Shown: in pieces, positions 1 to 64,000 of the stretch
Layout: every line of letters starts with the position of its first letter
Position numbering within the stretch: position 1 is the stretch's first letter
From: Hymenobacter jejuensis
GTDB lineage: Bacteria; Bacteroidota; Bacteroidia; Cytophagales; Hymenobacteraceae
NCBI RefSeq assembly: GCF_006337165.1
Contig: NZ_CP040896.1
Span: 2,480,001-2,544,000 of the forward strand
Direction of reading: 5' to 3'
DNA: 64,000 bases
Notes under the pieces: generated by a model
What the model was told of the DNA's origin: nothing
Databases searched by the model: none
What the model saw: the letters and a program-made list of their open reading frames with translations, nothing else
Program-made: the position numbers and the translations under genes

Positions 1-381
1 GCGCAGCGTAGGCCGGGCGGCTAAGCCACTCAGCCAGCCCAATAAGGCCAGAAATAACGGCACCGTAGCAACCAGTAGCGAGGCCATTCCTGAGGGGATA
101 TATTGCTCCCCGAGCGTAACGCCGCCATTGCCACACGTCAGCAGGCAGCTGCCGATGATCAGGGCTGTTAGCCAGCCGCTAAGCGGTAGCCGTGGTGCCC
201 CGCGCAGGCGCATAAACCCGTACAGCAGCACGCCCGCCAAGCTATAGCGCGTACCCGCCATCAGTAGGGGTGGGATGCTTTCGATTGCGAAGCGAATGCC
301 CAGATACGTGGAGCCCCAGATGAGGTAGACGATAGCAAACGCAAGCACAATGGCCGCGCGGGTAGGCTTAGTTTGAGACAT
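1..381 (-). CDS. EamA/DMT-family transporter, 3' end outside window
   Basis: Reading the complement from the ATG at 381 gives 127 codons without a stop up to the window edge, so the C-terminal half or more is missing. The protein opens MSQTKPTRAAIVLAFAIVYL and continues with IWGSTYLGIRFAIESIPP, the typical first helix of EamA (drug/metabolite transporter) proteins of the YedA/RhaT type. At least four hydrophobic segments are visible, separated by short basic loops (RLRGAPR). By family it is an inner-membrane exporter or permease for small metabolites; the substrate cannot be read from sequence. The family usually has about 290-300 residues and ten helices. Confidence 0.85.
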   Translation of the reverse strand, partial: MSQTKPTRAAIVLAFAIVYLIWGSTYLGIRFAIESIPPLLMAGTRYSLAGVLLYGFMRLRGAPRLPLSGWLTALIIGSCLLTCGNGGVTLGEQYIPSGMASLLVATVPLFLALLGWLSGLAARPTLR

Positions 382-485
382 GAGAGCAGCGCTTCAGGCA
401 GAATTGACACTGCAAACGTACAGCAGAATTCTGGGGTAACTATTCGAATCCTTGCGCTTTGTCTTGGTTGGTAGGGGCGCTGGCT

Positions 486-2495
486 CTACTTTTTGCTAAC
501 GGTCAGGCCCGGCCACTGATCGGTGCGGAAAGGGGAAGCAGGCAGGCCTTCCTTGTTGTACAGATTCGGAGAAGGGTTGTTGCTCCAGTCGTAGCGCACG
601 GCGGTGGGCGCCGGTACCTGGTCGCTCGACAGGACCAGCGTGTTGCCCTGCAACTCGCCTTTGGCCCACACAAACTTGTGGTCGGCGCCCGCAATTGCAA
701 AGCCTTTCAGGTAGTCGCCGCTCTTGTCTTTCAGGATGAGGCCACTGCCCACGTTGTCGAAGGTGAGCCGCACCTGCTTGCCCTGCACTTGCATGCTCTT
801 GAAGGTGGGGCCAGAAGCCACGATTTTGGTATCACCATACGCTACTTTTTGGGCGGCCAATGCCAGCCTTTTTCCCACATCCTGCTTGTTGAGCGGGTGA
901 ATGTCGTCGGGGTTGCCAATGTCGATGGTCGTCGCCATGCCCGTTTTGGGCAAGCTCAGGGTCATGGCTTGGGCCTCGCGCAGCTCCGCCCATTCGTATT
1001 CGGCAGGCTGCGGCTGATCGTGCTGATAATTAGCTAATTGCACAAATAGAAAAGGCAAGTCGCCCTGTTCCCAGCGCGTGCGCCAGTCCTTGATCATGGT
1101 GGGAAACAGGGTGCGGTACTGATAGGCGCGATCGGAGTTGCTTTCGCCCTGATACCAGATAAAGCCCTTCAGCGCATACGGGATCAGCGGCGCGATCATG
1201 CCGTTGTACAGCACCGTGGGGTTATTCGGCAGTCCTTTGGGAAAAGGCGTTTTCGGCACACTGGCCGGATCGTAGGCGGGCTTGTACTGCCAAGCGCCCG
1301 CCAACGAAACAGGCGTGCTGCCCGCCCCGGCAATCAGCTGAAAATCAGCCGTCAGGCCCCAGAGCCCGCCGCCTCCACCGTTGTCGACCACCCGCACCGC
1401 AACAACGTTGCGGCCTTCTTTGACCAGCGTTGCGGGCACGGTGTAGCGGCGCTTTTCGCTGTAGCCGGAAGTAGTGCCTACCAGCACGCCGTTGAACCAA
1501 GTGCTGTCGTTGTCATCAATCTGACCCAGTGCGAGTTGCAGTGGCCTGCCCGCGTTGGCTGCGGGCAGTGTTACTTCCTTGCGAAACCACACTACGCCGT
1601 CGAAAGTGCTCAGTTCGGGTTGTTGCTCCCAGAGGCCGGGGACGTTCATGGTCTTCCAATCCTGAGCGTTGAAATCGGGGTCGGCCCAGCTTTTGCTATC
1701 GGGCAAGCGGCCGTGATCCTTGCCAGCCGGACTATTTTGCCACGCCTTGAGGCTGTTTGTGTAGTCGGTTTGAATCTGGTTGATGTCGCGCTTTTCCTGT
1801 TGCATCGCCGCGATTCGGCTCCGGAAGTCGGGCAGTACTTTAAGTGCCTCGGCGCTGGTCCACGATTCCACTTCCGTGCCGCCCCACGTCGAGGAAATCA
1901 AGCCAATCGGGACGTGGTAGCGCTGGTACAAGTCGCGGCCAAAGAAGTACGCCACCGCCGAAAACCCAGCTACCGTTTGGGGGCTACACACTTGCCAACC
2001 AGTACTTTCGATATCGCGCTGGGGCTTGGAAGCCACCGTGTTTTTGACATCCAGAAAATGGATCTGCGGAAAATTAGCGCCCGCCACTTCCTGATCAGCA
2101 TTGCGCACCGCGGAGTAGCCTCCGGGCTGGTCTTTGACCGGCATTTCCATGTTCGACTGACCCGAAGCCAGCCACACATCGCCTATTAGTATATTCTTGA
2201 TCTGTAACGTGTTACTGCTCTTAATCGTCATGTCGTAAGGGCCGCCGCTGGGCGTGGCGGGCAGCATGACGGTCCACTTTCCCTCGGAGCCGCCGGGCTT
2301 GGCAGTATAGGATTTGCCCCGGAATGTGACCGTTACCGTTTCGCCGGCATCGGCCCAACCCCAAATCGGCAGTTTGGCATCGCGCTGGAGCACCATATTA
2401 TCGCCTACCAGCTTGGGCAATCGAACAGTGGCCTGGGCAATGCGACCACTCAGGCAGCCGACGGACAGAAGTAACAGCGTTTTCGAAAGGCTCAT
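486..2495 (-). CDS. Sialate O-acetylesterase (SGNH hydrolase), secreted
   Basis: A 669-residue enzyme, in the usual range for sialic-acid 9-O-acetylesterases, which remove acetyl esters from sialic acids or other glycans. An N-terminal signal peptide (MSLSKTLLLLSVGCLSG) precedes the mature start TVRLPKLVGDNMVLQRD. The nucleophile motif GQSNMEMP lies near residue 110, and the catalytic Asp/His block is DDIHPLNKQDVGKR near residue 535. Between them sits a galactose-binding-like beta-sandwich (GLWEQQPELSTFDGVVWFRK), common in the family. The ATG at 2495 was chosen because it begins the signal peptide exactly; a TTG ten codons upstream is in frame but less likely. It stands alone and divergent from the downstream peptidase. 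Likely role: periplasmic or extracellular glycan deacetylation. Confidence 0.9.
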   Translation of the reverse strand: MSLSKTLLLLSVGCLSGRIAQATVRLPKLVGDNMVLQRDAKLPIWGWADAGETVTVTFRGKSYTAKPGGSEGKWTVMLPATPSGGPYDMTIKSSNTLQIKNILIGDVWLASGQSNMEMPVKDQPGGYSAVRNADQEVAGANFPQIHFLDVKNTVASKPQRDIESTGWQVCSPQTVAGFSAVAYFFGRDLYQRYHVPIGLISSTWGGTEVESWTSAEALKVLPDFRSRIAAMQQEKRDINQIQTDYTNSLKAWQNSPAGKDHGRLPDSKSWADPDFNAQDWKTMNVPGLWEQQPELSTFDGVVWFRKEVTLPAANAGRPLQLALGQIDDNDSTWFNGVLVGTTSGYSEKRRYTVPATLVKEGRNVVAVRVVDNGGGGGLWGLTADFQLIAGAGSTPVSLAGAWQYKPAYDPASVPKTPFPKGLPNNPTVLYNGMIAPLIPYALKGFIWYQGESNSDRAYQYRTLFPTMIKDWRTRWEQGDLPFLFVQLANYQHDQPQPAEYEWAELREAQAMTLSLPKTGMATTIDIGNPDDIHPLNKQDVGKRLALAAQKVAYGDTKIVASGPTFKSMQVQGKQVRLTFDNVGSGLILKDKSGDYLKGFAIAGADHKFVWAKGELQGNTLVLSSDQVPAPTAVRYDWSNNPSPNLYNKEGLPASPFRTDQWPGLTVSKK

Positions 2496-2674
2496 GGGTG
2501 GGGGGAAGATCGGTTGAGGAAGCAAGCCTTAAGGTATGCTACTCAGCACGATAAAGGAAATGGGCTGGTTGCCCGACTGTCGGCGTGCTACTGGAAGCCG
2601 TGCAACGAGTGCGTAGCAACAGAGTCTGTAAAGCGCCTTAACTTCTCGCCTGATTTTCACCCCCTCCTTGTTGC

Positions 2675-4330
2675 ATGATCCGCGCCTTCCTGCTTGCCTC
2701 CGCAATTTTCTGCCTGCCCCTGCTCTCGACGGCGCAGCTGCTCCAGCCCAAAACCGCTTTCACGCGGGCCGACTCGCTGCGGGGCAACCTGACGCCTTTG
2801 CGCACCTGCTACGACATCAATTATTACCACCTCGACATTCGGCTGGACATCGACAAGAAGTCGATTAGCGGCTCGAACCTGTTTCGCTTCACGGCCACGC
2901 AGGACTTCACGAAGCTGCAATTTGACCTGTTTGCTAACTTGCAGGTAGAGAAGGTGTTATATAAAGGCCAGGCTCTTCCCTTCACCCGTGAGGCCAACGC
3001 GGTGTTCGTCACGTTTCCGCAGCCAATCCGCAAAGGCAGCCGCGAGGAATTTACGGTGCAGTATTCCGGCAAGCCTACCATCGCCGAGCGCGCACCCTGG
3101 GACGGCGGCCTCGTGTTCGCCAAAGACGCCAAAGGCAAGCCCTGGGTCGCCACCGCCTGCCAGGGAGTGGGAGCTAGCATCTGGTGGCCGACCAAAGATC
3201 ATCAGGCTGACGAGGTAGACAGCATGATGATAAGCATCAGTGTACCAAAGGGTTTGAAAGACGTGTCGAACGGGCGGTTGCGCAAAACCACGGCCGTGAA
3301 AGGGGGCTACACACGCTACGACTGGTTTGTGAGCAACCCCATCAACAACTACGATGTGGCAATGAACGTGGGGGATTTCCAGCACTTCGGCGACACCTAC
3401 GACGGCGAAAATGGCAAGCTCACCCTGGATTATTGGGTGCTGCCCGAAAACGTTGAGAAGGCCAAAAAACAGTTCGGCGACAACGTAAAACCCATGCTCA
3501 AGTCGATGGAGCATTGGTTCGGGCCCTATCCCTTTTACAAAGACGGCTATAAGCTCGTGGATGCGCCACACCTGGGCATGGAGCACCAAAGCGCCGTGGC
3601 GTACGGCAATAAATACCTCAACGGTTACCTCGGCCACGACCGCTCGGCCACGGGCTGGGGCCTGAAGTGGGACTTCATCATCATTCACGAAAGCGGCCAC
3701 GAGTGGTTTGGTAACAACATCACTAGCAAGGACATAGCCGATATGTGGATTCACGAGGGCTTTACCACGTACTCCGAAGCGCTGTTCGTGGAAAGCCAGT
3801 TTGGAAAGCCTGCCGGCCAGGAATACATCCACGGGCAGCGCCGTAACATCCGCAACGACGAGCCCATTATCGGCCCGTACAACGTTAACAAAGAGGGCTC
3901 TGGCGACATGTACGACAAGGGCAGCGTCTTGCTCAACATGGTGCGTACCATCGTCAACGACGATGAGAAGTGGCGCGACATGCTCCGCGGTCTTTCGCAC
4001 ACCTATTACCACCAGACCGTCACGACGCCGCAAGTGGTTGGCTACCTCAACCAGCAAAGCGGCCGCGACCTGACCAAGATTTTCTCGCAGTACTTGCTCT
4101 ACAAAAACATCCCGACGCTGGAGTTTCGCTTCGAAGATGGCCAAACGCTTTGCCGCTGGGTGGCCGACGTCGATGGTTTCTCGATGCCCGTGCGCGTCCG
4201 CACCAAAGGCGGCGAATACCGCTTCATTGAGCCCGAAACCACGTTCCGCCCCGTCAATCTGCCCGGCGCCACCAAGGAAAACCTGGAAGTAGACACGCTC
4301 AATTATTACATCGGCGTACTCACAGATTAA
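2675..4330 (+). CDS. M1 family zinc aminopeptidase
   Basis: Residues 338-342 read HESGH and E361 follows after 18 residues, giving the gluzincin HEXXH-X18-E zinc site. GMEH at 301-304 is the variant of the GAMEN exopeptidase motif. A signal peptide (MIRAFLLASAIFCLPLLSTAQ) indicates export. At 551 residues it is shorter than the 600-900 residues of multidomain M1 enzymes: the beta-sandwich N-terminal domain and catalytic domain are present, but the C-terminal HEAT-like domain is not, as is common in Bacteroidota. It trims amino acids from peptide N-termini in the periplasm. Its stop lies 21 bp before the first palindromic repeat. Confidence 0.92.
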   Translation: MIRAFLLASAIFCLPLLSTAQLLQPKTAFTRADSLRGNLTPLRTCYDINYYHLDIRLDIDKKSISGSNLFRFTATQDFTKLQFDLFANLQVEKVLYKGQALPFTREANAVFVTFPQPIRKGSREEFTVQYSGKPTIAERAPWDGGLVFAKDAKGKPWVATACQGVGASIWWPTKDHQADEVDSMMISISVPKGLKDVSNGRLRKTTAVKGGYTRYDWFVSNPINNYDVAMNVGDFQHFGDTYDGENGKLTLDYWVLPENVEKAKKQFGDNVKPMLKSMEHWFGPYPFYKDGYKLVDAPHLGMEHQSAVAYGNKYLNGYLGHDRSATGWGLKWDFIIIHESGHEWFGNNITSKDIADMWIHEGFTTYSEALFVESQFGKPAGQEYIHGQRRNIRNDEPIIGPYNVNKEGSGDMYDKGSVLLNMVRTIVNDDEKWRDMLRGLSHTYYHQTVTTPQVVGYLNQQSGRDLTKIFSQYLLYKNIPTLEFRFEDGQTLCRWVADVDGFSMPVRVRTKGGEYRFIEPETTFRPVNLPGATKENLEVDTLNYYIGVLTD

Positions 4331-4351
4331 AAACAAACTAGAAACTAAAGG

Positions 4352-4392
4352 CTAGTTCCCCTCCTCAGCTGAGGAGGGGCTAGGGGTGGTTG
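4352..4392 (+). repeat. Palindromic repeat family 1, locus A left arm
   Basis: This 41-bp unit begins ctagttcccc, contains a perfect 22-bp palindrome at 4358-4379 (core CCTCCTCAGCTGAGGAGG) and ends ctaggggtggttg. The same unit occurs inverted at 4823-4863 with one mismatch, so the pair brackets the DUF559 gene. Other copies lie at 27998-28134 and 33382-33511, and a degraded one at 40243-40390. Confidence 0.95.
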
Positions 4393-4429
4393 GCAATCGT
4401 TGTTTAGTATATAGTTAAAACTACCAAAG

Positions 4430-4804
4430 GTGGCAGATCAAGTACACAACCTAATTTACCAAAAGTCCATCCGCCGCACGTTGCGCAACCACCTCACCCC
4501 CGCCGAAGCTTTACTGTGGCGGGCGCTGCAACGCAGCCAGCTAGGTGGGCGCAAGTTTAGGCGTCAGCACGGCATTGGGGCTTACGTCGTAGATTTTTAC
4601 TGCCCCGCTGAAAAATTGGTAATTGAGTTGGATGGCGCCGGACACTTCACAACTAGCGGCGAAGCTACTGACGTGGTGCGCACAGAGTACCTGGCTAGGC
4701 TAGGACTGCGGGTAATGCGTTTTGAAAATAAACTGGTGCTCAAGCAACTTGACAGTGTATTAGCGGCTATTGAGGCCGCCTTTCTGCCGGAAAGCGGCTC
4801 CTGA
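4430..4804 (+). CDS. DUF559 domain protein, PD-(D/E)XK endonuclease-like
   Basis: A 124-residue protein from GTG. It matches the DUF559 pattern throughout: LRNHLTPAEALLWRAL, then RKFRRQHGIG, VVDFYC and LVIELDG, ending MRFENKLVLKQLDSVLAAI. D55 and E66 in the DFYC...IELDG pair correspond to the metal-binding acids of the Vsr/MutH-like nuclease fold to which the family is assigned. Its substrate is not established. It is enclosed by inverted copies of a palindrome-bearing 41-bp repeat, and the sequence similarity between the two flanks runs a further ~15 bp inward (aatcgttg against its complement). The surrounding genes are unrelated, which suggests that gene plus repeats moved as one unit. Confidence 0.88.
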   Translation: MADQVHNLIYQKSIRRTLRNHLTPAEALLWRALQRSQLGGRKFRRQHGIGAYVVDFYCPAEKLVIELDGAGHFTTSGEATDVVRTEYLARLGLRVMRFENKLVLKQLDSVLAAIEAAFLPESGS

Positions 4805-4822
4805 CCTTTGGCCAACGATTAT

Positions 4823-4863
4823 CAACCACCCCTAACCCCTCCTCAGCTGAGGAGGGGAACTAG
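4823..4863 (-). repeat. Palindromic repeat family 1, locus A right arm
   Basis: Inverted copy of the 41-bp unit at 4352-4392, with a single difference (t for c after the palindrome). The 22-bp palindrome core is identical. Together the arms could form a long hairpin in single-stranded DNA with the DUF559 gene in the loop. Confidence 0.95.
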
Positions 4864-4932
4864 CTCTTAGCTCTAGTTCTAGCCTTGGTTTTAACGCCAA
4901 ATTTTGGAGATACCAGCCTAGGCTTTCTTGCC

Positions 4933-4940
4933 TACCTTTG
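4933..4940 (+). promoter_or_regulatory. -7 promoter box for lpdA
   Basis: TACCTTTG matches the Bacteroidota housekeeping -7 consensus TAnnTTTG and lies 31 bp before the lpdA ATG. No convincing -33 TTTG at the preferred spacing was seen. Confidence 0.6.
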
Positions 4941-4971
4941 CCCCGCTGATTTTCACTGAATTCATCTGAAT

Positions 4972-6378
4972 ATGAATCAATACGACGTTACCGTCATCGG
5001 CTCGGGTCCGGGCGGGTATGTAGCTGCCATTCGTTGCGCGCAATTAGGCCTCAAGACGGCTATTATCGAGAAGTACGACACCCTCGGCGGCACCTGCCTC
5101 AACGTAGGCTGCATTCCCAGCAAGGCCCTGCTCGACAGCACCGAGCACTACCACAACGCCCACACCACTTTCAAAGAGCACGGTATCGAACTATCTGATC
5201 TTCAGATAAATATGAACCAGCTTATCGACCGCAAAAACGGCGTGGTGAAAGCCAACGTGGACGGTATCGCGTTTCTGATGAAGAAGAACAAGATCGACGT
5301 CCTCAAAGGCGTGGGCTCGTTCGTGGATAAGAATCACATCAAAATTGTGCCGCTGGGTGGCGGCGAAGAGCAGCAGATCGAAACCAAAAACACGATCATC
5401 GCGACGGGCTCCAAGCCTACCGTGCTGCCCTTTATCAAGCAGGACAAGCAACGCATCATCACCAGCACCGAGGCCCTCAACATTCGCGAAGTGCCTAAGC
5501 ACATGATCGTGATTGGCGGCGGCGTAATCGGGCTGGAAATGGCCTCAGTCTATGCCCGTTTGGGGGCCAAAGTATCCGTAATCGAATTCTTGGATTCGCT
5601 GATCCCGACCATGGACCGCGCCCTGGGCAAAGAGCTCAAGCGCATCCTGGGCAAAATCGGCATCGAGTTTTTCCTGAGCCACAAAGTAACCGGCGCCACC
5701 CGCGAAGGCGACACCGTGACCGTAACCGCGACCAACCCCAAAGGCGAGGAAGTGAAATTTGAAGGCGACTACTGCCTCGTAGCTGTAGGCCGCGTGCCCT
5801 ACACCGCCGGCCTCAACCTCGAAGCCGCTGGCGTGGAGATGGAAGAGCGCGGCCGCGTCAAGGTCGATGAGCGCCTCCAGACCAACGTGCCCGGCATCTA
5901 CGCCATCGGCGACGTGATTCGGGGTGCGATGCTGGCGCACAAAGCCGAAGAAGAAGGCGTGTACGTGGCCGAAACCATCGTGGGCCAGAAGCCGCACATC
6001 AACTACTTGCTCATTCCCGGCGTGGTGTACACCTGGCCCGAAGTGGCCGGCGTGGGCTACACCGAAGAGCAGCTCAAAGAAACGGGTCGCGCCTACAAAA
6101 CTGGCTCGTTCCCGTTCCGCGCCTCGGGCCGCGCCCGCGCCTCCATGGACCTCGACGGCTTCGTGAAAGTGCTGGCCGACAAGGAAACCGACGAAATCCT
6201 GGGCATGCACATGATCGGCCCGCGCATTGCCGACCTCATCGCCGAGGGCGTTACGGCCATGGAGTTCCGCGCCTCCGCCGAGGACGTAGCCCGCATGAGC
6301 CACGCCCACCCGACCTATGCGGAAGCGGTGAAAGAAGCGTGCTTAGCGGCAACGGAGAACCGGCCGATTCATATGTGA
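4972..6378 (+). CDS. lpdA: Dihydrolipoyl dehydrogenase (E3)
   Basis: The 468-residue flavoprotein reoxidises dihydrolipoamide in the pyruvate and 2-oxoglutarate dehydrogenase complexes, using NAD+. The FAD-binding GSGPGG lies at 10-15, the redox disulfide is C42/C47 in GGTCLNVGC, a second dinucleotide fold starts at IVIGGGVIGLEMA, and the active-site dyad is H446 and E451 in HPTYAE. It is full length. Its last 132 bp (6247-6378) occur again at 7155-7286, downstream of the HEPN-MNT pair, with 11 differences of which all but two are in third codon positions. An AT-rich perfect inverted repeat (TATCTGA-TCT-TCAGATA, 5192-5208) is embedded in the coding sequence without disturbing the protein. Confidence 0.97.
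   Translation: MNQYDVTVIGSGPGGYVAAIRCAQLGLKTAIIEKYDTLGGTCLNVGCIPSKALLDSTEHYHNAHTTFKEHGIELSDLQINMNQLIDRKNGVVKANVDGIAFLMKKNKIDVLKGVGSFVDKNHIKIVPLGGGEEQQIETKNTIIATGSKPTVLPFIKQDKQRIITSTEALNIREVPKHMIVIGGGVIGLEMASVYARLGAKVSVIEFLDSLIPTMDRALGKELKRILGKIGIEFFLSHKVTGATREGDTVTVTATNPKGEEVKFEGDYCLVAVGRVPYTAGLNLEAAGVEMEERGRVKVDERLQTNVPGIYAIGDVIRGAMLAHKAEEEGVYVAETIVGQKPHINYLLIPGVVYTWPEVAGVGYTEEQLKETGRAYKTGSFPFRASGRARASMDLDGFVKVLADKETDEILGMHMIGPRIADLIAEGVTAMEFRASAEDVARMSHAHPTYAEAVKEACLAATENRPIHM
6247..6378 (+). repeat. Direct repeat copy 1 (lpdA 3' end)
   Basis: 132-bp segment comprising the last 44 codons of functional lpdA including the TGA stop. About 92% identical to 7155-7286; the ~70 bp in the middle are identical and differences cluster at both ends. 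Confidence 0.95.
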
Positions 6379-6398
6379 TTTTCGCACTTGCTGTGGAA

Positions 6399-6441
6399 AC
6401 AGAAAGCGGCTGGGGCTACAAGAGCTTCAGCCGCTTTCTGT
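6399..6441. terminator. Hairpin after lpdA
   Basis: ACAGAAAGCGGCTG pairs with CAGCCGCTTTCTGT around a 15-nt loop, a 14-bp perfect stem. There is no T-run immediately after it, so it may be a 3'-end stabiliser rather than a true intrinsic terminator. Confidence 0.6.
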
Positions 6442-6475
6442 TGAGTGGTTATCGGGTTTTCTCTACTTTCGATAT

Positions 6476-6868
6476 ATGACCAAACAGGAACACGTTGCTT
6501 ATTGGAAGGAAACTGCTGAACAGGATTGGTCATCGGCTCAGGTACTATTCGGGGCAGGCAACTATTTGAACAGTTTGTTTCTGGCGCATTTGGTTATTGA
6601 GAAACTCAGCAAAGCGCTGTGGGTACAAGAGAATACGGATGACTACCCGCCTCGTATTCATAATATCATTCGCCTGCTGGCGGCCACCAGCTATGCACTC
6701 AACCCAGCCGAAACGGTGCTCGTAGCTGAACTGAACCAGTTCCAAATGGAAGGTCGTTATCCCGACTATTCACGTACGGTTTACCAGCAGGCTACGGCTA
6801 GTCATACTCAGAATGTGTTGCGCGACACTGCTTCCTTACGCCAATGTTTACTCAACAAGCTGCTTTAG
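6476..6868 (+). CDS. HEPN domain protein, toxin-like partner
   Basis: The 130-residue, largely alpha-helical protein begins TKQEHVAYWKETAEQDWSSA and has the HEPN hallmarks: an N-terminal helix with W..A..DW.SA, a central FLAHLVIEKLSKALW helix, and YPPRIHNIIRLL in the place where family members carry P..H.L. HEPN proteins paired with nucleotidyltransferases act as RNases or as substrates of the partner (type VII toxin-antitoxin, HepT-MntA). Here the classic RX4-6H motif is not clearly present, so catalytic RNase activity is uncertain. It overlaps the MNT gene by 25 bp, as in such operons. The region is less GC-rich than lpdA. A near-match -7 box (TACTTTCG, 6464-6471) ends just 4 bp before the ATG. 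Confidence 0.82.
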   Translation: MTKQEHVAYWKETAEQDWSSAQVLFGAGNYLNSLFLAHLVIEKLSKALWVQENTDDYPPRIHNIIRLLAATSYALNPAETVLVAELNQFQMEGRYPDYSRTVYQQATASHTQNVLRDTASLRQCLLNKLL

Positions 6869-7161
6869 AACAGGTCCGGGCTTTCGCAGAAGAATTGCGC
6901 AAGCTCGATGTGCCGTTGCGACAAGTAATTCTTTTCGGCTCGTATGCCCGCAATGAGCAACGGGAAGAGTCGGATATTGATGTAGCGCTGGTCGCCGACG
7001 ATTTTACGGGAGCAGGGTTTCTTGATGTTCGACGTTTTGCCAGCGTACTGGCCCGCTACCCCTATTTCTACATCGAGCCGCACACGTTTACTACCGAACA
7101 GTTTACCGACTGGAACCCCTTGGTAAAAGAAATCAAGCGCACTGGAATTCTAGCGGCGTAA
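6844..7161 (+). CDS. MNT-type minimal nucleotidyltransferase, antitoxin-like
   Basis: A 105-residue protein with the polymerase-beta-fold signature [16 protein letters not shown] at 32-47, supplying G32-S33 and the metal-binding D44 and D46. In the HepT-MntA type of system this enzyme adds AMP units to the HEPN toxin and thereby neutralises it; that role here is inferred from family and pairing. The usual third acidic residue lies on a later strand and may be E in YFYIEPHTF. Its start overlaps the HEPN gene by 25 bp in another frame. Its TAA stop (7159-7161) lies inside the first bases of the duplicated lpdA end, showing where the insertion joint falls. Confidence 0.85.
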
Positions 7162-7286
7162 CCGCCATGGAGTTCCGCGCCTCCGCCGAGGACGTAGCCC
7201 GCATGAGCCACGCCCACCCGACCTATGCGGAAGCGGTGAAGGAAGCTTGCTTAGCTGCTACTGAGAACCGCGCAATTCATATGTAA
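7155..7286 (+). pseudogene. Vestigial second copy of the lpdA 3' end
   Basis: This 132-bp stretch repeats 6247-6378. Read in the lpdA frame it still encodes [19 protein letters not shown] through NRAIHM and a TAA stop, with a single amino-acid change (P465 to A). Of the 11 nucleotide differences nine are at third codon positions, one is a first position and one converts TGA to TAA. Such a pattern arises when both copies diverged under selection as part of working lpdA genes, so one copy most probably came from another strain or species. It has no start and is not expressed as a protein by itself. Confidence 0.93.
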
Positions 7287-7306
7287 TTCAGCTTTAGCGG
7301 ATAAAG

Positions 7307-7346
7307 AAAAAGAGGCAGAAGCTACTAGTAGCTTCTGCCTCTTTTT
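7307..7346. terminator. Bidirectional intrinsic terminator
   Basis: Perfect palindromic hairpin: AAAAAGAGGCAGAAGCTACT followed by its complement ending in T5. It terminates leftward transcription from the reverse transcriptase and rightward transcription from the HEPN-MNT pair (and formerly lpdA). Confidence 0.9.
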
Positions 7347-7351
7347 ATGCA

Positions 7352-8962
7352 CTAAAAATAGCTCGAGCTTTGAAATTTGAATAAATCAAACAAATCTTCA
7401 ATGTTAGAATTATTGTCTTCCACTATTTGTGAAGATGGGAGCATATGCTGTTTTGATTTTGATTTAGACAAAACCCTTCTAGAATGGTAGAATGAAATAT
7501 TGTTTTGTTTTAACAAACTGAAAAAAGGGTGTTTTTCAATGATTTTCGGGTCTTTCGGGGTTATCCATTTATGGAATATAGCCTCATATACCAGTAGCCA
7601 ATACTCATTGTCTAAAGAATCCTCCTCAAATAGGTCTTGTAAATTACCAATTTTTGTATTTGATGCTATTAAGCCTTGTTTTCTTAAATCCAAAGCCATT
7701 ATTAAGCAGCATGGATCAACAAGTTCAAATAGATTAGATGCTGTCTTGGCAGGGATTTTTATATTAAATACTTTGGCTAGCCATAATGCCCAAGTTATTT
7801 CAAATGAATGGCCCTTGTATATATGTTCATCTAACAGGGTATATACTATATCCTTGATTTTGCTCTTGTCAACAATTGTCCTGTTATGGTACATTAAGAA
7901 AGAGAATTCCTGTAGAGTTGCAGGCTCCGTAATAACTGTCTTCATTAATAATGATTCAAAAAAAGACCAATTACCTGCTTCTATCTCTAAACTATCTAAA
8001 ATTTTCATGGAATATTTTAAGACACTGTCTGATGGGAATTCTATAGAATACTTGAATGAAATATCGAAAAATCTGATTATATCATAAAGCTGCTTTTTTT
8101 GGTCTTTTGAAAATTTGTAGTTCGCAAGTACATATGACCAGCCATTATCAAAAAAATGAGGAGAACGTGTTATCGATGTTTTATCATCATTCATGTCAAG
8201 GTTAAGAGAGGTAAATATTTCTTGTAGAGTCCTTATAGACTTCTCTGCTTTTTCAATGGACGAAAAGAAAAAATTAAAATCATCTACATATCTATATCCT
8301 ACAAAGTCGCTGGTTTTCTTTGAAAACTCGGTGTCTATCCAGCAGCCGATTAGCTCTGAAACTATTAATGAAGTATCAGGTCCAACTGGAATACCTATTG
8401 TTTGTCCAGATTGACATTTTCTGAGTAATTTATCAATATTATTCCCTAGTAAAGTGCTGTCATTCCTTCTGGCTTTAGCGACAGGCTTTGTATGTAATAC
8501 CCATGGAATAATATGTGTGTATATAGTGTTATAATACTTTGATATGTCGGTTTTGATCTCATAGATTTTAGAATATGAATCTAAGGTCCCCGATCTTCTG
8601 AAATCCCCGTATGTTAGTCTTGTTTTAATACTGCGATTGCCCTTTGGTGTGAATATGGGCAAACTTGCTGATGTTTTTGAAGAAAAGGATTTTTTTATTT
8701 CTGTATAATTATCGACAATGCATTTTGTAAGGAGCCATTGACTGAGTGGATTTGGTATGCTAATTCTTCTTCTGCTTAATCCTACTTTTGGTATATTATA
8801 GAATACACATTTTGTTTCACTGTGCTTATCTTGAGTCTTTTTATTTATTAAATTCCATTTTTCCTCTACGAAAGGTAGTTTGTTTGCAAAAGTAGAAGTG
8901 GTAAATACTGGTGGTAATTCTCTGGCAAAATACCCGCTTGAAAGAAATTTCTTTAATTCCAT
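7352..8962 (-). CDS. Abi/DRT-like reverse transcriptase (RNA-directed DNA polymerase)
   Basis: A 536-residue protein with a reverse-transcriptase fold in its first ~280 residues. RT motif 3 is TDISKYYNTIYTH at 138-150 (D139 catalytic), motif 4 is GIPVGPDTS near 190-198, and motif 5 is YRYVDDFNFF with D227 and D228. The IYTH..PW context resembles abortive-infection and 'unknown group' RTs used in phage defence (AbiA/AbiK, DRT) rather than retrons or group II introns. The C-terminal ~250 residues are helix-rich and unrecognised. No maturase, endonuclease or retron msr/msd structure was seen. The gene is strikingly AT-rich, with TTT/AAA/ATT-type codons, unlike its neighbours, a clear sign of transfer. 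It probably acts alone or with an RNA; the exact DRT type cannot be told by eye. Confidence 0.85.
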   Translation of the reverse strand: MELKKFLSSGYFARELPPVFTTSTFANKLPFVEEKWNLINKKTQDKHSETKCVFYNIPKVGLSRRRISIPNPLSQWLLTKCIVDNYTEIKKSFSSKTSASLPIFTPKGNRSIKTRLTYGDFRRSGTLDSYSKIYEIKTDISKYYNTIYTHIIPWVLHTKPVAKARRNDSTLLGNNIDKLLRKCQSGQTIGIPVGPDTSLIVSELIGCWIDTEFSKKTSDFVGYRYVDDFNFFFSSIEKAEKSIRTLQEIFTSLNLDMNDDKTSITRSPHFFDNGWSYVLANYKFSKDQKKQLYDIIRFFDISFKYSIEFPSDSVLKYSMKILDSLEIEAGNWSFFESLLMKTVITEPATLQEFSFLMYHNRTIVDKSKIKDIVYTLLDEHIYKGHSFEITWALWLAKVFNIKIPAKTASNLFELVDPCCLIMALDLRKQGLIASNTKIGNLQDLFEEDSLDNEYWLLVYEAIFHKWITPKDPKIIEKHPFFSLLKQNNISFYHSRRVLSKSKSKQHMLPSSQIVEDNNSNIEDLFDLFKFQSSSYF

Positions 8963-9098
8963 TAAGTTTGATTGATTTTAATGTTTATTTACTCAGCTAT
9001 TGCCGGTATATTATCATGAATAACTATGTATTCATTTTATATTGTCGCATAAAAAAAATGTGTTTAAGCATTCTGTAGCAGCTTAAAGCCATGCTTTG

Positions 9099-9233
9099 TC
9101 ACTTAGTACTGCTGGCCTGAATGGTGATGGTTTCACCTTCAAGCAGCTTGCTTATGCCTTGGTATTGCCCTCGATGGTGTACAGAGAAGCCGTGCTTGCG
9201 GGCCAAGGCGAGGTAGCGCGAGTTCTTCCAATT
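9099..9233 (-). pseudogene. C-terminal fragment of an unrecognised gene
   Basis: On the complement, about 44 codons read NSRYLALARKHGFSVHHRG, then QYQGISKLLEGETITIQASS and TK before TGA at 9099. The codon use is GC-rich and like the host, and the peptide looks like an orderly protein end, but the frame is closed by a stop just upstream and no start exists. It is therefore the surviving tail of a disrupted gene, perhaps cut when the AT-rich RT region arrived. The family was not recognised. Confidence 0.45.
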
Positions 9234-9287
9234 TCACTCCCGGTGTAGATAATAATTTGTGAAAGATTATATGCAGAGAAGATTTAT

Positions 9288-9322
9288 AAAGAGGCCGAAG
9301 CTACTTGAGCTGCGGCCTCTTT
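9288..9322. terminator. Terminator-like hairpin
   Basis: AAAGAGGCCG pairs with CGGCCTCTTT, with inner pairing AGCT. The first 18 nt (9288-9305) match the left half of the terminator at 7309-7326 with one mismatch, so similar sequences lie on either side of the RT gene. Confidence 0.6.
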
Positions 9323-9502
9323 CCTAACACTATACTATACCTGCAAATAAATACGTTGGAGATCGAATATAGACAGTTGCTTATGCTTAGTCGTCCCGTA
9401 TAGCTTTACTGGCGTCGGCATGGTTGAGCGTGAGACTGAACGCTCTGAATAGACGGTAGGTAAGCAACTGTTAGTCAGTAATTTATAAAATACCTGAAAT
9501 CC

Positions 9503-10651
9503 ATGAACCTCTTCCGTTTCAAGCGCGACAGCGCCACGCCCCAGAAGCCGAAAAGCAAAGCCCGCGAATGGCGCGATGCCGTAGTGTTTGCCATTGCGGC
9601 GGCCACACTCATCCGCTGGTCGGCGGTGGAGGCGTACACCATCCCGACGCCCAGCATGGAGCACACGCTGCTGGTGGGCGACTACCTGTTTGTGAGTCGG
9701 TTGCACTACGGCCCGATCACGCCGCAGACGCCGCTGCAAATCCCGTTGACGCACCAGAAGGTGTTGGGCCTGAAAAGCTACTCCGACCTGATTCAACTGC
9801 CGACGTACCGTTTTCCGGGCTTCAGCTCCGTGCAGCGCAACGACGTGGTCGTGTTTCATGTGCCGCACGAGCAGCAACTGCCCGCCGACATGCGCACCCA
9901 CCTGATCAAGCGCTGCATCGCGGTGGCCGGCGACACCCTGGAAATCCGCAACGGTCAGGTGTGGCTGAACCGGCAGCCCGGCCCCGTCGCGGGCCAGCTC
10001 CAGAACACGTACTTCATGGAAGTCGAAACCCCCGATGATGCCGTGCGGCAGGCGCTGCGTAGTCAGGGCGTAGTCGATTACGACGAGCCCGATGGCATTC
10101 CCAGAGCGAGCACCAACCCTGCAACCGGTAAGCCGGGCTTCTTCATAAGCTGCCCAGCCAGCGTAGCAGAGTATTTTCGTCAGCAGCCCTACGTCAAGGC
10201 CCTGACGGTGCCCAAGTTTCAGACGGATCTCTTCCCCGACGTAGCCGATTTCCACAATTCCGGGGCCGCCAGCGCCGTGCCTCACCACTGGCAGCTCGAT
10301 ACTTATGGCCCGCTGCCCGTGCCCAAGAAAGGCCAGACCATCGCCTTAACGCCCGCTAACGCCGCGATCTATTACAAAATCGTGGCCCAATACGAGCACA
10401 ACACGGGCATCACTTGGAAGGATGGCATGATTCAGCAAAACGGCCGCCCGCTGACGCGCTACACCATCAAGCAGAACTACTACTTTATGATGGGCGACAA
10501 CCGCCACAACTCGGAAGACTCACGCTTTTGGGGCTTCGTCCCCGAAGATCATATCGTCGGGAAAGCGGTCTTCGTCTGGCTATCCATCGACCCAAACGCC
10601 GACTTTCTGCACAAAATCCGTTGGGATCGCCTGTTTCAGCCTATTAGCTAA
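9503..10651 (+). CDS. lepB: Signal peptidase I
   Basis: The 382-residue membrane protease removes signal peptides from exported proteins. A single N-terminal transmembrane segment (WRDAVVFAIAAATLIRW) anchors it with the catalytic domain in the periplasm. The nucleophile is S51 in PTPSMEHTL; the general base lysine is in LIKRCIAVAGD near residue 141; and the C-terminal signature is YFMMGDNRHNSEDSRFWG. A long insertion between the boxes makes it larger than the E. coli enzyme (324), as usual in Bacteroidota, which often have SPase I proteins of 360-400 residues. It appears monocistronic. An AT-rich hairpin (AACTATT...AATAGTT) follows the stop. Confidence 0.95.
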   Translation: MNLFRFKRDSATPQKPKSKAREWRDAVVFAIAAATLIRWSAVEAYTIPTPSMEHTLLVGDYLFVSRLHYGPITPQTPLQIPLTHQKVLGLKSYSDLIQLPTYRFPGFSSVQRNDVVVFHVPHEQQLPADMRTHLIKRCIAVAGDTLEIRNGQVWLNRQPGPVAGQLQNTYFMEVETPDDAVRQALRSQGVVDYDEPDGIPRASTNPATGKPGFFISCPASVAEYFRQQPYVKALTVPKFQTDLFPDVADFHNSGAASAVPHHWQLDTYGPLPVPKKGQTIALTPANAAIYYKIVAQYEHNTGITWKDGMIQQNGRPLTRYTIKQNYYFMMGDNRHNSEDSRFWGFVPEDHIVGKAVFVWLSIDPNADFLHKIRWDRLFQPIS

Positions 10652-10731
10652 ACTATTGATAGATAAATAGTTGTCGAATGGGCTTGGCTTCGGCTTCGAT
10701 TATACTGGAATCTAGGTGAATCGCGAAGTCA

Positions 10732-11229
10732 CTATTTAGCTGACCGATAGTAGCGAGCGGCGCCAATAGCGATTGGCAGGCCAATGCAAACGATGATAAT
10801 CAGCCATTCCAACGCCGCTTTGGCCGGGTCGGAAGGCAGGCGCCCAATGCGCGAAGCCGGCACGACGACCAGGTTCATGACCATCCACACGAAGCTGCCA
10901 TAGAGCACGCCCCGCACGACGGGATGCGACCAGCGTTGACCCAAACGGGGAAAAAGCCAGAAATAAAAGGCCGTAAAAACAAAGGCAAACCCGTAGTGAA
11001 ACACGAAGCCCCAGCCCGCCGCTGCCAGGCCGCCGGTGAGCGCCTCTTTCCCCAGCAAGCCGCTAGCCACGTAGCGCGGCACGCCGAGCGGATCTCGCCC
11101 CGTGGGGAGGGCATACTTGGCCATTGCCACGCTGATGTCCAGCGTCCCGGCTACCAAGGCGGTCAGCACTACTGCCCGGGTGCGGCTCAGCCGACTAGGT
11201 GGGGCGGAAGCAGGCATCGAATAAGACAT
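10732..11229 (-). CDS. Four-helix integral membrane protein, uncharacterised
   Basis: A 165-residue protein with four predicted membrane helices: VVLTALVAGTLDISVAMAK, then GLAAAGWGFVFHYGFAFVFT, a third around VLYGSFVWMVMNLVVVPAS, and a last at WLIIIVCIGLPIAIGA. Conserved small-residue and polar positions in the helices (GTLDI, GWGFVFHYG, MNLVV.P, GLPIA) mark it as a member of a widespread family of bacterial membrane proteins, possibly DUF1440-like; no function is known to me. The ATG at 11229 leaves a short cytoplasmic tail. It is flanked by unrelated genes on both sides. Confidence 0.7.
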   Translation of the reverse strand: MSYSMPASAPPSRLSRTRAVVLTALVAGTLDISVAMAKYALPTGRDPLGVPRYVASGLLGKEALTGGLAAAGWGFVFHYGFAFVFTAFYFWLFPRLGQRWSHPVVRGVLYGSFVWMVMNLVVVPASRIGRLPSDPAKAALEWLIIIVCIGLPIAIGAARYYRSAK

Positions 11230-11410
11230 GGCAAAAGGCAGTAAGTAGTGGAGGAACTTGCCTTAAGGTAAGATTTTCACATCTAATTGAGCAACAGGGC
11301 TGGCTGTGTAACTAGTTAGTATAGTGAGTATTAAGCGGCGGGTATTTCGCCAAGTGCTCCGCGTGCATAAACCCAGTTTTCAACAAGCAAATGCCCAAAG
11401 CCGTGCAGCT

Positions 11411-12400
11411 CTAGGCAGTGGGGGCCGGCTTATTCAGCCACCGCTTCGCGCGCCAAGCCTGCTGTTGCTCCGCGTCCAGAAACGTCCAGGCTACGATGCG
11501 GCTGGTTTTCTGGCCCTGCGACATGTTGATCGTGCGCACTTCTACGGCTCCCAGCTTTTGCAGCGATTTATACAGGCCCGGCAGGGTTTCCTTCTTGGAA
11601 ACCAGCGCCGTAAACCAAAAGCACGTTTCCCGCACCAGATGGGCGCTTTCTTCGGCCATGCGCCACAGGAAAGTAGCCTCGCCGCCGGGGTACCACAGTT
11701 CCGCCGACTGGCCGCCGAAGTTCGGCTCGGGCTTGGGGCCTTTGCTGGTGCCCAGATTGTGCTCCTTGCGGCGGCTGGCGGCTTCGGCTTCGGCCTGCGA
11801 CCCGTGAAACGGCGGGTTGCACATTGTCAGGTCGAAGACCTCCTTGGGCTTGACCATGCCGCTGAAAATATTGGTGGAAGCGGGTTGTAGCCTTAGCTCC
11901 ACCGCACCCGACAAGCCCGTATTGCTGGCCACAATTTGCTTGGCAACCCGAATGGCGACCGGGTCTACGTCGGTGCCAACGAAGCGCCAGCCGTATTCGT
12001 GGCGCCCAATGATGGGGTAGATGCAATTGGCGCCCACGCCCACGTCGAGCACCCGAATGCCCTTGCCCGTCGGGGTTACGCCTTCGTTGACGGAGGCGAT
12101 GAGGTCGGCTAGGTAGTGAATGTAGTCGGCGCGGCCGGGGATGGGCGGGCTTAGGTAGCCCGCCGGAATATCCCACATCTGAATGTTGTAAAACTGCTTC
12201 AGCAACGCCTTGTTGAGCGCTTTCACCGCCTGCGGGTTGGCAAAATCGATGCTGGCGTCGCCATACGGGTTGTCGGCCACAAATTGCGCCAGCTCCGGCG
12301 AGGTGCGAATCAACTGCGGGAAATCGTAACGGCCGCGGTGGCGGTTGCGCGGGTGCAGCTGGTCTTTGTCGGCAGTGAAATCCTTGGGCGGCTGAGTCAT
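11411..12400 (-). CDS. rlmF: 23S rRNA (adenine-1618-N6)-methyltransferase
   Basis: A 329-residue SAM-dependent methyltransferase that modifies A1618 of 23S rRNA. It starts with the RlmF signature LHPRNRHRGRYDFPQL (near 16-31), followed by a Rossmann motif I VLDVGVGANCIYP, an acidic motif FVGTDVDP, and the catalytic NPPFHGS. The C-terminal CFWFTALVSKKETLPGLYK also fits RlmF. Length is close to the E. coli enzyme (308). A hairpin element (12572-12666) lies upstream of the start. Cytoplasmic; no operon partner. Confidence 0.93.
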   Translation of the reverse strand: MTQPPKDFTADKDQLHPRNRHRGRYDFPQLIRTSPELAQFVADNPYGDASIDFANPQAVKALNKALLKQFYNIQMWDIPAGYLSPPIPGRADYIHYLADLIASVNEGVTPTGKGIRVLDVGVGANCIYPIIGRHEYGWRFVGTDVDPVAIRVAKQIVASNTGLSGAVELRLQPASTNIFSGMVKPKEVFDLTMCNPPFHGSQAEAEAASRRKEHNLGTSKGPKPEPNFGGQSAELWYPGGEATFLWRMAEESAHLVRETCFWFTALVSKKETLPGLYKSLQKLGAVEVRTINMSQGQKTSRIVAWTFLDAEQQQAWRAKRWLNKPAPTA

Positions 12401-12571
12401 CGGGCAATGGGTTTAGGGGAAGCGGCGTTGGTGCTGAAAAGCAGGCGGGCCGCCATCAAAGCTAATGAGAGTTGCGGCAACGGAAGTTTGAGGTAGTTCA
12501 CGCAGCCAGATTCGAAAGTGTTGAAAACGCAGTTTCAGTCAGTGCAGCGAAGTCCATTGCCCTCTACGTCC

Positions 12572-12666
12572 GTCATCCAGAGCACAGCGAAGGATCTCTA
12601 CTGCTTCGTTGCCATGCTATATGAATTACTACTGCGGGAGAGATCCTTCGCTGTGCTCTGGATGAC
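12572..12666. repeat. Inverted-repeat element family 2, copy R1
   Basis: GTCATCCAGAGCACAGCGAA, continuing to ggatctct, is mirrored at 12639-12666 as its exact complement around a ~39-nt loop. The stem (28 bp) shows the same outer and inner blocks as copies at 29038, 36819 and 49558, but the central four to six bases differ and are compensated on the other arm. Confidence 0.9.
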
Positions 12667-12743
12667 CCGATCAACAAGTTTTAAGTAGGGTAGTCGGAAC
12701 TGGCTGGGTTGAGGCTGCTGTGGTCAGGGTAAATATGGACTTA

Positions 12744-12774
12744 GCATAATATATTGATAATCAATATATTATGC
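12744..12774. terminator. AT-rich hairpin after the glycosidase gene
   Basis: GCATAATATATTGA pairs exactly with TCAATATATTATGC around TAA (31 bp). It lies 33 bp beyond the stop of the leftward glycosidase gene. The rest of the 406-bp gap 12401-12806 holds only the R1 element and no gene. Confidence 0.65.
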
Positions 12775-12806
12775 AGTGTACACGTGCTTCTCCTATACGT
12801 AACTCC

Positions 12807-13964
12807 TTACTTCACAGAATCATACAGCCGTGCCATTTCTATCAGCGGGTTGTGGCCGAGGTAGTCGCGGCAGGGCGTATTGTACTTAGTGTTGGGCTTG
12901 CGCTTTAGGTCTTCGGGTTTGCCGCCCAACGGGTTGTAGAACTCCCAGATGGTGCCGGTTCTTTTAAACTGCTTCGCCGAATCATCGAGTGCTTTCTCCA
13001 ATATGATTTTGGCGGCGTCTTTCCGCCCATAGTTCAGGCACCCACGGGCGGCCCAATAGGCCATGCTGTTCCAAGCGGGGCCGCGCCACATGCGCAGCTC
13101 AAATTTGGGGTCGCGGCGGCCTACCGTCGCAATTGGGTGATTGGTCAGAAAGACTGATTTGTTCAGCAGGTAAGTGTCGATGTAGCGGTCGGCTTGCTCC
13201 TTGGTCGCGGCGCCGGTTACCAAGGGCCACATGCTTTCGAAAGGGAGGTTGCGCAGCTTGGCGTCTTTCACGGCCCAGCTATCATAAAACATGCCGTCGG
13301 CTGGCACATACAAACCCGTCTGAATAAACGACCGCAATTCCTGGGTGCGCTTTTCGTAATAGTCGGCGTTGAGGCCAAGCTGCCGGGCCCACTGCGCGGC
13401 AATCTGGTAGAGCGCGTACACGTGGCTGGTCGCATCGACGCAGGCCAGGGCACCCTTCGCCACTTCGTCGAAGCGAATGCCTTCATCGACGCCGCTTTCC
13501 CACTTTTTCAGCAGAATGTCGTTGTAAAAAAAGCCTTCATTTTCGGCTTTTCGGTTGTTCTCAAACCAAGCGATCTGTCGGATCAGCGGGGTGTAGAAAG
13601 TCCTGACTACGCTGCTGTCGTGGGTGACTTTCACGTATTCCTGCACGGCCAAGGGCCACAGCGGCGGGTGGCCCTGCGTGTTTTTATTCCAGGTAATAGA
13701 GTCCCGCTTCGACAGCCCGCCGGGCATATAAATGGAGCCCGGCAGCAAGCCAGAGGGCTCCTGGTTCTTGATGTCGTTAAGGAGCTGATGGAGAGCATGT
13801 TCTGGGTAGGAAGGCAGTACATCCAAAATCTCGTGTACCACGTCCCAGTGCCCAAACGCGTTGCCGTACACGTAGCCGGGGCCTAGGTCTTCCCATTCGT
13901 AATCGAAGGGCCAGGTAGCCGGATGCGTGGCTTGTTGGTGCAACCCGGCCACGTAGCCAAGCAT
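12807..13964 (-). CDS. MGH1/GH63-like glycoside hydrolase with disrupted signal peptide
   Basis: From the ATG at 13964 the protein has 385 residues of (alpha/alpha)6-barrel sequence of the GH63/mannosylglycerate-hydrolase type. Marks include GHPPLWPLAVQEY, WESGVDEGIRF (general acid D), MWRGPAWNSMAYWAARG and WEFYNPLGGKPE (general base E). However, the same frame is open upstream to 14120 and encodes RLAIALFLVALSPPLAAQ, a perfect signal peptide, with no ATG, GTG or TTG. Further upstream GTG AAA ACA ACT at 14135-14124 would supply the lost MKTT start, but TGA at 14121-14123 interrupts it. Either the gene is silenced by a nonsense mutation or a weak start (CTG) is used. The protein made from 13964 would lack export and the first ~50 residues. 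Confidence 0.75.
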   Translation of the reverse strand: MLGYVAGLHQQATHPATWPFDYEWEDLGPGYVYGNAFGHWDVVHEILDVLPSYPEHALHQLLNDIKNQEPSGLLPGSIYMPGGLSKRDSITWNKNTQGHPPLWPLAVQEYVKVTHDSSVVRTFYTPLIRQIAWFENNRKAENEGFFYNDILLKKWESGVDEGIRFDEVAKGALACVDATSHVYALYQIAAQWARQLGLNADYYEKRTQELRSFIQTGLYVPADGMFYDSWAVKDAKLRNLPFESMWPLVTGAATKEQADRYIDTYLLNKSVFLTNHPIATVGRRDPKFELRMWRGPAWNSMAYWAARGCLNYGRKDAAKIILEKALDDSAKQFKRTGTIWEFYNPLGGKPEDLKRKPNTKYNTPCRDYLGHNPLIEMARLYDSVK

Positions 13965-14260
13965 GGGCCGCCAAGCGGTTTTCCCAACACGGGCAGCGTC
14001 GGTGGCGAGCTTCGCCCAGCTACCGCTTTGTGCCGCCTTGCTTTCGGCAGGCTGGGGCCTCTGGGCGGCCAGCGGAGGCGAAAGTGCGACCAGGAAAAGT
14101 GCGATGGCCAGACGGGGTAATCAAGTTGTTTTCACAGAATAGAATAAGGCTGATGAGTAAGGCGGTACCCTGGTAAGTGTAAGCAAAAAGCCGCGGAGTT
14201 GCCCCACGCTTATCAGGCCACCTATAGACTCTCATCTCAAAAGCTGCGTACTTGCCGGTT

Positions 14261-15394
14261 ATGCTTTCCGAACCTACCTACCTGGCGGCGCGCGTGGTGG
14301 CGCCCATGATTGAATCGCACTTTGCCCGGCACCGGGAGGCTGCTACCGCCCACGACCCAGCCACTTTTGCGCCTATGCCATCGGCTAGCTTGGTAGAAGT
14401 CGTCATCGACGCGGCATTTTGGGCTAGTCTGCGACGCGAGGAGGGGCATCCGCCTAAGATTTCGCTGGCCCTGCTCCAGCCCCACCAAGCCACGCAGCCG
14501 GTAGTGTTCACGAAGCGCCGCCTCATCCCGTACAACCTGCTCAAGCTGGCTCCGGCCGTCGAGCAGCCCGGCATTCACCTGGGGGTGTGGCACGACGACG
14601 AAGGACTGTATGTGTGGGGCACGGCCACTGGCATTCCGCCGCTGTGCTTTGTGCTGGAAGTGGTGGAGCCGGGCTTGCTGGTGGTGAAGCACCGCCGCGC
14701 CGACGGCTTTGGCAAGTTTGTGAACGTGGCCATCCTGCGCGGCGACCAACTCCAGCTCGTAGACGCCGAAAACGCCGCCGTTGACGACTGTCCGGCGCTG
14801 CAAATGTTTCTGCCGGGCCAAATCCTGCCCGCTTCCGGCACTGGCGAAGTCGATAACGTGCTCGTGGAGCTGGCCGCCGTTATGCGTGCCCACGGCCGCG
14901 GCGGCTTGGTGCTGGTCGTGCCTTCCGGCTCAACGCAGTGGCAAAATTCTATTGTTCAGCCTATTACGTATCCGGTGCTTCCGGCTTACACCGGCATTGC
15001 CGAAGGCCGGCATCTGGAACAGGCCAAGTGGAAGTGGCGGGAAGAAATTCAGCAAGCCATCGGGATTGTGGGGGGCTTCACGGCCGTCGATGGGGCTACC
15101 GTTATCACCCGCGACTACCATTTGCTGGCCTTCGGGGCGAAGGTGGCGCGGGCCGAATCCAGCACCCCCGTCGACAGGATGGTGCTCACCGAACCCGTGC
15201 TCGACAGCGTGGCGCGCTACCTGCACCCGGCCCAGAACGGCGGTACGCGCCACCTGGCCGCTGCCCAATTTGTGTACGACCAACGCGATGCCCTCGCGCT
15301 AGTAGCCTCACAGGATGGCTTCTTCACGGTCTTTGCCTGGTCGGAGTCGTTGCAAATGGTGCACGCCCATCGCATTGATGTGCTGCTTTTGTAA
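14261..15394 (+). CDS. DACNV/DisA_N-like (diadenylate-cyclase-fold) protein
   Basis: A 377-residue cytoplasmic protein. Residues around 250-365 carry a pattern like the diadenylate cyclase domain: FTAVDGATVITRDYHLLAFG (the DGA motif), then NGGTRHLAAAQFVYDQRDAL and LVASQDGFFTVFAW (compare GTRHRAA...SEE in active enzymes). The second RHR arginine is replaced by L, so cyclase activity is doubtful. The N-terminal ~230 residues resemble the 'probable sensor' region placed beside such domains (DACNV). It may bind or make a cyclic dinucleotide, or be a degenerate relative; I infer this from motifs only. ATG at 14261 is preferred to TTG three codons earlier. It is divergent from the glycosidase gene. 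Confidence 0.65.
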   Translation: MLSEPTYLAARVVAPMIESHFARHREAATAHDPATFAPMPSASLVEVVIDAAFWASLRREEGHPPKISLALLQPHQATQPVVFTKRRLIPYNLLKLAPAVEQPGIHLGVWHDDEGLYVWGTATGIPPLCFVLEVVEPGLLVVKHRRADGFGKFVNVAILRGDQLQLVDAENAAVDDCPALQMFLPGQILPASGTGEVDNVLVELAAVMRAHGRGGLVLVVPSGSTQWQNSIVQPITYPVLPAYTGIAEGRHLEQAKWKWREEIQQAIGIVGGFTAVDGATVITRDYHLLAFGAKVARAESSTPVDRMVLTEPVLDSVARYLHPAQNGGTRHLAAAQFVYDQRDALALVASQDGFFTVFAWSESLQMVHAHRIDVLLL

Positions 15395-15429
15395 CTATCT
15401 GATTGCTAAACAATTATACAAGATAGATT

Positions 15430-15984
15430 CTAATCGACGGCCAGCGGCGGGCCGACTACCTGCATCTCGTGGGCGGCAAATATTTTGGCTATTTCTTCGT
15501 TTGTTGGCGTGGCTTTTAAGGCAGCCATCGCCATAAAGAATCCCTCGAGCTTGCCGGCGGGTTGCAACGTGACGGTCATCTTGCCTGTGTCACTGACCTG
15601 CGTCCAGGCGTGCGGCACTTTGCGGGGCAGAAAAATACTGTCGCCGGCGTGGAGGCGGTACTTGTCGTCGCCGACCTGGAAGTAATACTCACCGGTCTGC
15701 ACAAAAAAAACCTCATCCTGAAAATGGTGCAGGTGCAAAGGCGTGCCGCGCTTGGGCGATACGCTGGTTTGCTCAAAAATCGCCAGCAACCCGCCCGTAT
15801 CCTTGCCCGATACCTTCACATCCAGAATGTTGGAATTGACGCCCTTGAGCTGAATATGGCCGTGAAAGCGGCCTTCTCCGGCCTTCGCCACAAAGCCCTT
15901 ACTGGGAGAGGGCAAACCGGCTTGTGCAGTCGTAATAAATGGCACCGCGGCCAGGGCCGAGAAAACGAATTGGCGTCTTTGCAT
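15430..15984 (-). CDS. Exported cupin-domain protein
   Basis: A 184-residue protein with a leader MQRRQFVFSALAAVPFITTA, which has a twin arginine and could use Tat, although the motif is not canonical. The cupin core is RGTPLHLHHFQDEVFFVQTG (motif 1 with metal ligands H, H, E) and GDSIFLPRKVPHAWTQVSD (motif 2 with the last His). It is a small beta-barrel that binds a metal and could be an enzyme or sugar/aromatic binding protein; the substrate cannot be predicted. It is convergent with the DACNV-like gene, 35 bp away. Confidence 0.8.
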   Translation of the reverse strand: MQRRQFVFSALAAVPFITTAQAGLPSPSKGFVAKAGEGRFHGHIQLKGVNSNILDVKVSGKDTGGLLAIFEQTSVSPKRGTPLHLHHFQDEVFFVQTGEYYFQVGDDKYRLHAGDSIFLPRKVPHAWTQVSDTGKMTVTLQPAGKLEGFFMAMAALKATPTNEEIAKIFAAHEMQVVGPPLAVD

Positions 15985-16131
15985 AGGAATTTGGACTTAG
16001 GTAGGAGTGAAATCCGAAGGCACAAAGTGCGACTATTATTATAATAAGTTCTTTGTAATATTCTGATTATTAATACTTTGCATAAAACGAAATCTACTCA
16101 GAATTTCGATTATTCCCAGGCTGGCCTTGCC

Positions 16132-16168
16132 AAAAAAATAGGCCCGAACTTCGAGAGAAGCTTGGGCC
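16132..16168 (-). terminator. Terminator of the PhnA-like gene
   Basis: Leftward: GGCCCAAGCTTC pairs imperfectly with GAAGTTCGGGCC, followed by TATTTTTTT. It lies 27 bp after the PhnA-like stop. Confidence 0.8.
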
Positions 16169-16194
16169 AGTCAGTATTCAGGTGGTAAGTCGGT

Positions 16195-16404
16195 TTATGC
16201 TTTCTTCAGGAACGCCGCTTTCAGCACCATCACGGTCCGGTCGACGCGGCCTTCAACCTCGTCGGGGCTGGAGGTGAGGCGGATATTCTTCACGACCGTG
16301 CCGCGTTTCAGTACCGTCGAAGAGCCCTTGACTTTCAGGTCTTTGATGATCGTGACCGAATCGCCTTCGCTGAGCAGTGTGCCGTTGCTATCCTTTGCGT
16401 CCAT
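16195..16404 (-). CDS. PhnA/YjdM C-terminal domain protein
   Basis: A 69-residue protein, [20 protein letters not shown] and onward, matching the C-terminal SH3-like domain of PhnA/YjdM (D.NG..L.dGDsV.viKDLKVKG...lKrGt.vk.IrL). The N-terminal zinc ribbon of full-length PhnA (about 110 residues) is absent, a common single-domain form. Despite the old name 'alkylphosphonate utilisation' the function is unknown. A canonical -7 box (TACCTTTG on this strand, 16437-16430) lies 26 bp upstream, and an intrinsic terminator follows, so it is an independent transcript. Confidence 0.88.
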
Positions 16405-16429
16405 GAGGTTGTGAGTAAGCGTTATGCCT

Positions 16430-16437
16430 CAAAGGTA
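16430..16437 (-). promoter_or_regulatory. -7 promoter box for the PhnA-like gene
   Basis: TACCTTTG on the complement matches TAnnTTTG, 26 bp before the ATG at 16404. Confidence 0.65.
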
Positions 16438-16472
16438 AGTACTTGGTGTTTTGCCAATGGGGCCTATACAGC

Positions 16473-16504
16473 AAAAGGCTGAAGACGCAAGCGCTTCAGC
16501 CTTT
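16473..16504. terminator. Bidirectional hairpin
   Basis: AAAGGCTGAAG pairs with CTTCAGCCTTT (loop acgcaagcg). It lies ~150 bp beyond the cold-shock gene stop and upstream of the PhnA-like promoter; 16505-16656 holds nothing else recognisable. Confidence 0.7.
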
Positions 16505-16656
16505 CATATGTGTGATGAGGGTAGGGAAGGGGCCGGCTTGGGCTCCGGCGCTGTAATGCAAACGGCCTACGGCAAGCGAAATACGCTACCCGCAGCGTGC
16601 TGGCCGAAGCCGGCGCTCAGGTCCATAAGCAACACAGACTACCGAAAAGAAAAACC

Positions 16657-17112
16657 TTATACGTCCAGCTTAACCGAGATTGCGTTGAGGCCTTTCTGCC
16701 CCATTTCCACCTCAAAGATCACCTTGTCGTTCTCCTTGATTTGGTTGATCAGGCCGTTGGCGTGCACAAAAATGCTTTCCTGGCTCTGCGAATCCTTGAT
16801 GAAGCCGTAGCCCTTGGAGTCGTTGAAGAACGTGACCGTGCCTTTGCGGATGGCGTCGCCGGGCTCCGCCTCTTCGCGCTTGGCCGCGCCCAACTGAATG
16901 TCTTCGGTCTTGATCTCCCGCTTCTTCTTCGGGTCCGGAGGCGTCGACGAGATGTTGCCGTTTTCGTCCACGTACGCGAGCAAGTCCTCTAGGCTCTGGC
17001 CCTTCTTGGCGTTGGCCTGGCGCTCTTCCTTGCGCTCCTCTTTCTCTTTCTTCTTCTTTTGTCTGTTTTTCTCGTTTTCCTTTTTACCAAAGGTTTCTTG
17101 CGACCTACCCAT
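16657..17112 (-). CDS. Cold-shock domain protein with lysine-rich tail
   Basis: A 151-residue protein. The C-terminal ~65 residues form a cold-shock domain: KGTVTFFNDSKGYGFIKD contains RNP1 (KGYGFI) and ESIFVHANGL contains RNP2, followed by KVIFEVEMGQKGLNAISVKL. The N-terminal half is highly charged (KKENEKNRQKKKKEKEERKE), likely disordered and RNA-binding, with a short conserved SLEDLLAYVDENGNIS stretch. This long form is typical of Bacteroidota, where it acts as an RNA chaperone. A ~100-bp AT-richer leader precedes it, as for other cold-shock genes, but no clear -7 box was seen. Confidence 0.92.
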   Translation of the reverse strand: MGRSQETFGKKENEKNRQKKKKEKEERKEERQANAKKGQSLEDLLAYVDENGNISSTPPDPKKKREIKTEDIQLGAAKREEAEPGDAIRKGTVTFFNDSKGYGFIKDSQSQESIFVHANGLINQIKENDKVIFEVEMGQKGLNAISVKLDV

Positions 17113-17332
17113 ATTGTTTTTTGAAGGTTATTCCTGTTGGCGTATCCGAAGCCGGACGTGACACAGAAGACTTATTTAAGACAGCGAAGGAAAGATTAAA
17201 GTTCATGAATATTATTCACTAGCCTGGCTTCTTTCCCAGCGCCCCGCGCCGGTTTTAGTAAAGATATGGCAAAAGCGCACAGGTTGTAGGCCCACCGCAC
17301 TGGCGCGGCCTTTCGGGCACGCGCCGCTTTCG

Positions 17333-17917
17333 TCAGTCGGCTTCCGAAAAGCTGGTCATCGCGCGCACTTCGCCCGGCTGCAAGTCGCTCAGCCCAATCG
17401 CGCCGACGCGCACCCGGATGAGGCGCAAGGTCGGGAAGCCCACGGCCGCCGTCATCTTCCGGATCTGCCGAAACTTGCCTTCCGTGAGCGTAATCGAAAC
17501 CCAGCTGGTGGGCCCGTGGCGATCGTCGCGGATCTTGCGGCCCCGCGCCGGAAAGTCCGGCACGTTTTCTACCCGGAAGGCCACGCACGGCTTCGTTTGG
17601 TACTTGGCGTTTCGGATGCCGATTTCCACGCCTTGCCGCATCTGTTCCAGGGCCTCGTCGGTAATCAGGCCATCAACCTGCGCGTAATATTCCTTCTCGA
17701 TGTGGCGGCTACGGATGTGTTCGCTCACCAACCCGTCGGTGGTCAGCAACAGCAGGCCTTCGCTGTGCTCGTCGAGGCGACCAATAGCCATTGTCCCCTC
17801 CGGAAACGCGTACAGCTCCCCGAGCAGCTTCTTCTTTTTCAGTTCGCACACAAACTGGCTGAGGTAGCCGTAGGGCTTGTAAATAAGGAAGTGCTGATGG
17901 TTGGTTTCGATCTGCAA
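17333..17917 (-). CDS. RsuA/RluE-family pseudouridine synthase
   Basis: A 194-residue single-domain pseudouridine synthase, lacking the S4 domain, as in RluE (23S rRNA U2457 in E. coli). The catalytic Asp is in GRLDEHSEGLLLLTTDG near residue 48. The N-terminal YKPYGYLSQF and C-terminal GKFRQIRKMTAAVGFPTLRL are family signatures. The frame is closed by a stop not far upstream and contains no ATG or GTG before the conserved region, so TTG at 17917 is taken as the start. The exact rRNA target is inferred only from the subfamily. Confidence 0.88.
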   Translation of the reverse strand: MQIETNHQHFLIYKPYGYLSQFVCELKKKKLLGELYAFPEGTMAIGRLDEHSEGLLLLTTDGLVSEHIRSRHIEKEYYAQVDGLITDEALEQMRQGVEIGIRNAKYQTKPCVAFRVENVPDFPARGRKIRDDRHGPTSWVSITLTEGKFRQIRKMTAAVGFPTLRLIRVRVGAIGLSDLQPGEVRAMTSFSEAD

Positions 17918-18070
17918 GTGTTTGAGGGTGAGATATTTATGTGTTTATATAAGTCTCTGGTAATCAAGTGCTTGATGCTGGGCGTCTCGTCAACTCAGCA
18001 CATTACTAGGTAGCGGCTAAAGTAAGGAGGAATATCTGCTTGCTGAGGCTGCACCTACTTCGGCCGTTGC

Positions 18071-19060
18071 TCAGGCGAAGCCGGCTACGGGGTGGGGCAC
18101 ATACGCCTCTTCCAACAACTTAACTTCCTCAGCAGTAAGCTTTACGCCCAAGGCCGCCACCGCGTCGTCGATGTGGTGCGGTTTGGTGGCGCCTATTATC
18201 GGAGAAGTCACCATTGGTTTTTGTAGCAGCCAAGCCAGCGCGATCTGGGCGTAGGGCACGCCGCGAGCGGCGGCCAGCTCGCCTACCCGCTCCACTACTT
18301 TGCGGTCGGCTTCCTCGGTGGCGCTGTAGAGGGTTTTGGCAAACTTGTCGGTTTCGGCGCGCTTGGTGCTCGGCTCGGTTTCCCAGGGGCGGGTAAGGCG
18401 ACCGCGGGCCAGAGGGCTCCAGGGCAGCACCCCGATGTTTTCGGCCTCGCACAGCCCCATCATTTCGCGTTCTTCTTCGCGATAGAGCAGGTTGAGGTGG
18501 TTTTGCATGGTCACGAAGCGCGTCCAGCCGTGTAAGTCGGCCAGGTACAGGGCTTTGGTAAACTGCCAGGCGTACATCGACGAGGCCCCGATGTAGCGCA
18601 CCTTGCCCATTTTGACCAAGTCATGAAGGGCTTCGAGGGTTTCTTCAATGGGTGTTTCGTAGTCCCAGCGGTGAATCTGGTAGAGATCGACGTAGTCGGT
18701 GCCAAGGCGGCGCAGGCTGTTGTCGATTTCCTGCAGGATGGCCCGGCGCGACAAGCCGCGGCCGTTTGGGTCGTCGGGGCGCATCACGCCGTGCACTTTG
18801 GTGGCAATCACCACTTCGTCGCGCTTGGCAAAATCGCGCAGTGCCCGCCCGACTACTTCCTCACTGACGCCCACCGAATACACGTTGGCCGTGTCGAAAA
18901 AATTGATGCCCGCTTCGAGCGCTTGCTTAATAAACGGCCGACTCTGCTCTTCGTTAAGCGCCCAAGAATGGGTGCCTTTTTCCGGCGAACCATACGTCAT
19001 GCACCCCAAACAGATGCGCGAAACCTTAAGGCCAGTTTTTCCTAGTCTGATATAATCCAT
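18071..19060 (-). CDS. Aldo/keto reductase
   Basis: A 329-residue NADPH-dependent reductase of a TIM-barrel family. The catalytic tetrad is D56 and Y61 (FFDTANVYS), K88 (ATKVHG) and H130 (LYQIHRWD). The C-terminal SPIIGATKPHHIDDAV is the cofactor phosphate-binding block. It resembles the YajO/YghZ-type group (LGRLTRPW, SPLARG). It reduces aldehydes or ketones; the physiological substrate is unknown. Monocistronic, convergent neighbour on neither side. Confidence 0.93.
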   Translation of the reverse strand: MDYIRLGKTGLKVSRICLGCMTYGSPEKGTHSWALNEEQSRPFIKQALEAGINFFDTANVYSVGVSEEVVGRALRDFAKRDEVVIATKVHGVMRPDDPNGRGLSRRAILQEIDNSLRRLGTDYVDLYQIHRWDYETPIEETLEALHDLVKMGKVRYIGASSMYAWQFTKALYLADLHGWTRFVTMQNHLNLLYREEEREMMGLCEAENIGVLPWSPLARGRLTRPWETEPSTKRAETDKFAKTLYSATEEADRKVVERVGELAAARGVPYAQIALAWLLQKPMVTSPIIGATKPHHIDDAVAALGVKLTAEEVKLLEEAYVPHPVAGFA

Positions 19061-19315
19061 TGTGTGATAAGTAGTTGTGAAGATAGGTCTTCTTTCTGCA
19101 TGCCAACGCTGTAAGCCGTGCGGCTGTGGCCTCTTCTTCTTACGCTCTGAAAGCGGCTAAGGATAAAAGTTAACCATGCAGGCTGCTCGAAGCCCTGAGT
19201 TGCCGCAGCCTAGAACAAAGCGCTGCCCGGATAACCGCACCGCAAGCGCGTCCGTATAGCGCCCGGTACCTAGTTTGGGTCTCACAGTTCCTATTGCACT
19301 TCGCTTTCCTTTGTC

Positions 19316-19921
19316 ATGCAAAAAATCATTCTGTTGTTCTCCTGCGCTGCTGCGCTGAACCTTGCTTCCTGCACCCCGGACAAAACCACCGATACGTCGA
19401 CGACTACAGTCGTGACGGATTCTACCACCACCGCTGCTACCGACACTGCGGCGGCTGGCACCACCGCCACGACAACTCAATACGATACCACCACACAAGT
19501 CATTGATCCGGCCACGATAAAGGACCCGGCCAAGGCGGCGCAGGTGCGCGCGGCATATCAGAAACGCGACCGCCGCATTCAGGACGTGCGCACCCGCTAC
19601 ACCACTGACACCGTGGGCCAACACGCCGCCGTGCGCAATGTCACGCTGGAAACCAACTCGGAGGTCCGCAACATTCTCGACGGCTCGGCGCAGCCGCAGG
19701 CCTACACCGCCGAGGGCTCGGGCACCGCAACGCAAGCAGCACCTGCACACCGCCGCGGCCCGGCCATCGTGAAATACGAGCGCGACGGCGGCAAAGTGAA
19801 AATTGAATACGCCAACGGCACTAAAGTCAAAATCGACAAAGACGGCGAACGCAAGACCAAGCGTGCCAACGGCACCAAGATCAAAGTCGATGAAGACGGC
19901 GAGCGTAAGGTAAAAGATTAA
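19316..19921 (+). CDS. Thr-rich lipoprotein with C-terminal GTKVKID repeats
   Basis: A 201-residue lipoprotein: MQKIILLFSCAAALNLASC ends in a lipobox with C19 as the lipidated residue. A Thr/Ala-rich linker (~20-60) is probably disordered. The C-terminal ~50 residues contain two tandem copies of a motif NGTKVKIDKDGERK / NGTKIKVDEDGERK with alternating hydrophobic residues, suggestive of a small repeat beta-structure, preceded by the related KVKIEYA. The family is unrecognised and function unknown. It probably sits on the periplasmic face or the cell surface. A 14-bp perfect stem (19949-19981) follows. Confidence 0.75.
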   Translation: MQKIILLFSCAAALNLASCTPDKTTDTSTTTVVTDSTTTAATDTAAAGTTATTTQYDTTTQVIDPATIKDPAKAAQVRAAYQKRDRRIQDVRTRYTTDTVGQHAAVRNVTLETNSEVRNILDGSAQPQAYTAEGSGTATQAAPAHRRGPAIVKYERDGGKVKIEYANGTKVKIDKDGERKTKRANGTKIKVDEDGERKVKD

Positions 19922-19948
19922 TAATCAATAAATTGAATACGTGGTTTT

Positions 19949-19981
19949 CGATCAGCTTGAGCATCCGGCTCAAGCTGATCG
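19949..19981 (+). terminator. Hairpin after the lipoprotein gene
   Basis: CGATCAGCTTGAGC pairs exactly with GCTCAAGCTGATCG around ATCCG. No T-run follows, so termination is uncertain. Confidence 0.6.
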
Positions 19982-20029
19982 GGGACTTAGGCAAGCAACC
20001 TGCCTTGCGGGGCTGCGTTAGCAAAAGGT

Positions 20030-20560
20030 ATGAGCCGAGCTTTTGCCAAAGAAGATGATTCGCTGGAGGCGCCGATTATTCCGCCGCGCGCCGCGTTGCC
20101 ACCGGGCACACCAAACTACGTTACCCCACGGGGGCTGGAGCAGCTTCGCGCCGAACTGACGGCCTTGGAAGTGGAACGCTCGCAAGTCGAAGCCAACCGC
20201 GACAACGAATCGGACCGCACGCGGCAGCTCACCGTTCTCAACGCGCGCATGAGCGCGCTCACGGCCCGCATTGCCAGCGCCAAAGTGGTCGATTTGCATA
20301 CCCAACCCGCCGACGAAGTGCGCTTTGGCGCTACGGTTACGCTGCGCACGCGTAGCGGCAGCAAGCCCGGACCAGAGCGGCACTTCACCATCGTGGGCGT
20401 CGATGAGGCAGCGGTGGCCGAGGGGCGCGTGGCGTTTGTGGCACCCATTGCCCGCGCCGTGCAGGGCGCTAAGCTGGGTCAAACGGTTGCGTTACGCCTC
20501 GGCCCGAAAGAGGAAATGGTTGAGGTCGCAGCCATTGCCTACGCCAACGATCACCTTTAG
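20030..20560 (+). CDS. GreA/GreB-family transcription factor
   Basis: A 176-residue protein opening MSRAFAKEDDSLEAP, the GreB-like start, followed by TPRGLEQLRAEL and an antiparallel coiled coil to ~100 (EVERSQVEANRDNESDRTRQ). The C-terminal FKBP-like domain contains FGATVTLRTRSG and ends in VEVAAIAYA. Gre factors enter the RNA polymerase secondary channel and stimulate cleavage of backtracked RNA; the acidic tip is DNESD here. Bacteroidota often have such a GreB-like paralogue beside GreA. AAAAGG lies 3 bp before the ATG. Confidence 0.9.
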   Translation: MSRAFAKEDDSLEAPIIPPRAALPPGTPNYVTPRGLEQLRAELTALEVERSQVEANRDNESDRTRQLTVLNARMSALTARIASAKVVDLHTQPADEVRFGATVTLRTRSGSKPGPERHFTIVGVDEAAVAEGRVAFVAPIARAVQGAKLGQTVALRLGPKEEMVEVAAIAYANDHL

Positions 20561-20590
20561 AACTTCCTGATTCCCTTTCGCTTGGCGCAA

Positions 20591-21013
20591 TCAACTGGGT
20601 TCCCAGAGTTCGATCTTGTTGCCTTCGGGATCCAGAATATGGACGAATTTCCCGTAGTCGTAGCTCGCAATGTCATCAAGGATGGTTACTCCTTTTTCCC
20701 GGAGTTTGGTTACCAATCCTTCGATATTCTGAACGCGGTAGTTGATCATAAATTCCTTCGTGGAAGGGGCGAAATAGTCACTTCCTTTTTCGAAAGGGCT
20801 CCATTGCAGGGAGGTTATCTGGTCTGGGCGGTTCGCGTCCCTGGATTCAAAACTCGCACCCCATTCGTTGATTTCCATTCCTAAATACTGGGCATACCAA
20901 TCTTTCGTTTGCTGCAGGTTCTCTGCAAAAAAGAAGATTCCTCCAATGCCGGTCACTTTAGGGTTTGTGTCGTTGGCAGACGGGGTCTTCGCCGTTTCAT
21001 CCTGTTCTTCCAT
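20591..21013 (-). CDS. VOC/glyoxalase-fold protein
   Basis: A 140-residue protein of the vicinal-oxygen-chelate superfamily: GIGGIFFFAENLQQTKDWYA QYLGM at the start, and the closing KFVHILDPEGNKIELWEP, typical of glyoxalase/bleomycin-resistance-like proteins. A hydrophilic N-terminal extension of ~20 residues (EEQDETAKTPSANDTNPK) precedes the domain. Enzyme activity and ligand are unknown. It is convergent with the Gre gene (30 bp apart). Confidence 0.88.
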   Translation of the reverse strand: MEEQDETAKTPSANDTNPKVTGIGGIFFFAENLQQTKDWYAQYLGMEINEWGASFESRDANRPDQITSLQWSPFEKGSDYFAPSTKEFMINYRVQNIEGLVTKLREKGVTILDDIASYDYGKFVHILDPEGNKIELWEPS

Positions 21014-21446
21014 TCTTTGGTTTTTTATCGAGTTGCTACTTGCCAGAATTGTTACGCTCGAGCATTGTCATCGTAGTCTACTCATTTTGTCTTTCTGTTT
21101 TTTACTGCCGCGTCATCTTTTAGAGCCTGCTGGAGAACGGCAGCCAAAACAAAGCAAAACCAGTCGTAAGTGGCGGGCAGAGTTCCTAGGCTCCCGTCTG
21201 CATCATGGTTGACTGCTATCCACCCCTTGTGGACTCGCAACCGCAAGCTCGCGCCAATATTGGTGCGGGCTTTTGTTGTTTCAGGAGGACGCGCCGAAAA
21301 AGCAACTCGCGTCGGCAACGTTCCCGACATCGATTGCACAAATAAAAGCGGGCCGCAAGCGTACTTTCTGCGACGGAAGGCACTACTTATGAGCTTGAAG
21401 CAGCATGCCCAACCGTGCTTTGCCACCCACCAATCGGCTTCCACCC
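21014..21446. other. 433-bp intergenic region with one hairpin
   Basis: Between divergent VOC and pectate-lyase genes. The only structure seen is 21247-21270 (GCTCGCGCCAATATTGG with its near-complement TGCGGGC), followed by TTTTGTTGTTT, which is terminator-like on the + strand although no + strand gene precedes it. No convincing coding sequence or -7 box was found. Confidence 0.6.
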
Positions 21447-22946
21447 ATGCAAAATCCCACCGCGTTTAAGGCTTTTATAACTGGTTTACTGTCAATTGTT
21501 TGCGTAGCGGGTGCCTGGCCGGCATCTGCTCAGCAGGTAGCTTTCCCCGGCGCCGAGGGGGCCGGACGGTTCACGTCTGGAGGGCGGGGCACGGCCAGCT
21601 CACCGACCACAGTTTTTGAAGTCACCAATCTCGCCGACGACACCAAGCCCGGCAGCTTGCGCTACGCCCTGACGCAGCCTGCTGAGCACCGCACGGTGGT
21701 CTTTCGCGTATCGGGCACGATTCACCTGAACTCACCCCTGACCATCAGCAAATCCAACACCACCATCGCGGGCCAGACTGCCCCCGGTGATGGTATTTGC
21801 CTGGCCGATTATCCGGTTAGCATAAAAGCTAATAACCTGATTGTGCGGTTCATGCGCTTTCGGATGGGCGACAAAAACCAAAATCAGGGCCAGGTAGATG
21901 GAGCCGGCGGCGACGATGCTTTCGGGGGCTTGCACAACTCCCGCCTGATCGTGGACCATTGCACCATGAGCTGGTCGACGGACGAAGCCTTTTCGGTGTA
22001 CGAAGGCGACAGCACAACGCTGCAATGGAACCTGATGAGCGAGCCGCTGAATTATTCGTACCATTTCGAAACCGGCGACAAAGACTTTGAGCATCACGGT
22101 TTCGGCGGCATCTGGGGCGGGCAGCACGCCACGATGCACCACAATTTATTTGCGAGCTGCAACAACCGTACGCCGCGCTTCAACGGCAGCCGCTACACGC
22201 ATCCGGCCGGGTATGAAAACGTCGATTTTCGCAACAACGTCATCTACAACTGGGGCGAAAACAACGTGTATGCGGGCGAGGGCGGCAACTACAACATCGT
22301 CAACAACTACTACAAATACGGCCCATCAACCAAAGAATCGGTGCGGGCGCGGGTGCTGAACCCTTATAAAGTAGCGACGGGCAAAAATCCGCTGCCTTAC
22401 GGAAAGTTCTATCTGACAGGCAATTATGTGGATGCCAGCGCCGATGTCACGCGCCACAACTGGCAGGGCGTAACCATGAACGGCGGCGCCCCCGCCGACA
22501 CGGTACTCTCCAAAGTAGACCGGCCTTTTGACATTGCCCCGATTGCTACCCAGACGGCGCAGGAGGCTTACGCCGCCGTGCTGCAAAGTGTAGGGGCCAG
22601 CCTGCCCAAGCGCGACACCTTGGACCAACGCATCATCCGCAATGTGGTGACACGTACGGGCCGCCTTATTGATGTGCAGGGTGGCTATCCGCACGGCACG
22701 CCGTACAGCATCTCGCAAAAAGCTTGGCCGGTGCTGCATTCCGCGCCCGCACCCGCCGACACCGACCACGACGGCATGCCCGACAAATGGGAAAGCAGCC
22801 ACGGCCTAAACCCCAAAGACGCCAAGGACCGCGGCACTGTGACTAGCAATGGCTACACCGCACTCGAAAATTACCTCAATAGCCTCGCTGTCGTTGCGGC
22901 TCCTGCGCCTGGTAAATCGGGGCCCCCAGCTACGCAGAAGAAGTAA
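21447..22946 (+). CDS. Secreted pectate-lyase-like protein
   Basis: A 499-residue protein with signal peptide MQNPTAFKAFITGLLSIVCV and cleavage after AWPASAQ. The right-handed parallel beta-helix region starts QVAFPGAEGAGRFTSGGRG, the standard opening of Bacteroidota pectate lyases, and includes TIAGQTAPGDGICLADYPV, IVRFMRFRMGD, and DHCTMSWSTDE. The C-terminal DTDHDGMPDKWESSHGLNP is a calcium-binding thrombospondin type 3-like repeat. It cleaves polygalacturonate by beta-elimination or acts on a related polysaccharide. The ATG at 21447 was chosen because it starts the signal peptide; another ATG 14 codons upstream would bury it. Confidence 0.9.
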   Translation: MQNPTAFKAFITGLLSIVCVAGAWPASAQQVAFPGAEGAGRFTSGGRGTASSPTTVFEVTNLADDTKPGSLRYALTQPAEHRTVVFRVSGTIHLNSPLTISKSNTTIAGQTAPGDGICLADYPVSIKANNLIVRFMRFRMGDKNQNQGQVDGAGGDDAFGGLHNSRLIVDHCTMSWSTDEAFSVYEGDSTTLQWNLMSEPLNYSYHFETGDKDFEHHGFGGIWGGQHATMHHNLFASCNNRTPRFNGSRYTHPAGYENVDFRNNVIYNWGENNVYAGEGGNYNIVNNYYKYGPSTKESVRARVLNPYKVATGKNPLPYGKFYLTGNYVDASADVTRHNWQGVTMNGGAPADTVLSKVDRPFDIAPIATQTAQEAYAAVLQSVGASLPKRDTLDQRIIRNVVTRTGRLIDVQGGYPHGTPYSISQKAWPVLHSAPAPADTDHDGMPDKWESSHGLNPKDAKDRGTVTSNGYTALENYLNSLAVVAAPAPGKSGPPATQKK

Positions 22947-22961
22947 TTGATTTTCAACTGA

Positions 22962-24116
22962 TCAGTCCAGTTTGCTGACTAGCCACACCATCACGGCACC
23001 CAGCGTGGCCATGATGGCAAACGACCAGCGCAGGTTGGCGGCGTTGGCGATAAAACCGACTACCGGCGGCACAATCAGAAAGCCGAAATAGCCCACCGTC
23101 GACACAGCCGCAATGGCCGAGCCGCTGCCCATTTTGGGCGATTTGCCCGCCATGCTGAACACCAACGGAATCACGCACGACACGCCAAAGCCCACCATGA
23201 TAAAGCCCAGCCCCGCCGCAACGGGCGTGGGCAGCAGGGCCGCCAGCAACAGCCCGGCCGCTATCAGCAGGCCGCTGCTGCGGAGCATTCGCTTGATGCC
23301 CAAGCGCCCCACCAGCCAGTCGCCGGTGAAGCGCCCTACCGTCATGGCTATCATGTAAATGGCAAAGCCGGCGGTGGCAATGGCCTTGGGCGCGTGCACG
23401 GCTTTTTGAAAATAAATGCCGCTCCAGTCGTACATGGTGCCTTCGCAAGCCATGGAGGCAAAAGCAATGAAGCCAAACTTGAGCAAGGTTTTGTCGGGGA
23501 GCGTGAAACCGGACTTCTGGCTTTGCGGGGTAGGCAATATGTCAAGGGTGCGCGGGAAAAAGGCGAGCGCCAGCCCCGTCAGCAGCATCCCGACACCCAC
23601 AAAATGGTAAGCCGTGGGCACCGATGCCCCTACTACTACGGCCCCAACGGCTGCCGCCGCAAAGCCGGCCACGCTCCACATGCCGTGAAACGTGGCGATA
23701 ATCGAGCGATTGTATAATGCCTGCACGCCCACCGATTGGGCATTGACAGAGATGTTGAGCAGGTTGCGCGACGAGCCAAAGCAAAACAGCAACACTACCA
23801 GCTGCCACGTGTGAGCCGCAAAGCCCAGCAGCGCCAATGCCAAGTTGTAGAGCACGGCCCCTACCACCATCACCTGCCGGCTGCTGAAGCGCTGCAACAA
23901 GAAACTTGTCACGGGCAGCGTGAGCATCAGGCCGATGGGCAAAGCCAGCAACACGCCCCCAAGCTGCGCGTCGTTGAGGCCGAGTTGGTGCTGAATGGTC
24001 GGAATACGCGACGCCCATGTCGAAAAGCCAAACCCCGATACCAAGAAAAACACCGTGATGGCGATGCGGGCCTGCGTGGGGGAAGCAGCAAGCGTAACTG
24101 TAGAAGTAGAGGCCAT
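22962..24116 (-). CDS. MFS transporter, YbjJ/FucP-like
   Basis: A 384-residue, 12-helix major facilitator. The N-terminal RIAITVFFLVSGFGFSTWAS RIP and QLGLNDAQLGGVLLALPIG resemble the YbjJ/fucose-permease branch. Loop 2-3 and its repeat, VGRFTGDWLVGRLG, carry the conserved G-D-R pattern. Substrate unknown; sugar or drug export are both possible. A -7 box TAGTTTTG (24164-24157 on this strand) lies 40 bp before the ATG. It converges with the pectate lyase gene (15 bp between stops). Confidence 0.88.
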   Translation of the reverse strand: MASTSTVTLAASPTQARIAITVFFLVSGFGFSTWASRIPTIQHQLGLNDAQLGGVLLALPIGLMLTLPVTSFLLQRFSSRQVMVVGAVLYNLALALLGFAAHTWQLVVLLFCFGSSRNLLNISVNAQSVGVQALYNRSIIATFHGMWSVAGFAAAAVGAVVVGASVPTAYHFVGVGMLLTGLALAFFPRTLDILPTPQSQKSGFTLPDKTLLKFGFIAFASMACEGTMYDWSGIYFQKAVHAPKAIATAGFAIYMIAMTVGRFTGDWLVGRLGIKRMLRSSGLLIAAGLLLAALLPTPVAAGLGFIMVGFGVSCVIPLVFSMAGKSPKMGSGSAIAAVSTVGYFGFLIVPPVVGFIANAANLRWSFAIMATLGAVMVWLVSKLD

Positions 24117-24156
24117 AACTGTTGGAAAAGCCGCGTCCGCGCCGGGCGCATAACGG

Positions 24157-24164
24157 CAAAACTA
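24157..24164 (-). promoter_or_regulatory. -7 promoter box for the MFS gene
   Basis: TAGTTTTG on the complement matches TAnnTTTG, ~40 bp before the start codon. Confidence 0.6.
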
Positions 24165-24296
24165 GGCGTTGGCCGCTGGATACTCGTTACCAAAAAGCAG
24201 GTAATTCTTGCTGTGCGACGGTATAGTTCGGCTTGAATAAAGTATGGCCGAAGCTAACACCGACAGCTATAAAAGCCTAATAAACGGTTTGTAAAA

Positions 24297-24333
24297 CAAA
24301 GACGCTGAAGCATTTACTGCTTCAGCGTCTTTG
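24297..24333. terminator. Intrinsic terminator of the GIN gene
   Basis: CAAAGACGCTGAAG pairs exactly with CTTCAGCGTCTTTG (loop catttactg); leftward transcripts meet TTTGTTTTAC after the stem. Confidence 0.8.
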
Positions 24334-24386
24334 TGCGGGGCATTATCAATATCAAAAAATATGCGCTCAGTAAGGCGGGGGTTGTA

Positions 24387-25061
24387 CTAGCGCATTACTC
24401 CCGACTTGCTCTTGTTATGGATATCGCTGGAGCCCGACGTGTGCGAAGAAACCAGCTCGTCGGTGGCGAGGTAGGCATCACTGGAGCCGGAGGCCTGTAC
24501 GCTGGCTCGTTTGCTTTGCAGGTTGGAAGCCCGGTAGTCGCTGCTGCCACTTATGGCAACGTCTTGGCGCTCGGTCTTTCCGGAAAGCGTAACGTCACTG
24601 GCGCCGCTGGCGCGAACCGATAAAGATTTGGCCTGCAAAGCCATCGTTACATCGCTAGCGCCACTGGCGCGGATGGCAAAGGTTTCGGCCTCAAACGTCG
24701 ATTCGCTTTTTAAGTCGCTGGCGCCGCCAACTTCCACGCCGCGCAGGCGAGGGCAAGTGATGTACACGGTCACTTTTTGTCCCTTGTCCGACCAATTTAT
24801 GAGCTTGTCGTAGTCCCGATAAATTTTCAGCACGCCGTCCTGCACCTCCGTTTTGAGATGGGCCAGCACCTCGGGCGAGGCTTCTGCTTTCACAGTTGTC
24901 TCGGACCCTTGCTTGAGCAACACGTTGATGGCTCCGCTGGCCTTTATTTGATCAAAAGAACCCACCGAGCGGGTTTCCTGCTTTTGGGCGTACGCTGTGG
25001 GGCCAAACAATGCCAGCAAAGAGGCTACCGCCGTGATTTTGAGTACGATTGGAAGTTTCAT
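24387..25061 (-). CDS. Head-GIN (DUF2807) secreted protein
   Basis: A 224-residue protein with signal peptide MKLPIVLKITAVASLLALFG. After residue 30 comes FDQIKASGAINVLLKQGSET, the head-GIN opening, followed by a beta-helix of ~20-residue coils marked by repeated VRASGASDVTL, ISGSSDYRA and ASGSSDAYL steps. The family is common in Bacteroidota envelopes and thought to be structural or adhesive; no enzymatic role is known. The ATG at 25061 was chosen over an upstream in-frame start because it begins the signal peptide. It ends just before a strong terminator. Confidence 0.9.
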   Translation of the reverse strand: MKLPIVLKITAVASLLALFGPTAYAQKQETRSVGSFDQIKASGAINVLLKQGSETTVKAEASPEVLAHLKTEVQDGVLKIYRDYDKLINWSDKGQKVTVYITCPRLRGVEVGGASDLKSESTFEAETFAIRASGASDVTMALQAKSLSVRASGASDVTLSGKTERQDVAISGSSDYRASNLQSKRASVQASGSSDAYLATDELVSSHTSGSSDIHNKSKSGVMR

Positions 25062-25281
25062 GACATGAGCAATTTGGTTGAAACACTGGGATAGATGATG
25101 TTGCCGCCGCAAGCGTTGTCCACAACCGAAAGTATTTCCTGGGGCTCCTCAATCACGATCCGCAGGTTGTTTAATATATGCCTTCTAGTCGATATACTTT
25201 CCTGGTTCATCCTGCGATATGTTTGTAAATCAATTTCTTAGTCTTGAAGCTGCGCTCTGATTGCTGAGTAGGAGTTTAAAT

Positions 25282-25318
25282 AAAAAGGTCCGGCACGTAA
25301 ATCGCACCGGACCTTTTT
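25282..25318. terminator. Bidirectional intrinsic terminator
   Basis: AAAAAGGTCCGG...CCGGACCTTTTT stem with a ~13-nt loop, 221 bp upstream of the GIN start and downstream of the TIR gene, so it ends leftward TIR transcription. Confidence 0.85.
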
Positions 25319-25324
25319 AAACTA

Positions 25325-25354
25325 GTCTTTGATAATAAACTGATTATCAAAGAC
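25325..25354. terminator. AT-rich hairpin after the TIR gene
   Basis: GTCTTTGATAAT pairs exactly with ATTATCAAAGAC around AAACTG, 11 bp beyond the TIR-gene stop. It contains the TGATAAT/ATTATCA word seen in other AT-rich hairpins of the window. Confidence 0.65.
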
Positions 25355-25365
25355 TTATATGCATA

Positions 25366-26325
25366 CTAGTTTGGGCCGAAAAGTCGGTTGGTATCAATGG
25401 CAAAGCCGGCATGGAGAAGCTCCTTGAGTAAATCAACTTTCCAGTTGCCACCCAACGGGATATACACCACCCCGCTGATGTCGCTGGGCAGTTCGAGCTG
25501 GCTGTTGTCGACGAGGCAACACACATTTCCCCGCCCCAAAATGCCGGCGAAGTACCCGAGTTCCAGTACCACGTTTTGGCGAGCCCGCGGGCGGGTTTTC
25601 TTTTCGGCCAGTGCCTTGCCCTGGTCGTCGGCAGTGAGCAGGATGATGGCGTACTGCACCCTGGAGTAGCGCTCGATTTTTTCGATGATGGTCTTACCTT
25701 CGCTGGCTTGCTCGTGCAGAATAATAGGTTGAAGATCAAGTTGTTCTACAAAACGCGCTACCTCATTCTTAACCGCGTTGTTGTGCCCGTGCACGATAAA
25801 AATGCTGCGGTTTTCCAACTTGGGCGGTGCGCTTTCCAAGGGCGAGTCGGGGCGAAGCGTTTGCAGGAATTCTGCCACGCGAGCCAACCGATCTAGGTAA
25901 ACAGGCACCAGCAAGGCGGCATCTTTTTGCAGCAGGTCAGCATCGTGCGGCTCGTAGAAAGACAGCGACAAACGTCCGCTGACGGGCGTAATAATGTGGG
26001 CGTCGCCGCGGGGCTCGCGGGGGCGTAGGCGCCGACTTTTGGCCAGCACATCGATCACTTGATTTTCTACTTCGGCCTCGGGATAGCGATCTATCTTCTC
26101 GCGCAGAATGCGAAGGAAGTGCTGTTTTACTTCTGGTTCGTAAACAAGTAAGTGGTTGTAAACGTGATTTTTAAGTGCATTAATATCTTCAAGAGTGGCG
26201 CGAATATCGTGCAAGTCGTCCTCGGTGAGGCCGGTGGCCATCAGGTAGTGCCGACGAATCGGAGTGAAATCGAAAACGTGATGATCGAGGATATTATAGA
26301 CGTGCTCGGTTACTAAATCCAGCAT
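25366..26325 (-). CDS. Protein with C-terminal TIR-like (PF10137-type) nucleotide-binding domain
   Basis: A 319-residue protein. Residues 173-312 match the TIR-like domain annotated in CBASS/Pycsar effectors (Cap12, PycTIR): RSIFIVHGHNNAVKNEVARF, then GKTIIEKIERYS, VQYAIILLTADDQG and NVVLELGYFAGILGR, where E255 sits at the position of the NADase catalytic glutamate. The N-terminal 170 residues are mostly helical with no motif I know (DLVTEHVYNILDHH, LTEDDLHDIRATLED); they may be a sensor. Many such proteins deplete NAD+ during phage infection, but no cyclase, STING or other sensor gene is adjacent, so a defence role is inference. Codon usage is host-like. It has its own terminators. Confidence 0.75.
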   Translation of the reverse strand: MLDLVTEHVYNILDHHVFDFTPIRRHYLMATGLTEDDLHDIRATLEDINALKNHVYNHLLVYEPEVKQHFLRILREKIDRYPEAEVENQVIDVLAKSRRLRPREPRGDAHIITPVSGRLSLSFYEPHDADLLQKDAALLVPVYLDRLARVAEFLQTLRPDSPLESAPPKLENRSIFIVHGHNNAVKNEVARFVEQLDLQPIILHEQASEGKTIIEKIERYSRVQYAIILLTADDQGKALAEKKTRPRARQNVVLELGYFAGILGRGNVCCLVDNSQLELPSDISGVVYIPLGGNWKVDLLKELLHAGFAIDTNRLFGPN

Positions 26326-26452
26326 AAGAGGGTAAGCGATAGAAGAAAAGCGGAGGCCAGACGAGGTTCGCGGCTCCCTCTTTTACGACAAAGGCCCTTG
26401 GGTTGAAGTTCCGCTCGCAAAGACCCGCGAATTCTAACTAGCAACCCCAAAC

Positions 26453-26482
26453 AAAAAGCCCCGTTTTAGGCGGGGCTTTTTA
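26453..26482. terminator. Intrinsic terminator of the DUF6986-like gene
   Basis: AAAAAGCCCCG TTTTAGG CGGGGCTTTTT, a perfect stem, 18 bp after the leftward stop at 26500. Confidence 0.9.
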
Positions 26483-26499
26483 AAAATAGAAGCAAGAGT

Positions 26500-27942
26500 T
26501 TACGCTGTTGCTTTTTGCTTGCGCCGACTTTCCAGAATCCGGAAGAAGGAGCGGGTATGAATTTCCTCGACCGTCAGGCCGGTGGCCGTGATTTCCTCTT
26601 CCGTGATGGCGCCGCAGTTTAGGGCTTTCAGGAAGAAGTTGAGCAAGCCCTGGCCCGTAGCCGCGTCGTCGAAAATATCGCCAGTGAGGGTTGAGATCGC
26701 GGCCCGCTCCACGAAGGTTTTCAGGCGGTGCAGCGCATCGTCGTAGCTGCTCAGGAAAAAGTTGTACGTGGCCGCGTAGCGCATCGGCAGCTGCGCCGGG
26801 TTTAGGTCCCAGCCTTGGTACAGGCCGTTAATCAGCGAGTGCGTGGTATGATGAAAGCCTTGGCGCCAGGCGTTGTGCACCGATTCGCGGTTTTCCTGCT
26901 GCTGCGCAAACGTCAGATTATCACCCCGATGTGGGCCAATGGGCATGACGTTGGTAGCGCCATCGGAGAGGAAAATGCCAGTGCCGCCGAGCGCTACTTT
27001 GGTCATGTGGTGGGCAAAATCGCAGACCGGGTGCGCCATCGTTTGGTATTTGGCCGTGATGCCCGCCGAAGCTGTGTAGTCGTAGGTGCCGAAGTGGGCC
27101 GCAATGCACCGCCCTTCGCTGGCCCGAATGATGCGCATCAGCGGGTTGCGGCCTTCTTCGTCCATGATGATCTGGGTGGCTTCCACCATCGTCTCCATTT
27201 TCAGGGTGCCGGGGGCGAGGTTGTTCGCTTTTTCCAGCATCTCGAACAGCCGCACCATCGTCGTCATCTGCTCCGGGATGGTCACTTTGGGCAGCATCAC
27301 CACGAAGTTGGGGGGCAACTGGCCGCCGGTTTTTTCGAGCAGCGTCGTCAGAAAAATGTCGAGCGTGCGCACGCCGCGCGCTTTCAAATCTTCCGTGAAC
27401 GGCTTGATGCGAATGCCGATGAACGGCGACAGCGTGCCATTTTGCATGCCCACGGCCACTTCGCCCGCAGCTTGCACGGCGGTCGCGTCTTCTTCCGCGT
27501 CGGGCCGGTTACCGAAGCCATCTTCAAAGTCAATGCGGAAATCCTCGACGGGCTCGGTCTTCAGCTTGTTAACAATCTTATTATAAACCGAATACGCCAG
27601 CCACGCGTGCTCCCGTTTGCGTTCTTCCGCCGACATAGCATCGAGCCGAGTGGTTAGCTCCGCGATGTCTTTCTCCAAGGTTGGCAAATGCTCGTAGCCC
27701 TTGAGCTGCAATACCTTAGCCAGCTCCACGAAATTGGGCGCGTAGGTCCGCAGGTTGTTCAAGGCGATGTCGCCCATGCGCACGCAGGTATCGGACTTAA
27801 ACAGGTTGGCGCCGCCGTATACCGTATGCACCGGCTGGCGGTCAGGCTTGTCGCCGGGGTACGTCTGCTGAAATTGGCGGTTCGCCACGCCAAGCTGATT
27901 TAGAAGTTGCTCTTTATCAGAGTCTTGTATGCTGAGCTTCAT
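26500..27942 (-). CDS. CitE/HpcH aldolase-superfamily protein (DUF6986-like) of the ureide cluster
   Basis: A 480-residue protein, MKLSIQDSDKEQLLNQLGVA at the start. Central features are RIDFEDGFGNRPDAEED (acidic metal-binding block), IGIRIKPF, FVVMLPKV, LKMETMVEATQ and CIAAHFGTYDYTASAGI. These are the barrel strands of the HpcH/HpaI-citrate lyase beta superfamily, whose members form or split bonds to glyoxylate, pyruvate or acetyl-CoA. Proteins of this type (DUF6986) are found near ureide genes. A role in disposing of the glyoxylate made from ureidoglycolate, in the manner of malate synthase, is inference. It is the last gene of the leftward purine cluster, separated from uraH by a pair of family 1 repeats, and has its own -7 box. 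Confidence 0.6.
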   Translation of the reverse strand: MKLSIQDSDKEQLLNQLGVANRQFQQTYPGDKPDRQPVHTVYGGANLFKSDTCVRMGDIALNNLRTYAPNFVELAKVLQLKGYEHLPTLEKDIAELTTRLDAMSAEERKREHAWLAYSVYNKIVNKLKTEPVEDFRIDFEDGFGNRPDAEEDATAVQAAGEVAVGMQNGTLSPFIGIRIKPFTEDLKARGVRTLDIFLTTLLEKTGGQLPPNFVVMLPKVTIPEQMTTMVRLFEMLEKANNLAPGTLKMETMVEATQIIMDEEGRNPLMRIIRASEGRCIAAHFGTYDYTASAGITAKYQTMAHPVCDFAHHMTKVALGGTGIFLSDGATNVMPIGPHRGDNLTFAQQQENRESVHNAWRQGFHHTTHSLINGLYQGWDLNPAQLPMRYAATYNFFLSSYDDALHRLKTFVERAAISTLTGDIFDDAATGQGLLNFFLKALNCGAITEEEITATGLTVEEIHTRSFFRILESRRKQKATA

Positions 27943-27980
27943 GTGATATTGTACTGAGTGGGAAACAGAGGTGAGCGCTA

Positions 27981-27988
27981 CAAATTTA
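27981..27988 (-). promoter_or_regulatory. -7 promoter box for the DUF6986-like gene
   Basis: TAAATTTG on the complement matches TAnnTTTG, 38 bp before the ATG at 27942 and immediately beside the palindromic repeat at 27998. Confidence 0.55.
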
Positions 27989-27997
27989 GAGCTAAGG

Positions 27998-28134
27998 CTA
28001 GTTCCCCTCCTCAGCTGAGGAGGGGCTAGGGGTGGTTGAAACACTAGCGCTAAAAACTAAAACTAGATACGTTCTGACGGGCATCAACCACCCCGCCCTT
28101 CGGGCACCCCTCCTCAGCTGAGGAGGGGAACTAG
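27998..28134. repeat. Palindromic repeat family 1, locus B (inverted pair)
   Basis: Left arm 27998-28038 is identical to 4352-4392. Right arm 28085-28134 is inverted and carries a small extra hairpin (GCCCTTCGGGC) where other copies have taa. Only ~46 bp separate the arms and no gene lies between. It fills the gap between uraH and the DUF6986-like gene. Confidence 0.95.
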
Positions 28135-28159
28135 CCTTAGCTCTAATTCTATATTTTAA

Positions 28160-28498
28160 TCAGGAGCCGCGATAAGTGGAATAACCGAAGGGGTTGAGCA
28201 GCAATGGGATATGATAATGTTCTGGTGTGGCAATGTCGAAGACGATCTCCACGAAGGGATAAAACGTTGGCGTTTGCTGCTGCTCGAAGTAGCTCTTGAC
28301 CAAGAATTTCATCTTGTAAATGCCCAGCGCCAATGGCATTGAGTCCGGCAGCAAATTGGCGATGCGGCCATCTTGGTTGGTCACGCCGCGCGCGATTTCC
28401 TGCCAATCGTCGGCCTGCTGCGCATATAACACGATGGTCACGCCCGGCGCGGGCTTGCCTTTGGTTGTGTCCAGGATGTGGGTCGTGATCTGACTCAT
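28160..28498 (-). CDS. uraH: 5-Hydroxyisourate hydrolase
   Basis: The 112-residue transthyretin-like enzyme hydrolyses 5-hydroxyisourate, the product of uricase, to OHCU. Diagnostic residues are the THILDT start (H7), the DGRI arginine near 45, and the C-terminal YHIPLLLNPFGYSTYRGS with the invariant YRGS ending. Length is exactly that of the family. Its ATG overlaps the uraD stop by 4 bp (ATGA), so the two are translated in tandem. It lacks a signal peptide and is cytoplasmic. Confidence 0.95.
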   Translation of the reverse strand: MSQITTHILDTTKGKPAPGVTIVLYAQQADDWQEIARGVTNQDGRIANLLPDSMPLALGIYKMKFLVKSYFEQQQTPTFYPFVEIVFDIATPEHYHIPLLLNPFGYSTYRGS

Positions 28499-29001
28499 GC
28501 GGCTAGCAGTTTTTCCAGGCGGATTTTGGTGATTTTGTCTTGCTCGCCCATGGCGATATGGATCTCAGTTTCAGGTGAGTTAGGCAGCCGCGCTTGCAAT
28601 AGCGCCAGCATTTCCTCCGCCGATTTGCCCGTCGCGCAGACGATAAAAATGTACCCGAACTTTTCCTCGTAGCGCCAGTTTCCTTCGGCCAAGTCTTCCA
28701 AAACTTGCTGCGAGGCCTGCTTCACAGCCCCTTGCTCGCCCGCAGCCCACGCGCTGGTACTGGCAAATTTTTCCTTCAGCGCACTGGCATCGCCGATCTT
28801 GGGATGATGCGTAAACGCCTCTCGCCAATCGCTTTCCTGCAAGCCATACCAAATGTCGTGGGCCCGCGAAAACAGCGTTGCGGCGTCTGCCACGGGGAAA
28901 ATCTCGCTCATCGCCTGCACCCACGCCGTGGCACCACAGCATTTGCTCAGCGCTTCGGCTAGTGCAGGTTGGTCGAGGGTGTTTAACTCGGTTAATGTCA
29001 T
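28495..29001 (-). CDS. uraD: OHCU decarboxylase
   Basis: The 168-residue enzyme decarboxylates 2-oxo-4-hydroxy-4-carboxy-5-ureidoimidazoline to S-allantoin. The catalytic HPKIGD is in AFTHHPKIGD, and EKFGYIFIVCATGKSAEEML is the second signature. The ATG at 29001 was chosen because it begins the conserved MTLTELNTL; an upstream in-frame non-ATG start adds nothing conserved. It overlaps uraH by 4 bp and follows the hairpin element R4. Confidence 0.94.
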   Translation of the reverse strand: MTLTELNTLDQPALAEALSKCCGATAWVQAMSEIFPVADAATLFSRAHDIWYGLQESDWREAFTHHPKIGDASALKEKFASTSAWAAGEQGAVKQASQQVLEDLAEGNWRYEEKFGYIFIVCATGKSAEEMLALLQARLPNSPETEIHIAMGEQDKITKIRLEKLLAA

Positions 29002-29037
29002 TATAATCAAGTAGTTAGCAAAAGACACCAGAAAGCG

Positions 29038-29094
29038 GTCATGCTGAGCGTAGCCGAAGCATCTCTACTACTGCGGCTACGCTCAGTATGTGAC
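29038..29094. repeat. Inverted-repeat element family 2, copy R4 (short)
   Basis: GTCATGCTGAGCGTAGCCGA, then agcatctctactact, then GCGGCTACGCTCAGTATGTG and ac. The stem TGAGCGTAGCC/GGCTACGCTCA is perfect; the right arm lacks the 'gagatgcttc' block present in R1-R3, as if part of the element was deleted. Lies between allE and uraD. Confidence 0.8.
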
Positions 29095-29108
29095 GTTCTT
29101 TGCAGGGT

Positions 29109-29855
29109 CTAAACCACTGTTGGAAAGCGGTTTACGTTCTTATAATAGATGTACACCGAGGGCTCCTTACCCATGGTCGTAGCCCATTGCTGACAGTACG
29201 GCGCCATCCAGATCGAATCGCCTTTTTTGACTGGATACCATTGCTGGTCAAGCATATACACCGCCTGGCCTTGCAGGTACAGCAGGCCGTGCTCCATGAT
29301 GTGCGTTTCGACCATCGGTAGGTGCCCGCCCAAGTCATAAGTAAATATATTGACGGCCATATCGAAGGCTAACTCGTTGGGCAGCAGCTCCTGAATGCGC
29401 AGCGCGGGATCATTCATGTACACCGGTGCTTTGCTGTCGTCCTTCTCCCCAAACACCACGCCGGGCGTTGGATGGCCCTCCAGCGGCTCGTACACCTTAT
29501 GGAAAGTCAGGAGTTGTGTGCCTTCCGCGGGGTTTTTAAACAGGTATTCCTGGCCGATGGGTACGTACACAAATTGGCCTGTAGCCAGCGTGCGTTCTGC
29601 TCCGTCTATCGTCACTTGGCACTGCCCTTCCACGACGTAGAAGAAGATCTGGGAGGCCTGAGTTTTGCCAAACAGCTGACCATCAGCGCGTAGCGTAATG
29701 ATCGTTTGGCACAGGCGAGCACCCATCTGCTCGTTGATGATGACGTTGACCGTGCAATTGGTCCACCCCGGTACGTTGCTGTTGATGTAGCCATCGGGGG
29801 CAATGACAGCGTGGTTGCGCTTGACGACGGACCGGGTGAGGGCTGATATTTCCAT
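29109..29855 (-). CDS. allE: (S)-ureidoglycine aminohydrolase (bicupin)
   Basis: The 248-residue bicupin releases ammonia from ureidoglycine to give S-ureidoglycolate, the step after allantoate amidohydrolase. The N-terminal NHAVIAPDGYINSNVPGW is typical of AllE/UGHY. The C-terminal cupin holds the Mn site: ETHIMEHGLLYLQGQAVYML and PVKKGDSIWMAPYCQQW (E, H, H, Q ligands). Full length. The start is adjacent to the allC stop (0-bp gap between 29855 and 29856), which implies translational coupling. Confidence 0.93.
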   Translation of the reverse strand: MEISALTRSVVKRNHAVIAPDGYINSNVPGWTNCTVNVIINEQMGARLCQTIITLRADGQLFGKTQASQIFFYVVEGQCQVTIDGAERTLATGQFVYVPIGQEYLFKNPAEGTQLLTFHKVYEPLEGHPTPGVVFGEKDDSKAPVYMNDPALRIQELLPNELAFDMAVNIFTYDLGGHLPMVETHIMEHGLLYLQGQAVYMLDQQWYPVKKGDSIWMAPYCQQWATTMGKEPSVYIYYKNVNRFPTVV

Positions 29856-31106
29856 CTAATGGGTTTGGAATTGGGTAAAAAGAAGGGTCAGAAAACGGTC
29901 GGCTACGGCAAGGGCGGCGGCCAGATCATCCAATTCCACGTCTTCCAACGGGTTGTGGCTGATGCCTTTAAAGCACCTGATAAAGAGCATAGTAGCCGGC
30001 GAAACCGCCGAAATCGGGACGGCATCGTGGCCCGCCCCGCTAACCAGCGACACGACCTCGTAGCCGGATGCGGCAATGGCTTCGGCGAGCAATTTATTCA
30101 TTTCGGCATCGCAGGCAACGGGCGCAGTTTGCTGAATCAGGTTCCAGCTTAGGCCAAGATTTCGCCGATGCGCAATGGCCTCGGCTTGCTCGCGCAATGC
30201 CTCGTAAGCTGCGGCCAGCTGCCCGGCGTCTGCGCTGCGCAGGTCGAGGCTGCACGTTACCTCGCCCGGAATCACATTGCTAGCGGAGTTGCTGACGCCA
30301 AGCTTGCCCACGGTAGCCACAACCTCGGTTTTGCGAGCCAAAGCAAACTGCTCCGCCGCCAGCACAAACTCCGCGGCGCCGGCCAGCGCGTCCTGGCGCA
30401 TGTCCATTGGCACGGTTCCGGCGTGGCCCGCCATGCCTTGCCACGTCAGTTCCACGCGCTGCTGCCCCGCAATGGCCGTCACCAGCGCCACCGGGATGTT
30501 GCGCTCGTACAGCACCGGCCCCTGCTCGATGTGCGCTTCGAAGTAGCCCAGCCAGTCGTGGGATGCAATTGCTTCATTAGCAAGCGATTGCGTATTGCCG
30601 CCCATCGCCGCGATGGCTTGCGCCAAGGAAATGCCAGCCGCATCCTTCTTTTCCAGCAGGCTCCGATCGAAAGAACCAGCAACTACTTTGCTGCCCAAGT
30701 AGGTGGTGTGAAAGCGCACGCCTTCCTCGTCGCTGAAGGCAATTAGTTCAACGTGAAATGGTAAGTTAACTTGTTGCTTAACAAGTGTTTCTAGCAGATC
30801 AAGTCCTAGCAATACGCCCAACGGCCCGTCGAATTTGCCGGCGTTCACGACGGTATCGATGTGCGAGGCCAGCACGAAGGTTTTGGCCTGTGGGTTCTGG
30901 CTCACCAACCGGGCACGCAGGTTGCCGATGCCGTCGGTGCGCACCGCCAAGCCGGCTGCTTCCATCCACGTTTGCACCAAGTCGCGACCAGCCAAAAATG
31001 CCGCCGTGCCGAACGTGCGCGTGACGCCGTGCGCGTCCTCGCTAATGCCTGCTAATGTATTGATACGCTGCATGATACGGGCAGCGCGGGTTTGGTATGT
31101 TTCCAC
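29856..31106 (-). CDS. allC: Allantoate amidohydrolase (M20 family)
   Basis: The 416-residue metal-dependent amidohydrolase converts allantoate to ureidoglycine, CO2 and ammonia. The metal site comes from SHIDTVVNAGKFDGPLGV, FSDEEGVRF, and EAHIEQGPVLY, with SGAGHDAVPI later, as in AllC/UAH/beta-ureidopropionase. The GTG at 31106, 5 bp after allB, is taken as start; ATG at 31073 would cut into the first helix (RAARIMQRI). Both are possible. A short AT-rich inverted repeat (ACTTGTT-gctt-AACAAGT, 30769-30786 on the + strand) is embedded in the gene. Confidence 0.92.
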   Translation of the reverse strand: METYQTRAARIMQRINTLAGISEDAHGVTRTFGTAAFLAGRDLVQTWMEAAGLAVRTDGIGNLRARLVSQNPQAKTFVLASHIDTVVNAGKFDGPLGVLLGLDLLETLVKQQVNLPFHVELIAFSDEEGVRFHTTYLGSKVVAGSFDRSLLEKKDAAGISLAQAIAAMGGNTQSLANEAIASHDWLGYFEAHIEQGPVLYERNIPVALVTAIAGQQRVELTWQGMAGHAGTVPMDMRQDALAGAAEFVLAAEQFALARKTEVVATVGKLGVSNSASNVIPGEVTCSLDLRSADAGQLAAAYEALREQAEAIAHRRNLGLSWNLIQQTAPVACDAEMNKLLAEAIAASGYEVVSLVSGAGHDAVPISAVSPATMLFIRCFKGISHNPLEDVELDDLAAALAVADRFLTLLFTQFQTH

Positions 31107-31110
31107 CCAG

Positions 31111-32445
31111 CTATCGGGTTAAGATTTCGCCTTGATTTAGGTGCGTGAATGTCGGTCGCTGGTACACAAGCTGTCCTTTCAGAAAGGTTTGTTCGACTAC
31201 ACCCCGCAGCTCCCGGCCAAGATAAGGCGACACTTTGTGTTTGTGCTGGATCAAATCCTCACTCACGCGGAAGGACTTTTCCAGATCTACCACCACCAAA
31301 TCGGCGTCGTACCCTTTCGCGATCTTACCCTTCTTGTGCGCCTGCCCAATCAGCTTGGCAGGGTTGGTACTCAGCCACTTGGCTAAGTCCTGCACGGTAG
31401 CGCCCCGCGGCTGCGCCGCCGTCCAGAGCACCGGCAAGGCCAGCTGCAACGACGCGATGCCGCCCCAGGCCGTGGTAAAATCACCGGTTTCAATTTGCTT
31501 GAGTGCGGGCGGCGCCGGCGAGTGGTCGGTGGCCACGAAGTCAATAATTCCCTCTTGCAGCGCGGCCCACAGCTGGTCGTTGTTGGCCTTTTCGCGGATG
31601 GGCGGGGCGCACTTAAACTGCGTCTGGCCCTCCTTTATTTCTTCGGCGGTGAAAAACAGGTAATGCTGGCCCGTTTCCACCGTCAAGGGCAGGCCTTTCG
31701 CCTTGGCCGCCGCAAGGGGCGCAATGGAGTTGGCCGACGACAGATGCACAATGTGCGTCGGGCAATTGTACTCCTCGCACAGCCGAATCATGAGCGCCAC
31801 GGCTTCGTCTTCCCAGCTTTTGGGCCGCGAGGCAAGGTAATTCTGGTACGAGCGCTGGTCGTGTTTTTTCCACTCGGCGTCGTCGGTGGTTAGCTCGCAG
31901 TGCACCAAGAGCGGCAGTTGGTGCCGCGCCAGAATGGGCATCACCTGGCGCAGATCGGCTTCGGTGGCGTTCGGAAATTCGTCGATGCCCGAGTGCGTCA
32001 GGAAAGCTTTGAAGCCCAGCACGCCCCGCGCAATCAGCCCTTCGACCTCGGCCGCGTTGCCGGGTACAATGCCGCCCCAAAAGCCGCAGTTGGTATGTAG
32101 TTGATTATGAGTTGCTTGTAGTTTGGCTTCGAAATTCGCCACCGATGTCGTGACGGGCGACGAGTTCAGCGGCATGTCCACGAGCGTGGTGAGGCCACCG
32201 GCCAAGGCGGCTTTGGTGGCCGTGTCGAAGCCCTCCCAGTCGGTGCGGCCGGGCTCGTTGATGTGCACGTGCGGGTCGATCACGCCGGGCAGCAGCGCCA
32301 GGTCGTGCGCGTCGATCACGGGGCAGTCGACGGCAGTATCGGGCGGCGCTACGTCGGCAATTTGCCCGTTTTTTAGCAGCACCAGCGCCGGCCGAACACC
32401 CTGTGGCGTGACGGTTTTATTACTTTTTATCGCTAAATCGAACAT
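31111..32445 (-). CDS. allB: Allantoinase
   Basis: The 444-residue cyclic amidohydrolase opens allantoin to allantoate. The binuclear metal signature is LPGVIDPHVHINEPGRTDWE, with the carboxylated lysine in LGFKAFLTHSG, later histidines in LVHCELTTD and THIVHLSSANS, and the catalytic Asp in FVATDHSPAP. The ATG at 32445 starts MFDLAIKSNKTVT; an upstream non-ATG start is not needed. It is divergent from uox with 59 bp between the start codons, so the two promoters share this short region. Confidence 0.95.
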   Translation of the reverse strand: MFDLAIKSNKTVTPQGVRPALVLLKNGQIADVAPPDTAVDCPVIDAHDLALLPGVIDPHVHINEPGRTDWEGFDTATKAALAGGLTTLVDMPLNSSPVTTSVANFEAKLQATHNQLHTNCGFWGGIVPGNAAEVEGLIARGVLGFKAFLTHSGIDEFPNATEADLRQVMPILARHQLPLLVHCELTTDDAEWKKHDQRSYQNYLASRPKSWEDEAVALMIRLCEEYNCPTHIVHLSSANSIAPLAAAKAKGLPLTVETGQHYLFFTAEEIKEGQTQFKCAPPIREKANNDQLWAALQEGIIDFVATDHSPAPPALKQIETGDFTTAWGGIASLQLALPVLWTAAQPRGATVQDLAKWLSTNPAKLIGQAHKKGKIAKGYDADLVVVDLEKSFRVSEDLIQHKHKVSPYLGRELRGVVEQTFLKGQLVYQRPTFTHLNQGEILTR

Positions 32446-32504
32446 GAGGCATTCGCATTTTGCCCCAAATTCAGAATCTTTCCCCGACAACCAACTACGC
32501 GCAC

Positions 32505-33347
32505 ATGAATATGAAATTGGGCCTCAACGCCTACGGCAAAAACGCGGTCAACTTGTCGAAAATCATCCGCCACGCCGATCACCACGAATTCCGCCAGATT
32601 TCGGTAAATGTGCAGCTAGAAGGTGATTTTGAAACGGCCTATACCCTCGGCGACAACACCAAGATATTACCTACCGATACCCAAAAAAACACCGTTTACG
32701 CGCTGGCCAAACAGCATTTTACCGGCACCATCGAAGAATTTGGCTTGCAGCTGGCGTACCATTTTTTCTCGCGTAACCCGCAGGTTTCGAAGGCCAAAAT
32801 TGAGATTACGGAGCATGGTTGGCAGCGCATGGCGTTCGACGAGCAAGCACACCAGCACGCTTTTACGGGTGGCGGCGCCGAAAAGCGCACCACGGTAGTC
32901 ACTCAGACCGCAGGCGGCGCCACCGTTTCGTCGGGCCTAAAGGATTTATTGATTCTGAAAACCACCGATTCGGCCTTCGAAAACTACATAAAAGACGAAT
33001 ACACGGTGCTGAAAGAAACCTCCGACCGCATTCTGGCTACGCAATGCGAGGCCGTTTGGGATTACACCGCCACCGACCTCGATTTCGAAGCGACGTACCA
33101 GAAAATCCGGACGACGCTGCTGCGCACGTTCGCGTTTCACAAGAGCCTATCGGTACAACAGACCTTGTTTGCCATCGGCGAGCAAATCTTGCGGGAAAAC
33201 GACGTAGTGCGGGAAATCCGCCTCATCATGCCCAACAAGCACCACATTCCCTTTAATCTGGAGCAATTTGGGCTGGACAACAACAACGAGATCTTTATCG
33301 CCACCGACGAGCCATTTGGTTATATCACCGGAACGGTAAGTCGTTAA
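32505..33347 (+). CDS. Urate oxidase (uricase)
   Basis: The 280-residue cofactor-free oxidase converts urate to 5-hydroxyisourate and H2O2. It has the tandem T-fold domains of uricases: MNMKLGLNAYGKNAVNLSKI at the start (the catalytic Lys is in the first strand-helix region), GLKDLLILKTTDSAFENYI, then LSVQQTLFAIGEQILRENDV and the closing NKHHIPFNLEQFGLDNNNEI. ATG at 32505 or two codons later. It is the only rightward gene of the purine cluster, divergent from allB, and its 3' side faces xdhC across the locus C repeats. Confidence 0.94.
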   Translation: MNMKLGLNAYGKNAVNLSKIIRHADHHEFRQISVNVQLEGDFETAYTLGDNTKILPTDTQKNTVYALAKQHFTGTIEEFGLQLAYHFFSRNPQVSKAKIEITEHGWQRMAFDEQAHQHAFTGGGAEKRTTVVTQTAGGATVSSGLKDLLILKTTDSAFENYIKDEYTVLKETSDRILATQCEAVWDYTATDLDFEATYQKIRTTLLRTFAFHKSLSVQQTLFAIGEQILRENDVVREIRLIMPNKHHIPFNLEQFGLDNNNEIFIATDEPFGYITGTVSR

Positions 33348-33381
33348 TAATCAACATTTTAATATTTTTATAAGCTACAAG

Positions 33382-33511
33382 CTAGTTCCCCTCCTCAACT
33401 GAGGAGGGGCTAGGGGTGGTTGAAAGATTAGAGTTAGAAGCTAGAACTACTAATTGTCTGGGTGCTCCGACCAATCACCCCTAACCCCTCCTCAGCTGAG
33501 GAGGGGAACTA
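33382..33511. repeat. Palindromic repeat family 1, locus C (inverted pair)
   Basis: Left arm 33382-33422 differs from the locus A arm by one base in the palindrome centre (caactg). The right arm 33472-33511 is inverted with a few end changes. About 49 bp separate them, without a gene. It lies between the convergent stops of uox and xdhC. Confidence 0.95.
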
Positions 33512-33532
33512 ACCTTAGCTCTAGTTTGGGTC

Positions 33533-34504
33533 TTAGCTCTTGTGGTTTTTTACCGCAATAAGCTGAGCCGCAATGCTGATGGCGATTTCCTCGGGCGTTT
33601 GGCTGTGGATGGGCAAGCCAACCGGCGCGCATAGCTTTGCCAGATATGCGGGCGAAATTCCTTCGGCACGGTAGTCGCCCAGCAGCTTTTCAATCTTTTT
33701 CTGGCTGCCCAGCACGCCCAGAAAGCGCAGGTTTTTGGGTAGCAACGCCCGCACGGCAATATCGTCGGTGCGGTAGCCGACGGTCATGATAACCACGTAC
33801 TGGTTGGCGCCGTCGGGGATATGGGCGGCCATTTCGTGGTAGGTTTCGACTACTGTTTTCTGGTGCGCCGCGTCGTTTTCCAGAAAAGTATTTAGCTGCG
33901 GCCGGTCTTCGTACAGCGAAATGCGAAAATCAAGCGTGCGCATCAGCCGCGAAAGCGCCAGCGAGCAGTGCCCACCGCCAACGATGTGCAGGTGCTGCTT
34001 ATAGCCAAGCTGCTCTTGGTACAGCCAGTCCGTTTCCGATTGTTGGCGAAACGCAAATCCTTCCGCTAGTCCCTGGCCCGGTGCGAAGGCAAGGCCTGCT
34101 GGAGAAAGCATCAGAACACCTTGCTGTTCGTGCTGTAAGCAAGAGATGATATCCGTAATTAATTCATAATCAGATGATTGCAAAGGGTAGAGCAGGATGG
34201 TTTGCTCCCCGGAGCAGATCATGCCGCTTTGGTCTTTGGGGGCGGTTTTGTTGTGGATCTGTTTGCGGACTGCGCTTTCGGCCACGCCACTCGCCAACTG
34301 TTCGCGGGCCAGCTGCACGAATTTGTGCTCCATAATGCCGCCGCCAATGGAGCCTTGCATGGCCCCGTTGGCATTTACTCCCATCACAAACCCTTGCCGA
34401 CCGGGGCTGCTGCCGTGGCTTTCCAACACGTACAGCAGCATGGTCGGCAGGCCGGCGCCTACGCTTTCGCTAAGAAACTGCCACGTGGCTAACGCTCTGT
34501 GCAT
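33533..34504 (-). CDS. xdhC: XdhC family molybdenum cofactor chaperone
   Basis: A 323-residue XdhC/CoxI protein. XdhC binds molybdenum cofactor, helps add the terminal sulfur and inserts it into xanthine dehydrogenase. Marks are VLESHGSSPGRQGFVMGVN, GSIGGGIMEH, MICSGEQTILLYP, and the Rossmann domain HIVGGGHCSLALSRL. The C-terminal APVGLPIHSQTPEEIAISI is a family signature. It overlaps the end of xdhB by 35 bp, a sign of close co-expression with its client. Confidence 0.94.
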   Translation of the reverse strand: MHRALATWQFLSESVGAGLPTMLLYVLESHGSSPGRQGFVMGVNANGAMQGSIGGGIMEHKFVQLAREQLASGVAESAVRKQIHNKTAPKDQSGMICSGEQTILLYPLQSSDYELITDIISCLQHEQQGVLMLSPAGLAFAPGQGLAEGFAFRQQSETDWLYQEQLGYKQHLHIVGGGHCSLALSRLMRTLDFRISLYEDRPQLNTFLENDAAHQKTVVETYHEMAAHIPDGANQYVVIMTVGYRTDDIAVRALLPKNLRFLGVLGSQKKIEKLLGDYRAEGISPAYLAKLCAPVGLPIHSQTPEEIAISIAAQLIAVKNHKS

Positions 34505-36776
34505 GTGTTACTTTCACGCCGGTAGCCGGCTGCGGATACAGGGCCAGCAACACCTTTTCGGGCGTCATGGGCGCGTTGAAACCGATGGGCGAATCGGGGT
34601 TGAAGGCTTTGATGGCGTTGCGCAGGGCGAAGTACGTGCCGATGCCGTACATAAACGGCGGCTCGCCCACGGCCTTGGAGCGGAAGATCGCCAGGTTGTC
34701 GTTGTCGGTTTGCAGCGCCTCAATCGCGATTTCCTTGGGTACTGAATAGATGTCGGGCACTTTGTAGGTCGAAAGCGTATTGGAGCGCAGGCGGCCGGTG
34801 TGGTCGTAGAGCAATTCCTCCATTGTCATCCAGCCGATGCCCTGCACGATGCCGCCCTCAATCTGGCCGCGGTCGATGTTGGGGTTCATGCTCCGGCCGA
34901 AATCATGGACGACTTTTACGGCGTCCACGGTGTAAGTACCTCGTATGCAGTCGATTGTGGCTATCGTAATGGCCGTGCCGTAAACGTGGTAAGCAAACGG
35001 ATGGCCCTTCTCGGTAGCCTTATTGAAATGCACTTCGGGCGTGGCATAGTGCGCGTGTTCTGAGAGGCTGATGCGCTTGAGGAAAGCCGCGGTCACCAGT
35101 TTCTTCCAGTCCAAAGCCGTTTCCTCGCCGTGGACGAGCACTTTTTCGTCGCGCAGTTCCACGGCTGCTTCGGGTACCTGCAACTCTTGCGCGGCCACTT
35201 CTTTGAGGCGCTGCACGATGGCCTGGCAAGCAAGCTGCACGGCTTTGCCGTTCAAATCGGCGGTGGCGCTGGCGGCGGAAGGCGAGGTGTTGGCGATGCG
35301 GTTGGTGCTGGTGGTCTGGAGGCGAACGCGGCTCGGGTTGATCGAGAACGTCTGGGCTGCTACCTGCAACAGTTTGGTATTCACGCCTTGGCCCATTTCT
35401 ACGGCGCCGGTGCTCACCTTCACACTGCCGTCGTAGTAGACGTGCACCAAGGCGCGAGCCTGGTTCATGGAAGTGTTGGTGAAGGAAATGCCGAAGCAAA
35501 TCGGCATAAACGCCAAGCCTTTTTTGCGCACTGTGTTCGAGGCATTGAAGTCCTGCACCTGCTGGCGCAGCGCCTCTACGTCGTAAAGCGTTTCTGCTTT
35601 GTGCCAACACGCATGGGACTCACTCACAGCCTTTTGGCCGTACGGAAACTCGTCGCCGGTTTTGTTGAGGTTCTGCTTCTGAATCACGCAGGCGTCGATG
35701 CCCAACTGCTCGGCGGCTTTGGCGATGGCGGCTTCCATTACAAACTTCGCCTGGGGCCCACCAAACCCGCGGAAGGCCGTATTGGGCGGCAAGTGCGTGC
35801 GGCAGCTGAAAGCAGTGGCCTTGACGTTGGGGATGAAATACGTGCCCGTTGCGTGAAACAACGTCCGCTCCATAATGGCCGGCGACAAATCGGCGGCCGC
35901 TCCAGCGTTTTGGTAATACGTTGATTCGTAAGCGATTATATTCAGGTCTTTGTCCAGACCCAGCTTGAAATCGGAAGAATACGGGTGCCGCTTGCCGGTC
36001 ATTTGCATGTCTTCGAGGCGGTGCAGCACGTACTTGACCGGCTTGCGCAAATGGTGCGCCGCCAGCGCGCACAAAGCCACCCAGGCATTAGCCTGATCTT
36101 CTTTGCCGCCAAAGCCGCCGCCCAACCGAATTACATCGACTTCTAGTTGGTGCATGGGCACGCCTAGCACCCGCGCCGCCGCCCGCTGGCTGGCCGTGGG
36201 GCTTTGGGTAGAAGAGTAGATTTTGAGGCCTTCGTTTTCCTCCGGAATCGCGTAGGCGCACTGCGTTTCGATGTACAGATGCTCCTGCCCGTTGGTGTCG
36301 GCACTGCCTTCCACCACGTAGGCGCATTGGTCCCAAGCGCGCTCAGGATCACCAAGTTGGAAGGTGCGCGGCGGCACAATCAGTTCGCCTTGGGCCTGGG
36401 CTACGCGCGGGTCGGTGATGATGGGCAACGGCGTAATTTCTGCCGTGATTTTGCGCACGGCGGCGCGGGCAGCTTCGTCGGTTTCGGCTACCACGAAGGC
36501 AATGGGCATGCCGCAAAAATCAACTTCGTGCTCGGCCAGCAGCGGCTCGTCGGGGATAATGCCGCCAATCTGGTTTTCGCCGGTGATGTCGCGGTGCGTG
36601 AAGATGCGCACAACGCCTGGATGTTGCGCGGCTTCTGCGAGATCGAGGCGCTCAATATGTCCGTGCGCCACGGGCGAGATAAAGGCCGCCCCAAACAAGG
36701 TTCCGGCCACGAGCGGAATATCGTCGAGGTACAGAGACTTGCCCGTGGTATGATTGCCGGAATCTATGTTTTTCAT
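34470..36776 (-). CDS. xdhB: Xanthine dehydrogenase, molybdopterin-binding subunit
   Basis: The 768-residue large subunit holds the Mo-pterin centre that hydroxylates hypoxanthine and xanthine. The features are NHTTGKSLYLDDIP, the GGGFGGKE loop (AxGG-type cofactor contact) near 220, NTAFRGFGGPQ with the substrate-binding Arg, EMGQGVNTK, and KAVGEPPFMYG with the catalytic glutamate. It pairs with the separate FeS/FAD subunit (xdhA) upstream; the hairpin element R3 lies in the 158-bp gap between the two. The xdhC start is inside its 3' end. Confidence 0.95.
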   Translation of the reverse strand: MKNIDSGNHTTGKSLYLDDIPLVAGTLFGAAFISPVAHGHIERLDLAEAAQHPGVVRIFTHRDITGENQIGGIIPDEPLLAEHEVDFCGMPIAFVVAETDEAARAAVRKITAEITPLPIITDPRVAQAQGELIVPPRTFQLGDPERAWDQCAYVVEGSADTNGQEHLYIETQCAYAIPEENEGLKIYSSTQSPTASQRAAARVLGVPMHQLEVDVIRLGGGFGGKEDQANAWVALCALAAHHLRKPVKYVLHRLEDMQMTGKRHPYSSDFKLGLDKDLNIIAYESTYYQNAGAAADLSPAIMERTLFHATGTYFIPNVKATAFSCRTHLPPNTAFRGFGGPQAKFVMEAAIAKAAEQLGIDACVIQKQNLNKTGDEFPYGQKAVSESHACWHKAETLYDVEALRQQVQDFNASNTVRKKGLAFMPICFGISFTNTSMNQARALVHVYYDGSVKVSTGAVEMGQGVNTKLLQVAAQTFSINPSRVRLQTTSTNRIANTSPSAASATADLNGKAVQLACQAIVQRLKEVAAQELQVPEAAVELRDEKVLVHGEETALDWKKLVTAAFLKRISLSEHAHYATPEVHFNKATEKGHPFAYHVYGTAITIATIDCIRGTYTVDAVKVVHDFGRSMNPNIDRGQIEGGIVQGIGWMTMEELLYDHTGRLRSNTLSTYKVPDIYSVPKEIAIEALQTDNDNLAIFRSKAVGEPPFMYGIGTYFALRNAIKAFNPDSPIGFNAPMTPEKVLLALYPQPATGVKVTHAQSVSHVAVS

Positions 36777-36818
36777 GGTTGGTAATGTCCTCGGTATAAA
36801 GTGCTTATCAATTCGTTT

Positions 36819-36902
36819 GTCATGCTGAGCGGAAGCGAAGCATCTCGCGTGCTGAGACTGGATTACTGACCAGTAGAGATGCTTCGCTTCCGCTCTGATG
36901 AC
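36819..36902. repeat. Inverted-repeat element family 2, copy R3
   Basis: GTCATGCTGAGCGGAAGCGA, continuing to agcatctc, and at the other end gagatgcttcgcttccgctc, tgatgac. The stem is ~26 bp with one unpaired base. Lies between xdhA and xdhB in the purine cluster. Confidence 0.88.
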
Positions 36903-36934
36903 GCCTATAGTATACTGGCAGCTATGATCTCGGA

Positions 36935-38347
36935 CTATTGCAACAGCTCCTGCGGACTTAGATGTGGGAAAAGCGTTAGAAAATGCGCTTTTAGTAACTG
37001 ACTCAATAACAAGCGTTTATACGTTTCGGTGCCGCGGGCGTCGCTGATGGGCGAGATCTCGGTTTGGGCCAGTTCGGCGGCTTCCTGAACGAGTTCCTCG
37101 GAAATCGCTTTGCCGGTTAAAAACGCCGAAGTTTTGGCCAGAAACATCGGCGTTGGGCCCACGCCGCCGGCCGACACACTGGCCGCCGTAATCAGGTCGC
37201 CGCGGGTGCTGAGGCAGCAGGCCGAATTCACGCTGGCAATGTCGAGGTGTGTGCGTTTGCTGACTTTCTCGAAGTTGAATTGCGTGCGTTCGTCGGGAAG
37301 CGCAAAGCGGATGCTGGCAATGGTTTCGTCGGGCGTTTTGGCCAGCAGCTTGTAGCCCTGGTAAAACTGCCGCAGCGGGATTTCGCGGCTCGTGTGGCCG
37401 TCGCTCAGGGTTAGGGTGGCGTCGAGGGCCAAAAACATGATGGTCAGGTCGCCGATGGGCGAAGCGTTGACGAAGTTGCCCGCTACCGTCGCCATGTTCC
37501 GGATGGGCGTGGACGACACCAACCGCAGATACGGCCGAAACTCTGGGAAAAACTCCTGCATCACCGCCGACTCGGCCAAGTCGGTAACCGTAGCCGCGCC
37601 GCCAATAACGCAGCGATTGCCTTCCCTAGTAATACCTTGTAAATCAGACTTGTCTAGTAAAAAGTGATTCGCGGTTTCCACCATTTCCGTGTGCTTTTGC
37701 ACGTACAGATCGGTGCCGCCGCCTACACGCTGCACCTCCTGGGCGCTGGCGTGGCCGTTGGGGCTGGCCGTGGCTGCCAGTGCGTGCAAACGCTCTTTGA
37801 TGGAGGCAAAATACCGCGGCAGAATCTGCTGTTGGGCCACAAACTCGGCGGGCTCGGTGCCGTTGCGGTCTTCTAGCAATTGGGCCACGCGGGCGGCGGC
37901 CCGCTCAATGGATTTGTAGCCGGTGCAGCGGCAAATGTTGCCGTCGATGGCCGCGATGGCATTTTGCTGGGTAGGTAATTTATCGCTGAGGCAGAAGCCC
38001 GCCAGCGACATCACAAAGCCCGGCGTGCAAAATCCGCACTGCGTAGCCGACTCATCGACCATCGCTTGCTGAATTGGGTTAAGTCCTTCTGTATTAATGC
38101 CTTCTACCGTTACTACGTGCTTGCCCTGCACGTTGCCCAACGGCGTCAGGCACGACGTGAAAGAGCGGTAGCGGAGCCGGTCGTGGCAGGAGTCGCCGAC
38201 CAGCACTGTGCAGGCGCCGCAGTCGCCCTCGCGGCAGCCGATTTTGGTGCCGGTCAGGTTCTTTTCGTAGCGGATATAATCGAGCAGCACCGTGCCAGGC
38301 GGCAACGCTGTGCTTACTTCCCGATCATTCAGAATAAACTTAATCAA
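36935..38347 (-). CDS. xdhA: Xanthine dehydrogenase, FeS and FAD subunit
   Basis: A 470-residue subunit. Residues 38-46 (CREGDCGAC) and a fourth Cys near 66 bind the plant-type [2Fe-2S] cluster; CGFCTPGF and NICRCTGYKS bind the second. From ~185 comes the FAD domain with VGGGTDLYVQKH and SSTPIRNMATVAGNFVNASP IGD. It passes electrons from the Mo centre to NAD+. No ATG is available; the frame is closed by TGA five codons upstream, so TTG at 38347 (LIKFILNDRE) is the start. It is the first gene of the leftward cluster. Confidence 0.95.
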   Translation of the reverse strand: MIKFILNDREVSTALPPGTVLLDYIRYEKNLTGTKIGCREGDCGACTVLVGDSCHDRLRYRSFTSCLTPLGNVQGKHVVTVEGINTEGLNPIQQAMVDESATQCGFCTPGFVMSLAGFCLSDKLPTQQNAIAAIDGNICRCTGYKSIERAAARVAQLLEDRNGTEPAEFVAQQQILPRYFASIKERLHALAATASPNGHASAQEVQRVGGGTDLYVQKHTEMVETANHFLLDKSDLQGITREGNRCVIGGAATVTDLAESAVMQEFFPEFRPYLRLVSSTPIRNMATVAGNFVNASPIGDLTIMFLALDATLTLSDGHTSREIPLRQFYQGYKLLAKTPDETIASIRFALPDERTQFNFEKVSKRTHLDIASVNSACCLSTRGDLITAASVSAGGVGPTPMFLAKTSAFLTGKAISEELVQEAAELAQTEISPISDARGTETYKRLLLSQLLKAHFLTLFPHLSPQELLQ

Positions 38348-38763
38348 GGCTAAAAATCTTCAGGTTGACAGGTAAGATATTGATTTGAGCGCGAATAAAA
38401 AAGAGCCCGCTATTGCACTCTAAACCTGGGTACGAGGTGCCGTTCTGCGCAAAACAACCCAACCACGCCAGGAATCAGGAACCACAACGCCGCCATTGGT
38501 GCAGGACCAATAGCCCGGCTTGGAGCAAGGCCGTGCGACGGATTCCGGGTTTCGGAAGAAGCTGCCCAAAGCCCAATGGTGACAAAGCCGTGGATAAAAA
38601 AAACATTTTGTTGGTAAGTATTTGATTAACAATAATTTATGAGAAGAGCGCGCGGGAGAAGTGTACGCTTCTTTTGGCTCACAGGCAAAGCTGGGCGCCA
38701 CATTGGGTTTTCGCTGTGGGGTTTCCGAACTTGATTGCCATTCCCACTTGTTGCTGCTCCGCT
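38348..38763. other. 416-bp divergent intergenic region (xdhA / aldehyde dehydrogenase)
   Basis: It should contain the promoters of xdhA and the aldehyde dehydrogenase gene, but no good TAnnTTTG box was seen. The middle part (38420-38600) has high GC and open frames on both strands; none has a family motif or a plausible start, so I call no gene. 38600-38640 is AT-rich. Confidence 0.5.
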
Positions 38764-40215
38764 ATGGAAAACCCCGCCGTTGAAATTTCCGCGTTGCCTA
38801 CTGTAAATGAGGCCGCCATCCAACAACTTTTTCGAGCGCAAAAGGGCAGGAGCGAAGCGTTGCGACGCGAAGTAATTCGCGAGCGGTCGGCACGACTACG
38901 CAAACTAGGTAACTGGATTGAGCAGAACCGCCCTGCTATTCAGGCGGCCCTCCAAGCCGATTTTCGCAAGCCCGCCGAGGAAACTGACCTCACCGAAATC
39001 TGGCCTAGCCAAATTGAGATCAAGCACGCAATCAAGCACTTACGAAAGTGGACTAAGCCGCGGAAAGTTGGTACACCGATGGCCTTGTTGGGCACCAAAT
39101 CGTGGGTGCAGTGCGAGCCCAAAGGAGTTTGCCTCATCATCGCCCCCTGGAACTATCCCTTCTACCTCGCCCTCGATCCGTTGGTGTCGGCGTTGGCGGC
39201 CGGCAATTGCTGCATAGTGAAGCCTTCCGAGATCACGCCTCACGTGGCGGCCCTGCTCCGGCGCATGGCCGAAGAGCTGTTTGATCCGGCCGAAGTGGTT
39301 GTGGTAGAAGGCGATAAGGAAGTGGCTACCGTGCTGCTGCGGCTGCCTTTCGATCATATTTTCTTTACCGGCAGCCCCGCCATTGGCAAAGTGGTGATGC
39401 GTGCCGCCGCCGAACACCTGACCAGCGTCACGCTGGAGCTGGGCGGCAAGTCGCCGGTGATCGTGGACGAAACCGCCGACCTGCGCGATGCCGCCGAGAA
39501 AATCGTGTGGGGCAAGTGCATCAACGCCGGCCAGACCTGCGTGGCCCCCGACTACCTGCTTGTGCACGAAAACGTGAAAAGCGACCTGGTGCAGCACATT
39601 CGGGAGGCCATACACCGTTTCTACGACCCCGCTGGCGAAGGAGTGGCCGCCTCGGCGTCGTATGCACGCATCGTCAACAAGCATCATTTCGAGCGCTTGG
39701 CAAGCCTGCTGGAAGAAGCTCAGTACCAAGGTGCTACCGTAGAGATGGGCGGCATTGTCGAGGCTAGCCAATGCTTCATCGAGCCAACCTTACTGATTGG
39801 TGCGGCCCCTAACAGCCGCCTGATGCAAGAGGAAATATTTGGGCCGCTGCTGCCCGTCCAAACCTTCAGCACCCTCATGCAGGCCACCTCCTTCGTAAAC
39901 GAGCGACCCCGGCCGTTGGCGTTATACGTGTTCTCGGGTAGCCGCGAAAACCAGAAATATCTTTTGCAAAACATACCGGCCGGCGGCTCCTGCGTCAACG
40001 AAACCATCCTTCATTTGGCGCACCCCGAGCTGCCCTTCGGCGGCATCGGCAACAGTGGCATCGGTCGGGCGCACGGTTATTCTGGCTTTCTGGCCTTCTC
40101 CAATGAAAAATCTGTGTTGAAGCAACGCACTGGGCAAACGGGAATAAAAACCATGTATCCGCCTTATAATGACAAGGTTAAGCGGATGATCGGCTGGTTG
40201 CTGGCTTGGTTTTGA
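38764..40215 (+). CDS. Aldehyde dehydrogenase, class 3-like
   Basis: A 483-residue NAD(P)+-dependent dehydrogenase. The catalytic Cys is in KCINAGQTCVAPDY, the general-base Glu in TLELGGKSPVI, and the cofactor loop is FFTGSPAIGKVVM. The oxyanion Asn is in IAPWNYPF. Class 3/coniferyl-type features are the short N-terminus, KPSE, and a hydrophobic C-terminal tail (MIGWLLAWF) that may dock on a membrane, as in fatty aldehyde dehydrogenases. The next gene is a long-chain alcohol oxidase, so the pair could oxidise fatty alcohols to acids. ATG at 38764 was chosen; upstream in-frame sequence lacks conservation. Confidence 0.93.
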   Translation: MENPAVEISALPTVNEAAIQQLFRAQKGRSEALRREVIRERSARLRKLGNWIEQNRPAIQAALQADFRKPAEETDLTEIWPSQIEIKHAIKHLRKWTKPRKVGTPMALLGTKSWVQCEPKGVCLIIAPWNYPFYLALDPLVSALAAGNCCIVKPSEITPHVAALLRRMAEELFDPAEVVVVEGDKEVATVLLRLPFDHIFFTGSPAIGKVVMRAAAEHLTSVTLELGGKSPVIVDETADLRDAAEKIVWGKCINAGQTCVAPDYLLVHENVKSDLVQHIREAIHRFYDPAGEGVAASASYARIVNKHHFERLASLLEEAQYQGATVEMGGIVEASQCFIEPTLLIGAAPNSRLMQEEIFGPLLPVQTFSTLMQATSFVNERPRPLALYVFSGSRENQKYLLQNIPAGGSCVNETILHLAHPELPFGGIGNSGIGRAHGYSGFLAFSNEKSVLKQRTGQTGIKTMYPPYNDKVKRMIGWLLAWF

Positions 40216-40242
40216 TAGAGCGCCAAGGCTAGCGTTAAAAGC

Positions 40243-40390
40243 GAGCTCCCCTCCTTTTTTCAAGGAGGGGTGGCCGGAGGCCGGGGTGGTCAGCTAGAAT
40301 TAGAAGACTAAATGCCAGTCTTTGTTCAACGGGTTTTACCACCCCCAACCCACGCCGCTTGATGCGCAGAATTTAAAAAAGGAGGGAAGC
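40243..40390. repeat. Palindromic repeat family 1, degraded locus D
   Basis: 40243-40290 reads gagctcccctccttttttca, aggaggggtggccgg, aggccggggtggtca; 40338-40390 reads accacccccaacccac ... aaaaaaggagggaagcttag. Both ends echo the family 1 arms (ctcccctcc, aggagggg, ggggtggt) but the palindrome centre is replaced by a poly-T tract. It fills most of the 302-bp gap between the aldehyde dehydrogenase and the oxidase. Confidence 0.7.
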
Positions 40391-40517
40391 TTAGTTCTAG
40401 TTTTAATTTTTAAATGCCCTTCTTTCCCTCCCAAAAAGTTGAGGAAAGCGAAGCAGTGTAAAGCGCTGCATGACGACTATCTGGAAGAAAATGCCGATAT
40501 TTTGAAGCGGCTTTACG

Positions 40518-42593
40518 ATGGGTAAAGCGCCTGTTTCTGACCTTTCCATGCTCCTTCCTGCTGCCCACCGCGAAATTCTCCAGGCTCTTGCCGATACTTT
40601 TATTCCGGGCTTCGCTGGCAAGCCCGATCACCCCGAATATTGGGCGCGGCACGGCTCCGAAGGCGTGGATATAGACAAGGTGGCTGAGGTATTGTCGGCG
40701 CAACCCGTTGGCGCGCAGCAGGAGTTTCAGCAATTGCTGGGGCTGCTGGGTAGCCCGATGCTGGGCCTGACGTGGTTTGGTAGTCTGAAGCCCTTTGTGC
40801 GGCTCGATGCAGCGCAGCGACAGCAAATGCTGCAAAGCTGGGCCCAGAGCAACGTGCCGCAGCTCCGGAAGGGCTTTCATGCGTTGCGTAAACTCCTGAC
40901 TTTCTTGTACTACGGTAGCTCCTCGGAGCAGGCCGGCAATCCCGTGTGGGAAGCCATCGGCTATCCGGGGCCGTTGCCGCAAGAGGAAATCGTAGACACT
41001 GAAAAGCCCATTCGCACCCTGCACCCGACCTCTGACGTCACCTACGAATGCGATGTGCTCGTGATCGGGAGCGGCGCGGGCGGCGGCGTGGTAGCTGGTG
41101 AGCTGGCTGCGGCTGGCTACGATGTACTGGTGCTGGAAAAAGGCCCGTACTGCCACGGCTGCGACTTTACCCAGCGGGAAGTTGACATGATGGGCAAGCT
41201 CTACGATGCTAAGGGCGCGCTCACCACCCAAGATGGGAGCATCGCGCTGCTGGCCGGCAGCTGCCTCGGCGGGGGCACTACCGTCAACTGGGCCGGCGCT
41301 TTCCGCACCCCCGATTACATATTGCAGGAATGGGCCCGCGAGCACCAAGTGCCGCATTTTACATCCTTGGAGTTTAAGCGCAGTCTCGATGCCGTGTCGC
41401 GCGCTTTAAGCGTAAACATTGACTACGCGCGCCACAACGGTCAGAACCAAGCCTTGTGGGACGGCTCCAAAAAGCTAGGCCAAGAGGTAAAGCTCATCCC
41501 CCGCAACGAAAAAGGCCTCACCGACTCCGATACGCATTTTCAGGGCCTTGGCTACAGCACCCTCGGCGACCGCTTTGGCGTGAAGCAGGGCACCCTGAAC
41601 ACGTACCTGCTGCAAGCCTTCGAGCACGACGCCCGCATTCTCTCTGATACTTACGTGGAACGCGTAACCGTACAGGACGGCCGCGCTACCGGGGCCGAAG
41701 CCGTTCATACCACCCCCAACGGCCAGAAGGTGAGGGTGACCGTGCGGGCCCGACGTGTGGTGGCTGCCGGGGGCTCCATCCAGACGCCGGCTTTGCTTTT
41801 GCGCAGCGGTCTGAAACATCCGCACTTGGGCCGCCACCTGCACTTACACCCTACGGTGGCCGTATCGGCCTTGTACCCACACCGTATCGATGCCTGGCAC
41901 GGACCCAGCATGTCGGTCGTGAACGATTGCTTTTCGATGCTCGACGGCACCAACTTCGGCGCCAAGCTCGAAACGCCTCCTGCCCACGCCGGCCTGATGG
42001 CCATGGTACTGCCGTGGCTTTCGGGCGAGCAGCATAAGCAATTGATGCTCAATGCGTCGCACTTAGGGAGCTTTATTGTGCTCACCCGCGACCGCGATGG
42101 CGGCCGCGTGACCATCGATAAAAACGGCGCGCCGCTGGTTGATTACTCCCTCAGCGATTTCGACCGCAACCACCTGTTGCAAGGCGTGCGGGCGGCTGCC
42201 GAAATTCACGTAGCCGCCGGTGCTACCACCGTGTATCTGCCGCACGGCACCTTGCCTACCCTGTACGCCCAAGACGGCGTGCTGCAAAACCCAGAAGTGC
42301 TTGACCGACTGCCGCATCTGAGTTGGAAACCCAACCAGTTTGGCCTGTATAGTGCCCACCAGATGAGCACCTGCCGCATGGGCGGCGACGCGGCCACGCA
42401 CCCGGTCGCACCCAATGGCGAAACTTACGAGGTCAAGAACCTGTTCGTGGCCGACGCTTCTGTTTTTCCGGCGTGCAGCGGCGTCAATCCCATGCTCACC
42501 ATCATGGCGTTGGCGCATTACACAGCGCAAGGCATGAAGGTCGCCGGGGTTTCGTCAGCCGCGGCCGGCAGTTATTCGAGCAAGCTAGTGTAA
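40518..42593 (+). CDS. Long-chain alcohol oxidase-like GMC flavoprotein
   Basis: A 691-residue GMC oxidoreductase of the fatty alcohol oxidase type. An N-terminal ~160-residue helical domain (LLPAAHREILQALADTFIPG, LGLTWFGSLKPF) precedes the FAD-binding CDVLVIGSGAGGGVVAGELA. Next come the GMC signature LAGSCLGGGTTVNWAGAFR and VVAAGGSIQTPALLLRSG. The C-terminal block holds the catalytic His-Asn/His pair (SAHQMSTCRMGG and VFPACSGVNPMLTIMALAHY). It oxidises primary alcohols with O2 or a quinone; long-chain alcohol is inferred from family length and architecture. Adjacent to an aldehyde dehydrogenase. Confidence 0.88.
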   Translation: MGKAPVSDLSMLLPAAHREILQALADTFIPGFAGKPDHPEYWARHGSEGVDIDKVAEVLSAQPVGAQQEFQQLLGLLGSPMLGLTWFGSLKPFVRLDAAQRQQMLQSWAQSNVPQLRKGFHALRKLLTFLYYGSSSEQAGNPVWEAIGYPGPLPQEEIVDTEKPIRTLHPTSDVTYECDVLVIGSGAGGGVVAGELAAAGYDVLVLEKGPYCHGCDFTQREVDMMGKLYDAKGALTTQDGSIALLAGSCLGGGTTVNWAGAFRTPDYILQEWAREHQVPHFTSLEFKRSLDAVSRALSVNIDYARHNGQNQALWDGSKKLGQEVKLIPRNEKGLTDSDTHFQGLGYSTLGDRFGVKQGTLNTYLLQAFEHDARILSDTYVERVTVQDGRATGAEAVHTTPNGQKVRVTVRARRVVAAGGSIQTPALLLRSGLKHPHLGRHLHLHPTVAVSALYPHRIDAWHGPSMSVVNDCFSMLDGTNFGAKLETPPAHAGLMAMVLPWLSGEQHKQLMLNASHLGSFIVLTRDRDGGRVTIDKNGAPLVDYSLSDFDRNHLLQGVRAAAEIHVAAGATTVYLPHGTLPTLYAQDGVLQNPEVLDRLPHLSWKPNQFGLYSAHQMSTCRMGGDAATHPVAPNGETYEVKNLFVADASVFPACSGVNPMLTIMALAHYTAQGMKVAGVSSAAAGSYSSKLV

Positions 42594-42800
42594 GTATTTG
42601 TAAATACTTGATAATCAAATATATATGCATCAAATGCGGCTGGGCGTACATTGCTTAGCTGCTTTGAACTGTTAGGTGACGTAGTCAGCTTATATAAAAG
42701 CTTGTGGGCTAGGGAGTTGCTTCAAGATCCAGCAATAAATAACCACGCACAGGCATTTTCGCGTATGTAGGGCGCACTCCACCTCCTGCTAACGCTTCCT

Positions 42801-43226
42801 ATGCGCCCTACTCGTCCTCTTCTCGCTCTTTTCCTGCTTGTTCTGTTGACTTTCGGCTGTGCCCGCCACAAGAAAGGCAAAAACGCAACGGCTACTGCCG
42901 AGCCTGTTCGGACTGAGGCGGCGGCGCCCGCCGTGGCCCCAACGGCCGCCCGCGACCTCACCGACGTCATGACCGACGAGCTACAGCTCCGCCCCGATCA
43001 GCAGGTGAAAGTGCGGGCCATCCTGAGCAGTACCGTAACGCAGGTAAACGACGCGCAGAAGCAATTTGCCGGCAACCGCATCGGCCTCATGACCGAGCTC
43101 AAGCGCATCAATGCTTCTTCTGAAGGCCAGCTACGCCAGGTTCTGACGCCTACGCAATACAAAAACTACCAAGTAAAGAAGCGCGCTATGCAAGCCGAAA
43201 TGCAAGCCCGCAAATCCAATCAATAA
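42801..43226 (+). CDS. Small lipoprotein, Spy/CpxP-like periplasmic helix protein
   Basis: A 141-residue protein with lipoprotein signal MRPTRPLLALFLLVLLTFGC, lipidated Cys at 20. After an Ala/Thr-rich linker, residues 52-135 are helical with LRPDQQVKVRAILSSTVTQV and QLRQVLTPTQYKNYQVKK, reminiscent of the L..Q......L.P.Q...Y pattern in periplasmic Spy/CpxP-type proteins, which sense or chaperone misfolded proteins. The resemblance is moderate; function is inferred. Monocistronic and convergent with the SDR gene. Confidence 0.7.
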   Translation: MRPTRPLLALFLLVLLTFGCARHKKGKNATATAEPVRTEAAAPAVAPTAARDLTDVMTDELQLRPDQQVKVRAILSSTVTQVNDAQKQFAGNRIGLMTELKRINASSEGQLRQVLTPTQYKNYQVKKRAMQAEMQARKSNQ

Positions 43227-43250
43227 GCTGGTAGACAATCCATTATCGTA

Positions 43251-44039
43251 TTAGCGCACTTTGGCGCGGCCGACAAATTTGGCAAAAAGCCCTGGGGCAA
43301 AACGCTTCAGCAGGACGCCCCACGTTTCGCGCCCGCCGATATAGACTTCGTTGCGACCCTGCGCAATGGCGCGCACGGCGCGCCTGGCAAATACGGCGGG
43401 CGGCAGGCCTTTGGCCGTGGCCTCGTCCATGGTGCGCAGGGGCGTGCCATCGCCGGTAAGCGCATTCACCGAAATCCCGGTCCGGACAAAGCCTGGACAC
43501 AAGATGCTGACGCCCACGCCCGTAGCTTCCAGCTCGGTGCGGAGCGAATCGAAGAATCCGTGCAGCGCGTGCTTCGAGGCGGCGTAGGCACTGCGATAGG
43601 GCGTGCCGAATTTGCCCACCAAGCTGCTCACGACTACCACTCGGCCGCGGCCCTGGCTGATCATCGTCGGCACTACGGCTTTGGTTAGGGCTACCGTACC
43701 AAAATAATTGATTTCCATCAGCCGCCGGTCTACGTCGAGCGCGGTTTCGAGGGCCAGTGAGCGTTGGCTGATGCCGCCGTTGTTCACCAGAATATCGATG
43801 CGGCCGTAGCGCGCCAGCACTTCCGCAACCTTGCCCGGAAAGCTGGGCGCATCTCCCAAATCTAATGGTAATACCAGCGTCTCGGCCGGGGCGCAGGCAG
43901 CGCCGACGCGCGCCAATTCGGCCGTGTTACGGCCCGAAAGCACAAGGCGTGCGCCGTTGCGGGCAAATTCGCGGGCCAGCGCTTCGCCAATGCCCGACGA
44001 GGCTCCCGTTATCCAGACGACTTGCTTCGAAAAATTCAT
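43251..44039 (-). CDS. SDR-family short-chain dehydrogenase
   Basis: A 262-residue classical SDR. The cofactor motif TGASSGIG is at 11-18, NNGG near 90, the catalytic Ser in VVVSSLVGKFG and Y-x-x-x-K in SAYAASK. The C-terminal region resembles the DHRS7-like/YqjQ branch (RAVRAIAQGRNEVYIGG). The substrate is unknown. ATG at 44039 begins MNFSKQVVWITG; a TTG four codons earlier is possible. Confidence 0.9.
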   Translation of the reverse strand: MNFSKQVVWITGASSGIGEALAREFARNGARLVLSGRNTAELARVGAACAPAETLVLPLDLGDAPSFPGKVAEVLARYGRIDILVNNGGISQRSLALETALDVDRRLMEINYFGTVALTKAVVPTMISQGRGRVVVVSSLVGKFGTPYRSAYAASKHALHGFFDSLRTELEATGVGVSILCPGFVRTGISVNALTGDGTPLRTMDEATAKGLPPAVFARRAVRAIAQGRNEVYIGGRETWGVLLKRFAPGLFAKFVGRAKVR

Positions 44040-44330
44040 GCTTTGGGACAAAGGGTGAGAGCACTAGCGCAGAAGTTTAAGGTGCGTAAAGTGCTAGCTT
44101 CTAGTGCTTAAGAGTTAAATTAGATACTTGCAATAGTCTTTATCAGTTTTGAGGCAACCCTTGCTTCTCGGATGACATCTATTCCGATACTTCCCGGCGC
44201 TGGCGCCTAGCTTGGGCGAATGGTAACAAAAAAATATCCCGTTTTCTTTTGGAATAAGATAAAAGAAAGCGTAGTTTGTATTGCCTACTACTAGGTGACA
44301 CCCTAAAGCGCAGCCGAGGGCTTAGCGGTT

Positions 44331-45023
44331 ATGATAAAGCTGAGAAATATTCAGAAGAGTTACGAGGTGGGCACCAACCGCCTGCGGGTACTGAAAGGCA
44401 TTGACTTGCACGTACGCGAAGGCGAATTGGTGAGCATTATGGGCTCGTCGGGGTCGGGCAAAAGCACGCTGCTCAACATCTTGGGCATTCTCGACGACTT
44501 CGACCACGGCGAGTATTACCTGGCCGGCACGCGCATCGACCGCAGCCTCTCGCAGACGCGGGCGGCACAGTACCGCAATCAGTTTTTGGGTTTTGTGTTC
44601 CAGTCGTTCAACCTGCTGAACTTCAAGAACGCCATGGAAAACGTGGCCCTGCCGCTCTATTACCAGAAAATGAGTCGCAAGGAGCGCAACCGCATGGCCC
44701 TCGAATACCTCGACCGCGTGGGCCTGCGCGAGCGCGCCGATCACTTGCCTTCGGAGCTTTCGGGTGGGCAAAAGCAGCGCGTGGCCATTGCCCGCGCCCT
44801 GATCAGCCGGCCCAAGCTCATTCTGGCCGACGAACCTACAGGCGCCCTCGATACCCAAACGACCCAGGAGGTGATGGACATCTTCAAGCAGGTGAACCGC
44901 GAGGGCATGACCGTTGTGATCGTGACCCACGAAAACGACATCGCTGCCCAAACCGACCGCTGCATCCGCATCCGCGACGGCTTGATTGTAAACGAAGAGC
45001 ACGAATACGCTATTTATAAATAG
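44331..45023 (+). CDS. MacB/LolD-type ABC transporter ATP-binding protein
   Basis: A 230-residue ATPase: Walker A GSSGSGKST (near 38-46), Q-loop FVFQSFNLLN, signature LSGGQKQR, Walker B LILADEPTGALD, and H-loop VTHEND. The LFGF..F.LL and ADEPTGALD features are those of LolD/MacB/FtsE-like subunits (ABC3 exporters). It is the first gene of a five-gene rightward operon with a secreted protein, two FtsX-type permeases and a HlyD adaptor, so it should energise one tripartite export machine. Confidence 0.95.
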   Translation: MIKLRNIQKSYEVGTNRLRVLKGIDLHVREGELVSIMGSSGSGKSTLLNILGILDDFDHGEYYLAGTRIDRSLSQTRAAQYRNQFLGFVFQSFNLLNFKNAMENVALPLYYQKMSRKERNRMALEYLDRVGLRERADHLPSELSGGQKQRVAIARALISRPKLILADEPTGALDTQTTQEVMDIFKQVNREGMTVVIVTHENDIAAQTDRCIRIRDGLIVNEEHEYAIYK

Positions 45024-45144
45024 TTAATAATCAGATACTTGAGTTATTGATTTGGTGTGATGCTACGTCGTGAAAACAAGGCCGTTTGAGCTGGTTCGTG
45101 GTAGCATTTGAGCTTTCGTTTTCCACCTCTTTTTGCTGGTTACA

Positions 45145-45654
45145 ATGAAAAAGCTAGTTTTTATTCTTGCCCTAGTTGGCAGTGTGAGCACGGGCCGCGT
45201 GGTCTTGGCCCAAACCACCGGCACCGAGATGCAAGCGCTGCAAAAGCGCATGAATCAATTGATGCGCAACCCCGCCAAGCCCAAGCAGGACGTGCGTATT
45301 TCCTTGACTAACTGCCACTTAGAACAAATCATTAGCGACCGCGACGCCGACGTGAAATCTTCCACTCCCATCTCGGTGAGCTATAACAAGGGCAACGCCG
45401 GCTGGGCCGCCAAAGTGGCCGACGGCATGTTTGAGCTGAAGATGGGTTTTGACTGGGATGAGGTTACGGGCATCACCTACCAGCCCACCACCGACGACGG
45501 GCAGAAGCACTACGAACTCAAGATCAAGCGCCACAAGAAAGACAGCGACACCTCGCTGGAAATGCCACTTTACACTACCGACGAAAATGCCGTGCGCGAA
45601 GTGGTGCGCCGCCTAAATGCCGTGCGTCAAAATTGTACGGGTGCAAAAGGCTGA
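45145..45654 (+). CDS. Secreted protein of the export operon, unrecognised
   Basis: A 169-residue protein with signal peptide MKKLVFILALVGSVSTGRVV and mature start after LAQ. The rest is soluble, with one conserved-looking block ISLTNCHLEQIISDRDADVK and a C-terminal AVREVVRRLNAVRQNC; two Cys residues could form a disulfide. I do not recognise the family. It sits between the ATPase and the first permease in the same direction, spacing 121 and 42 bp, so it may be a periplasmic accessory of the transporter or merely embedded. ATG at 45145 gives a proper signal peptide. Confidence 0.65.
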   Translation: MKKLVFILALVGSVSTGRVVLAQTTGTEMQALQKRMNQLMRNPAKPKQDVRISLTNCHLEQIISDRDADVKSSTPISVSYNKGNAGWAAKVADGMFELKMGFDWDEVTGITYQPTTDDGQKHYELKIKRHKKDSDTSLEMPLYTTDENAVREVVRRLNAVRQNCTGAKG

Positions 45655-45696
45655 TATACTGTATGTTATCGAATACTCTGGTAAAGTCCCTATTTC

Positions 45697-46938
45697 ATGT
45701 TTGACCTCGATAAATGGCAGGAAATTCTGGGCACCATGCGGCGCAACAAGCTCCGCACCTTCCTGACCGCGTTTGGGGTGTTCTGGGGTATTTTCATGCT
45801 GGTGCTGCTGTTGGGCGCGGGCAAGGGGATGGAAAACGGCATCTTCAACGAGTTTGGGGCGGGCGCGCAGAACAGCTTGTTTATCAGCGGGGGCCGCACG
45901 GCTATGCCCTGGGCCGGCCTGAAACCCGGCCGCGACATTAAGCTTTCCAACACCGACATGGAGGCCATTCGCCAGCAGATTGAGGGTGTGGAATTGCTGG
46001 CTCCGCGCAACCGCCTAACGGGCGAGTACACCATTATGCGAGGCACCAAAAACGGCTCGTATCAGGTGTTCGGGGCCAACGGCGAGTTCTTCAAAATCAA
46101 CGGGGAAACTTTGCTCAAAGGCCGTTTTCTGAGCCCTCTGGACATAGGCGAGCAGCGCAAAGTGATGATCATGGGCGAGAAAGTACGCAAAGTGCTTTTC
46201 GGTGATGAAGAAGCCCTGGGCCAATATGTGCAGGTCAAAGGCGTGTTTTTCAAGGTGGTAGGCATTTTTACCACCACCCAAAATCAGGGCCGCAACGAGG
46301 AGCGGGCATACGTGCCGTTCAGCACTTTCCAAACCACGTTCAACCAATACAACCAGGTGCAGCTGCTGGGGCTGACCACGACCAACGGCACGCCGGTAAA
46401 AGAGATCGAGGGCCAAGTACGAATCCTGCTGGCCCGTCGGCACCAGTTCGATCCGGCCGATAAGCAGGCTCTCGAACTTAACAACAACGAGGAAGAAGTA
46501 GCTCGCTTTCAGGGGCTGTTTCGGGGCATCAAGCTGTTTGTATCCATCATTGGCGGGCTCACGCTGGTAGCGGGCGTGGTGGGCGTCAGCAACATCATGC
46601 TCATTATCGTGCAAGAGCGTACCCGCGAAATCGGGGTGCGCAAAGCGCTGGGTGCCACGCCCTGGAGCATCATCAGCATGATCGTGCAGGAGTCGATCGT
46701 GATCACCGGCTTGTCGGGTTACTTGGGGCTGCTGGCCGGCGTGGGACTGCTTGATAGCATTCGTTACGCCATCCAATCGACCGGGGCCAAGCTGCCTTAC
46801 TTCGACCGGCCCGGCGTGGACGTGACCGTGGCCGTGAGCGCCGTGCTGCTACTGGTAATCGCCGGTGCCATCGCCGGCCTGATACCCGCTACGAAAGCTG
46901 CGAACATCAAACCTATTGAAGCTTTACGAGCTGACTAA
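45697..46938 (+). CDS. MacB-like ABC transporter permease, paralogue 1
   Basis: A 413-residue permease: N-terminal helix after FDLDKWQEILGTMRRNKLRT, a ~220-residue periplasmic MacB core domain, then three helices of the FtsX domain. The FtsX signature is ERTREIGVRKALGATPWSII followed by VQESIVITG. It forms half of a mechanotransmission-type exporter with the upstream ATPase. The following gene is a paralogue of the same length and almost identical start (MFDLDKW), so a heterodimer is likely. Confidence 0.93.
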   Translation: MFDLDKWQEILGTMRRNKLRTFLTAFGVFWGIFMLVLLLGAGKGMENGIFNEFGAGAQNSLFISGGRTAMPWAGLKPGRDIKLSNTDMEAIRQQIEGVELLAPRNRLTGEYTIMRGTKNGSYQVFGANGEFFKINGETLLKGRFLSPLDIGEQRKVMIMGEKVRKVLFGDEEALGQYVQVKGVFFKVVGIFTTTQNQGRNEERAYVPFSTFQTTFNQYNQVQLLGLTTTNGTPVKEIEGQVRILLARRHQFDPADKQALELNNNEEEVARFQGLFRGIKLFVSIIGGLTLVAGVVGVSNIMLIIVQERTREIGVRKALGATPWSIISMIVQESIVITGLSGYLGLLAGVGLLDSIRYAIQSTGAKLPYFDRPGVDVTVAVSAVLLLVIAGAIAGLIPATKAANIKPIEALRAD

Positions 46939-47003
46939 GATGTCTGATAATGGGCTAGAACTAGTTTCTAACCCAAACCCCCAAGACCCTAAGACCCAAC
47001 AAC

Positions 47004-48245
47004 ATGTTTGACCTCGATAAATGGAGTGAAATCTGGGGGACGGTGCGGCGGCACAAGCTGCGCACGGGGCTCACGGCATTTGGCGTGTTCTGGGGTATTT
47101 TCATGCTGGCTGTGTTGTTGGGCGCGGGCAAAGGCTTCCGCAACGGCGTCGAAAAAGAGTTTAACGTCGCCAAAAACGCCATTTTCGTCTGGACGCAGCG
47201 CACCAGCGTTCCTTACATGGGCCTGAAAGCCGGGCGTTTTGTGCAGCTCACCAACGACGACGTAACCGCCCTCGAGCGGCAAGTACCGGAAGCAGCGCTG
47301 GTGCTGCCGCGCACCTCGCTGCACGGCACGTTTACGGTGCAGAATGGCCCGAAAAGCTCTTCGTTTTCGGTAAACGGCGAGTACCCTGGTTACCCCGCCG
47401 TGCGGGCCGTGGACATGCAGCAGGGCCGTTTCATCAACGAGCCCGACATCACGGGCCGCCGCAAGATTGCCATCATCGGCAACCGCGTGGTTGATATACT
47501 TTTTGGGACTACTAACCCAATGGGTAAGTATATCAATATCAAGGGGATATACTTTCAGGTGGTGGGCGTGTTCAAAGGCTCGGGCAAGGCGGAAGAAGCC
47601 CAGCAGGACGGCCAGACTATTTACATCCCGCTGACCACGTTGCAAGTGGCTTTTAACCAGACCAATAAGATTGACTACTTCTCTTTTATTCCTAAAACCG
47701 GCATTCCGGCCGCTGTTGTGGAAACGAAGGTGAAGGAAGTGCTGCGCCGCCAGCACAAAGTAGCACCCAACGACGACCGCGCTTTCGGCTCGGCCAACGT
47801 CGAGGAGGAATACGCCCGCGTGCAGGGCCTATTTATGGGCATCGCGGGCTTTAGCTGGCTGGTGAGCATCGGTACCATCTTGGCCGGCATCATCGGGGTG
47901 AGCAACATCATGCTGATCGTGGTGAAGGAGCGCACCAAGGAAATCGGGATTCGCAAGGCGCTGGGCGCTACGCCTTGGAGCATCATCAGCCTGATCGTGC
48001 AGGAAAGCATCGTGCTCACGGCCGTGGCCGGCCTGATCGGGCTGCTGTTTGGCACGGCCCTGATGGCGGGCATCGCGTCCATGATCGAGGGCAAGGACGT
48101 GGGCTTTTTCGCCAGTCCGCAAGTTGATTTGGGCGTGGCCGGCATGGCTGTGGCGCTCCTGGTAATTGCCGGCGCGCTAGCCGGACTAGTGCCCGCCACC
48201 ATCGCGGCCCGCGTGCAGCCAGTAGTGGCGCTGAAAGATGAATAA
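47004..48245 (+). CDS. MacB-like ABC transporter permease, paralogue 2
   Basis: A 413-residue paralogue of the preceding permease, with MFDLDKWSEIWGTVRRHKLR at the start and KERTKEIGIRKALGATPWSI in the FtsX domain. The periplasmic core has diverged more than the helices. Within the coding sequence 47491-47536 an 11-bp AT-rich inverted repeat (TTGATATACTT / AAGTATATCAA) is present and absent from the paralogue; the encoded VVDILFGTTNPMGKYINIKG remains normal for the family. Confidence 0.93.
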   Translation: MFDLDKWSEIWGTVRRHKLRTGLTAFGVFWGIFMLAVLLGAGKGFRNGVEKEFNVAKNAIFVWTQRTSVPYMGLKAGRFVQLTNDDVTALERQVPEAALVLPRTSLHGTFTVQNGPKSSSFSVNGEYPGYPAVRAVDMQQGRFINEPDITGRRKIAIIGNRVVDILFGTTNPMGKYINIKGIYFQVVGVFKGSGKAEEAQQDGQTIYIPLTTLQVAFNQTNKIDYFSFIPKTGIPAAVVETKVKEVLRRQHKVAPNDDRAFGSANVEEEYARVQGLFMGIAGFSWLVSIGTILAGIIGVSNIMLIVVKERTKEIGIRKALGATPWSIISLIVQESIVLTAVAGLIGLLFGTALMAGIASMIEGKDVGFFASPQVDLGVAGMAVALLVIAGALAGLVPATIAARVQPVVALKDE

Positions 48246-48295
48246 ACAACTGTAAATCAGCTAGTAAACGATAACCACCAGCCAGAAAATTTGCC

Positions 48296-49525
48296 ATGAA
48301 CAACGACATACTGCCCGACGAACAAGTGGCCGTCCCGCGTACCAGCTTGCAGGACAACCACCGGCACCCAGACGAGGAACAGTACATCGCACCGAAGAAA
48401 CCCGCAATCACGATCAAGCGGATTTTTCTGGGCTTGCTGGTGCTCATGCTGCTGGCGGGCTTCGGCTGGCTGGCCCGCTATTTCTACAGGCAGGCCCACG
48501 CCGACCCGATCACTTACAAAACCGAGCAGCCCATCGTGACGGATATCGTCAAGAAAACGGTGGCCACGGGCAGCATTGTGCCCCGCCGCGAAGTGCTGAT
48601 CAAGCCGCAGGTATCGGGTATTGTAGAGGAGCTGTACGTAGAAGCTGGTCAGCCAATTAAGGAAGGCGAGCTGATTGCCCGCATCCGGACGGTGGCGAAT
48701 GCTGCCAGCGTCAACAGCGCCCAAACGGGCATTCAGGCAGCTCGCATTGCCCTGGAAACCAGTAAGGTAGCTCTGGATCGGCAGAAAGCGCTCTTCGACC
48801 AGAAAGTAATCGCGGAGCAGGAGTACCTCAACTACCTGTCTGATTATCGGGCCAAAAAGCAAGCCCTGGACGCTGCCGAAAGCAACCTGCAAATCGCGCA
48901 GAAAGGCGCCTCCCGCAACACCGGCGGCTCGCTCAACCTGATTCGCTCTACCATCACCGGTTTGCTGCTGGATGTGCCCGTGAAAGTAGGTTCGTCGGTA
49001 GTAGAGCGTAACAATTTCAACGAGGGCACCACCGTAGCCAGCATCGCCGACATGAAAAGCCTCGTTTTCGAAGGCAAAGTCGACGAAAGCGAAGTGGGCA
49101 AAGTGCGCGAAGGCATGGACCTGAACTTGAGCGTGGGCGCGCTGGAAAACCAAACCTTCCCAGCCCAACTCGAATACATCGCTCCGAAAGGCGTGGTGGA
49201 AGAAGGCGCCACGAAGTTTTTGGTGCGCGCTAAAGTTGACTTGAAGCCCGGTCAGTTTCTGCGGGCTAACTACTCGGCTAACGGCGACATTGTGCTGGGC
49301 CGCCGCGAGAAGGTGCTGGCCATCCGCGAAAGCCTGTTGCAGTTCGGCAAAGTCAACAAAGACAGCGTGTTTGTAGAAGTAGAAACCGGCCCGCAGCAGT
49401 TTCGCAAGCAATTGGTAAAGACGGGGTTATCCGACGGCATCAACGTTGAGATCCTCTCCGGCGTCAAGAAGGGCGACAAGATCAAAGTGCTTGGCCCGCC
49501 CGCCGATGCGGAGAAGAAAAGCTAG
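48296..49525 (+). CDS. HlyD/MacA-like periplasmic adaptor
   Basis: A 409-residue membrane-fusion protein. It has a cytoplasmic tail, one transmembrane helix (IFLGLLVLMLLAGFGWLARY, near 42-61), a lipoyl half-motif VSGIVEELYVEAGQPIKEGE, a coiled-coil hairpin (~135-200) and a second lipoyl half STITGLLLDVPVKVGSSVV. The beta-barrel region and C-terminal LSDGINVEILSGVKKGDKIK are also typical. It should link the ABC permeases to an outer-membrane TolC-like channel, which is not encoded here. Last gene of the operon; R2 hairpin follows. Confidence 0.94.
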   Translation: MNNDILPDEQVAVPRTSLQDNHRHPDEEQYIAPKKPAITIKRIFLGLLVLMLLAGFGWLARYFYRQAHADPITYKTEQPIVTDIVKKTVATGSIVPRREVLIKPQVSGIVEELYVEAGQPIKEGELIARIRTVANAASVNSAQTGIQAARIALETSKVALDRQKALFDQKVIAEQEYLNYLSDYRAKKQALDAAESNLQIAQKGASRNTGGSLNLIRSTITGLLLDVPVKVGSSVVERNNFNEGTTVASIADMKSLVFEGKVDESEVGKVREGMDLNLSVGALENQTFPAQLEYIAPKGVVEEGATKFLVRAKVDLKPGQFLRANYSANGDIVLGRREKVLAIRESLLQFGKVNKDSVFVEVETGPQQFRKQLVKTGLSDGINVEILSGVKKGDKIKVLGPPADAEKKS

Positions 49526-49557
49526 CGCAGGAAGTGGAATAGAAATGCCATAAGGCG

Positions 49558-49637
49558 GTCATCCAGAGCGCCGCGAAGGATCTCTACACGAGCAATAATT
49601 ACGCACGGTAGAGATCCTTCGCGGCGCTCTGGATGAC
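49558..49637. repeat. Inverted-repeat element family 2, copy R2
   Basis: GTCATCCAGAGCGCCGCGAA with ggatctct is mirrored exactly at 49610-49637. The variable stem part is GCCGC here and ACAGC in R1, each matched by its own complement. Located between the export operon and the thioesterase gene. Confidence 0.9.
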
Positions 49638-49720
49638 AGTCTGATCGGAGGCTTACTGCTGGAAAAATCAAACATCCCACGCGCTTTGCAGTTCTTGCGG
49701 GCACACTCACCTCCTGCACC

Positions 49721-50251
49721 ATGTCCTCCTCCCACACTCCGTTGGTCCAGACGCCTGAAACCACCTACCGCGTGCATTTTCAGGACTGCGACATGATGGG
49801 CCACCTCAACAACGCCCGTTACCTCGATTATTTTTTGAACGCCCGCGAAGATCACACCACCGAACACTACGCCCTCAACCTCGGCCAAGTGGCCAGCACG
49901 CTCGGCGCCTCGTGGGTGATTACGAAGCATCATATTTCGTATCTGCGGCCGGCCTTGCACAGCGAAACCGTTCGTATCAAGTCGCAACTTATTCACTTCG
50001 ACAACTCTAACCTCGTGGTAGAGATGCAAATGCTGAGCGAAGACGGCACCCGTCTGAAGGCCTTGTTGTGGTCGGAAATGACGTTTGTGAAGGTCAGTAC
50101 GGGTACACGCACCGACCACTCCGACGACCTAATGGACATGCTCGACGAGGTGGACGTGGAAGATGTAAGCTACGACCCCGACGGCTTCGACGACCGCGTG
50201 CGTAGCCTGCGCAAGCAACTCAAACGCGAGCGTGCCGGCCACGACGATTGA
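49721..50251 (+). CDS. Hotdog-fold acyl-CoA thioesterase (4HBT)
   Basis: A 176-residue protein. The hotdog core of ~130 residues carries the 4HBT-like motif VHFQDCDMMGHLNNARYLDY, with D at the usual catalytic position, and HHISYLRPALHSETVRIKS. It hydrolyses short- or medium-chain or aromatic acyl-CoA thioesters by family; the natural substrate is unknown. The acidic C-terminal 40 residues (DDLMDMLDEVDVEDVSYD) are an extension beyond the fold. A terminator follows, separating it from the PfpI gene. Confidence 0.9.
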   Translation: MSSSHTPLVQTPETTYRVHFQDCDMMGHLNNARYLDYFLNAREDHTTEHYALNLGQVASTLGASWVITKHHISYLRPALHSETVRIKSQLIHFDNSNLVVEMQMLSEDGTRLKALLWSEMTFVKVSTGTRTDHSDDLMDMLDEVDVEDVSYDPDGFDDRVRSLRKQLKRERAGHDD

Positions 50252-50279
50252 TAACCCCTCCGTCCAGCCTTACGTTAAA

Positions 50280-50316
50280 GAAAAGCCGGAGCCGCTACAC
50301 GCGGTTTCGGCTTTTT
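50280..50316 (+). terminator. Intrinsic terminator of the thioesterase gene
   Basis: GAAAAGCCGGAGCCGC pairs, with G-U pairs, to GCGGTTTCGGCTTTTT TT, 29 bp after the stop. Confidence 0.8.
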
Positions 50317-50354
50317 TATTCCCAATATCCCATAACCACAACACCCACAACAAG

Positions 50355-50933
50355 ATGAGCATTTTTGGTAGTGATAAATTGAAAGGCAAAAAGATCGCCA
50401 TTGTAGCGACCGATGGTTTTGAGCAGGTAGAGCTTACCAAACCCAAAAAGTTTCTGGAAGACGAAGGCGCCGAGGTCGATGTGATCTCGTTGAAAAGCGG
50501 CTCGATCAAAGGCTGGGACCAAACCGACTGGGGCGACAAGGTCGATGTTGACAAAGTAATTACGGACGTGAAAGCCTCGGACTACGACGCGCTGGTGTTG
50601 CCCGGCGGCCAGATCAACCCCGACAAACTGCGCATCAACAAGGACGTAGTGAACTTTGCCACCGAATTTATGCGCTCGGGCAAGGTGGTGGCCGCCATTT
50701 GCCACGGCCCCTGGACGCTAATCGAAACGGGTTTGGTAGAAGGCAAGAAAATGACCAGCTGGCCCAGCCTCCAAACCGACCTACGCAACGCCGGCGCCCA
50801 CTGGGAAGACAGCGAAGTAGTGGTAGATAAAGGCCTGATTACCAGCCGAAAGCCCGAAGATATCCCGGCATTCAACAAAAAGATTGTGGAGGAGATTCTG
50901 GAAGGCAGCCATGCGCCAAGGGTAAATGTTTAA
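50355..50933 (+). CDS. PfpI/DJ-1-family protein (YhbO-like)
   Basis: A 192-residue type 1 glutamine-amidotransferase-like protein. The nucleophile Cys is in VAAICHGPWTLIE, the acidic partner in TDGFEQVEL, matching PfpI/YhbO. Such proteins act as stress proteins, often described as glyoxalase III or deglycase-like. ATG at 50355 lies after the preceding terminator; longer in-frame starts would run through that terminator and the thioesterase end and are rejected. It is its own transcript, ended by a strong terminator. Confidence 0.92.
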   Translation: MSIFGSDKLKGKKIAIVATDGFEQVELTKPKKFLEDEGAEVDVISLKSGSIKGWDQTDWGDKVDVDKVITDVKASDYDALVLPGGQINPDKLRINKDVVNFATEFMRSGKVVAAICHGPWTLIETGLVEGKKMTSWPSLQTDLRNAGAHWEDSEVVVDKGLITSRKPEDIPAFNKKIVEEILEGSHAPRVNV

Positions 50934-50950
50934 TATTCAATTTGTTGCAC

Positions 50951-50984
50951 AAAAAAGGCCCGCAATTTATTGCGGGCCTTTTTT
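50951..50984. terminator. Bidirectional intrinsic terminator
   Basis: AAAAAAGGCCCGCA ATTTAT TGCGGGCCTTTTTT, a perfect stem between the convergent PfpI and DUF6992-like genes. Confidence 0.95.
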
Positions 50985-51001
50985 GTGCTCAAAGTTTCGT
51001 G

Positions 51002-51484
51002 TTACAGCAATGCTAACAGCGCACCTGCGTAGCGGTGGTACACAAAGTAAAAACCGGTATCGAAAAGCAGCAGAAAGCCGCCTTGCAGCCACAGCGAGCG
51101 CCCAAAGCCGAAAAGCCGCTCGGGGCGCAGGGGCGCCGACGCTGCCCGGGCCCGTAACCAACTTCCAACGGCCAGATAGGCTACGTCGAGGCCCGCATTT
51201 ATCAGCAGGATTTTCTCAAAATTAAACTGCGCTTCCAGGCTGTCGGCGAGCGTGAGACCGGCTACTTGGTTGGGGTGCGCCCGCAACATGCCCACCACGG
51301 CCAGCACCGCATTGATGATGTTCCAGCCCACGTTCATCTGGTGAAAGTAATGCGCTTCCGTACGCGGATCGGTGCGGGCGACGTAATAGCCGCTCACCAG
51401 CAGGTTGAGCAACGCCCAAGCACCCAACACACTCATGCCACGCTCAGCCAACAGCTCGCGGGCATGGTTTAGGGCGGGCAACAT
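51002..51484 (-). CDS. Membrane protein, DUF6992-like
   Basis: A 160-residue protein with four hydrophobic segments: GMSVLGAWALLNLLVSGYYV, then MNVGWNIINAVLAVVGML, ILLINAGLDVAYLAVGSWL and LWLQGGFLLLFDTGFYFVYH. The R.EAHYFHQMNVGWNIIN and F.KIL.INAGLD blocks occur in a Bacteroidota membrane family of unknown function (DUF6992, name from memory). The frame extends upstream as LQLFVLPVPFLFLPATSTA, which resembles a signal peptide, but its only start (TTG at 51553) lies inside the terminator of the preceding gene, so ATG at 51484 or a GTG in between is preferred. Confidence 0.6.
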   Translation of the reverse strand: MLPALNHARELLAERGMSVLGAWALLNLLVSGYYVARTDPRTEAHYFHQMNVGWNIINAVLAVVGMLRAHPNQVAGLTLADSLEAQFNFEKILLINAGLDVAYLAVGSWLRARAASAPLRPERLFGFGRSLWLQGGFLLLFDTGFYFVYHRYAGALLALL

Positions 51485-51551
51485 GTTGAGCGCAGTCGAA
51501 GTGGCGGGCAGAAAGAGAAATGGCACAGGCAGAACGAAAAGCTGTAGACAC

Positions 51552-51583
51552 AAAAAAGGAAGCCCGGCCTGGGCTTCCTTTTT
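51552..51583 (-). terminator. Intrinsic terminator of the porin gene
   Basis: AAAAAAGGAAGCCC pairs with GGGCTTCCTTTTT around GGCCT. It ends leftward transcription from the porin-like gene 28 bp after its stop. Confidence 0.9.
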
Positions 51584-51610
51584 GAGACAGGGACAAACGC
51601 AAAATGTTAA

Positions 51611-52297
51611 CTATTGCGCAAACCCAATGCCGACGTACACTTGGAATACGCCATTCTTGATATTGGTAATCGATTGATTGACAGTTGATTTGGGGTCTTC
51701 GAGAATGTCGGCAAAGCCAGCCGTGTAGCGAGCACCAACGCGGCCCGGACCTACACGTGCTTCCAGGCCAGCCGCCAAGCCGTAGTCGAGGCTGCTGTAA
51801 TTGTAGTTGTACTGGCTGTCGTTGATTTTGCGTTCCACCGAGCCTTCTTTCACTTTGGTGAGCAACGAAACCTGCGGGCCTACGTGCACGCTCACGTTGT
51901 CGAGAAAGTTATACACCAGCAGCACCGGCACTTGCAGATAGTCGAGGCGGGTGGTGTAGGGGCTGGTCATGGTGGTATTGCCGGGGTTAGAAGCCTTAAA
52001 ACCCTGGCGGCTATACAGGAATTCGGGTTGGATGGAAAACTTGTCGTTTAAGCCAATCTGAGCATAAACGCCGGCGTGAAATGATTTGTAGTTGCTGTTG
52101 TCGCCGAAATTTTTCTTGTCGCCGCCGCGGAAATCAGCCGCGTTGAAGCCGCCTTTGATACCGAAGCCGGAGTTGCGAGAATCGCTGCCGCCCGATGGAT
52201 AATCTGTGGATTTGCGCTCGCCGATGTGGCCATCCTGCGCCTGAACTGCCGTGAAGGAAGCCGCGCAAAAAGTGAGAAGGAGGATAATCTTTTTCAT
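51611..52297 (-). CDS. Outer-membrane beta-barrel (PorT/PF13568-like) protein
   Basis: A 228-residue protein with signal peptide MKKIILLLTFCAASFTAVQA. The mature part shows the eight-strand barrel pattern typical of PF13568: GFGIKGGFNAADF, FHAGVYAQIGLNDKFSIQPE, YLQVPVLLVYNFLDNVSVHV GP, and a C-terminal VYVGIGFAQ ending in an aromatic-poor strand. A short polar segment (20-45) precedes the barrel. Such proteins sit in the outer membrane; function unknown. Confidence 0.88.
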   Translation of the reverse strand: MKKIILLLTFCAASFTAVQAQDGHIGERKSTDYPSGGSDSRNSGFGIKGGFNAADFRGGDKKNFGDNSNYKSFHAGVYAQIGLNDKFSIQPEFLYSRQGFKASNPGNTTMTSPYTTRLDYLQVPVLLVYNFLDNVSVHVGPQVSLLTKVKEGSVERKINDSQYNYNYSSLDYGLAAGLEARVGPGRVGARYTAGFADILEDPKSTVNQSITNIKNGVFQVYVGIGFAQ

Positions 52298-52486
52298 ACT
52301 ACTGTAAATTCGGTGGTGAGGGAAAAAGGAGCGTGATTGGAGTGCGTATGTAAGCCGCTATACTTCTGGCTGGCCGGAAAGTTGCACAAGGCGGCGTGCC
52401 ACCGATAAAAAAACTCCCCCTCTCGATCCAACCAATACCCTTCGCGTGTATATTTGATTTTTTACGGCCGCCGCCAGTACGAGTGG

Positions 52487-52494
52487 TAGGTTTG
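52487..52494 (+). promoter_or_regulatory. -7 box directly before the tRNA gene
   Basis: TAGGTTTG matches TAnnTTTG and ends 1 bp before the mature tRNA 5' end. If used, transcription would begin at or just inside the tRNA start. Confidence 0.5.
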
Positions 52495-52495
52495 C

Positions 52496-52570
52496 GGGGT
52501 GTTAGCTCAGTTGGTTCAGAGCGCTACCTTGACAGGGTAGAGGTCACTGGTTCGAGCCCAGTACGCCTCA
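52496..52570 (+). tRNA. tRNA-Val (GAC)
   Basis: A complete 75-nt cloverleaf: acceptor GGGGTGT/ACGCCTC (two wobble pairs), D stem GCTC/GAGC, anticodon stem CTACC/GGTAG with loop TTGACAG (anticodon GAC, valine), variable AGGTC, T stem ACTGG/CCAGT with TTCGAGC, discriminator A. CCA is not encoded. Confidence 0.93.
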
Positions 52571-52657
52571 CGGAAACCTATTTTTACCGCCTGATTTTGG
52601 GGCCTTCCCAAATCTGCCAACGGTTTTGCAACTGAAAACCGACCTAAACAGGCACCA

Positions 52658-52686
52658 GAAAGCCCGGCTACGCAGCCGGGCTTTTC
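52658..52686 (+). terminator. Terminator after the tRNA
   Basis: AAAGCCCGGCT ACGC AGCCGGGCTTTT, perfect stem with T-run, ~90 bp after tRNA-Val. Confidence 0.85.
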
Positions 52687-52728
52687 TTATGTATAATCTT
52701 GATTGTGAAGCAGTTATCTGCAACAAAT

Positions 52729-52767
52729 GCAAAAGCCCCAACCGATCTGATCGGTTGGGGCTTTTGC
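52729..52767. terminator. Bidirectional terminator, 39-bp perfect palindrome
   Basis: GCAAAAGCCCCAACCGAT and its exact complement around CTG. It ends leftward transcription of the basic-protein gene (stop at 52793). Confidence 0.9.
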
Positions 52768-52792
52768 TTGGGCTCCGTGCGCTTCGTGGGCC

Positions 52793-53071
52793 TTACAGCG
52801 TAGAGCGCGTTGGCAGGACGGCCCGGATGGTGGAGCCCTTCTTTTTGCGTTTTGTGTGGCGATGCGCTTTCCGGAAAGCGCGCATCTTGAGCCGGCTTTC
52901 GTGTCGGTTTTTCTTGGCGTAGAAGCGTCGAGCCCGCGAATCGCGACGCGCGGTTACGCGTTGCTCATGGTGAGAGTAGCGGCGCATAAAGCGCGGCGAA
53001 GGTTTGGAGTATGCCGACAACCAACTGCTCAATAGCAGCAGAAACGACAAGCACAGAACGCGCAACCACAT
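52793..53071 (-). CDS. Small secreted, extremely basic protein
   Basis: A 92-residue protein: signal peptide MWLRVLCLSFLLLLSSWLSA, then a mature part of ~70 residues dominated by Arg, Lys and His (RYSHHEQRVTARRDSRARR, KKNRHESRLKMRAFRKAHRH, TKRKKKG). No acidic cluster, no Cys, no known family. It has its own terminator and an AT-rich upstream region. Possibilities include a polyanion-binding envelope protein or a cationic antimicrobial peptide precursor; neither can be shown. The signal peptide argues that the frame is real. Confidence 0.6.
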   Translation of the reverse strand: MWLRVLCLSFLLLLSSWLSAYSKPSPRFMRRYSHHEQRVTARRDSRARRFYAKKNRHESRLKMRAFRKAHRHTKRKKKGSTIRAVLPTRSTL

Positions 53072-53395
53072 GATGTTTAGTATTTAAATTGTACTAAAAT
53101 ATTATCAAATTGCATTTGCTTTCAAAAGCGGAAAAATGAAATAAATGATTTGATAACTCATTACAAAACAAGTAATTGATACGAAAAGTCAATTTGTGTC
53201 TGACAATTTTGCTGTTTCGATGATTATTGATCAGACCCTAATTTATTTAAAAAATACAATAGTGCAATATTTCAGAAAAAATTATGTGCGAGTCAGTCAA
53301 TAAGGAGGTTGGATTGTTAAGCGTAAGCAAATTCGGTGCTGCCTCCTGTCTGGGCCCAGCCTGATTCCGTAGGTTCGCATTCCCAGATTATTTCT
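53072..53395. other. AT-rich divergent intergenic region
   Basis: 324 bp between the basic-protein gene and the HDAC-like gene. The first ~200 bp are markedly AT-rich, like promoter DNA, with tttatttaaaaaa tracts. A near-match -7 box TAGGTTCG at ~53370 lies 20 bp before the HDAC start. No gene is seen. Confidence 0.5.
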
Positions 53396-54301
53396 ATGCT
53401 TTCTATCGCTTGGGCACCGCTGTACGCCCACCCATTGCCGGCCGGCCACCGTTTTCCTATGCTCAAGTATGAGTTGCTGCCCGAGCAGTTGCTGCGCGAA
53501 GGTGTGGTGGCGGAAAGCAATTTTTTCGTGCCCTCGCCCCCGCCCGCGGCCGAAATTCTGCGCACTCACGATGCCGGTTACTTTCAGCGGCTGTGCCAGG
53601 GAGAGCTGACGCGGCACGAAGAACGCGCAACGGGCTTCCCCTGGTCGGAGCAACTTGTTGAGCGTGAAGTAACTATCCTGGGCGGCACGATTGCGTGCGC
53701 TGAGCGAGCGCTTCGGCATGGAGTTTCGCTCAACATTGCCGGCGGCACGCACCATGCATTTGCCGATCGGGGCGAGGGCTTTTGCTTGCTCAACGACCAA
53801 GCCGCGGCGGCCAACTACTTGCTGGCCCACCAGCCAAGCGTTCAAAAAATTCTGATCGTGGACTTGGATGTGCACCAAGGCAACGGCACGGCCGCAATTT
53901 TCAGGCACGAACCACGGGTGTTCACTTTCTCGATGCACGGCGCCCGCAACTATCCGCACCGCAAGGAGCAATCGGACCTGGATCTGCCGCTAGCCGACGG
54001 CACCGACGACGCTACGTATCTGCGCTTGCTGCGCGACACCCTGCCGCGTCTGCTCGACGAAGTACAGCCCGATTTCGTTTTTTACCTCAGCGGCGTCGAT
54101 GTGCTGGCAACCGATAAGCTAGGGCATTTGGCTCTTACGCGCGAAGGCTGCCGGCAGCGCGACCGCTTTGTGCTGGAGCTGTGCCACCAGCGTGCCCTGC
54201 CGGTCGTTGTGTGCATGGGCGGCGGGTACTCCGAGCGCATCGCCGACATTGTAGAGGCGCATGCCAATACCTTTCGGGCCGCAGCGGAGATTTTTAGCTA
54301 A
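53396..54301 (+). CDS. Histone-deacetylase-family (class I HDAC/AcuC-like) protein
   Basis: A 301-residue zinc hydrolase: AGGTHHAFADRGEGFCLLND holds the catalytic His pair, ILIVDLDVHQGNGTA the zinc Asp-x-His, and FYLSGVDVLATDKLGHLALT the second zinc Asp. GGGYSERI is the end signature. Bacterial members deacetylate acetyl-lysine proteins, acetylpolyamines or similar. ATG at 53396 begins MLSIAWAPLYAHPLPAGHRF, the conserved N-terminus. It converges with the methyltransferase gene, with 6 bp between stops. Confidence 0.92.
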   Translation: MLSIAWAPLYAHPLPAGHRFPMLKYELLPEQLLREGVVAESNFFVPSPPPAAEILRTHDAGYFQRLCQGELTRHEERATGFPWSEQLVEREVTILGGTIACAERALRHGVSLNIAGGTHHAFADRGEGFCLLNDQAAAANYLLAHQPSVQKILIVDLDVHQGNGTAAIFRHEPRVFTFSMHGARNYPHRKEQSDLDLPLADGTDDATYLRLLRDTLPRLLDEVQPDFVFYLSGVDVLATDKLGHLALTREGCRQRDRFVLELCHQRALPVVVCMGGGYSERIADIVEAHANTFRAAAEIFS

Positions 54302-54307
54302 TACCTG

Positions 54308-55015
54308 TCAAGCAGCTGAGATAACCACCTGCCACCGAAATGCCCATTGCCACCGCAGGGTATAATGCTCTATATGAGCATGTTGTAGAATGCGCTTCCA
54401 GTCACTGCGCGTAAAGGCCCGCGCAACCGACAGCGGCGCGTCGTTTTGCACCAGATAAGAGCCTCGAAAAATCTGGGTAAGCGCCTTGATGCTGTAGTAA
54501 GCCAGCGGATTGCGGTGCAAGTCGTTGATAATGATCGCAGTGCGGGCTTGGTGTTGCAGTTGCTGCAATAAGTCCGACAAGGATTCGTCGCTGAAATGGT
54601 GGCAAAATAAGCTGCAAGTGACTACATCAAACTGCTTTTGCCGGAACTCGGGGGAGAAGATATCCTGCTGCTCGAAGCTGATTTCGGGGTAGCCTTGGCA
54701 CTTGCTGGCGGCATAGTCCAGCATAAAGGCATTGGCGTCGATGCCCACGAGTTGCACCGCAATCTGGTGGCGACGGGCCCAACGGGCAATATAGCGCAAC
54801 GTGTCGCCGCCGCCGCTGCCGAGGTCAGCTAGCCGCAACGGCCGATTGGTGGGTAACCGGGGACGCAGGCGCTGCAAGGCATCCAGCACCACGCGGTAGC
54901 CGCCTAGCCACTTGTTGATAACTTCCAGCTCGTCGAGGTTTTGGCGCAGGGCATCGGAGGCCAGCGTCAGGTCGTCCATCAACTCTTCCTCGGTGGCGCG
55001 CTGGCTAAAGTTCAT
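54308..55015 (-). CDS. SAM-dependent methyltransferase of the type III PKS operon
   Basis: A 235-residue class I methyltransferase. Motif I is LADLGSGGGDTLRYIA, motif II VGIDANAFMLDYA, post-I FEQQDIFSP, and VVTCSLFCHHFSDE motif IV. It lies 39 bp after the type III PKS gene. In bacterial phenolic-lipid pathways (for example srsABC of Streptomyces) PKS, methyltransferase and flavoprotein act together, the methyltransferase modifying a phenolic hydroxyl. The same use here is inference. Confidence 0.88.
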   Translation of the reverse strand: MNFSQRATEEELMDDLTLASDALRQNLDELEVINKWLGGYRVVLDALQRLRPRLPTNRPLRLADLGSGGGDTLRYIARWARRHQIAVQLVGIDANAFMLDYAASKCQGYPEISFEQQDIFSPEFRQKQFDVVTCSLFCHHFSDESLSDLLQQLQHQARTAIIINDLHRNPLAYYSIKALTQIFRGSYLVQNDAPLSVARAFTRSDWKRILQHAHIEHYTLRWQWAFRWQVVISAA

Positions 55016-55054
55016 CAACTAATTGATTGTGAGATACTTGTTGGGTGTTCTATT

Positions 55055-56236
55055 CTATTCCTTACTCAGCGCGATTGCTTCGCTAGTGTGCTTGGCGTAC
55101 CCATTGCTCCGAACGAAAGGTTGCGGGGCCACAGCCACTTTCATCAACATGGCTTCCAGCGTCAGGCCCGGCCCGAAAGCAAAGCTCAACACAGGCGCCC
55201 CGGCATCGGCAGCCGTAAGGGTATGCAGCAATTCGCGCAGCACAAAAAGCACCGTAGCCGACGACATATTGCCGTAATCGCGCAGCACTTGGTAGGCAAA
55301 GCGGTTGTCGTGGGTGGTCAGGCATAGCTCTGCTTCGATGGTTTCCAGGATTTTGCGTCCGCCTGGATGGATGGCAAATGAATGAATATCAGCTAGTTTG
55401 ATGGGTAAGTTCTCTAGCAGGCGGTCGGTAAGCTGCCGAATGCCTTTCTGGATCATGCGGGGCACGTAGGAGGAGAGCGTCATCTCGAAGCCCAGATCGT
55501 TGATGTGCCACGCCATGTCCTGGCGGCCGTCGGGCTCAAGGCCACAATGAAATGCATCGAGCGCCAAGCTGGGCTGTTGCTGCGCCGGGTGGCCCTGCAC
55601 CAACACCGCCGCCGACCCGTCGCCAAACAGCGCATTCGACACCAAGTGATCGTCTTCGGGGCGCTTCTGGAAGTGAATGGTACACAGCTCGGTACACACA
55701 ATCAGTACGCGGGCTTGGGTATCGGCGCGGCAGAAGGCATCGGCCAGCTTCAGGGCATTGAAGGCGGCGTAGCAGCCCATAAAATTGACGCAGGTACGCT
55801 GAATGCTCAGGTTCAGTCCCAAGGCTTCGACCAACTCAATATCCAGTCCCGGCGCGTACATGCCCGTGCAGCTAACCGTAACTAAGTGCGTAATGCTGCT
55901 GATTGCTACTTCCGGTAATTGCTCCAGACAATCGCGCACGGCCTCCACCGACAACGGCAACGCGTGCTGGCGGTACACGCTCATGCGCTGCCCAACCGTA
56001 GGAAAAGGCTCTAAATCAGGCGTGTTTGGGAAAAACTCGAATTCGCCGTTGGCGCGGCCGTAGTCCGGCAGCACGGTGTAGCGCTGGCCAATGCCCGATA
56101 CGCGGTACAAGGCCCGCAGCCGGCGGGTATCGGATTCGTCAAATTGCAATGCCCCGGCCATGAAGCTGGCAATTTGGGGTTGCGGGATGCGGTGCGGTGG
56201 ATTAGCAGTGCCGATAGCACACAGATAGCTGGTCAT
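55055..56236 (-). CDS. Type III polyketide synthase (chalcone synthase family)
   Basis: A 393-residue thiolase-fold synthase. The nucleophile is C123 in TVSCTGMYAPG; the His is in SFAIHPGGRKILE (~286) and the Asn in VLRDYGNMSSATVLFVL (~319). RTCVNFMGCYAAFNALKLA and FAFGPGLTLEAMLM are further family blocks. It condenses an acyl-CoA starter with malonyl-CoA to pyrones, resorcinols or similar. The neighbouring flavoprotein and methyltransferase suggest a hydroxylated/methylated alkylresorcinol or quinone. ATG at 56236 was chosen over an upstream start. Confidence 0.93.
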   Translation of the reverse strand: MTSYLCAIGTANPPHRIPQPQIASFMAGALQFDESDTRRLRALYRVSGIGQRYTVLPDYGRANGEFEFFPNTPDLEPFPTVGQRMSVYRQHALPLSVEAVRDCLEQLPEVAISSITHLVTVSCTGMYAPGLDIELVEALGLNLSIQRTCVNFMGCYAAFNALKLADAFCRADTQARVLIVCTELCTIHFQKRPEDDHLVSNALFGDGSAAVLVQGHPAQQQPSLALDAFHCGLEPDGRQDMAWHINDLGFEMTLSSYVPRMIQKGIRQLTDRLLENLPIKLADIHSFAIHPGGRKILETIEAELCLTTHDNRFAYQVLRDYGNMSSATVLFVLRELLHTLTAADAGAPVLSFAFGPGLTLEAMLMKVAVAPQPFVRSNGYAKHTSEAIALSKE

Positions 56237-56297
56237 TGAGCGAAGTATACGCAATTTAGGGCCGAGCGGCTTGCCCTAAATGTGCATAATATCGGCG

Positions 56298-57413
56298 TTA
56301 GAATGCGGTGCCGTGGGTGCGTTGCATCAGGGCCCGCACGGCCCCCGGCAGGTAGCGCAACCCACTGACTACCATCTCACTCAGCAGCGGCTGCCCAAAC
56401 AGGTGCTGCACCGCCCGGCCCACGCGCAGGCGCTGCCCGAAATGCGCCTGCCAAGTAGCGTGGTAGCCGCTTTCCAGAGTGGCGCGGTCTGTATGACCGG
56501 TGAGGAATGCATGTATTTGATTAGAAGCCAGTTGCGCGCCATGAATTGCCATGGCCATGCCATTACCACAGAGCGGCGTAATCAGGCCAGCGGCGTCGCC
56601 GCACATCAGCACGTGCTGTTCTACGCACTGTTTGGGGGCGAAGGAAATTTCGTTGATGACTTCCGGCTGATCGTACAGAAATTCGGCCTCGCGGAAAATG
56701 CGCGCCAAGTGTGGGTTTTGCGCCAGTACGTGCTGTTCCATCTGCCCGATGGTGCCGTGCTGCTTGAGGTTTTGGCGCGTGGTGAGGTAGCAAAAGCAAT
56801 ACTTGCCGTCTTCGATGGCCGAAATGCCTGCGTAGCCATCGGCAAAGTTGTGCAGAGCAATGAGGTCGCGCGGAAAATCCAAGCGCAGGTGGTACTTCAC
56901 GCCGAGGTAAGGCGAGCGCTGGGTGAAAAACGTGCGCTGTAGCTGGCGGTCGAGGTTGGTGCGCTTGCCGTACGCGCCCAGCACGACACGCGCCCGCAAC
57001 GTTCGGCCATCGGCCAGCGAAACGTCATGAAGGTTGGCGCTTTCGTCGAAGGCTACCTGCGTGACGGTGGCCTGCTGGTAAAACTCCACGCCCCGCGCCA
57101 CGGCTTGCTTGTACAGAAACTGATCGAGCGTGTAGCGACTCACGCCAAAGCCGCCCAAGTCGAGTGGTACCGTGAGGGTGCGGCCCGCCGGGGAACTCAA
57201 TAAAAATCGCGAAATATTGGCGGGCCCAAGCGGCGCCGGATCAACGCCCAGCCGCCGCAGGTACGGCAACACTTCATTGGAAACGTACTCACCGCAAACC
57301 TTATGAAAGGGGTAGCTGCGGCGCTCAATAACCGTCACGTGGTGGCCCCGGCCGCACAAATCGAGCGCAGCCGTAAGTCCTCCTAGTCCTCCACCAATAA
57401 CGATAACGTCCAA
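56298..57413 (-). CDS. FAD-dependent oxidoreductase of the type III PKS operon
   Basis: A 371-residue class A flavoprotein resembling geranylgeranyl reductase and aromatic hydroxylases: DVIVIGGGLGGLTAALDL at the start, HKVCGEYVSNEV, ARVVLGAYGKRTNLD and the second FAD motif VLMCGDAAGLITPLCGNG. It should oxidise or hydroxylate the PKS product. The frame begins at TTG (57413); TAA lies three codons upstream and no ATG exists before the conserved DVIVIGG. First gene of the leftward operon, 61 bp from the PKS start; a near-match -7 box TCACTTTG lies ~40 bp upstream. Confidence 0.88.
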   Translation of the reverse strand: MDVIVIGGGLGGLTAALDLCGRGHHVTVIERRSYPFHKVCGEYVSNEVLPYLRRLGVDPAPLGPANISRFLLSSPAGRTLTVPLDLGGFGVSRYTLDQFLYKQAVARGVEFYQQATVTQVAFDESANLHDVSLADGRTLRARVVLGAYGKRTNLDRQLQRTFFTQRSPYLGVKYHLRLDFPRDLIALHNFADGYAGISAIEDGKYCFCYLTTRQNLKQHGTIGQMEQHVLAQNPHLARIFREAEFLYDQPEVINEISFAPKQCVEQHVLMCGDAAGLITPLCGNGMAMAIHGAQLASNQIHAFLTGHTDRATLESGYHATWQAHFGQRLRVGRAVQHLFGQPLLSEMVVSGLRYLPGAVRALMQRTHGTAF

Positions 57414-57485
57414 CTTTTTTTATGCGTTAAATGCGTGAGTGCGAGATGCAAAGTGATATATTTATAGAGGTTTCGTTATATTGTA

Positions 57486-57517
57486 TTGTCCTTTGTCAAA
57501 TTAGGAGCGTATTTTTG
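57486..57517 (+). promoter_or_regulatory. Promoter of the T9SS-cargo gene
   Basis: -7 box TATTTTTG at 57510-57517 with a TTG 21 bp upstream (57486-57488), close to the Bacteroidota -33/-7 arrangement. The ATG is 72 bp downstream. Confidence 0.55.
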
Positions 57518-57588
57518 TAAACCTAATTGAGTGCCAGACGTTAACGAAGTTATTGTGGTTGTGCACTTTATCACCCCTACACGACGCT

Positions 57589-57963
57589 ATGATGAGACTC
57601 TTACGTACTTTACTTTTAATCATCGTATTTGGTGTGGGGCCAATGCACAGTAGTTTTCCGCAAGCGAAAGCATTGTCCATTCCATCCGCAGCAAGTGCCC
57701 GGCCCGCCGAAGACAAGGCAGTGGTCGTGTACCCCAACCCCAGCACTGGAATTGTGCACATTGCCATCAACGGCTTCGAAGGCCGCAAGATGGAACTGCG
57801 AATCCTGAACGTGATAGGCTCCGTGATTTACCGCGAAACCCTCACCGAACTCAACGACCGCTACACCAAAACCCTTGACCTGAGCAAGTTCGCTACGGGT
57901 TTATATTACGTAAAGCTCGAATCGGAGAATGCCAGCGAGATGCGAAAGCTCGTTATTCGCTAG
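57589..57963 (+). CDS. Minimal T9SS type A sorting-domain protein
   Basis: A 124-residue protein: signal peptide MMRLLRTLLLIIVFGVGPMH, a ~25-residue spacer, and then VVVYPNPSTGIVHIAINGFE ... LDLSKFATGLYYVKLESEN ... MRKLVIR, the full type IX secretion C-terminal domain (~75 residues). Normally this domain is the tail of a large cargo that is removed at the cell surface; here almost nothing precedes it. It may be a truncated cargo, an anchor or a small surface protein in its own right. A clear promoter is present upstream, so it is probably expressed. Confidence 0.88.
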   Translation: MMRLLRTLLLIIVFGVGPMHSSFPQAKALSIPSAASARPAEDKAVVVYPNPSTGIVHIAINGFEGRKMELRILNVIGSVIYRETLTELNDRYTKTLDLSKFATGLYYVKLESENASEMRKLVIR

Positions 57964-58040
57964 TACTCCAAAAGGGATATTTTAAACAGCGTTGCGCAAG
58001 CAAGGCTGTTTTTTTATGCGCTTGCTAATCAAAAGGTTAT

Positions 58041-58076
58041 AAAAAAGCCGCTTTCTACACAGAAAGCGGCTTTTTT
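58041..58076. terminator. Bidirectional intrinsic terminator
   Basis: AAAAAAGCCGCTTTCT ACAC AGAAAGCGGCTTTTTT, perfect, between the convergent T9SS gene and the 39-residue membrane protein. Confidence 0.95.
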
Positions 58077-58094
58077 ATTTCCGATAAAGGCAGA

Positions 58095-58214
58095 TTAGCC
58101 GTTGTTCCGCACCGGAATAGGCTCAGGAGTAACCATTGCCTTGATGTTGTCGACGGTGTTGAGAGCCAATAGCGCTGTGGCTATGATGAGCCCAAAGAAA
58201 ATCAGTAAAAGCAT
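58095..58214 (-). CDS. 39-residue single-helix membrane protein
   Basis: On the complement an ATG at 58214 opens MLLLIFFGLIIATALLALN, continues TVDNIKAMVTPEPIPVRNNG and stops at TAA 58095. It is one hydrophobic helix with a short hydrophilic tail. A strong terminator lies 18 bp beyond its stop, placed as expected for a real leftward gene. No homologue is known to me. Small proteins of this kind can be subunits or regulators of membrane complexes. Coding status rests on the helix, the start, and the terminator. Confidence 0.5.
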   Translation of the reverse strand: MLLLIFFGLIIATALLALNTVDNIKAMVTPEPIPVRNNG

Positions 58215-58330
58215 GGGAATTAGATTAAAGACGAAAGAAAACAGGCCGGAGGCCCCGCACGCATTCGTATGGCTCCGCTTGTTGTGACTTCTTATTCAAC
58301 CTGAAATCAGGCCGTTGGGTTTCAGCATAA

Positions 58331-59395
58331 TTATGGCCTTTTCAACAACTGCTCTACCACGTAGCGGGCGTCGCGCCCCGCGCCACCCATCAGGGCTGAG
58401 CTGCGGCTGTTGAGCCACGGCAAACCAAGGAAAGCCAAGCCGGGAACGGAGGCGAGGCCGCGGTAGTGTTTGGGAGAGCCTTGCGCGTCGAAGATGGGCG
58501 CTTCAATCCAATTATAATCAGGAGCATAGCCCGTAGCCCAAACCACAGCTTCCAGCGGCGGGGTGGTAGCTTGACGTCCGTGCAGCCTTGTTTCATTCGC
58601 AACGCCCAGTGCTCGCCCGATAAACTGCGCGTTCGAGAATTGCCGCAACCGCGTCAGGTCGCTGCTTACGACAGGATCGGGCCGGCTCAACATGCGTCGG
58701 CCCAAGGCTGTATGGCGCGAAACGTTCATCATGCCCGTTATCTTGAGCAGCGCCCACATCAGGTTGTTGTTGGGAAGCGTAGGGGTGTTTTCGTCGTAAG
58801 CCACAAACACCGGCCGGCCGGTTGCCGCCACATCAGCAGCAATCTGCAAGGCCGAGTTGCCGCTCCCCACTACGGCTACGGCCTCTATGCCGAGCAGTTG
58901 AGATGGTCGGCGGTACGCTTGGCTGTGGAGCTGTACCACAGTCGGCGCTAGTTCCGCGGCAAACATGGGCATGTGTGGGGCCGTGTACGCTCCGGTGCAA
59001 ATGATGGCGTTTTTGCAGATATATGTCTGATTGTCAGATGTATATATTTGAAAGCCTTCACTGCTGTCTGAGGTAACTAGCAGGCGGGTAACGCGTTGGC
59101 GCAGCCGAACCGGAAGCTTAAAATGTGCGGCATACTGCTGCAAGTACTGGGCGGCTTCGGCTTTGCTGGGGTAGCGCAGCGGACTACCCGGCGGCCAGCT
59201 CAGGCCCGGCAGGTTGCTGGCCCAAGGCGGCGAAAACAATTGCAGCGCGTCGAAGCGGGTTGCCCACACGTCGCCCACTGTTTCGCGCTCGTCGAGCACG
59301 ACAAACGAAACGCCGTGCTGCTGCAAATAATAGGCGGCGGCCAGCCCCGCCTGTCCGGCGCCGATGACCACGGTATGGAAAGTTTCGATAGGCAT
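58331..59395 (-). CDS. Flavin-containing monooxygenase-like (CzcO/ArsO family)
   Basis: A 354-residue flavoprotein. The FAD motif VVIGAGQAGLAAAYYL is at 9-24 and the NADPH motif VAVVGSGNSALQIAADVA near 173-190, with VVWATGYAPDYNWIE at the end (the conserved ATGY). Length matches the short ArsO/CzcO-type monooxygenases. Substrate unknown. At 59019-59050 the coding DNA is unusually AT-rich and holds a TCTGA-TTG-TCAGA repeat, encoding IYTSDNQTYIC without break. Confidence 0.88.
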   Translation of the reverse strand: MPIETFHTVVIGAGQAGLAAAYYLQQHGVSFVVLDERETVGDVWATRFDALQLFSPPWASNLPGLSWPPGSPLRYPSKAEAAQYLQQYAAHFKLPVRLRQRVTRLLVTSDSSEGFQIYTSDNQTYICKNAIICTGAYTAPHMPMFAAELAPTVVQLHSQAYRRPSQLLGIEAVAVVGSGNSALQIAADVAATGRPVFVAYDENTPTLPNNNLMWALLKITGMMNVSRHTALGRRMLSRPDPVVSSDLTRLRQFSNAQFIGRALGVANETRLHGRQATTPPLEAVVWATGYAPDYNWIEAPIFDAQGSPKHYRGLASVPGLAFLGLPWLNSRSSALMGGAGRDARYVVEQLLKRP

Positions 59396-59611
59396 AGGAA
59401 CTGTAGCACAAGCTAAAGGTTGCGCCGCAGTTTTCGGACTGCCGGAAATCTGCGCTTCAGCTTCAGCCTAGATCTCTTGTGATTTGAATACTTAAATTCG
59501 TAATCAACCGTATTACGGCTATCTTAACTTGAACCGGCCGTTGCTATTAAGTACAAATAGCAGTGCCTGCTGCTCGGTTCAGGGTTATTTCTTTTTCCGG
59601 AAGCTGCCTCT

Positions 59612-60493
59612 ATGACGCCTACTTTTCGACGCTACTTAAGCTGGTGCTTGCTGAGCCTGCTGGCTTTTTCCTGCTCACACGACGAGTTGGTGGCACCCGG
59701 CAGTGATACTGCCACCGGCGGTAACGGAGCCGCTACCCGCGACCCCAACCTCGCCTTTGGCAACCCCAGCGGTGCCACCGCCGACGCCAGCAACTACACC
59801 AACTACCTGTTGGTCAAGCCCCAATACACGCTTAGCTACAACCGCGATCGGGGCACGCCCAATTGGGTGAGCTGGCACCTGAGCCGCGCGTGGCTAGGCA
59901 GCGCCTCGCGACAGGATGATTTTCTGGCCGACAACAGCTTGCCCGCTAACTGGTACCACGTCACGGCCGGGAGCTACGTCGGCTCGGGCTTCGACCGGGG
60001 GCACCAGTGCCCTTCGGCCGACCGCACCGGGTCGGGGGCCGACAACTCGGCCACGTTTCTGATGAGCAACATGGTGCCCCAGGCCCCGCGCAACAACCAG
60101 CAAACCTGGGCCGGGCTGGAAAACTACTGCCGCACCTTGGTCGACGCGGGCAACGAGCTCTACCTCATCTGCGGCAGCTACGGCAAAGGCGGCACCGGCT
60201 CGGCCGGCCCGCTCAGCACCCTCGACAACGGCCACGTGACCGTGCCCAACCGCCTCTGGAAGGTCATTGTGGTGCTGCCCAACGGCACCGACGATGTACG
60301 ACGGGTTACGAGCGACACGCGCATCATCGCCGTCAATACCCCCAACGACAACGGCCTGCTCTCAACCTGGAAAAGTTATCGCACCACGGTCGATGCCATT
60401 GAGCGGGCCACCGGCTACGATTTGCTTTCGGCCCTGCCAACCGCTGTGCAGGCCGTGGTTGAGGCGCGAGTTGACGACGGTCCGACAAGCTAA
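59612..60493 (+). CDS. DNA/RNA non-specific endonuclease, lipoprotein
   Basis: A 293-residue nuclease with lipoprotein signal ending LLSLLAFSC (Cys 21). The beta-beta-alpha-metal active site is SGFDRGHQCPSADRTGS, with DRGHQ at 128-132 (H131 general base) and the Mg-binding Asn in NNQQTWAGLENYCR. It belongs to the NUC1/Serratia-nuclease family. Being membrane-anchored and outside the cytoplasm, it could degrade environmental nucleic acid or act in competition. The products could feed the purine pathway encoded nearby; that link is speculative. Confidence 0.92.
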   Translation: MTPTFRRYLSWCLLSLLAFSCSHDELVAPGSDTATGGNGAATRDPNLAFGNPSGATADASNYTNYLLVKPQYTLSYNRDRGTPNWVSWHLSRAWLGSASRQDDFLADNSLPANWYHVTAGSYVGSGFDRGHQCPSADRTGSGADNSATFLMSNMVPQAPRNNQQTWAGLENYCRTLVDAGNELYLICGSYGKGGTGSAGPLSTLDNGHVTVPNRLWKVIVVLPNGTDDVRRVTSDTRIIAVNTPNDNGLLSTWKSYRTTVDAIERATGYDLLSALPTAVQAVVEARVDDGPTS

Positions 60494-60643
60494 AGGGGGT
60501 TGTAACAACACTTTGTGCATTACTCAAAAAAAGTCTATTGGGCTGTTGATGCTAGCCAGACTTTTTGCATATTGTTAGGCTAATTGGCAGATTAATATTT
60601 TGTTATCTGCTACGCGAGGCTAACCTAGGCTTCTCCGAAATCG

Positions 60644-60651
60644 TACCTTTG
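60644..60651 (+). promoter_or_regulatory. -7 promoter box for a possible small RNA
   Basis: TACCTTTG matches TAnnTTTG exactly. No gene starts within the next 100 bp; a terminator begins 37 bp later. Confidence 0.6.
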
Positions 60652-60655
60652 ACAG

Positions 60656-60722
60656 TGAGTGATGGGAGTGAAAAGTGAAGAAGAAAGGAAAGCCGTGCTG
60701 CAACGCGGCTTTCTGCTTTTTT
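60656..60722 (+). ncRNA. Candidate small RNA, ~65 nt
   Basis: Predicted from a -7 box at 60644-60651 and an intrinsic terminator (GAAAGCCG/CGGCTTTC at 60688-60713, then TGCTTTTTT). The body is purine-rich (gatgggagtgaaaagtgaag aagaaagg) with no ORF. Existence is inferred from the two signals only; the -33 element is weak. Confidence 0.4.
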
Positions 60723-60840
60723 AGAAGCCTCCCCGATGCAAACGCGTTTTAGCTGAATCGCCTTGCCTACCCATCGGTAGTCTCAAAACCAAGCCGGGCG
60801 TGAGTGAAACAGCCATTTTAGAAATTTACAAAATCCTATA

Positions 60841-60881
60841 AAGCAACAGCGCCGCTGACTCAGTCAGCGGCGCTGTTGCTT
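60841..60881. terminator. Terminator-like palindrome after the DUF4468 gene
   Basis: AAGCAACAGCGCCGCTGAC with its exact complement around TCA; 23 bp from the stop at 60904. Confidence 0.8.
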
Positions 60882-60903
60882 TGGCACCAACGAAACGCCA
60901 AAA

Positions 60904-61482
60904 TTAGTTTTCACCGGCCGCGTTTAGGCCTACGGCAGCTTCTTGGGAACTGGGCATACTGTTCATATACGAACGGAAGCCGAGGGCAATTTCGCTGGCC
61001 AGAGAGTTGGCCATGGCCGTGGTGCGGCGGTCGTTGTGCGTGCGGTCGTTGCCTTTCTCGGCAGCCAACTGGGTTACAAACTCATCCAAAGGCATCGACT
61101 CTTCCACCTTCTTCGGATCGGGGATGATGCGGAAAGAGCCTACGCTGTATACATAGCCGTTGTCGGTGGACTGAAATACAAAATCAAAGCGCAAGGTGCG
61201 CTCGGAGGCGGGAGCATTTCCTTGGGCCACCTTCATCTTGGCCGTGCCGGTAAGGCGAATGGAGCTGGTGCCCGCATCGGCTTTGATCCCTGTTTTGGGG
61301 CCGTAAGCAAAATGATTTTCAGTCCAGTCGAGGGCGCGGCGGTAGAGTTCGGTGCGGCCGGCTCCTTCCGACGGAACACGCTCGCTGTACTCAATGGGTT
61401 CGGGAGCGCTGGTTTGGGCCAGCAGGGGCGAGGTAGTGGCCAAAAGCCCGCCAAACAGGAAACAAAGTATCAGTCTTTTCAT
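60904..61482 (-). CDS. DUF4468 secreted protein
   Basis: A 192-residue protein with signal peptide MKRLILCFLFGGLLATTSPL and a DUF4468-like domain: GRTELYRRALDWTENHFAYG, SSIRLTGTAKMKVAQ, LRFDFVFQSTDNGYVYSVGS FR. Function unknown; the domain is common in Bacteroidota envelopes. ATG at 61482 was chosen for the signal peptide. A canonical -7 box TACCTTTG (61520-61513 on this strand) lies 31 bp upstream, and a terminator follows. Confidence 0.88.
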   Translation of the reverse strand: MKRLILCFLFGGLLATTSPLLAQTSAPEPIEYSERVPSEGAGRTELYRRALDWTENHFAYGPKTGIKADAGTSSIRLTGTAKMKVAQGNAPASERTLRFDFVFQSTDNGYVYSVGSFRIIPDPKKVEESMPLDEFVTQLAAEKGNDRTHNDRRTTAMANSLASEIALGFRSYMNSMPSSQEAAVGLNAAGEN

Positions 61483-61512
61483 AATTGCAGTGAAAATGAA
61501 GAAGCGTGAAGA

Positions 61513-61520
61513 CAAAGGTA
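61513..61520 (-). promoter_or_regulatory. -7 promoter box for the DUF4468 gene
   Basis: TACCTTTG on the complement matches TAnnTTTG, 31 bp before the ATG at 61482. Confidence 0.65.
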
Positions 61521-61936
61521 CGATCAACAGCTAAATTGAACTTTGTAGAGTATGTTATGATTATTTTAAGAAATGCACGTCATCCTGCCCAAAATCATCG
61601 AAGTCAGGCATGGAGCACTGAGCTTTTGGTATTATGAAAGAGCTAATACCCATTCTAATTGTCTAAGCTAGTACACAAAATTGTATTTTACAAGGTCAGT
61701 GTGCTGAGGCTATATGTCTTGTTGCTCAGAGATGAGCTTTGACAATAAGGAAATACGACATCTTAGCTTTACATCAAGCATATAAGTGTTTATTCACAAG
61801 TAATTGATATTCAATAGTTTATATATTATTTAAAAGAATCATTTATATACTATGGGCTTCGAAAATTCTCTGAAGAGGTAACGTTTTGGTAACATAAACT
61901 TAACACATGCCTTAGTACGACTTCAATAAGAATTAG
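61521..61936. other. AT-rich intergenic stretch
   Basis: About 400 bp of AT-rich DNA (for example tatatattatttaaaag near 61820) with no frame, hairpin or motif that I can support; the -7 box of the next unit follows at 61937. Confidence 0.5.
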
Positions 61937-61944
61937 TACTTTTG
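61937..61944 (+). promoter_or_regulatory. -7 promoter box of the leader RNA
   Basis: TACTTTTG matches TAnnTTTG; start of transcription expected near 61950. Confidence 0.6.
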
Positions 61945-61949
61945 CGACA

Positions 61950-62099
61950 TGCTTCACTTCAGCCAGCAGAACTAATGAAGTGCAGAACGTTGCATAACGC
62001 CGTTCTGCGAGAAGACCGGAAGGTCTTTTCTTCCATTGGCTCTTCTATTTTTCTCGTTTTCACCCCGTTCACCGCTCCGGTTCCCGAAGCGGTTTTTTT
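61950..62099 (+). ncRNA. Structured leader or small RNA ending in an intrinsic terminator
   Basis: Three hairpins follow the -7 box: GCAGAACG/CGTTCTGC (61982-62008), AAGACC-GGAA-GGTCTT with T-rich tail (62012-62029), and ACCGCT/AGCGGT followed by T7 (62071-62099). A nine-codon open frame, ATG CTT CAC TTC AGC CAG, begins at 61950. Transcription would stop 91 bp before the AsnRS-like gene, so it is either an attenuating leader of that gene or an independent small RNA. Confidence 0.45.
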
Positions 62100-62189
62100 A
62101 TGTCCTGCCGGCTGGGCAGGATGCGGGGAAGTTGTGCGCCAGGCTTAACTCAACCACCTTTCATATAAACCGACTAACCCAACGGTAGC

Positions 62190-62765
62190 ATGCAAGACAC
62201 GACCACCCTCGCCCAACAAATTTCGGCCGTCGCTCCCGCCGCCGTCCGCAACGTGAACCTGAGCACTGACCCCAAGCGCATAACCTACACCGACGCGGTA
62301 GAGCTCCTGAAAGGCGAAGGCTTCTCCGAACTGCAGTGGGGTGACGACCTCGAAGCCCCGCACGAAGGCCGCCTGACCGAGCTGATGGGCCCGATGTTCG
62401 TGACGCACTACCCCGCCGACATCAAGTTCTTCAACATGCGCAACAACGACGACGACCCCCGCGTAGTAAACTCGTCGGACCTGTTGCTGCCGCTGGCCGG
62501 CGAAAGCGCTGGCTCGGCCGAGCGTGAGTTCGACGCCGCTAAGTTGCGCCATAAGCTCGAAACCAGCTCGATGCTCGATGGCCTCATCCGCCAGGGCATG
62601 AAGCTGTCGGACTTCGACTGGTATCTTGACTTCCACAAGGAGAACGAAGTAAAGCTGCACTCGGGTGCCGGCGTAGGCATGGCACGGGTGGCGCAGTTCA
62701 TCCTCGGCCAGACCGACATCCGCGACTGCGTACCGTTCCTGATCAACCGCGAGAACGTTATCTAA
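62190..62765 (+). CDS. Half-length AsnRS/AspRS-like class II synthetase paralogue
   Basis: A 191-residue protein corresponding to the C-terminal half of an asparaginyl-/aspartyl-type class II synthetase catalytic domain: RITYTDAVELLKGEGFSELQ, LTELMGPMFVTHYPADIKFF, EFD, DWYLDFHKENEVKLHSG and motif 3 GAGVGMARVAQFILG (R166). Motifs 1 and 2, which make the dimer interface and bind ATP and the acceptor, are absent, and no coding sequence for them lies upstream. So it cannot be a complete synthetase. It may be a decayed gene or a reused domain (compare AsnA-like and other synthetase paralogues). The frame is intact with host-like codons and a terminator follows, suggesting it is still expressed. 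Confidence 0.75.
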   Translation: MQDTTTLAQQISAVAPAAVRNVNLSTDPKRITYTDAVELLKGEGFSELQWGDDLEAPHEGRLTELMGPMFVTHYPADIKFFNMRNNDDDPRVVNSSDLLLPLAGESAGSAEREFDAAKLRHKLETSSMLDGLIRQGMKLSDFDWYLDFHKENEVKLHSGAGVGMARVAQFILGQTDIRDCVPFLINRENVI

Positions 62766-62778
62766 CTTGCAGCCAGAC

Positions 62779-62806
62779 AAAGCGCCCGGTGTAAGCCGGG
62801 CGCTTT
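62779..62806 (+). terminator. Terminator of the AsnRS-like gene
   Basis: AAAGCGCCCGG TGTAAG CCGGGCGCTTT, then CGCTTTT, 13 bp after the stop. Confidence 0.85.
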
Positions 62807-62870
62807 CGCTTTTAGGACAGGTTCATTTCCCTTTGATGTTGATTGTAAGAGAGTTACTAAAGAAAGAAAC

Positions 62871-63728
62871 ATGCAACTCGGCTCACTCACTCTTAAAAAC
62901 CCCGTCTGTGTGGCGTCGTGCCCGTGGCACCTTGATGGGTCCGGCTATGAGCAGCTGGGTGCCATATTTACCCGTACCGTTACGATGGAGCCCAAACCGG
63001 GCCGTTACGAAGAAGGCATCTGGCAGGTCGCGGATCAGACCTTGCTGAATGCCACCAACATGCGCACCGAGAACGCCGAAATTTTGGTCAGTGAGTACCT
63101 GCCCAATCTGCTGCGCTACGGCGTGCCGGTACTGGTGAGCATCACGGCGCCGGGCATTCCGGGCTTTCGCAAAATTGCCCGTTTCCTCAAGCGAGAAGTG
63201 GGCCACCTGATAGCGGGCGTGGAAGTCTACATCGCCGCGTTCGATTCGGCCAAGGGCGCCGACATCACGCCGCGCTTCGTGCGCGAAGCCACCGAGGCTG
63301 TGCGCAACGAGCTGGGCGAAGACGCGGCTGTGGTGGTGAAACTACCGCCGTGGCCCGAGCACATTCGCGGTCTGGCTTTGGGCGCCCAGGAAGGCGGTGC
63401 TTCGGCATTGGCCGCCACCAACATCATGAAAGGCTTGCACCTGCCCGACGACGCCACAGCCGGCCCCGTAATCGGAGGGTTGTCGGGCGAAGCGTTGCGG
63501 CCGGTGGCGCTACGTTGCGTGTACGAACTAGCGCATGATGAACGCATTACTTTGCCTATCTTCGGGACGGGCGGCGTATTTGCGGCGAGTCATGTGATTG
63601 ATTACTTGAGGGTTGGCGCCAGTGCCGTGCAAATTGCCAGCGGCGAATGGCTGGAACCCGGTGTATCTGCGCGGCTGGCCGCCGAGTGTGCAAACTTCCA
63701 ACCCGAAACCACCTTATGGAGAAACTAA
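62871..63728 (+). CDS. pyrD: Dihydroorotate dehydrogenase-family protein
   Basis: A 285-residue FMN TIM-barrel protein: LTLKNPVCVASCPWHLDGSG, NATNMRTENAEILVSEYLPN, VVVKLPPW, LAATNIMKGL, IGGLSGEALRPVALRCVYEL and FGTGGVFAASHVIDYLRVGA SAV, the standard DHODH phosphate and FMN-binding strands. It oxidises dihydroorotate to orotate in pyrimidine synthesis. It is a little short for class 1 enzymes (~300-310). Overlap with pyrF supports the pyrimidine role. A non-DHODH flavoprotein of the same fold is a less likely alternative. Confidence 0.85.
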   Translation: MQLGSLTLKNPVCVASCPWHLDGSGYEQLGAIFTRTVTMEPKPGRYEEGIWQVADQTLLNATNMRTENAEILVSEYLPNLLRYGVPVLVSITAPGIPGFRKIARFLKREVGHLIAGVEVYIAAFDSAKGADITPRFVREATEAVRNELGEDAAVVVKLPPWPEHIRGLALGAQEGGASALAATNIMKGLHLPDDATAGPVIGGLSGEALRPVALRCVYELAHDERITLPIFGTGGVFAASHVIDYLRVGASAVQIASGEWLEPGVSARLAAECANFQPETTLWRN

Positions 63729-64000
63729 CCCAACGCGTCAGCAAGTCGCACTCGCTGCTGTGCATCGGCCTCGACCCAACCGGCAACGACCAATCCGTTG
63801 CAGCTCGTTTGCGTGAAGTCGTGGCCCAAACGGCCGAGTACGCTGCTGCCTACAAACCGAATCTGGCCTTTTTTCTTTCCCGCGAAGGCGGTGTAGAATT
63901 GTTGCGCCAAACGGTTGCCTCCGTCCCTGATGGCATTCCGGTTATTCTGGATGGTAAATTTGGCGACATTGCCAATACTGCCGAGCACTACGCGCGCTTC
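63716..64000 (+). CDS. pyrF: Orotidine 5'-phosphate decarboxylase, 3' end outside window
   Basis: Ninety-five codons to the window edge from ATG at 63716, which overlaps the pyrD end by 13 bp. MEKLTQRVSKSHSLLCIGLD contains the first-strand Asp, YAAAYKPNLAFF the catalytic-loop Lys strand, and ILDGKFGDIANTAEHYA the DxKxxD signature in the form of type 2 PyrF (long form, ~270 residues). The enzyme converts OMP to UMP. The remainder of the protein is beyond the window. Confidence 0.92.
   Translation, partial: MEKLTQRVSKSHSLLCIGLDPTGNDQSVAARLREVVAQTAEYAAAYKPNLAFFLSREGGVELLRQTVASVPDGIPVILDGKFGDIANTAEHYARF

Follow-up and report, generated by a model that had tools for sequence, protein, structure and literature searches.

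Bacterial genomes commonly contain palindromic repeats of the REP type, for which the HUH-type RAYT has been described as the dedicated enzyme. One large group, the CGTC REPs (Di Nocera 2013), carries a CGTC tag, a stem of 8–9 bp and a CCA tail, and a dedicated transposase is apparently absent for it (PMC3733652). A RAYT-REPIN system has a single nuclease gene between palindromic units, dispersed inverted doublets that can fold as one hairpin, a repeat type matched to the enzyme clade, and repeats that may occur without the gene (PMC8049555, PMC3733652, PMC6006769 and PMC8266576). Here we describe a locus of Hymenobacter jejuensis, located within an analyzed stretch of 64,000 nucleotides (the window), which resembles the RAYT-REPIN systems in each of these features. 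It differs from them in the enzyme, which is of the DUF559 PD-(D/E)XK type whereas that of RAYTs is of the HUH/Y1 type (PF01797), and the RAYT-like genes of Hymenobacter are found with other arms. By analogy, the best reading is that the DUF559 cassette works like a RAYT-REPIN system without being a member of it. Our literature search found no work linking DUF559 to such palindromic repeats and, judged by titles and the openings of abstracts, none on palindromic repeats of this kind in Hymenobacter; many subscription papers and preprints lay outside the search, and a prior description is possible.

The DUF559 gene occupies positions 4430–4804 of the forward strand, encodes 124 residues from a GTG start, and matches the Pfam family DUF559 (PF04480) with E = 3.7e-32 and 110.9 bits, against a curated cut-off of 20.6. 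It is the sole gene between two inverted arms and the only DUF559 match in the window genome; its Pfam matches comprise DUF559 and the nuclease family MTES_1575 and no others, with no DDE transposase among them. The extended arms of 58 nt, at 4345–4402 (forward) and 4813–4870 (reverse), are 91% complementary with a spacing of 410 nt. Their inner 42 nt, the core units at 4351–4392 and, as reverse complement, 4823–4864, differ only by a C/T beside the hairpin. Each core consists of GCTAGTT-CCCCTCCTCAGCTGAGGAGGGG-(C/T)TAGGGGTGGTTG, the left one reading GCTAGTT, the palindrome and CTAGGGGTGGTTG, and in both the tail faces the DUF559 gene. The original prediction had described 41-bp inverted units with one mismatch, each bearing a perfect 22-bp palindrome and followed by further similarity inward. 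These units are correct as 4352–4392 and 4823–4863, the perfect palindrome CCCCTCCTCAGCTGAGGAGGGG is present at 4358–4379 and its right-hand counterpart at 4836–4857, and the inward similarity was confirmed. Just outside the type-A units, i.e., the type of the window (4335–4350 and 4865–4890), the DNA consists of CTAG/AGCT-rich, nearly repetitive tracts, which perhaps arose through insertion or reflect a preferred target.

On one side, the DUF559 gene neighbors an M1-peptidase gene and, on the other side, a pyridine-nucleotide oxidoreductase gene, which we take to be lpd. The region upstream of lpd in 29 other loci, the best matches from 61 genomes searched, contained no DUF559, with a doublet in two of them and single arms in four. 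The M1 peptidase is still located upstream of lpd in only 11 of these 29 loci, and none of the 11 has DUF559, indicating that the window gene was added between two housekeeping genes. The loci differ too much in this region to allow a base-exact empty site to be recognized for the window element. Six of the loci (L200, L202, L206, L207, L209, and L223) carry other inverted repeats upstream of lpd, TCATGCTGAGC..GAAGCATCTCGC-like and GTCATTGCGAGG-like, which do not resemble the window arms and may belong to a different repeat family.

We modeled the window DUF559 protein with AlphaFold2 (pLDDT 87.6, pTM 0.82). A Foldseek search with the model returned the DUF559 structure 3hrl at E = 4.5e-8 as the sole match below 0.001, followed by the catalytic domain of I-Bth0305I (3r3p) at E = 2e-3, while Vsr (1vsr) ranked 11th with E = 0.044. 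Residues D55, E66, H72, and D81, presumably the catalytic residues, are invariant among 42 sequences. In PMC9403480, a DUF559 gene of Thermosynechococcus is placed in the EDxHD family, and the EDxHD name and the link of DUF559 to Vsr appear in PMC9403480 and PMC12907096. The window protein is thus predicted, on its modeled fold, to be a Vsr/EDxHD-type PD-(D/E)XK nuclease, for which we infer nuclease activity.

The arm unit is not confined to the element. In the window, the palindrome CCCCTCCTCAGCTGAGGAGGGG had six matches at up to three mismatches, against a mean of 0.00 in 100 dinucleotide shuffles, and the search of the complete 5.09-Mb genome called for by the original prediction located it, at up to two mismatches, at 31 dispersed places, with none for the reversed-pattern control. 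A looser search around these places revealed eight gene-less doublets of the arm unit, 90–103 nt apart; seven were scored as inverted by script and the one with palindromes starting at 28004 and 28107, which has an extra mini-hairpin, by eye. The remaining places hold either a single unit or a variant bearing a second hairpin. Two of the REPIN-like inverted doublets reside in the window: one at 27997–28134, with palindromes at 28004–28025 and 28107–28128 and the mini-hairpin GCCCTTCGGGC in its right unit, folds into one long hairpin, and the other, at 33381–33512, has palindromes at 33388–33409 (one mismatch) and 33485–33506. A related hairpin CCCCTCCTTTTTTCAAGGAGGGG with different adjoining sequence, at 40248–40270, is a possible relic or variant unit. 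Folded as single-stranded DNA, three doublets each gave one long hairpin of −45 to −53 kcal/mol (z of −11 to −13), and three of the eight aligned with each other at 0.86–0.90 of the full score. One doublet contains CAACGATTATCA, which is also found in the inner flank of the element that bears the gene, and with the shared arms this makes the doublets look like gene-less derivatives of the cassette. Their anatomy matches the one given for REPINs in PMC8049555. The doublets also recall MITEs in sharing arms, and once the subterminal CAACGATTATCA, with a gene-bearing element; unlike an autonomous transposon, however, this element has no DDE transposase, and the enzyme proposed for it is a nuclease of another superfamily.

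To see how general this arrangement is, we turned to 120 Hymenobacter genomes, 103 of which have DUF559 matches, up to six per genome, and 17 none. Among the best 150 matches, 141 loci were analyzed and 127 were testable, i.e., with an open frame of up to 700 residues and both flanks present, leaving 14 that were not. Arms or hairpins of the same stem are found on both sides in 120 of these 127 loci. The proportion is 85/91 for frames of up to 250 residues and 35/36 for those of 251–700, and it is 30/30 for proteins with at least 55% identity to the window protein and 90/97 for the others; we split by identity since subsets by clade A or B, being defined by arm type, would be circular. The same test was positive in one of 215 control intervals of the tested loci and in none of 29 lpd genes, and RAYT-like genes, as the positive control with wider flanks of 700 nt, had inverted arms in 16 of 20 cases. 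A stricter test, confined to hairpins, retained 89 of the 127 DUF559 loci against 0 of 236 controls. Arms were absent from the flanks of all nine testable loci with DUF559 in frames longer than 700 residues, some of which contain arms internally.

Outside the genus, paired arms were found at 11 of 17 loci in a best-match sample of the phylum and at 35 of 65 non-Hymenobacter loci among the named loci, which are the best 80 of 555 relatives. CCCCTCC-type hairpins on both sides of DUF559 also occur in Betaproteobacteria, Acidobacteria, and Phycisphaerae. In a further family (f7, probably Flavobacteriaceae), paired hairpins flank 13 of 42 loci, 11/22 in the nearer subfamily and 2/20 in the distant ones, against 0/59 controls. 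The expectation that DUF559 always lies within inverted repeats therefore held for 120 of 127 loci within the genus and failed for the distant f7 subfamilies.

Arm types differ between DUF559 groups. Besides type A, as in the window, we distinguish A2, which combines the first hairpin of A with a second hairpin, and B, with CCTCACCCCCCGGCCCCCTCTCC..GGAGAGGGGGAGCC and subtypes, whose polarity is mostly reversed with the tails outward. Each of the 30 loci with an identity of at least 55% has A or A2 arms on at least one side, three of them (L065, L084, and L086) have B1 arms in addition, and no A arms occur below 55%. With 134 of the 141 loci assigned a type, and those having both A and B arms scored as A, the arm type changes seven times on the DUF559 tree, for which the possible minimum is 4 and the shuffled mean 54.3, and 0 of 200 shuffles were as low; the tree itself (FastTree, 126 columns) has many weak forks.

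The pairing extends to repeats counted across whole genomes with half-unit patterns, in co-occurrence tests that ignore relatedness and use thresholds and groups chosen by the analyst. Of the 29 genomes with an A1 gene (at least 64% identity), 28 contain three or more type-A matches, compared with 22 of the 91 genomes that lack one (p = 1e-12); the remaining A1 genome, G029, carries A2 arms beside its DUF559 gene and was afterwards reassigned to A2. Likewise, at least two A2 matches occur in 23/28 genomes with an A2 gene against 19/92 without (p = 6e-9), and at least three B1 matches in 82/95 genomes with a clade-B gene against 12/25 without (p = 1e-4). Three cross pairs of repeat type and DUF559 group gave p = 0.26, 0.44, and 0.82 over the 120 genomes. 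The original prediction asked whether repeat number tracks DUF559 and held that repeats abundant in its absence would speak against a role of the gene. The tracking stands for each of the three types with its own group, whereas the adverse observation was made in part: 8 of the 17 DUF559-free genomes are rich in repeats, two with at least 20 type-A matches (G026 and G110) and six others with at least 12 type-B1 matches (G038, G057, G060, G085, G103, and G116). Among the 22 genomes that have type-A matches and lack an A1 gene, G040 reaches 43. Repeats in DUF559-free genomes fit gene loss that left the repeats behind as well as another mobilizing enzyme; REPINs, too, occur in E. coli genomes without a RAYT, in smaller number (PMC8049555).

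The second hairpin of A2 varies in stem sequence and yet stays paired, with at least 68 distinct cores. Among the matches listed, the second stems have a Watson-Crick fraction of 0.86, whereas reassigned arms give 0.49 on average and 0.56 at most. Examples of A2 repeats are found in G007 and G067 and at G000:C1:1161533-1161570. The variable paired stem is perhaps kept by quasi-palindrome correction or by recognition of structure, and arms of constant structure and changing sequence would provide a natural experiment in structure recognition.

We also compared the arms with CGTC REPs. A CGTC/TGTC-stem-loop-stem-CCA motif occurs 20 times in 54 kb beside DUF559 (14 of the 80 named loci) against twice in 314 kb farther off, in a set that includes the loci where the motif was first seen. 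In the 42 f7 loci, the only independent test, it occurs 10 times in 29 kb (5 loci) against once in 112 kb. The resemblance of this motif to the published CGTC REPs may serve as a lead. In 400-kb samples of G450 and G471, CGTC units were no more numerous than the reversed-tag controls (1 vs. 3 and 2 vs. 4), giving no sign of dispersal, and the DUF559 locus of G450 has no CGTC unit. The window arms were rejected as CGTC REPs, the tag being absent with GCTAGTT and CTAGGGGTGG in its place, and the CGTC tag was not borne out as a rule for type-B arms, as the tag-hairpin-CCA motif is found mainly beside DUF559 of Flavobacteriaceae-like records.

Evidence of mobility comes from clade B, in which several cassettes share one open frame with conserved genes. 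By motif, the cassette follows the PurL/FGAM-synthase-like glutaminase part at 21 loci (L018 etc.; Pfam GATase_5 for L059) and MetH at 3 loci (L050, L052, and L083; Met_synt_B12 for L050), and precedes RecQ at 7 loci (L113 etc.; Pfam for L113). It resides inside a UvrD-type helicase gene at L066, L069, L073, L074, L078, L090, and L166 (Pfam for L066). The predicted proteins include arm-encoded linkers, such as GPHPPAPSP and SPLSTGEGGRGGE, which could mislead annotation. Rickettsia palindromic elements and CGTC REPs are likewise palindromic repeats, some of which lie within the reading frames of protein genes, repair genes among them (PMC10969869).

Of the 120 genomes, 117 contain the helicase host gene, and we examined 35, comprising the 30 best matches and five added for having DUF559 there. 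The insert is present in two of the 30 and, with the five added loci, in seven, always in one loop; the frame runs through in five and is broken in two (G061 and G092). That seven genomes have arm-gene-arm in one helicase loop while relatives lack it implies that the arms bound a mobile unit. Between G109, with the insert, and G030, with the empty site and 97% identity over the query, DNA similarity breaks at the outer arm ends: it extends as far as ...GTGCAACGGGG, in front of ACCTCACCCCCCGGCC, and starts again behind ...GGGGGGTGAGGCC. The helicase span comprises 348 residues in G109 against 147 in G030, i.e., 201 codons more with the frame kept. The empty site of G030 is not a clean junction, as it holds a variable linker about 28 nt long and different in sequence, and no target-site duplication was noticed in this one alignment. 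Arm, gene, and arm thus appear, by comparison of the two genomes, to have been inserted as one unit into a conserved gene, for a clade-B relative rather than for the window element. Empty orthologous sites, which the original prediction had asked for, exist accordingly for the clade-B helicase cassette, and no base-exact one was found for the window element.

The insert state changes five times on the host-gene tree and twice on the DUF559 tree, a pattern as repeated homing would give; 35 of 500 shuffles on the host tree clustered as tightly, with five of the seven insert genomes having been chosen for the insert. The distribution could mean that a single DUF559 lineage inserted several times at the same site, or that the insert was lost several times, for example through many losses after one old insertion. 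It resembles the homing of I-Bth0305I, an EDxHD/Vsr-like free-standing homing endonuclease and the nearest solved fold after 3hrl: in several lineages the clade-B cassette occupies the same position within a conserved gene, and it is present or absent among close relatives. Unlike for I-Bth0305I-type enzymes, no intron or intein is seen here, and the palindromic arms enclosing the gene also occur dispersed without it.

Several other explanations of the repeats were weighed. It is unlikely, in our estimation, that another enzyme, a RAYT/Y1 transposase or other, moves the arms and doublets with DUF559 as captured cargo. Such an enzyme would account for the repeats persisting in genomes without a matching DUF559, and Y1_Tnp (PF01797) matches do occur in 83 of the 120 Hymenobacter genomes. 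However, the transposase search, which covered the Y1_Tnp family, gave no match at E ≤ 1e-3 in the whole repeat-rich window genome, nor any in G024 with its 67 type-A matches, and a RAYT was therefore rejected as the enzyme of the repeats in the window genome. The CCCCTCC hairpin, moreover, was found in the best arm of none of 20 RAYT-like loci, taken as the weaker Y1_Tnp matches as opposed to the stronger, IS200-type ones; RAYT-like and DUF559 loci hence carry separate repeats, and a RAYT was rejected as the gene between CCCCTCC-type arms. Cargo status would also leave the group-specific pairing of DUF559 and repeats unexplained, including the genome-wide counts. At L227–L243, the RAYT-like Hymenobacter genes are accompanied by a different set of long inverted arms, CTGGCGGCAGTCT-like and others, which represent a separate REPIN-like population.

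Somewhat less probable still is a host maintenance nuclease, acting in Vsr-like repair or hairpin trimming beside its preferred substrate, which would limit or edit palindromes and not spread them. The predicted fold is indeed related to Vsr, and in PMC12907096, the Caulobacter VsrA, a DUF559-domain protein treated as a repair nuclease, causes an SOS response in cells lacking a cytosine methyltransferase, so that other roles of DUF559 exist. Nevertheless, an arm-gene-arm unit in a conserved gene of seven genomes, absent from near relatives, is mobile behavior, and up to six DUF559 matches per genome would be unusual for a housekeeping repair gene. The neighborhood raises the question of defense: a reverse transcriptase gene at 7352–8962 on the reverse strand (PADLOC Drt4/Drt6 models, E = 4.6e-171; NCBIfam Drt4 below cut-off) and, beside it, a HEPN/nucleotidyltransferase pair at 6476–6868 and 6844–7161 on the forward strand likely constitute a small defense cluster that begins about 1.6 kb from the element. 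We nonetheless consider it very improbable that DUF559 is an anti-phage nuclease of a defense island with the repeats incidental. The DRT-like reverse transcriptase and the pair lie 1.7–4.2 kb away, but DUF559 is missing from all 11 other loci with the M1 peptidase upstream of lpd, its PADLOC match is weak (DpdF, E = 1.8e-5, 59 of 1078 positions), and the arms would be left unexplained. Finally, many units are intergenic and the palindrome makes a stable hairpin, as would be expected if G+C-rich hairpins, such as terminators or insulators, were so common between genes that any gene seems flanked. Chance or composition of this kind has next to no probability and was rejected for the genus by the controls (1/215 intervals, 0/29 lpd, 0/236, and 0/59); the same stem also recurs on both sides, and arms are found inside coding frames as well.

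The original interpretation is thus supported in part. Its core, a gene-repeat system analogous to RAYT-REPIN but built on another enzyme, has good comparative support from the packaging, the group-specific repeats, the repeats in a genome without Y1_Tnp, and the insert/empty site. Packaging, arm dispersal, and group-specific pairing emerge from comparison across genomes, and it is our best inference that copying or mobility is driven by DUF559 and not by some other enzyme. The window element is probably a compact mobile cassette, made of a palindromic arm, one DUF559 gene, and an inverted palindromic arm, which works as a REPtron-like system. In such a cassette, the DUF559 nuclease would recognize its arm's hairpin, whether single-stranded or extruded, plus the flanking tail, and would then nick or cut at the arm hairpin or at a target. 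Host recombination or repair would copy arm-gene-arm or arm-arm into a new site, in a partly homing-endonuclease-like manner. The gene-less doublets would be non-autonomous REPIN/MITE-like derivatives of the cassette, with each DUF559 group serving its own hairpin and tail. A wider proposal, which we regard as possible and rather doubtful, is that DUF559/EDxHD nucleases constitute a distinct cross-phylum class of mobile elements that would read their own hairpin and tail, spread cassettes and doublets, home in frame, and serve enzyme-less palindrome families, including CGTC REPs.

If the DUF559 nuclease indeed mobilizes these repeats, a second, unrelated nuclease family would have its own palindromes, and this lifestyle would have arisen more than once. 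A "domain of unknown function" that is widespread would acquire a function, and the mover of RAYT-less repeats would become testable with matched and mismatched pairs of nuclease and hairpin.
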